Positions 1 to 22,884 of a stretch of 22,884 nucleotides of DNA are shown here, piece after piece (within the stretch, counting starts at the first letter, position 1; each line of letters starts with the position of its first letter). Location of the stretch: the IMG/VR virus record IMGVR_UViG_3300009172_000067, positions 1 through 22,884 of that record; one strand, written 5' to 3'. Origin of the DNA: a virus. The notes beneath the pieces are model-generated. The model made no database searches, was not told the DNA's origin, and saw only the letters and a program-made list of their open reading frames with translations. A program made the position numbers and the translations under genes.

Positions 1-734
1 GCCGCAAGTATACCAGCTATTTCTTGATAATTTTCTTTTAAATTGGAAGTATCACCTCTTATAATTTCGGTAATACCAGTAATACCTTGTGCAAGATTCG
101 AGGATAAAAGACCCATTGCTTCTTCAGCTGTTTTAATATCCGGAACATCAATATTTAATGATCTAAGCAACCCTGATGTAGCCTTTACTACTTCATTACC
201 TAATTCTTTTCCAGCTTCTAGAACTGCTGGTGTCGCAATCGCACCCAAAATAGCACCAATTATTCCACCCTTTTTACCGAATAGTATAGTGCCTATACCA
301 CCCGTAACAAGTCCTCTTTCTACTGATGCACCAATTTCAGCAGAACCAGTTGAGCTTTCTACATATCTACCAATTTCGTCTGCGAATGAAACCATAAGAG
401 CGCCTGGCAGAGCTCTACCTAGCATTTTTAATGCTCCGCTACCAACAGTACTAGTTAATCCTGCTATACCGCCTATAGTAGCGAGGTCGCTAAATCGAGA
501 CCCTTGGCCACTTTGGCTTACTATCGGAGTTGATGTTCGCCCTTGGGCCCTCCCTTGAGATTTACCCTGGCCATCCCTTTGAGCATCGCGCTGTCTTTCT
601 AACGAATCACCACCTGTAAAATATTCAACTAATTTGTCGATACCTTTCTGAGTGCCGCTTGTATTAGCGCTAATAGAATTAAGAGATTCTTCTTGCTCGT
701 TTAGCTGCTTGGTAACTGCTTGTAATGTGCTCAC
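1..734 (-). CDS. Probable tail tape measure protein, N-terminal part (cut by window edge)
   Basis: An uninterrupted minus-strand frame runs from a GTG start at 734 to the left edge, giving 244 residues without a stop; the C-terminus is missing. The first ~60 residues are polar, rich in Q, E, K and R, and look helical or coiled-coil, including a Q/G/R-rich stretch around residues 45-65. Then come glycine- and alanine-rich hydrophobic segments (about residues 85-115 and 140-175), as in tape measure proteins, which fix tail length inside the tube and help DNA enter the cell. The GTG shares bases with the TGA ending the preceding frameshift extension (GTGA), so translation is probably coupled; only a weak AGG lies upstream. 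The position directly after gp26 and a frameshifted tail-chaperone-like frame supports the call, but no specific family was recognised, and another large virion protein is possible. Confidence 0.55.
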   Translation of the reverse strand, partial: MSTLQAVTKQLNEQEESLNSISANTSGTQKGIDKLVEYFTGGDSLERQRDAQRDGQGKSQGRAQGRTSTPIVSQSGQGSRFSDLATIGGIAGLTSTVGSGALKMLGRALPGALMVSFADEIGRYVESSTGSAEIGASVERGLVTGGIGTILFGKKGGIIGAILGAIATPAVLEAGKELGNEVVKATSGLLRSLNIDVPDIKTAEEAMGLLSSNLAQGITGITEIIRGDTSNLKENYQEIAGILA

Positions 735-910
735 TGCTGTCTAGCCTGTTCGTTTTGATCTTTAAGATGATTTACTAGCATACCTAGATAAATCTCCCTC
801 TCCCATGGAATCATACTATCAATATCAGTTAGCGAATAATTATAATTCTGCAATAACTGAAAATTCGTCACGTAATAATTCTCAAGTGTGTCATGAGAGA
901 GGTTTAAAGA
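731..910 (-). CDS. -1 frame extension of gp26 (59 codons, tail-chaperone-like)
   Basis: After the seven-T run at 910-916 the -1 frame is open for 59 codons and ends at TGA 733-731. Read from the slip it starts SLNLSHDTLENYY and contains NYNYSLTDIDSMIPWEREIY at its centre, ending in a charged helix rich in Q, N and E. The PWEREIY-type motif after a YSLT segment is, from memory, typical of the C-terminal part of gp26-like proteins in other T4-like phages. Joined to gp26 through the slip the product would be 295 residues. An independent start would be GTG at 871-869 (46 codons), but it has no clear Shine-Dalgarno, whereas the open frame runs right back to the slippery site. It overlaps the tape measure start by GTGA, the same place that lambda gpT occupies before gpH. 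Confidence 0.7.
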   Translation of the reverse strand, partial: SLNLSHDTLENYYVTNFQLLQNYNYSLTDIDSMIPWEREIYLGMLVNHLKDQNEQARQQ

Positions 911-1617
911 AAAAAATCACTGAGGCCCTCTAGCCGTAGCGTATTATCTTCTTTACATGATGTACAGATAAATGGTTCTTCATGAACCATAACTGGTAGA
1001 CTTTCTGTAAATTCTATAATCTCATCTAACTGAGTTGTTGTTAAAGAATCTACAAATTTCTCAACGTCTTCTCTTGACTCATCCTTAAAAGAAATATTCT
1101 CTGCATCTGTTAGTAAACTATCAAAACAACATATAACAGATCTAACAATCCTTTCACCAGAAGATAGTTCTAAATCATATGCCTTTGCCGATATCATATC
1201 ATTATATGTAGGAGCCTTAAGCTTCAATATAATATTTTCACTTAATTTTATTTCTTTTGTTATTGGATTTTTTATTACCATTTTAACAGAAGATATATCA
1301 ATCTTTACATTATTAGGAGCTTCGCAACTTGTACACTTTGTAACAACTTCGGCAGTTTCACCGGCCGACTTTGCTCTAACTTGGGCAAACAAGTAATCTG
1401 CATCATATGTTGGGATTTTATATGCATCAATGTCTTGACAACATGATTCAATACAATCTAACATTCCTATAATGATTTGATCTAAATCCTTTGATTCAAG
1501 TGCAATCATAAGATTCTTCTGTTCTTTAACCAAAAATGGTCTAAATTTTATTTGTTTTCCTGTTGATGGTAATTCTGTAACATACTTTGGTACATCATTT
1601 AGAACTGGTAATGCCAT
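904..1617 (-). CDS. 26: Baseplate hub protein gp26-like (T4_baseplate family)
   Basis: A 237-residue protein (T4 gp26 is 208) beginning with MALPVLNDVP and the segment LPSTGKQIKFRPFLVKEQK, which is characteristic of the T4 baseplate gp26 family. Two CTSC motifs (C95/C98 and C218/C221) could form a zinc-binding site. In T4, gp26 takes part in assembly of the central baseplate hub. The start has a good Shine-Dalgarno (AAAGGAAAA) a few bases upstream, 21 bases after the tail tube gene. The last codons are GAT TTT TTT CTT TAA, which place a T TTT TTT heptamer in the register used for -1 frameshifting. The gene therefore probably makes two products, 237 and 295 residues, in analogy with lambda gpG and gpGT. 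The family call is solid; the exact hub role is inherited from T4. Confidence 0.85.
   Translation of the reverse strand: MALPVLNDVPKYVTELPSTGKQIKFRPFLVKEQKNLMIALESKDLDQIIIGMLDCIESCCQDIDAYKIPTYDADYLFAQVRAKSAGETAEVVTKCTSCEAPNNVKIDISSVKMVIKNPITKEIKLSENIILKLKAPTYNDMISAKAYDLELSSGERIVRSVICCFDSLLTDAENISFKDESREDVEKFVDSLTTTQLDEIIEFTESLPVMVHEEPFICTSCKEDNTLRLEGLSDFFL
910..916 (-). other. Putative -1 ribosomal frameshift site (T TTT TTT)
   Basis: Seven consecutive T residues on the minus strand lie four codons before the gp26 stop. In the gp26 frame they read (GA)T TTT TTT, which fits the X XXY YYZ rule for tandem -1 slippage. After slipping, the next codon is TCT and the ribosome avoids the TAA at 906-904, entering a 59-codon open frame. 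No obvious downstream stem-loop or pseudoknot was found by eye. A missed base in the homopolymer is the alternative: an eighth T would fuse the two frames directly. Confidence 0.65.
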
Positions 1618-1638
1618 TTTATTTTCCTTTCAAGTCAC

Positions 1639-2316
1639 TTATAATGTTCCGCCAAATCCAATTCCACCACCAATATTTGATAATAATGAAGGGGTTTTAG
1701 ATTCCCAATCAGTGTAACTTAATTGTACACTGAATTTCATAACTGCATCTGTTGCATCATCACTCAACTCAATTCCAGATAGAGTTGTCGGAAATGCGTC
1801 TTTTAATTCTACGGTGTATACACTTCCACCGCCTAATTCTAAATTTGCTGAGATAGGCCCGAATGTAGCTGTGCGGCCTAATATAGGTTTTCTTAGTTGG
1901 TGTATTTTAACAGATCTAACATATGTGTCTTTATAGTTAACATCTTTGTTTTCATTAATAATTGTAGAGTACCACTCATCAAAATAATTTTTTACACCAT
2001 AGTCATTTAATAGGTGAAATGAAAGCGTGACATCATCAACTGCATATCCGTTAGGCATCTTTTGCATTTCAAGGCCACGAGTAACGTTCATTGTTAATAC
2101 TTGCCTGCCTGGTAATTGTGCTGCATTACATAAGGTGCTTAATTCTCTGCCGTTAGGTTGGTTGTTGCCGATCAATCCTGGAATTGACGGAATTAATCCT
2201 CCCAAAAGATTACCAACAGAAAATCCAACAGGGCCTAATTCAACCATGAAGTGATTAGGTCTCGCGAATCCTAATCTGGTACTAGCTAAACCTTTTAGCT
2301 CATCTATTGTTGCCAC
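1639..2316 (-). CDS. Tail tube protein family gp19 (tube or tube-initiator paralogue)
   Basis: A 225-residue protein with the features of the T4 gp19 tail tube family: an N-terminal RPNHFMVEL strand, a CNAAQLPGRQ segment, the NGYAVDDVTLSFHL strand, YFDEWYSTII, and a C-terminal FSVQLSYTDW strand. These proteins form hexameric rings that make the tail tube. It is longer than T4 gp19 (163) and carries a glycine/proline-rich insertion at about residues 33-55. It is not beside a gp18 sheath gene but inside the hub cluster, so it may be a tube-initiator or gp54-like paralogue instead of the main tube subunit. The start is GTG, overlapping the upstream TAG by one base (TAGTG), with AAGGA about 11 bases upstream, so it is probably translationally coupled. 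Confidence 0.75.
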   Translation of the reverse strand: MATIDELKGLASTRLGFARPNHFMVELGPVGFSVGNLLGGLIPSIPGLIGNNQPNGRELSTLCNAAQLPGRQVLTMNVTRGLEMQKMPNGYAVDDVTLSFHLLNDYGVKNYFDEWYSTIINENKDVNYKDTYVRSVKIHQLRKPILGRTATFGPISANLELGGGSVYTVELKDAFPTTLSGIELSDDATDAVMKFSVQLSYTDWESKTPSLLSNIGGGIGFGGTL

Positions 2317-2846
2317 TATTTAATCATCCTTTTTGATCTAGTATACACTTGACCTGCATTGAGTTTCTCGAACTGTGCGGTCGGTAAAAAGGTAGCTATT
2401 TCCCATTCAGGTTTATCTACTAAAGCAAATCTACTTCTTACATGATCTGTCAAATAATGCTTAATCATCGGAGAAATAAATTTACTTGGTACATTTCCAT
2501 CTCCGAGTAAAGCATCTAATACTTTTGCTCGTAAAGCTGGTGGTAGATAGTGTAAATTCAATCCGTAGAATCCGCCTTTTGCTGGGCCAGTCATTATAAT
2601 TAATGGAAACTTATCATAATATGGTAAAGTTTTTTTATGCTTTGGATCATAGAAAAACATGTACATATTACCACCCGGGCTTTTCATACTTGATTGAAGC
2701 TTCAACGCTTCATCATTCATTATAGATTTACCTACCCGGCCAAGCTGAGTTGCTTTCCTACGAAACCAATCCATAGACTCTTTTGTACGGGGCGTGATTC
2801 CAGCTCTAAAAGCTTCGATCTCTAATTTTTGAAATAAATTTGCCAT
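2316..2846 (-). CDS. Conserved T4-like virion protein, YYDKFPL/GLNLHYLP motif
   Basis: A 176-residue protein that I cannot name with certainty. Residues 1-55 are basic and helical; residues 61-103 contain MYMFFYDPK, LPYYDKFPLIIM and GGFYGLNLHYLPP, a motif set I recall from small conserved proteins of T4-like marine phages. In T4, gene 2 (DNA end protector, 274 aa) lies beside gene 4, so a gp2-like role is positionally possible but the length does not fit. It is followed by the tube gene with a one-base overlap and preceded by gp4 with 14 bases between. No Shine-Dalgarno is visible; instead an exact TATAAATA lies six bases before the ATG. The role is most likely in the neck, head or baseplate of the virion; the specific function is unknown. 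Confidence 0.7.
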   Translation of the reverse strand: MANLFQKLEIEAFRAGITPRTKESMDWFRRKATQLGRVGKSIMNDEALKLQSSMKSPGGNMYMFFYDPKHKKTLPYYDKFPLIIMTGPAKGGFYGLNLHYLPPALRAKVLDALLGDGNVPSKFISPMIKHYLTDHVRSRFALVDKPEWEIATFLPTAQFEKLNAGQVYTRSKRMIK

Positions 2847-2851
2847 GTGAT

Positions 2852-2859
2852 TATTTATA
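2852..2859 (-). promoter_or_regulatory. T4-type late promoter core TATAAATA
   Basis: An exact TATAAATA on the minus strand in the 14-base gap between gp4 and the 176-aa gene. It is so near the ATG at 2846 that the transcript would have almost no leader, and no Shine-Dalgarno is seen. This could be a leaderless start or a chance match in AT-rich sequence. Confidence 0.45.
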
Positions 2860-2860
2860 A

Positions 2861-3361
2861 CTATTTTTTCGCTTTTTTACGATATGGTTTAAGAGGTTTA
2901 AGAGGTTTCTTAATTTTACCAGGCATTTTTTTACTTAGCAAACCCATTTCTCTTAATGTATCTTCTGTCCATATACGAAATTCCCAGTTGCGGTCTTTAC
3001 AGTATGATTCAGCTGCTTTCCATTTATTCATGTTTTTAATATAAGTCATACTCTCATTCAGATATTTTTTAGTTCGTTTCTGCCCAGCTGGCGGTCTAGT
3101 TTCATGGTCAGGTTTAATTTCAATAAGAAGTGTTTTATTTTTTAACTGTAGCTTTAGGTCTGGATAGTATCTATGGTATTTTTTATCAACATCATAATAG
3201 TAAGGTATTATGACTTCTTCGGATGACCAACTTAATATATCAGCGTTTGTATCACACCATATAAAGCAATATTTTTCCCACATAGATCGATATACAACTG
3301 AATCCGGGTTGCCCTGGTATTTGTTGCGATTGATAACTTGATATCTTCCAGAATACGCCAT
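2861..3361 (-). CDS. 4: Head completion protein gp4-like (TnsA-type nuclease fold)
   Basis: A 166-residue protein (T4 gp4, also called gp50/gp65 product, is 150). In T4 it acts in the last step of head maturation before tail joining. Residues RSMWEKYCFIWCD (about 25-37), SEEVIIPYYYDVD, KYHRYYPDLKL and LLIEIKP match gp4 proteins. E29, D68 and the E81-x-K83 pair have the spacing of a TnsA-like PD-(D/E)XK nuclease centre, so it may cut or trim DNA; this activity is inference from the fold. The C-terminus is very basic (KKMPGKIKKPLKPLKPYRKKAKK region), with a short lysine-proline repeat that could bind DNA. It is the first gene of the leftward operon, starting at ATG 3361 with weak ribosome binding sequence. 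Confidence 0.85.
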   Translation of the reverse strand: MAYSGRYQVINRNKYQGNPDSVVYRSMWEKYCFIWCDTNADILSWSSEEVIIPYYYDVDKKYHRYYPDLKLQLKNKTLLIEIKPDHETRPPAGQKRTKKYLNESMTYIKNMNKWKAAESYCKDRNWEFRIWTEDTLREMGLLSKKMPGKIKKPLKPLKPYRKKAKK

Positions 3362-3368
3362 AGAACCA

Positions 3369-3376
3369 TATAAATA
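3369..3376 (+). promoter_or_regulatory. T4-type late promoter core TATAAATA for the rightward operon
   Basis: An exact TATAAATA in the divergent gap, 34 bases before the gp48 start at 3411. An AGGTAA ribosome binding site follows at 3401-3406. It matches the T4 late consensus read by RNA polymerase with the gp55 sigma factor. Confidence 0.7.
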
Positions 3377-3387
3377 AACTAAACTAC

Positions 3388-3395
3388 TTTTTATA
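3388..3395 (-). promoter_or_regulatory. Possible late promoter for the leftward operon (TATAAAAA)
   Basis: On the minus strand TATAAAAA differs from the late core by one base and lies 26 bases before the gp4 start at 3361. A neighbouring TATAGATA (3394-3401) also has one mismatch. One of them probably drives gp4 and the genes after it. Confidence 0.4.
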
Positions 3396-3410
3396 TCTAT
3401 AGGTAAAATT

Positions 3411-4574
3411 ATGCCATATGATTACGGCTTTGGAAATACGAGAACTGGTCCTTCTAGTGATGGATCTAATTTGCAAAGACAAGACTTAACTGAAAACCGT
3501 GTACCTGTGCATGACATAGATACGTACGCTAAAGCATATGATGTAAACTCTGAAACTAATTTCGAAACTCAGTCAATGGAAGCCCAGACATTACATTTTC
3601 CACTTAATCAGTCTGAAGCATATGAAGGAAGAATTAGATTTACTGTGCACAAAGCAGATGCTGCTCAAATTGATTTTAATAGCTTTCTTAGCTTAGGAAT
3701 TTTTGATAATGTTCGGAAGCTCTTCGGGAACTTCGGAACAGACGCGAGCTCTTCTAATACTGATGATGCGTTTGAAAATCAACAAGAGACTATCCAATCT
3801 ACAAGGAATAAACATCAAGAAGCGGCCGAAAAAATTACAAATTTCACTAGAGGTACAAGATATAAAAGAGATCCAAGTGCATCAATAGTAAATATGTACT
3901 TTCCGATTTCTTTACAAGTTGCTGATAATGTAGCGTATGATGCTCCGGCATTAGGTTTATATGGTGCGGGAGCTCAAACTGCAATGAATGCCGGAGATAA
4001 TGTATTTTCTTCTTTGGCTGCGGGACTTAGCCAAGGGTTTTCTGATTTATTTGGAAGTCTGGCAGGTAGTAGTAATATTACAGACGAAGCAGCTAGACTT
4101 GTTGCTTTACGGGCAGCTGCAAAGCTTCCGGATGGTATTGGTAATGCCATAAGAATTGGCGCACAGCGAAGAATTAACCCAAATCATCAGGCGCTTTTTA
4201 AGGGTGTTACAAATTTAAGAGCATTTTCTTTCACGTTTGATATGATGGCAACTAGTGAAGAAGAAGCTAAGACTGTTGAGCAAATTATTAAGCATTTTAG
4301 AACAGAAATGTATCCTGACATTGTAGATCCAAGTGGTAATGATCTTCCAGTTGTATATAAATTTCCAAATGCATTTGATATTCACTTTATGCACCGGGGG
4401 CAAAGGGCTAAAATACCAAAGTTAGAAAGATGTTTCCTTCAAGGTTGTGATGTAGAATACGGCGGAGCTGGAACCGGATTCCATCCAGATGGCCGACCAG
4501 TAAAAATAACGATGACTCTCAGATTCATAGAAATGAGAACGTTAAATAAAAAAGATATTAAGAAGGGCTTCTAA
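3411..4574 (+). CDS. 48: Baseplate tail tube cap gp48-like
   Basis: A 387-residue protein (T4 gp48 is 364). The C-terminal half has the pattern of gp48: NPNHQALFKGVTNLRAFSFT, then a helix EEEAKTVEQIIKHFR, a PVVYKFPNAFDIHF strand, and a final TMTLRFIEMRTLNK strand corresponding to the end of T4 gp48 (MREILTLNR). In T4, gp48 sits on the hub and with gp54 starts tube polymerisation. The middle (about residues 105-150 and 185-225) is polar or glycine/alanine-rich, like the low-complexity middle part of T4 gp48. First gene of the rightward operon, with AGGTAA as ribosome binding site; only two bases separate its TAA from gp53. Confidence 0.75.
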   Translation: MPYDYGFGNTRTGPSSDGSNLQRQDLTENRVPVHDIDTYAKAYDVNSETNFETQSMEAQTLHFPLNQSEAYEGRIRFTVHKADAAQIDFNSFLSLGIFDNVRKLFGNFGTDASSSNTDDAFENQQETIQSTRNKHQEAAEKITNFTRGTRYKRDPSASIVNMYFPISLQVADNVAYDAPALGLYGAGAQTAMNAGDNVFSSLAAGLSQGFSDLFGSLAGSSNITDEAARLVALRAAAKLPDGIGNAIRIGAQRRINPNHQALFKGVTNLRAFSFTFDMMATSEEEAKTVEQIIKHFRTEMYPDIVDPSGNDLPVVYKFPNAFDIHFMHRGQRAKIPKLERCFLQGCDVEYGGAGTGFHPDGRPVKITMTLRFIEMRTLNKKDIKKGF

Positions 4575-4576
4575 TA

Positions 4577-5344
4577 ATGATGTATTTTAGAGATTACCGA
4601 GATATCATTTATAAATTTGGAAACGAAGATTATAGTGTAGGATTCCAAGATTTAAGTACATATGTTGATGTTATTGATGAAGTTAAATCAAATAGCTCAT
4701 TTTATTTAACAACTCATATTCCGGAAGGATATCGGCCTGACCAATTTTCGTACAGACTTTATGGTACTCCTTTGTATTACTGGACTTTCTTCTTACTTAA
4801 TGACACTCTTCGTGAAAGCGGTTGGCCGTTATCAAATGAGGAATTGATGGAAAAGGCTAAACATGATTATCCGAATCAAGTTATTAATGTTCGCGGATCA
4901 TTTGAATTTAGGCTTAATGGCAGAGTGATAGATAGTATGTTCTTGCCAGGAAGAACAGTTACTGATGGAACTGCTAGCGGAGTTGTCGTGCATAGAAATT
5001 TAGATTTAGGGCAAATTGTGGTTAAGAAAACTACTGCCGCTGATTTTACAGCTGGTAATAACTTAACAGGAATTGTTGGCACACGAACTGAAGACGATTC
5101 AATATTAATCCATTCAGTTGATGTTTCTGAATTCAATGCAGCCCATCATTACATTGATGGAAATAAAAACTTGGTTGACATTGATCCAACATCAACAACC
5201 GGAGCTGCTAACCTTACAGAAGTGACTATCATGGAAGAACTTAGTACACAAAATGAATTGCTAAGAGAAATTCGAGTATTGACTGAAAGTAGTATAGGTC
5301 AAATCGTGAGTGCTTATAAACAAGCTGTTAGGTCAACAATTTAA
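4577..5344 (+). CDS. 53: Baseplate wedge protein gp53
   Basis: A 255-residue protein (T4 gp53 is 196). The N-terminal 100 residues carry the family pattern: YFRDYRDIIYKFG, a V-I-D-E-V helix, RPDQFSYRLYGTPLYYWTFF and LLNDTLRESGWPLS. gp53 joins neighbouring wedges to complete the baseplate ring. Residues about 115-200 (strands with VVVHRNLDLGQIVV and GIVGTRTEDDS) look like a beta-domain inserted or added compared with T4, and the end (QNELLREIRVL ... IVSAYKQAVR) returns to the typical C-terminal helix. Two adjacent ATG codons (4577 and 4580) can serve as start, with AGAAGGG upstream inside the end of gp48; translation is probably coupled. Confidence 0.88.
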   Translation: MMYFRDYRDIIYKFGNEDYSVGFQDLSTYVDVIDEVKSNSSFYLTTHIPEGYRPDQFSYRLYGTPLYYWTFFLLNDTLRESGWPLSNEELMEKAKHDYPNQVINVRGSFEFRLNGRVIDSMFLPGRTVTDGTASGVVVHRNLDLGQIVVKKTTAADFTAGNNLTGIVGTRTEDDSILIHSVDVSEFNAAHHYIDGNKNLVDIDPTSTTGAANLTEVTIMEELSTQNELLREIRVLTESSIGQIVSAYKQAVRSTI

Positions 5345-5345
5345 A

Positions 5346-6680
5346 ATGTTTAATAGAGAAACCACACTTGGTTACGTATTAGAATCAGCTATCCTACAAA
5401 CTTCAAGAGTTGAAGATCAAGGCACTGATATATCTAATATTGTAACTGATTTTGAAATATATGAACATATTGATAAACCGTACTTAACCGGCAAAATCAT
5501 ATTCTCTGATCATGGTATAGTAGAAGCCTATAATATTATGGGCGGTGAAACACTTACGTTAACTATCAAATGCACTATTCCAAAGATAGAAGACTCCCGT
5601 GAAATTAAAAAAGTATTTGTAATAAAAGAACAGCTGCGAAGCGTTAAAACAAACCAAAAAACCGAAGTTGTTGTGTTTCAACTGATTGAGCAACATGTAT
5701 TTTTATCAGAATTAATAAACATTAATAAAGCATATAACGGAAATTTTGGTGAAATTATTTCTGAGATTATGTTTTCGTATCTAGGTAAAACCGTAGAATA
5801 TACTGACAACATATTTGAACAGAATGTAAAAGTCATTGTACCTAATATGAACCCAATTGCAACATGTTTGTGGTTTAAAAATAGAATAACTAGTACAGAT
5901 CAATTGCCATTTTTTTTATTTTCTAATCTTGGGGATGATAAACTAAGATTGTATGATTTAGGCTCTATGATTAATAAAGAACCAATGAATGTGTCACTTC
6001 CATATGTGTATAGTATAGCATCTGGAACTAGTCAGGAAATGAAAAAGCATGTATCAATTCAATCGTATGATAGTAGAAACACAAACGATATTCAAAAATT
6101 AATTAGATCCGGTGCAGTATCATCTAAAACGGGATTTATAGACACAACGCGTGGAACGGTAAGCGAAGTAAAGTTTGATGCAAGAGAAGCTTTATCTGCG
6201 TTATCTGAAAAAGATTATATTCCTAAAATACAATCTAGTATCAATCATGGATTTAATATAAGCGCTAATGATAAAAATATTCATGAATATGAATCTAGTA
6301 TATCCACCCATATCTCTTCAACAAGTGCTTATCAAGAAGTATCTGGAGGATTTAATTCTTTTAGAGAAGAGCCGAAGCCACAGGGTTATAGAAATAGAAT
6401 AAACGCTAATGCAATATTTCAGTTTATGATAAAGTCTCCGTTATCTATTCGAGTTAATGGAATCGATTATATTATGGGTAAAACGCCAGATAATTATACT
6501 CTTGGTAGAAACGTACGAGTATTATTCTTTAATAATCTAACAGAAGACAAGCAAGGTTATGACATAGCTAAGTCTGGTGACTATATGATATATGGCACAA
6601 AGCATATATTTACAAAAGAGAGATACGATACAAATCTACTCCTTGCTAAAATCGCCAACTTTGATGAGAGCTCTTTATGA
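5346..6680 (+). CDS. 27: Baseplate hub protein, gp27-like
   Basis: A 444-residue protein beginning MFNRETTLGYVLESAIL. The first half has the pattern FEIYEHIDKPYLTGKIIFSDH and a GGETLTLTIKC strand, as in gp27/gpD-type hub proteins that trimerise under the tube and hold the gp5 spike; T4 gp27 is 391 residues. The end has a GINGIDYIMGK-like and YDIAKSGDYMIYGTKHIFT pattern typical of the second tube-like domain in these proteins. Placement directly before the gp5-like gene, with an ATGA overlap, supports this. A GTG 36 bases upstream (5310) would add 12 residues overlapping gp53; the ATG one base after the gp53 stop is preferred. Sequence similarity to T4 gp27 itself is weak by eye. Confidence 0.65.
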   Translation: MFNRETTLGYVLESAILQTSRVEDQGTDISNIVTDFEIYEHIDKPYLTGKIIFSDHGIVEAYNIMGGETLTLTIKCTIPKIEDSREIKKVFVIKEQLRSVKTNQKTEVVVFQLIEQHVFLSELININKAYNGNFGEIISEIMFSYLGKTVEYTDNIFEQNVKVIVPNMNPIATCLWFKNRITSTDQLPFFLFSNLGDDKLRLYDLGSMINKEPMNVSLPYVYSIASGTSQEMKKHVSIQSYDSRNTNDIQKLIRSGAVSSKTGFIDTTRGTVSEVKFDAREALSALSEKDYIPKIQSSINHGFNISANDKNIHEYESSISTHISSTSAYQEVSGGFNSFREEPKPQGYRNRINANAIFQFMIKSPLSIRVNGIDYIMGKTPDNYTLGRNVRVLFFNNLTEDKQGYDIAKSGDYMIYGTKHIFTKERYDTNLLLAKIANFDESSL

Positions 6681-7534
6681 ATACATTTTATGGTGATAAT
6701 AATAGATGGTTTGTTGGAAAGGTCATTTCTGTAGAAGACCCGTTAGAGCAGGGAAGAGTCCGTGTTCGTATTTTTGGTGTACATCCAGAAAATTTAAATG
6801 ATGTAAAAGAAGCAGATCTCCCATGGGCACAAATTATGACTCCTATTACTGAAGGTGGTGTATCTGGTATAGGAACTACTACAGGTATCAAAAGAGGTTC
6901 TCAAGTATTTGGAATATTTTTCGATGGAAAGGAATCCCAGCTTCCGGTCGTATTTGGAAGTATACCTAGATTTGAATTTAGAGAATCTACTGAAGAACAA
7001 GTTACTGAAAAGGCTACTGTCCAACCATCGGTGAATGATGCTCAAAAAAGAGCTATCGGAAGTTCAAATGCTGAAAAAGCTTTTAACTATTTTTTATCAA
7101 AGGGATTTACAGAGAAGCAATCGGCAGGTATCCTTGGTAATCTAATAGTAGAATCTAATGTTGACCCTTTAGCAATAAATGATACTGAAAGGAAAGATGG
7201 TAGTATTGAAGGTAGTTACGGTATTGCACAATGGAATCCAGCGCCTGGCGCACAAAGATATCAAGAATTATTAGTATGGTGCGGTATTAACAATAGAGAT
7301 GTTTCTTTATTAGAAACTCAATTGGATTATATTATTTATGAATTAAATTTACGTAGTACCTATTATGAATTACATAGACTTAAAGCTGCTGAAACAATTG
7401 AAGATGCTGTTGCTGCGTTTGAAAGATATGAAAAGCCTGAAGGATGGACTAACAATAATCCTATAGCAAAATCAAGACAAAAAAGAGTAAATGCTGCAAA
7501 AACATTTTACTCAGCACAAACTGGTATTGGATAA
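6677..7534 (+). CDS. 5: gp5-like hub protein: OB domain plus phage tail lysozyme
   Basis: A 285-residue protein in two parts. Residues 9-100 match the OB-fold N-terminus of T4 gp5 (RWFVGKVISVEDPLEQGRVR, then LPWAQIMTPIT, GVSGIG, GSQVFGIFFD and VVFGSIP). Residues 128-282 are not T4 lysozyme but resemble the phage tail lysozyme group (Phage_lysozyme2): AFNYFLSKGFTEKQSAGILG, NLIVESN with likely catalytic E159, and SYGIAQW at 180-186. It would cut peptidoglycan glycan strands during tube penetration. The C-terminal triple beta-helix of T4 gp5 is absent and appears to be a separate gene at 9574. Start ATG overlaps the previous TGA (ATGA). Confidence 0.85.
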   Translation: MNTFYGDNNRWFVGKVISVEDPLEQGRVRVRIFGVHPENLNDVKEADLPWAQIMTPITEGGVSGIGTTTGIKRGSQVFGIFFDGKESQLPVVFGSIPRFEFRESTEEQVTEKATVQPSVNDAQKRAIGSSNAEKAFNYFLSKGFTEKQSAGILGNLIVESNVDPLAINDTERKDGSIEGSYGIAQWNPAPGAQRYQELLVWCGINNRDVSLLETQLDYIIYELNLRSTYYELHRLKAAETIEDAVAAFERYEKPEGWTNNNPIAKSRQKRVNAAKTFYSAQTGIG

Positions 7535-7537
7535 ATT

Positions 7538-9574
7538 ATGGCTCAAATAACACAAAAAGCTTTTAATAATAATAGAGTTGTTCTAGATCAGACGCCCAAC
7601 AGAATTATTTCTGTTACACAAAAAGGATCAGGAAAATCTTTTGGTACTGGGTTATTTGATTATACTATAGAAAACAATACAATAGTATTCAAAAAAGCAT
7701 ATGATGAGATTACTGTAATATACGAATCTAGTATTGCAGGCGAACGCGAAATAGCTACAGAAAAGCAATTATTAAATACAAGGCTTGGTAAAACTATTAC
7801 GAGCACTGTCATTCCAAGTCTTAAAGCTACTGCTGCAAAATCACAATCTAAAGCTGCATCTCTTAATCAGTCAGAGCTTTCGAAAATAGTTGGAGCCCTA
7901 GCATCTGGGTTTCAATCAATAGGAGAAGATTTTAGAGAAAACATTGGTACAACTGATGAGCCTTCTCCAGCAATATTACGTCAAGATCCTTCGGCTAGTA
8001 TTGGAATTAAAAAAACTTGTGCATTAAAAGGTGCCTTATCAATTTTTGCCGGATCGAGTGTTAATGACGGGTTTCTTAATGCAAGCGTTGGTTCTTCAGA
8101 CCCGGCCGGAATAAAGGCTTCACTCGAAGGTTTGTTAGAACTAGTTACTCCGACTGCACAAGATTTAGAAGCGGTATTAGCATCTGTATCTTCATTACCC
8201 GATTTAGTAGGTGAAGCTTCACTATCTGATCCTATTAATGAGATAACACAAGCAAGCCAAGTTGCTTCAACCCAAATTGATAGAAAATTAAATAATCCGA
8301 TAAGTAAACCTGGCATAAGCTTTATGAATTTACTTGTAAGCGCATTGAATACTGTAAAAAGCGAAGCGCCTGTAAGTCAGATCAATACTTCGGTAGTCTC
8401 ACAGAGAATTGATGAAAACGGAAGAACTGTTAATTTTAATTTAGTTGATGAAAAATCTAATACATCATTATCTGAAGCAATTACACAAAGTGATGCATCA
8501 TACATTCCAAGTACAGTTGATGTGTATGATATTAATAGCAATTCATTTAAGTGGTTTGGCGGCTTAACAGACTTAGATACGTATGTATTTGAACCAGTTG
8601 ATACGGTCGAAGAGCTAGAAGCTGAGTTAATAAATACAAAAAGAGAATTAACAGGTACGGTTATCCATTGGACGCGAACACACACAGATCAATTTATAAC
8701 TGCAAGGGATCTACATTTACGAGATCTTCAACGACAAAACAGAGCGCTTGGAAAAGACTATAGCATATACGCAAAAGAAGCCGGCATTCAATATCATTAT
8801 ATAGTATTAAGAAATGGAACAGTTCAACGTGGGCGACCACTATCTAAAACTGGGCTGACTGGTACTGCGTGGGCTAAGAGAGGAATTCATATTGCATTTG
8901 TCGCTGGATATAATTCACCGGCCGGAACTCCTAATTATGAGCAGACGCTTTCTAGTGCGTCTATAACTGAACAACAATGGTTATCATTTGAGCAAGTCTT
9001 AAAAACTTTGTATAAAGTATACCCCGGAATGTCAGTTGTAGGACACAACGATGTTAATCCAGTTTCTACTTGCCCAGGCTTTAACGTGATTGCATATACA
9101 GAGTCTAACTTTAATAAGTCAGTAGTATATGATGACGTTGCAAAATATGATGAAGCCTTTACTACCGAAGAACAAGTTAATAGGCTTTCAAAGAAAATTA
9201 TTAAAGAGACTGAAGGTGCTACTGGTCCTTTATTAAGTTTAGCAGAAAAGTTAAAGGGTGCGTTTGCACAAACAGATCCTATAACTGGGGAACAAAAAAT
9301 TCCGACTCCAACAGAGCTATTGCAGGATGCCCGAGATTATGAACAGTTTAAAGAAGAGTCTTTAAAAAATCTTACTCAGATTGAAAAGGAAATCACTAAA
9401 GCTATTACAGAAAATGGTTTAGATGATGCCCTACGGGATGCGTCTAATGCAATAAAGACAGCATTAGAAAGTGAGCTTAACATCACAGAAAATGCTACTA
9501 TAAAATCTAGGAAAAACTTACTAAATGCAAATGCAACTTATAATAGTATTGCCGGTTGGGAGGATCTACCATAA
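7538..9574 (+). CDS. Baseplate hub structural protein with N-acetylmuramoyl-L-alanine amidase domain
   Basis: A 678-residue protein. Residues about 371-525 resemble the Amidase_2/T7-lysozyme fold: TGTVIHWTRT gives H377, YHYIVLRNGTVQRGRP gives H420 and a typical strand-turn, GIHIAFVAGY is a core strand, and VGHNDVNPVSTCPGF gives H503 and C512. H377, H503 and C512 fit the three zinc ligands. Such enzymes cut the bond between muramic acid and the stem peptide. The first 370 residues (a small beta-rich start, then helical alanine/serine-rich sequence) and the last 150 residues (coiled-coil-like, K/E-rich) are of unknown role, probably structural. It lies between the gp5-like and spike genes, so it is very likely a virion hub component, not a free endolysin. 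No holin or signal peptide is seen. The start is three bases after the previous stop. Confidence 0.8.
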   Translation: MAQITQKAFNNNRVVLDQTPNRIISVTQKGSGKSFGTGLFDYTIENNTIVFKKAYDEITVIYESSIAGEREIATEKQLLNTRLGKTITSTVIPSLKATAAKSQSKAASLNQSELSKIVGALASGFQSIGEDFRENIGTTDEPSPAILRQDPSASIGIKKTCALKGALSIFAGSSVNDGFLNASVGSSDPAGIKASLEGLLELVTPTAQDLEAVLASVSSLPDLVGEASLSDPINEITQASQVASTQIDRKLNNPISKPGISFMNLLVSALNTVKSEAPVSQINTSVVSQRIDENGRTVNFNLVDEKSNTSLSEAITQSDASYIPSTVDVYDINSNSFKWFGGLTDLDTYVFEPVDTVEELEAELINTKRELTGTVIHWTRTHTDQFITARDLHLRDLQRQNRALGKDYSIYAKEAGIQYHYIVLRNGTVQRGRPLSKTGLTGTAWAKRGIHIAFVAGYNSPAGTPNYEQTLSSASITEQQWLSFEQVLKTLYKVYPGMSVVGHNDVNPVSTCPGFNVIAYTESNFNKSVVYDDVAKYDEAFTTEEQVNRLSKKIIKETEGATGPLLSLAEKLKGAFAQTDPITGEQKIPTPTELLQDARDYEQFKEESLKNLTQIEKEITKAITENGLDDALRDASNAIKTALESELNITENATIKSRKNLLNANATYNSIAGWEDLP

Positions 9575-10971
9575 TGGCTGATGAAAAAGTATTAGATGAC
9601 GATGTAGAAAGCCTTAAGCTTTCGCAAAGTGCAGAGAAGACCGATACTACTGGGCGCGATATTGACGGATTCGCTGATCCTAGTAGGTCCTTCCCACGTG
9701 AAGATTATGTATTAGATGTTACTACAAATAAAGCTGCACGAGGTCATTTTAAGAATGATTTAAAATTAGGCGGTGGGTATGTTAATGTTTCATTAGAACT
9801 CAACGACCAACCAAATTCTACGTATCCGTTGAATCAAATTAGAGAGACAGTAACAGGTCACGTAACAGAAATTGATGATACTCCTGGATCTGAAAGAATG
9901 TTATTCAAGCATCGAACTGGTGCTGGAGTAGAATTTAGATCTGATGGATCAGTTGTTGTATGTGCAAAAAATAATACCGTACAAATAACAGATGGTGATC
10001 ATAAGGTTATTGTTGAAGGTGACGGTGAACTAATATACAATGGCAATTTAAAGCTATCAGTATCAGGCGATTTTGATTTAGATGTCAAAGGCAACTTTAA
10101 TGTCCGTACTGGTGGAAATAAAGTCGGTGTTACAAATGGTTCATATAAACAAATTGTAGAAAGAAACCATGATGTTACTGTGAAGAAAAATATGTTATCA
10201 CATGTACTTGGTACTACTACACATATGAGTCTTGGCAATTATAATCATATGGTAAAGGGGAATCAGTCTAACTATGTAGAAGGTGAAGCTGAATTCTTTG
10301 TATCCGATACCCTTAAAATGACAGCACAAAACGAAGTAGTGTTATCAGCAAAAAGTGCTAATATCACGGCAAGTAGTATGACACTTATGGGAGACTCTGG
10401 TGTTATTGGTGGAACCGGAATCATTGCATATGGTAAAGGCGCAACATTTGAAGAAGGCATTACTGCTCCTACGTTCCATGGAGATCTAGATGGTACAGCT
10501 ACAACCTCTACCGTAACTCAGTCACAGAATTATGCAGAAGGGTTAACCGGCACCGCTGGGGCGATTACAAACACTATTACACCTATTCTACAATATGATG
10601 GACAAACGATCAAACCAACTACTAATATGATTGATGATTTACTTGATAAATCTGACCTTGGATATCGTAGAGTGCAAATTGATATTGGAAATGTATTAAG
10701 AAATAAAATTGACAAAACTGAGCAATATGGCGGTGTTGCAACACGAGTTTTGACTACCGCTGAAGTAAGATCTAAATTGAGAGATCCAAAGAATTATAGT
10801 AATACTAAATTTGTTGGATCGCAAATCGCAGAAGGAAAGCTGTCTCCAACCTATATTGAAAAGACACACCCAATTATAGGAAGAATAATTAAAAATGAAA
10901 GCACTTCGTTCCGTGGTAAAACTAAGTTAGGCTCTCCACCATTAGGTACAGTAAAAAGGGTTAAGTTATGA
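9574..10971 (+). CDS. Baseplate spike protein, gp5C-like triple beta-helix
   Basis: A 465-residue protein from ATG 9574, chosen because GGGAGG (9558-9563) stands at proper distance and the start overlaps the previous stop as TAATG; a TTG at 9556 is less likely. Residues about 95-130 (VTGHVTEIDDTPGSERMLFK, then GAGVEFRSDGSVV) are typical of the linker into gp5/VgrG needles. Residues 130-280 form short repeats alternating hydrophobic and polar residues (IVEGDGELIYNGN, LSVSGDFDLDVKGNFNV, VTVKKN), the pattern of a triple-stranded beta-helix. It is then followed by a fibre-like FHGDLDGTATT segment and a K/R-rich tail. It would be the membrane-piercing needle, separate here from the OB/lysozyme part. 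Confidence 0.75.
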   Translation: MADEKVLDDDVESLKLSQSAEKTDTTGRDIDGFADPSRSFPREDYVLDVTTNKAARGHFKNDLKLGGGYVNVSLELNDQPNSTYPLNQIRETVTGHVTEIDDTPGSERMLFKHRTGAGVEFRSDGSVVVCAKNNTVQITDGDHKVIVEGDGELIYNGNLKLSVSGDFDLDVKGNFNVRTGGNKVGVTNGSYKQIVERNHDVTVKKNMLSHVLGTTTHMSLGNYNHMVKGNQSNYVEGEAEFFVSDTLKMTAQNEVVLSAKSANITASSMTLMGDSGVIGGTGIIAYGKGATFEEGITAPTFHGDLDGTATTSTVTQSQNYAEGLTGTAGAITNTITPILQYDGQTIKPTTNMIDDLLDKSDLGYRRVQIDIGNVLRNKIDKTEQYGGVATRVLTTAEVRSKLRDPKNYSNTKFVGSQIAEGKLSPTYIEKTHPIIGRIIKNESTSFRGKTKLGSPPLGTVKRVKL

Positions 10972-11591
10972 ATTATGTGCCAGATCCAGTATATAATCCT
11001 GAATTCAGAAATAGGATATCAGCTAGGACTAAATTAGCACCGGGGATTGCTTTAGCTAAATTTTTAGGTGGCTATGGAGATCCAGTGACGATTGATCATA
11101 TTGATGATCAAGGCGAAAGATTAAAATTAGCTAAGCAATACTATTTGCATGCAGAAGCAATGCGAAGAATGAAAGATAATGAAGAATTTATTAATTATCG
11201 ATTAGTTGTTGCCGAAGGCTTATACAAAAAAGGATTAAATGAAACTCTTGATGTTGAAAGTATAAATGGATTGTGCGAAAAGGGACAAGCTGTTATATAT
11301 GAATTACGCAATCAGAAGGGTGAGATAGATACTGATAAGACTTTTGATTTAGCTTTGTATTGGATGCAGAATTTAGATTTTGAAAAAATGATATTAGATT
11401 ATGATATATTTGATCCGAGCGGTGATTTATATGCATGCATAGTTTTGATTATGCCAAAAATACTTGCACCATGGAATATTTCATTTAAAAACAATGTAGA
11501 AACTCGATTTAATACACATGTACAAAGCACTAATGAACTAATTGAATGTTTAATCGAGCAAAGAGATACGTCACCTAAACTTAACGTATAA
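10968..11591 (+). CDS. Conserved hypothetical baseplate-cluster protein
   Basis: A 207-residue protein of unrecognised family. It has no signal peptide or clear membrane helix. It is mostly helical and charged (helices around residues 55-75 and 85-110 with many K, E, R; then LYWMQNLDFEKMILDYDIFD and a hydrophobic YACIVLIMPKILAPW segment near residues 155-170). It begins with a proline-rich MNYVPDPVYNPEFRNR. The start overlaps the spike gene as ATGA and has AAAAGGG upstream, and a late promoter separates it from gp25 downstream. Its location between the spike and gp25 suggests a baseplate or assembly role, for example as chaperone for the spike; this is only inferred from position. Confidence 0.75.
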   Translation: MNYVPDPVYNPEFRNRISARTKLAPGIALAKFLGGYGDPVTIDHIDDQGERLKLAKQYYLHAEAMRRMKDNEEFINYRLVVAEGLYKKGLNETLDVESINGLCEKGQAVIYELRNQKGEIDTDKTFDLALYWMQNLDFEKMILDYDIFDPSGDLYACIVLIMPKILAPWNISFKNNVETRFNTHVQSTNELIECLIEQRDTSPKLNV

Positions 11592-11594
11592 ATA
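11587..11594 (+). promoter_or_regulatory. T4-type late promoter core, first of a tandem pair
   Basis: An exact TATAAATA overlapping the stop of the 207-aa gene, 25 bases before the gp25 start. A near-match TATAAATT (11593-11600) overlaps its end. Confidence 0.55.
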
Positions 11595-11599
11595 TAAAT

Positions 11600-11607
11600 T
11601 ATAAATA
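11600..11607 (+). promoter_or_regulatory. T4-type late promoter core, second of a tandem pair
   Basis: A second exact TATAAATA, 13 bases after the first and 12 bases before the gp25 ATG. A GAAGAG-like weak ribosome binding site follows at 11608-11613. The first copy leaves more leader and is the better candidate. Confidence 0.5.
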
Positions 11608-11619
11608 GAAGAGATTACC

Positions 11620-12063
11620 ATGGCAGCAAAAGCCTTTGCAATAGAAGACGGAAATCTTGGGACGCGCTCGGTTGTAACGGCGCGTACTAAGGTATATTCT
11701 GATCTAGATCTAACGTTCCAGAAAAAACCGAACGGGGATATCTATAAAAAAACAGATGCTGCAGCTGTAAAACAATCTGTTAAAACTATACTTACAACAA
11801 ATTTATTAGAAAAACCTTTTAATCCTGCATTTGGTGGAAATTTAAATTCCTTACTGTTTCAGCTTGACACTGAAGCAGATACAGACTTAATACAAGAAAG
11901 TATTGTTGTAGCGATAGAAGATTATGAACCGAGAGCAAAAGTTTTAGATGTAATCGTGAATGTGAGTGGACAAAATCATTTGGCTAAAATTACGGTTGTG
12001 TTTCAAATTATGAATACACGAGAAGTAGTATCAGTTGATGTATCAGTAACGAGGGCGAGATAA
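11620..12063 (+). CDS. 25: Baseplate wedge protein gp25
   Basis: A 147-residue protein (T4 gp25 is 132) of the gp25/GPW lysozyme-like fold family, which lacks enzymatic activity in phage baseplates. It has the typical helix AAAVKQSVKTILTT followed by LLEKPFNPAFGGNLNSLLF, and the family EPR motif in EDYEPRAKV, then two C-terminal strands. gp25 links wedges to the sheath and starts sheath assembly. It is preceded by tandem late promoters and followed directly (TAA then ATG with no gap) by gp6, so a new transcription unit for wedge genes begins here. Confidence 0.9.
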   Translation: MAAKAFAIEDGNLGTRSVVTARTKVYSDLDLTFQKKPNGDIYKKTDAAAVKQSVKTILTTNLLEKPFNPAFGGNLNSLLFQLDTEADTDLIQESIVVAIEDYEPRAKVLDVIVNVSGQNHLAKITVVFQIMNTREVVSVDVSVTRAR

Positions 12064-13893
12064 ATGGCTACAACTATAAAGTCTACAGATTTAGACTTTG
12101 ACACTATTAAGCAAAAGCTAAAAGATTATCTTAAATCTAAAGATGAATTTACAGATTATGATTTTGAAGGTGCAGCCTTATCTAATGTTTTAGATGTGTT
12201 AGCTTATAATACACACATGAATGGTCTTATTGCAAACTTTGCCTTGAATGAATCATTTTTAAATACAGCTCAGCTTAGATCTTCGATTGTGTCTCATGCC
12301 GAAGCTCTTGGGTATGTGCCAACATCTTATACAGCCGCCCGTGCATTTATAAGCGCCAGTTTGGTAATTGCAGGTGGACCGTCATCGATTACTCTACCAC
12401 GAGGAACTTTACTTGAAGCTGCGATAGGTACTACAACATACACATTTAGAACTTTAGAGGTATACTCTGCAGTTCCTTCTGCAGCAGGTGTATATCAGCT
12501 TACAACATCTACTGGATCAGTTAATATTCCGGTATATGAAGGTACTGAGAAAACCAAAACTTTCTTTGTTGGAGCAAAGGCTGAATATCAAGCTTATATC
12601 ATACCTGATAGTACAGCAGATATTAATACACTTCAGGTAAAAGTATTCGAATCTTCAACTTCAAGTGAATCATCTGGAATAACTTACGATAAGCTATCAA
12701 CCGCAGTTGATATTACCCCGGCCTCTAGATACTACCAAATAAAAGAATCACCAAATGGGTATTTTGAAGTTTTGTTTGGAGATGGAATTTCAACTGGTAT
12801 AGCTCCGGTCGCTGGTAATAAAATTGTAATCACGTATTTAACTCCTACTGGCCCTGATGCAAATGGTGCTACTGGATTTGGCAATTTCTCTTTGACTGTA
12901 GGAAATTTATCGTATACGGTTTCTGTTACTACAGAGTCTGCTTCTGCCGGAGGATCGTTTAAAGAGTCAATTGAGTCTATTAGACAGAATGCTCCTATAC
13001 GATTTGCGTCTCAGCAGAGGTTAGTAACATCAAGTGATTATAGATCTCAAATTGCTTCAAGATACAGCTCGTATTTAGATGACGTTATAGCTTGGGGTGG
13101 AGAAGATAATATACCACCAAAGTATTCTACTACATTTGTTGGACTTAAATTTAAGACTGGCGTAGCTGATATTTTACAGCAAGATATTAAAACAGATATT
13201 GTAAATGATTTAACGTCAAATCTTTCAATTATGGGTGTTGATACGTCCTTTGTTGATCCTGTTACAACGTTCTTAGAATTAGGTCTTGTTTTTAATTTAG
13301 ATCCAGACTTAACAACGTTAACACCGAAGTCAGTTGAAACTACTATTAAAACATTTATACAAACATATTTTAATACTAATTTACAAAAGTTTGGTAAAAC
13401 ATTTAGAAGATCAAATTTATTATCTGAAATTGATAATACGGATGGTGCTATTCTAAATAGTAAAATGACTGTTAAAGTTCAGCAAAGATTTACACCGATT
13501 CTTAATTCATCTTTAGCTTATGAATTAGATTTCCCGGCTGTGATTGCAGCTCCAGATGATGTTAATTATATCATAAGTTCAAATAGATTTGTGTTAGCTA
13601 ATAGCACGTGTACTATTAGGAATAGATTAAACACTAATAGGCTAGAAGTGGTGAGCTCTGGTAACGATATTATAATAGACAACTTAGGTTATTATGATGC
13701 AGCTGCTGGAAAAGTAGTAATCGAAGGATTTAAACCTTCCAGAGTACTTAACGACACTCAGATTAAAATATCAATAGTTCCTGCTAACGAAAGTACAGTT
13801 AGACCTTTAAGAAATTATATTCTAGATTTAGACTTTGCAAAATTAGCTGTAACGTCTCAACTAGATTATCAAACGACAGAACTAACATTGTAA
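12064..13893 (+). CDS. 6: Baseplate wedge protein gp6 (baseplate J-like)
   Basis: A 609-residue protein (T4 gp6 is 660). The N-terminus contains LDFDTIKQKLKDYLKSKDEF, then DYDFEGAALSNVLDVLAYNTHMN, ALNESFLNTAQLRSSIVSHA and LGYVPTSYTAARA, which is the gp6 family signature. A central beta-rich part and a QQRLVTSSDYRSQIAS segment near residue 318 match baseplate J-like proteins. gp6 dimers form the inner ring of the baseplate. Strong GAGGGCGAG sequence precedes the start inside the end of gp25. Confidence 0.93.
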   Translation: MATTIKSTDLDFDTIKQKLKDYLKSKDEFTDYDFEGAALSNVLDVLAYNTHMNGLIANFALNESFLNTAQLRSSIVSHAEALGYVPTSYTAARAFISASLVIAGGPSSITLPRGTLLEAAIGTTTYTFRTLEVYSAVPSAAGVYQLTTSTGSVNIPVYEGTEKTKTFFVGAKAEYQAYIIPDSTADINTLQVKVFESSTSSESSGITYDKLSTAVDITPASRYYQIKESPNGYFEVLFGDGISTGIAPVAGNKIVITYLTPTGPDANGATGFGNFSLTVGNLSYTVSVTTESASAGGSFKESIESIRQNAPIRFASQQRLVTSSDYRSQIASRYSSYLDDVIAWGGEDNIPPKYSTTFVGLKFKTGVADILQQDIKTDIVNDLTSNLSIMGVDTSFVDPVTTFLELGLVFNLDPDLTTLTPKSVETTIKTFIQTYFNTNLQKFGKTFRRSNLLSEIDNTDGAILNSKMTVKVQQRFTPILNSSLAYELDFPAVIAAPDDVNYIISSNRFVLANSTCTIRNRLNTNRLEVVSSGNDIIIDNLGYYDAAAGKVVIEGFKPSRVLNDTQIKISIVPANESTVRPLRNYILDLDFAKLAVTSQLDYQTTELTL

Positions 13894-13894
13894 T

Positions 13895-14872
13895 ATGGCT
13901 CATAAATTAGAAGACAGAAACAGAAGACTCTTAAACTATAAGACGTCCAAAGTCAAATCGGTAGTACCTGAATTTTTTCATTCAGAGTACCCGTCGCTTG
14001 TTACTTTTTTAGAAGCCTATTATGACTTTATGGATTCTGATGATGCTTCTAGTTTTGATACAGAAATTAGTAACCTATATTCTATTAGAGACATATCAGA
14101 AACTCCGGAAAAATATTTAAACCAGATAATATACGAACTTGGGGCTGGGTTAACTAACGGTTCTATATTTCAAGATGCTAGATTTTCAACAAAAAGATTT
14201 GCAGATCTTTATTTAGAAAAGGGTTCTAAGAAATCAGTTGAAGAATTTTTTAGAGCCTTCTTTGGGCAAGAAGTTGAAATAGTATTTCCGAAAAACAACC
14301 TTTTTATTGTAGGTGAATCTCGGATTGGTGTTGATTCATTAAGGTATATTCAAGATTATGCAAAGTATCAATTATACTCAATTGTATTAAAAGTAGGTTT
14401 GGGTGTAGATACGTATAGAGATCTATACAAAAAGTTTATACATCCAGCTGGATGGTATTTTGAAGGTGAAGCTTCGGTAATCGGAGAAGCAGTTATAGCT
14501 CCACGTGGAATTACACCATGGGGGGATTCTACTGATGTAATTAGCACAGCTAATGTTGATCCATCTATCGTATCTGAAGTTATTATGGCAGAACCATTAA
14601 TATCAGCAACTACGATCGGTGTATATGACTCTCACCTTGGAAGCTTTACCGGTGATATTGATATTAACTTTATTAATCAATACCAAGATAAGACGGTCGA
14701 AGAGCTTGATAGATTCTTTAATATTAGAGGTCTATACGATGTTAATAGCTTCACGTTTGATGATAGTAACGACCCAATTGATGGTCCGGACTTCTCAATG
14801 ACATATGATAGCTATAATATAACATTCGACAAATCAATGTTCAAGAGATACCTAGTAGACTCTTCTTTCTAG
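13895..14872 (+). CDS. 7: Baseplate wedge protein gp7-like, short form
   Basis: A 325-residue protein corresponding to only the C-terminal third of T4 gp7 (1032). Matching points are YPSLVTFLEAYYDFMD (T4: FEAFCEAYIQYL), a RDI-x-x-TPEKYL helix, DARFSTKRFADLYLEKGSKK with VEEFFRAFFGQEVEI (T4: KGIEASYKFLFKVLYNEEVEI), and KFIHPAGWYFEGE (T4: RFVHPVGFGF). This part of gp7 contacts the gp6 core in the inner wedge. The long N-terminal arms of T4 gp7 are absent. The start is one base after the gp6 stop and has no visible Shine-Dalgarno, so it is probably coupled. The last 100 residues are acidic and contain two DSYNITFD-like strands. Confidence 0.75.
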   Translation: MAHKLEDRNRRLLNYKTSKVKSVVPEFFHSEYPSLVTFLEAYYDFMDSDDASSFDTEISNLYSIRDISETPEKYLNQIIYELGAGLTNGSIFQDARFSTKRFADLYLEKGSKKSVEEFFRAFFGQEVEIVFPKNNLFIVGESRIGVDSLRYIQDYAKYQLYSIVLKVGLGVDTYRDLYKKFIHPAGWYFEGEASVIGEAVIAPRGITPWGDSTDVISTANVDPSIVSEVIMAEPLISATTIGVYDSHLGSFTGDIDINFINQYQDKTVEELDRFFNIRGLYDVNSFTFDDSNDPIDGPDFSMTYDSYNITFDKSMFKRYLVDSSF

Positions 14873-14880
14873 TATAAATA
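14873..14880 (+). promoter_or_regulatory. T4-type late promoter core TATAAATA
   Basis: An exact TATAAATA begins right after the gp7 stop and lies 27 bases before the next start at 14908; a GGATTAGGAA ribosome binding sequence lies between. It would give separate expression to the fibre-connector, gp8 and large structural genes. Confidence 0.65.
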
Positions 14881-14907
14881 CACTTATAACATTTGACGGA
14901 TTAGGAA

Positions 14908-15936
14908 ATGGCAAAGCAAACTATAGCAACAGGCAGCGCAGCAAACGACGGAACGGGTGACACTCTTCGTCAAGGAGCTGACAAAGTCAATTCGAATTTT
15001 GCCGAGATCTATAATTATCTTGGGGATGGCTCTGCAATTAATAGTGCTGTTTCATGGGATAGTTATAATATTATTTTTGATGGCAGTAGTATTGACGCAA
15101 ATAAAACAACGTTAGGAGTTGCAAATCCAACTGCACCTCGTGTTGTAACTATTCCTAATCACAGTGGTGATTTTGTTTTAGATAGCGCAACACAAACGTT
15201 AACAAGCAAAACTTTAACTGCACCTGTAATTAATAATCCAATAGTAACTGGATTTAAGTTTCAGGATAATGATGCATCTCATCAATATACTATTGTTCCT
15301 GGTGCGTTAACATCTTCGTACAACGTAAGTCTTCCTAATATTTCGGCTCATGATGCAATAGTTTTTGCTGATGCAACCCAGACGCTTACAGATAAAACGC
15401 TTACCGGACCTACGATTGATAGCGCAATACTAAATAATGATCATGAGTTAATATTCATGGATGGTGTTGCAAGTGCGGTTAATGAAATTACAATTACAAA
15501 TGCTGCAACCGGTAATAGCCCAAAAATTTCAGCATCAGGCACTGATACAAATGTTAATTTAGAGCTTGATGGAAAGGGAAATGGTCTGGTTGTATTAAGC
15601 CCGGCATTTGCCAGTGGCACACATAATGCAAACGGTATTATAGACTCTGATACATCGGTTATACTTTTCACGGGTGCAAATCATGAAGCATATCTTAAGC
15701 CTGGTGTAATAGCTGGTGATGTTAAGATACTGCTAAATACAACCACGACAGCAGATATATCTGTTATGAGGTCTACTGGTGCTGCAGTAAATTTATTTAG
15801 AAAAGGTAGTGGTACATCAGCTCAGATGGTTATAAAACCAGGTGGATCCTCTCAACTTATTTGGGATGGAACATATTGGAATCCTGTAGGTTTTGGATTT
15901 GATAGTACTGGTGCTGCTTCGCTAGTAGATTTATAA
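14908..15936 (+). CDS. Structural protein with gp9/gp10-type N-terminal module
   Basis: A 342-residue protein. Its N-terminus (TIATGSAANDGTGDTLRQGA, then KVNSNFAEIYNYLGDG) is the attachment module seen in T4 gp10 (DDGTGDYLRKGGIKINENFDELY) and gp9, by which peripheral proteins bind the baseplate. Next is a part with two related units carrying TQTLTSKTLTAP and TQTLTDKTLTGP, as in fibre proteins. The end (about residues 245-342, QLIWDGTYWNPVG) looks like a small beta-rich head. It would be a short tail fibre or connector at the wedge tip. In T4, gp8 precedes gp9 and gp10; here the order is different. Confidence 0.75.
   Translation: MAKQTIATGSAANDGTGDTLRQGADKVNSNFAEIYNYLGDGSAINSAVSWDSYNIIFDGSSIDANKTTLGVANPTAPRVVTIPNHSGDFVLDSATQTLTSKTLTAPVINNPIVTGFKFQDNDASHQYTIVPGALTSSYNVSLPNISAHDAIVFADATQTLTDKTLTGPTIDSAILNNDHELIFMDGVASAVNEITITNAATGNSPKISASGTDTNVNLELDGKGNGLVVLSPAFASGTHNANGIIDSDTSVILFTGANHEAYLKPGVIAGDVKILLNTTTTADISVMRSTGAAVNLFRKGSGTSAQMVIKPGGSSQLIWDGTYWNPVGFGFDSTGAASLVDL
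15139..15435 (+). repeat. Two related 36-39 residue units with TQTLTxKTLTxP
   Basis: Unit 1 (15139-15246) begins RVVTIPN and unit 2 (15319-15435) begins YNVSLPN; each then holds a TQTLT-x-KTLT-x-P-x-I motif. The codons differ, so the copies are old. They are 72 bases apart. Confidence 0.6.
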
Positions 15937-15947
15937 AGGATAGTAAA

Positions 15948-17354
15948 ATGGTAGCAAAAGTTACAGAAAAAATAAAAAGAAATTTTTTAGATGATACACT
16001 AGCTGAAGTAATCGGCGGTACTGACTATTATCATATTGGTATTGGTCATACAGAAGCATGGGATAGTGCTGATACTACTCCGGATACTAATAATTCTCAG
16101 CGCGGTGAGAGACAGTTTAGACAATCTATGCAATCTGTAAAGCTTGTGACAAATGCTTCTTATGCTGTTCCACGGTATAATTGGACAAATGGTACATCGT
16201 ATTTTGCTTTTGACGATAATACAACTCGGCTCAGTTCTTCTAGATTCTATGTTTTAACCGAAGATAACCAAGTTTATATTTGTCTTCAATCAGGTAAGAA
16301 TGCTGATGGTAGTGTAAGAGAATCAGTTACAAAGCCGACCGGAACATCAACAAATGCGATTGTAACTGCTGATGGGTACGTTTGGAAATATATGTATACT
16401 ATTGGTGGTACGCAAGCCTCGAACTTCCTTACCGCAAACTTTTTACCAGTTGAGTATATTACTGACTCATCCGGAGATGTAGGTTTAAGTGGAGTGCAGG
16501 CGAACCAGGCTACAGTGAGAGAAGCTGCTGTAAAAGGGCAGATATTAGGCCTTGATGTAGTTAACGCCGGATCTGGATATAGTGGAACAGGGTTTTCTGA
16601 TTCAGCAGTAGTAACTATTGTTGGAGACGGTACTGGTGCTACTGCAAAGGCTTTTGTAAATGCCGGAGTTATAACACGATTAGAATTAGATTCAGACGCT
16701 ACTCTTGGTCGAAAGTTTGGCCAAAACTATACACAGGCTAACATTACTATTACCGGTGGTAATGGATCTGGAGCAAGTGGTAGAGTTATTCTTTCTCCAA
16801 ATGCAGATTCTGGTTTAGGTGCTAATCCAATCACAGATTTTAAAGCATCATCATTAATATTTAATGCAAAACCAACATTGAATGAACCTGGTGTTGACTT
16901 AACTCCAGATTGGCCAATTATTTCTGCGGATAGAGGCGTTGCTGAGTACAGACAGATTGGTTTAATAAAAAATATTACTAATACTGAAGGCGCTGTTTTA
17001 ACGGCTGATACTGGTAGAGTTTCTGGTATACTCTATATGAATACAAGAACGGCTGGAATTGCATTTAAAGATGTAACTTCTGCTAATGAACAAGGCGGAG
17101 CAGCAGCATGTATTATTGATGATGTTGATAGTAATTTAGTTTACTTCCATCAAACTGAAGAAACTGGCTTTGCTACATTCACTTCATCCGGTACTCTGAC
17201 TGATGGGAATTCAATTACTGAATTATATGATTCAGTACAGTACTCTGTTGATGTTGATAGATACTCTGGTGATATTTTCTATATAGAGAATAGAAGCGCT
17301 GTAGTCAGATCGGCTAATCAGTCTGAAGACATTAAAATAGTTATTACACTGTAG
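15948..17354 (+). CDS. 8: Baseplate wedge protein gp8
   Basis: A 468-residue protein (T4 gp8 is 334). Matches to T4 gp8: an N-terminal helix followed by YYHIGIGHTEAWDS (T4: IFITFGRSEPWSS), a AVPRYNW segment (T4: AVIPRRDW), VYICLQ, TADGYVWKYMYTI (T4: DGYVWEYLFEI) and the final GDIFYIENRSAVVRSANQSE (T4: GEMIYMENRPPIIMAMDQTE). gp8 dimers bind gp7 and gp10 in the intermediate wedge. The extra length is mainly residues about 185-290, an NAGSGYSG and ITGGNGSGASG beta-rich domain inserted into the central part. Start has AAAGGATAG upstream. Confidence 0.92.
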   Translation: MVAKVTEKIKRNFLDDTLAEVIGGTDYYHIGIGHTEAWDSADTTPDTNNSQRGERQFRQSMQSVKLVTNASYAVPRYNWTNGTSYFAFDDNTTRLSSSRFYVLTEDNQVYICLQSGKNADGSVRESVTKPTGTSTNAIVTADGYVWKYMYTIGGTQASNFLTANFLPVEYITDSSGDVGLSGVQANQATVREAAVKGQILGLDVVNAGSGYSGTGFSDSAVVTIVGDGTGATAKAFVNAGVITRLELDSDATLGRKFGQNYTQANITITGGNGSGASGRVILSPNADSGLGANPITDFKASSLIFNAKPTLNEPGVDLTPDWPIISADRGVAEYRQIGLIKNITNTEGAVLTADTGRVSGILYMNTRTAGIAFKDVTSANEQGGAAACIIDDVDSNLVYFHQTEETGFATFTSSGTLTDGNSITELYDSVQYSVDVDRYSGDIFYIENRSAVVRSANQSEDIKIVITL

Positions 17355-17364
17355 GATTTAAAGT

Positions 17365-20300
17365 ATGGCACAAACTATAACCTCGTCAACGTTTACGACA
17401 ACGTATAAAGATGATTATACGGATAGCGCTGGTTACTACCGGATTTTATTTAATTCCGGTAAAGCTCTACAAGCAAGAGAACTTACTCAGTTACAAACTA
17501 TTATTGATAAGCAAATTGAAAGAATTGGTAATAATCTGTTCATTGATGGTGCTGCTGTACAATCAGGTGGCCAATCAACCTTTAATGTTGAATATATTGC
17601 TCTACAAGACTTAACTAACTATCCACTTCCAACAGATGGCGATGGTGCTTTAGATAAAAGTGCGGTTGTTGGTGTGTCATTTACAGGAAATACCTCATTA
17701 GTTACATTTACTATAACTGACATTGCAGCAGGATTTACTGAAGGTGGCGTAACGTATCCAGCCGCCGTATATGTTACCTACACAAATACAAGTAGTAATA
17801 CTGGTGCTAATACATCTGCGCCACGAGTGCAAACCGGAGAGTTGTTTACAGATTCTATTTCGGGCCGACAGTTTAAAGTTGCTCCTACTGGTGGAGTGGT
17901 TGACTTTATAGGATTTGGAAATAAGTTTGCAGTTGGGGCGTCTGTTCATTATGCAAAGGGATTCTTTGTATATAGTGCCCCTCAAGAGATTTACGTTGAT
18001 AAATTCTCTAATTCTCCTACGGCAGAGATAGGGTATAAAGTAACTGAAGATATTGTTTCAGTTGCTGATGATACAAGTCTCTATGATAATCAGGGAACTA
18101 CACCAAACATAACTGCGCCCGGTGCAGATCGTTATAGAGTTAGATTAGTTCTTACTAAAAAATCAGATATAATTGCTGGCCAAACATTTATATATTTAGC
18201 AAATATTTCTGGTGGAATCATTAGCTCAGAAGTTGACGCATTTACACAATATAAAATTCCAAGAGATTTAATCGCCAAAAGAATTAAAGAAAATTCTGGT
18301 GACTATATAGTTCAACCGTATATTACAAACTTTTTAACAGATTCGGATGCTAGCTTTTTAAGACTCAAACATTCTCCTGGAACAGCTGTGATAGATGGTT
18401 ATCGTGTTAACACGCAAAGCCAAGGGTTTATTAGGGTTCCAAAATCTACTTCTACTATTTCTAGATCTGACGATTTAATTGCGATGACCTATGGTAACTA
18501 TGTAGAAGTAACCGAAGCTAATACATCTGGAATGCCAGATATTGCTGCATTTACAAAATTAACTCTTAGAACAGCTGCAACCTACGGAGGTTCTAGTATT
18601 GGTACAGCAAGAGTAAGGGCTGTAACATATGATGCTGCTTCAAATTTTTATAGAATATATCTATTTGATATAAGTGTGAATGTTGGATCTGACTTTGGTG
18701 ACGTTGGTAGTATTGGTACTAGTTCTAGTAACTATTTTGATGTCAGACAAGTTGGCGGCAAAGCAGAACTTAACGATGCATTCAACAATACACTGTTTGC
18801 ACAATTACCAAGAAGTAGAGTTGCAAGTTTATCTGATGTTGATGTAACAGTACAAAGACAAATAACAATTACACACGATGGTAGCGCTGATACTGTTCAG
18901 GCAAACAGTACTAATGGAAGTTTAACCGGAAGTGAAACATTTACTGATGCTGATCTTTGGTATTATTCATATGCAGATAGTTCAATTAATCAAATCACCG
19001 GCACATTCTCTGGTGGTGCAAGTTTAACTGATCAGGTTGATTTAACTGTTGCAGCTGCACATGGATCAGGAACAAATGTTACTGTTTATGGATACGTAAG
19101 AGATCCGGCAGCAGCACCTAGGTCAAAGACTCTTACTGATAGGTCTCTCACTGTTGGTGCGCTAGATACTTCTAATGGATCCAGTTATATTAATCTGCAT
19201 AGAGCTGATATATACTCGATCACAGAAGTAGTAGATCATCTAGATAGTACTAGAAACCTAGCAGGAAACTTCACATTTGATAATGGCCAAAGAGATAATT
19301 ATTATGGTCTTGGCCGACTCGTATTAAAAGGTGGTAGTACTGATCCAACTATTAGTGGTCCGGTGCATGTCAAATTTAAATATTATACACATGGTAATGG
19401 TAAGTACTTCTCTAAGGCTTCTTATGATAACGCTGGAGCTAGCATTACGTATAACGATATTCAAAATTATACAACAGCAGATGGTGTTAAATTTAACTTA
19501 AGAGATGTTTTAGACTTTAGGTCAATAGCCGATTCAAACGGAAACTTTAGTGATGCTGCAACTGGTGCAAAGGTAAATAGCATACCAAGAGTAAATGATA
19601 CCATTGAAATCGGAGCTTCGTCGTATTTTTTGCCAAGAAAAGACAAACTAATAATTGATAAAACCGGTCTGATAACTTATATGCAAGGCCAGCCTGGATC
19701 AGGCAAAAGCCCGGTAACTCCGATGGGGGCAATGCCTTTATATGAATATAGTTTAAATGCTAATACGCTTAATTTTAAAGATCTTTCTATTAAAAAGATT
19801 GATCATAAGCGATATACTATGAAAGACATTTCACGCCTAGAAAATAGAATAGATAAAGTTGAAGAGTTTACTACATTATCAATGCTAGAAATTGATGCAA
19901 TCAACTTTGATGTATTAGATGCATCTGGTGATAATAGACTTAAGTCTGGCATTTTAGCAGATAACTTTTCTACACATTTATTGAGTGATATTAACTCTCC
20001 AAATAATCAGTTCAAAGCATCTATAGATTGGAGAAGGGGTGAGTTGCATCCTTCAGTTGCCTCTAGAAGCATAGATCTTGTTTATGATTCAGATAACTCA
20101 ATTAATACAGTCCGTAAAGGCGATATGATATTAATTGATTATGATGAAGAAGTTTATTTAAATCAGAGCTCTGTGAGCACTAGCACTTTCATTAATGAGT
20201 TTGAAGTACGAAGTAATATTGGAAATCTTGTATTATCACCATCAAGTGATACATTTTATGATTATAGAAGATCTCCTCGTAGAATTATTCCTCAAGGAAG

Positions 20301-21162
20301 AATTTTAGATACTTCTACTGCATATAATTGTAATCACCATGAGCATAATTGGTTTGGTACTCCTCTTGAAAACCTAGAGGTTGGTGATGTTAGTGAAAAG
20401 TATGACACTACATACAGTGGCTTTAAAACAACTAAATCTTATAATAAAGTTGTTAGGAATGAAATTATAGAAGAATTGATCGGGGAGAGAATCATTGACA
20501 GATTAACGATTCCTACTATGAGATCAAGAAAAGTATTCTTTAATGCTACTGGATTAAGACCTAATACACAATTCTTTGCGTTCTTTAATGACGTATCAGT
20601 TGCTGCCTGGGTAAGAGAAGAAACTTTTGTTCATCATGCAGAAGGTGTTACTGATTATAGTTCTGGTCAATACAGAGCTAATCAACATCCAGACGGTATT
20701 AGTACGTTAATATCAGATGCTAATGGAACAATTGAAGGCTCATTCTTTATTCCATCTACGACTTCAATAGCATTTGCTACTGGTAGTGCGGTATTCAAAT
20801 TGCTAGATGTAAGTGCCGCTAATAATGGAAATGCAATATCACAGGCCCGTGCAACCTTTACAAGCTCTGGCGAGATAGTAAATAGCCAAGAAGAGTGGAG
20901 TTCAACTCAGGTTATAGAAATTGACGGTATAGCAGATATTGTTACAACTGCAAATACATCTGGTAATAATGATGTGGGCGGATCATTTACAGGATTCGAT
21001 CCAATAAGTGAAGTCCCTTCTACTACTGATGATGCGTATGAACATCAACAAGAGACTCAGGCTGATTTGGATTGGGAAAATGATGATGCCAATGATGGTG
21101 GCAATGATGGGGATGAGGCCGATGATTCAGAGTCTGATGCAGAAGATAGTGATTGGGATTAA
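17365..21162 (+). CDS. Large peripheral baseplate structural protein (DUF4815-like) with acidic tail
   Basis: A 1265-residue protein, the largest in the window. The N-terminus (YRILFNSGKALQARELTQLQ, IIDKQIERIGNNLFIDGA) matches the DUF4815-type start of large myovirus baseplate proteins. The middle is mixed beta-rich with a helical RYTMKDISRLENRIDKVEEF coiled-coil-like part near residue 815. Residues about 1050-1170 (FFNATGLRPNTQFFAFF, then ANGTIEGSFFIP) are a conserved virion domain. The last 44 residues (21028-21159) are extremely rich in D, E, N and S, ending in SDWD, and probably disordered. In other phages the next domain (PIAQSFYVD) is often on the same chain; here it starts the following gene. 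It is probably a peripheral baseplate or fibre-carrying protein; the exact role is unknown. Confidence 0.75.
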   Translation: MAQTITSSTFTTTYKDDYTDSAGYYRILFNSGKALQARELTQLQTIIDKQIERIGNNLFIDGAAVQSGGQSTFNVEYIALQDLTNYPLPTDGDGALDKSAVVGVSFTGNTSLVTFTITDIAAGFTEGGVTYPAAVYVTYTNTSSNTGANTSAPRVQTGELFTDSISGRQFKVAPTGGVVDFIGFGNKFAVGASVHYAKGFFVYSAPQEIYVDKFSNSPTAEIGYKVTEDIVSVADDTSLYDNQGTTPNITAPGADRYRVRLVLTKKSDIIAGQTFIYLANISGGIISSEVDAFTQYKIPRDLIAKRIKENSGDYIVQPYITNFLTDSDASFLRLKHSPGTAVIDGYRVNTQSQGFIRVPKSTSTISRSDDLIAMTYGNYVEVTEANTSGMPDIAAFTKLTLRTAATYGGSSIGTARVRAVTYDAASNFYRIYLFDISVNVGSDFGDVGSIGTSSSNYFDVRQVGGKAELNDAFNNTLFAQLPRSRVASLSDVDVTVQRQITITHDGSADTVQANSTNGSLTGSETFTDADLWYYSYADSSINQITGTFSGGASLTDQVDLTVAAAHGSGTNVTVYGYVRDPAAAPRSKTLTDRSLTVGALDTSNGSSYINLHRADIYSITEVVDHLDSTRNLAGNFTFDNGQRDNYYGLGRLVLKGGSTDPTISGPVHVKFKYYTHGNGKYFSKASYDNAGASITYNDIQNYTTADGVKFNLRDVLDFRSIADSNGNFSDAATGAKVNSIPRVNDTIEIGASSYFLPRKDKLIIDKTGLITYMQGQPGSGKSPVTPMGAMPLYEYSLNANTLNFKDLSIKKIDHKRYTMKDISRLENRIDKVEEFTTLSMLEIDAINFDVLDASGDNRLKSGILADNFSTHLLSDINSPNNQFKASIDWRRGELHPSVASRSIDLVYDSDNSINTVRKGDMILIDYDEEVYLNQSSVSTSTFINEFEVRSNIGNLVLSPSSDTFYDYRRSPRRIIPQGRILDTSTAYNCNHHEHNWFGTPLENLEVGDVSEKYDTTYSGFKTTKSYNKVVRNEIIEELIGERIIDRLTIPTMRSRKVFFNATGLRPNTQFFAFFNDVSVAAWVREETFVHHAEGVTDYSSGQYRANQHPDGISTLISDANGTIEGSFFIPSTTSIAFATGSAVFKLLDVSAANNGNAISQARATFTSSGEIVNSQEEWSSTQVIEIDGIADIVTTANTSGNNDVGGSFTGFDPISEVPSTTDDAYEHQQETQADLDWENDDANDGGNDGDEADDSESDAEDSDWD

Positions 21163-21210
21163 TGATGGTTGGTCTGAATGATTTGCACGTATTTCAAAAG
21201 GATAATATAA

Positions 21211-22884
21211 ATGGCTTTTAACAATTTAATACAAATAGGACAGCAACAAAATAGGCATCCTATTGCACAATCCTTTTATGTGGATACTACTGAAGGAATA
21301 TTTTTAACAAAGGTTGGATTATTCTTTTCCGGAGCTCCATCTGGGGCTGATCCTCAACACAATATTACATTGCAAATTAGACCTATAACTGATTCCGGAG
21401 TTCCATCGGCATCAGAAGTAATTCCGGGATCAATAGCGGTAAAGAGTGCAAGTAGTGTATACAGTAATATATCAACTGATGCTGCTACTGAAACAACTTT
21501 TATTTTTGATGCTCCTGTATTTTTGAAAGGTCAAAAAAACTATGCAATAGTAGCATATAGTAATAGCCCATTATACAAAATATATATTGGTGAAACCTAC
21601 GAATTTAAAGTTGGCACTACAGAAGAAAGAGTTGACAAAAATCCAAAAAGTGGAACGTTATTTAGATCATCTAACTCTATTACATTTACTCCGGTGCAAA
21701 ACGCAGATTTAGGATTTAAACTATATAAAGCCAAGTTTAAACATACTACTGCCGAAGTTTTAATGCATAATGCTGCAGTACCAACAGTTAACTTAACTGC
21801 GAATGCAATACAAGTTGATGCCGCAAGCGATGGAGTTAAGATTGAAAGCTGGATGCACGGTTTGCAAAGCGGAGACCAGGTAGTAATAGCCGGGGTGACC
21901 GGTTCAATTGGTGGCATTGCAGCTGCAGATATTAATGGTACAAAGCCAATAACTGCAGTTGATTATAAAACAATTAAAGTTAGAGCTGGAAGTTATACAT
22001 CTGCAGCCGGTGCCTTTACGTTAGATTCAGCAAAAGCTGGCGTGTTCTCTGATGTTGGTGGCACAGATTCTGCTACAATTAGTAAAAACATAATATATAA
22101 TCGATTCCTTCCCAAGGTAGAAAGCTTGCAGCCTTTAAACACGCGCATTTCGGGTGCACTCAAGGGAATTAGAGCAGAAGCATTTTCTGGTGCAGGATCG
22201 CAATATACGCGTGCAACTAACTTTAGTACTATTGATTTAAATACTACTAATACAACGGCTAATGATGTTTTCTTAGTTGCGAACAATGAAAGAGAAGGCC
22301 AAGAATTAACTAGTGGTGTTAAATCTTTAGATGTAAAAGCTTTACTTGCAACTAGTAATCCCACAAATGTTTCTCCGATGATTGATTTGCAACGTGTATC
22401 ATTTACAGGAATTGCAACAGTCATTGATAACCAAAGTTATACGTGGACTACTCAAGATTCAGCTGACACTGTAGCATCAGGTAGTAGTATATTTAATAGT
22501 GCTGTTAAGTTTTCGAATGAGACAAATGCAAGTGGCGGTAGTGGTGCGGCTAGATGGGTATCTAAGATCGTCAACTTGAAAGACCGATCAAAGGGAATTA
22601 AGATATTACTATCTGCAAATCGGCCACCATTTTCACATATTGACATGTATTATAGAGTTGCCAATTCTGCAGACGTAATTCCAGAGATAGATTGGGTTTT
22701 AATTAGTCCAGAAGAATCTATGCCTACTGATGAGAATCCTACTGTATACAGATCATACGAGTATCTGCCAGGCGGTGTAGCCGGGACTCTTGATGATTTT
22801 TCTACTATGCAATTTAAAATTGTTATGAGATCTACTTACATTCATAAATCTCCGGTTATCAAAGATTTCAGAGCTATTGCGTTA
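21211..22884 (+). CDS. Baseplate/tail structural protein, partial (runs off right edge)
   Basis: An open frame of 558 codons from ATG 21211 to the window end with no stop. AAAAGGATAA upstream is a good ribosome binding site. It begins MAFNNLIQIGQQQNRHPIAQ, with SFYVDTTEGIFLTKVGLFF next, the form of the domain that usually follows DUF4815-type baseplate proteins, then TLQIRPITDSGVPS. Residues about 205-270 form a small GVTGSIGGIAAADING-containing beta-domain, and near the edge are RPPFSHIDMYYRV, IDWVLISP and KDFRAIAL. It follows the 1265-aa gene after 48 bases, so the two are probably partners of one structure. The C-terminus is outside the window. Confidence 0.75.
   Translation, partial: MAFNNLIQIGQQQNRHPIAQSFYVDTTEGIFLTKVGLFFSGAPSGADPQHNITLQIRPITDSGVPSASEVIPGSIAVKSASSVYSNISTDAATETTFIFDAPVFLKGQKNYAIVAYSNSPLYKIYIGETYEFKVGTTEERVDKNPKSGTLFRSSNSITFTPVQNADLGFKLYKAKFKHTTAEVLMHNAAVPTVNLTANAIQVDAASDGVKIESWMHGLQSGDQVVIAGVTGSIGGIAAADINGTKPITAVDYKTIKVRAGSYTSAAGAFTLDSAKAGVFSDVGGTDSATISKNIIYNRFLPKVESLQPLNTRISGALKGIRAEAFSGAGSQYTRATNFSTIDLNTTNTTANDVFLVANNEREGQELTSGVKSLDVKALLATSNPTNVSPMIDLQRVSFTGIATVIDNQSYTWTTQDSADTVASGSSIFNSAVKFSNETNASGGSGAARWVSKIVNLKDRSKGIKILLSANRPPFSHIDMYYRVANSADVIPEIDWVLISPEESMPTDENPTVYRSYEYLPGGVAGTLDDFSTMQFKIVMRSTYIHKSPVIKDFRAIAL

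Follow-up and report, generated by a model that had tools for sequence, protein, structure and literature searches.

The window analyzed here is the complete 22,884-base virus fragment IMGVR_UViG_3300009172_000067, and the last gene of the row described below is therefore cut at the record end. On the minus strand, a gene for a tail-tube-like protein is followed by a gp26-type gene, by a short extension in the -1 frame, and by the beginning of a probable tape measure gene (Table 1). The 3' end of the gp26 gene reads AGT GAT TTT TTT CTT TAA, with a run of exactly seven T bases (916-910) in the X XXY YYZ register (T TTT TTT). In the -1 frame, 59 open codons (910-734) precede a stop at 733-731 and encode a segment that reads SLNLSHDTLENYY...YSLT...PWEREIY...RQQ; a GTG codon at 734-732 forms a GTGA overlap with this stop and is the start of a frame that runs off the record. 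The initial annotation had described the T run as a -1 slippery site opening 59 codons that carry the YSLT and PWEREIY motifs and whose end overlaps the next start as GTGA, and direct reading of the sequence confirmed these features. The two product lengths that it gave, 237 and 295 residues, also hold: the sequence predicts a short form of 237 aa and a long form of about 295 aa. The tail-tube-like neighbor is also present in C48C1, Milchi, KVP40, and Rhizobium I1_18.

Table 1. Features at the gp26-type locus of the window
Feature	Position	Strand	Basis
Upstream neighbor in the gene row, tail-tube-like protein	1639..2316	-	phrog_45 tail tube, E=5e-32
gp26-type gene, short form (TAC-N), 237 aa	904..1617	-	PF12322, phrog_150, AlphaFold2 model with 2OB9_A match
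Shine-Dalgarno-like GAGGG, 9-nt spacer to heptamer	926..930	-	Sequence and synonymous-codon test; putative stimulator
-1 slippery heptamer T TTT TTT, in frame	910..916	-	Read directly; same place in 93/93 loci
-1 frame extension (gp51 C-terminus; TAC-C), 59 codons and stop	731..910	-	phrog_634, end of phrog_150; conserved in 85 loci
Next gene, probable tape measure protein, GTG start, cut by record end	3..734	-	Position, homologues

Three other parts of the window deserve mention. In the gp5-type hub protein (6677-7534), the stretch after the N-terminal domain matches parts of profiles for tape measure proteins and endolysins (phrog_9570, 1e-16; phrog_20388, 9e-7) and is possibly a domain shared with them. 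The 678-aa protein encoded between the hub genes (7538-9574) has an amidase domain at residues 365-552 (phrog_822, 6e-23). The wedge-subunit gene (4577-5344) and the next tail gene (5310-6680) overlap by 35 bases with the listed GTG start, and the true start may be further in.

In profile searches, the 237-aa protein matched PF12322 ("T4_baseplate," E=6.6e-47) and phrog_150 ("baseplate hub," E=1.6e-49). The 59-residue extension matched the last 47 positions of the same phrog_150 profile (235-281) as well as phrog_634, "baseplate hub assembly catalyst" (E=3.3e-23). The gp26-like C-terminal motif reported in the initial annotation is thus present, although its identity as the C-terminus of gp51, to which the extension is homologous by these sequence matches, had not been named there. 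Searching with the extension by tblastn retrieved 612 phage records, in which the corresponding region is labeled gp51 or a hypothetical protein or is left unannotated.

An AlphaFold2 model of gp26, built from 39 sequences, reached a pLDDT of 92, and its top match in the PDB was the HK97 tail assembly chaperone (TAC) 2OB9_A (Z 7.8, 84 of 107 residues, rmsd 3.9; the next unrelated match had a Z of 4.9). A Z below 8 may by itself reflect a common arrangement, but 2OB9_A is the top match, and its family is the one predicted by gene order. The aligned part comprises model residues 1-86, the N-terminal third of gp26 only. By Foldseek alone, 2OB9 ranked seventh, with a weak E-value, and a model of T4-type gp51 had no 2OB9 match among the PDB matches listed. 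Sequence searches of the PDB with both alignments gave chance matches only, with no similarity to any solved chain. We consider this model-based evidence to be of moderate strength in suggesting that the short form has a TAC fold.

The conservation of the junction was assessed in loci collected from viral contigs by peptide patterns inside gp26, none of which covered the junction itself; for an 80-locus set, the patterns were restricted to the N-terminal third of gp26. The junction was readable in 93 loci, the window and isolates included, and 86 of these are less than 80% identical. An in-frame NNT TTT TTN occurs at the "xFF" end of gp26 in every one of the 93 loci (as TTTTTTC in 47, TTTTTTT in 42, TTTTTTA in 3, and TTTTTTG in 1), and in every one the extension begins at the slip in the -1 frame, never in frame 0 or +1. 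Since all loci have the heptamer at the same place, with the extension invariably in the -1 frame, the site cannot be explained by chance. The zero-frame stop follows within 0-1 codon past the slip in 89 of the 93. The same layout was found in six distant isolates, namely KVP40, Cr30, Milchi, Melnitz, OspM_OC, and Rhizobium I1_18.

The codon preceding TTT TTN in the heptamer is GAT, AGT, TCT, AAT, GGT, or GCT, so that its third base, the X base, is T throughout, despite the change of residue among Asp, Ser, Asn, Ala, and Gly. For the encoded residues and at the codon usage of these genes, the probability that the X base would always be T in the 86 loci is about 10^-16.8, and the probability that the first Phe codon would always be TTT is about 10^-10.8; both figures assume independent loci and overstate significance because the loci are related, the true probabilities being larger. 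The extension, 56-69 codons long, stays open and is conserved across 85 loci; differences at codon positions 1, 2, and 3 are 0.42, 0.24, and 0.56, as coding sequence predicts, and its residues are conserved starting at the fourth codon after the slip. Judged by these sequence comparisons, the slip site is real and deeply conserved.

The Leu-Glu-Gly codons that lie 10-15 bases upstream of the heptamer favor GGAGGG or GAGGG beyond the expectation from the codon usage of the genes. The mean energy of pairing with the 16S rRNA tail is -6.6 kcal/mol compared with an expected -4.9 kcal/mol (z about -11 to -13), whereas eighteen other positions tested in the last 60 codons gave z values of only -1.5 to +4.3; the bias is thus confined to the GAGGG site. 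Across the 86 loci, equivalents of GAGGG situated 9-10 nt upstream of the slip are kept via synonymous codon choice. The element resembles the internal Shine-Dalgarno stimulator of dnaX, and on this sequence evidence GAGGG is probably a stimulator of the slip. A downstream stem-loop stimulator was also looked for, but the signal was weak (mean z of -1.0, with 20% of values below -2), and we do not claim one.

The gene that follows the extension is homologous to ORFs of 515-568 aa at the same position in two of the collected loci, L015 (3e-17) and L033 (1e-15). Among its positional counterparts, the one in HTVC008M gives matches to tape measure profiles, the one in Cr30 is annotated as tape measure, and the one in L035 has a weak match. 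The truncated gene of the window gave no significant tape measure match in a PHROG profile search, and a search of viral contigs with it found no homologue. In 77 of 86 loci, the next ORF of at least 100 codons begins within -20 to +26 nt; in some phages, a small ORF intervenes before the next long gene. We conclude that the next gene likely encodes the tape measure protein, an assignment that is made by position in this record.

Taken together, we are confident that the locus is the TAC cassette of a marine T4-like (Kyanoviridae-type) phage, in which a -1 slip, as read from the sequence, would yield a short and a long form. Most ribosomes would stop at the gp26 stop codon and release the 237-aa short form, while a minority would shift back by one base at U UUU UUU with two Phe tRNAs in place, possibly aided by pairing of GAGGG, about 9 nt upstream, with 16S rRNA. 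The slipped ribosomes would produce the 295-aa long form with its gp51-type C-terminus. If the two forms behave like lambda gpG/gpGT, the abundant short form would coat the tape measure protein encoded by the next gene, and the scarcer long form would recruit tail tube subunits.

On the other hand, gp51 could be a separate short gene with its own start just after gp26, translated by coupling to gp26 termination. Many GenBank records do annotate short gp51 ORFs (e.g., 1807-1980 in S-PM2 and 1876-1980 in C48C1), and a Shine-Dalgarno-like sequence sits upstream. However, initiation at such a start needs no NNT TTT TTN, and in T4 the complete gp26 domain is part of the gp51 polypeptide itself. The start codons themselves are missing: in 79 of 86 loci the -1 frame has none upstream of the slip, and in 54 of 86 the first possible start is at a codon index of at least 8 or there is none in the first 20 codons, while residues 4-9 after the slip (L, S, H, L) are conserved and lie ahead of the first start in most loci. 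For lack of start codons, an independent start of gp51 was rejected, and we regard it as very improbable.

Slippage of RNA polymerase rather than of the ribosome on the T run could also make both products, and the window and about half of its relatives do have a T7 homopolymer. Yet the T run is only six bases long, with C as the next base, in 42 of the 86 nonredundant loci, and such a run is short for transcriptional slippage; furthermore, the register with X=T and the upstream Shine-Dalgarno-like site suit slippage of tandem tRNAs. This makes a transcriptional origin of the two products marginally less credible even than a separate gp51 start. A sequencing error might be suspected at one homopolymer in one uncultured record, as might a recently broken gene, but the same split is seen in 93 of 93 loci and in the six distant isolates. 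Among the relatives examined, none has the two frames fused into one at this locus, which makes a base-call error at a true run of eight T untenable. An error was rejected because relatives share the split frames, and its probability, like that of a recent break, is negligible. The comparison with relatives that the initial annotation had called for was run, with both frames and the slip site deeply conserved.

With the -1 slip as the preferred reading, the locus can be set beside T4 and other phages. In T4, gp26 and gp51 are encoded by separate genes on opposite strands. Residues 1-201 of T4 gp51 correspond to PF12322 (4e-52), and phrog_634 spans residues 147-246; because gp51 thus holds a gp26-like domain together with the extension, it represents the long form and gp26 the short form. 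The gp26 genes of the T4 group have no heptamer, their ends reading TTC TTT, TTC ATT, TTT ATT, and similar, and the two-gene layout is also found in Aes508 and Proteus PM2. T4 therefore has a short and a long form from two genes with no slip site, whereas the window has one gene with a slip site. The initial annotation expected two forms in a T4-like phage from one gene with a slip site, a layout shared by the 93 loci; T4 itself uses two separate genes. T4 gp26 also weakly matches the gp28 family (phrog_1140, E=0.0009; L009:3803-4429 and L009:6349-6882). This match hints at a possible distant kinship between gp26 and gp28, whose gene lies immediately before tape measure gene 29 in T4.

The likeness to lambda gpG/gpGT, where short and -1 extended forms come from one locus directly before the tape measure gene (PMC5009743), was already drawn in the initial annotation, and the layout holds here before a gene that is of tape measure type by position. 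The predicted N-terminal fold of gp26 resembles the HK97 TAC (2OB9). In contrast to the lambda and HK97 proteins, gp26 of the window is longer, with an added beta domain that has two CxxC pairs in this phage. In Pseudomonas phage Adele (Vandenendeviridae/Andersonviridae), a -1 shift at a conserved T-rich site similarly joins TAC-N with a second frame located downstream, ahead of the tape measure gene, although the site is GTTTTT and the phage family is another one (PMC12846349).

Among the papers covered by a literature search on gp26, gp51, and frameshifting, there was no primary paper on cyanophages. The abstract of the 2022 study by Vladimirov, Gautam, and Davidson is said to name T4 genes 26 and 51 and to report frameshifting in several T4-like groups. 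As cited in later papers, this study (Virology 2022, 566:9-15) identified the TAC genes of T4-like phages (PMC10885494, PMC12846349); the PRFect paper cites it for T4-like phages that have, in place of a frameshift, separate genes for a short TAC and for a long fused version (PMC10885494), and another cites it for polyT slip signals in T4-like TAC-N genes (PMC12846349). Even earlier, a 2010 review counted gp26 and gp51 among the hub assembly chaperones (PMC3004832). Thus, the proposal in the initial annotation that gp26-type proteins act as tail assembly chaperones is well supported by the 2OB9 fold match and the layout but is not a new idea. The concept of a TAC frameshift in T4-like phages was published in 2022, and the window is a further example rather than a discovery. 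What is possibly new is the scale of conservation, at 93 loci, and the synonymous bias toward a Shine-Dalgarno-like sequence.

In four of the collected loci, a stand-alone short gp51 is annotated from an internal start with the first residues left out (L011:1801-1980, L012:1801-1980, L102:2001-2198, and L014:1801-1989). The annotation of gp51 as a stand-alone gene is probably a widespread misannotation, and hundreds of records from cyanophages, pelagiphages, and other T4-like phages with a stand-alone short "gp51" or nothing at this place should carry one joined gene. The finding helps explain why T4 needs gp51, a protein that is essential in assembly and yet absent from the finished particle. 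On balance, we lean toward the view that in Kyanoviridae-type phages the synonymously kept Shine-Dalgarno-like element helps set the ratio of short to long form, and that the T4 lineage escaped this arrangement by having two copies, gp26 and gp51, the short one without a slip site. The frameshift lineages and the two-gene T4 lineage offer a clean natural comparison of recoding versus gene duplication as ways of setting a protein ratio.
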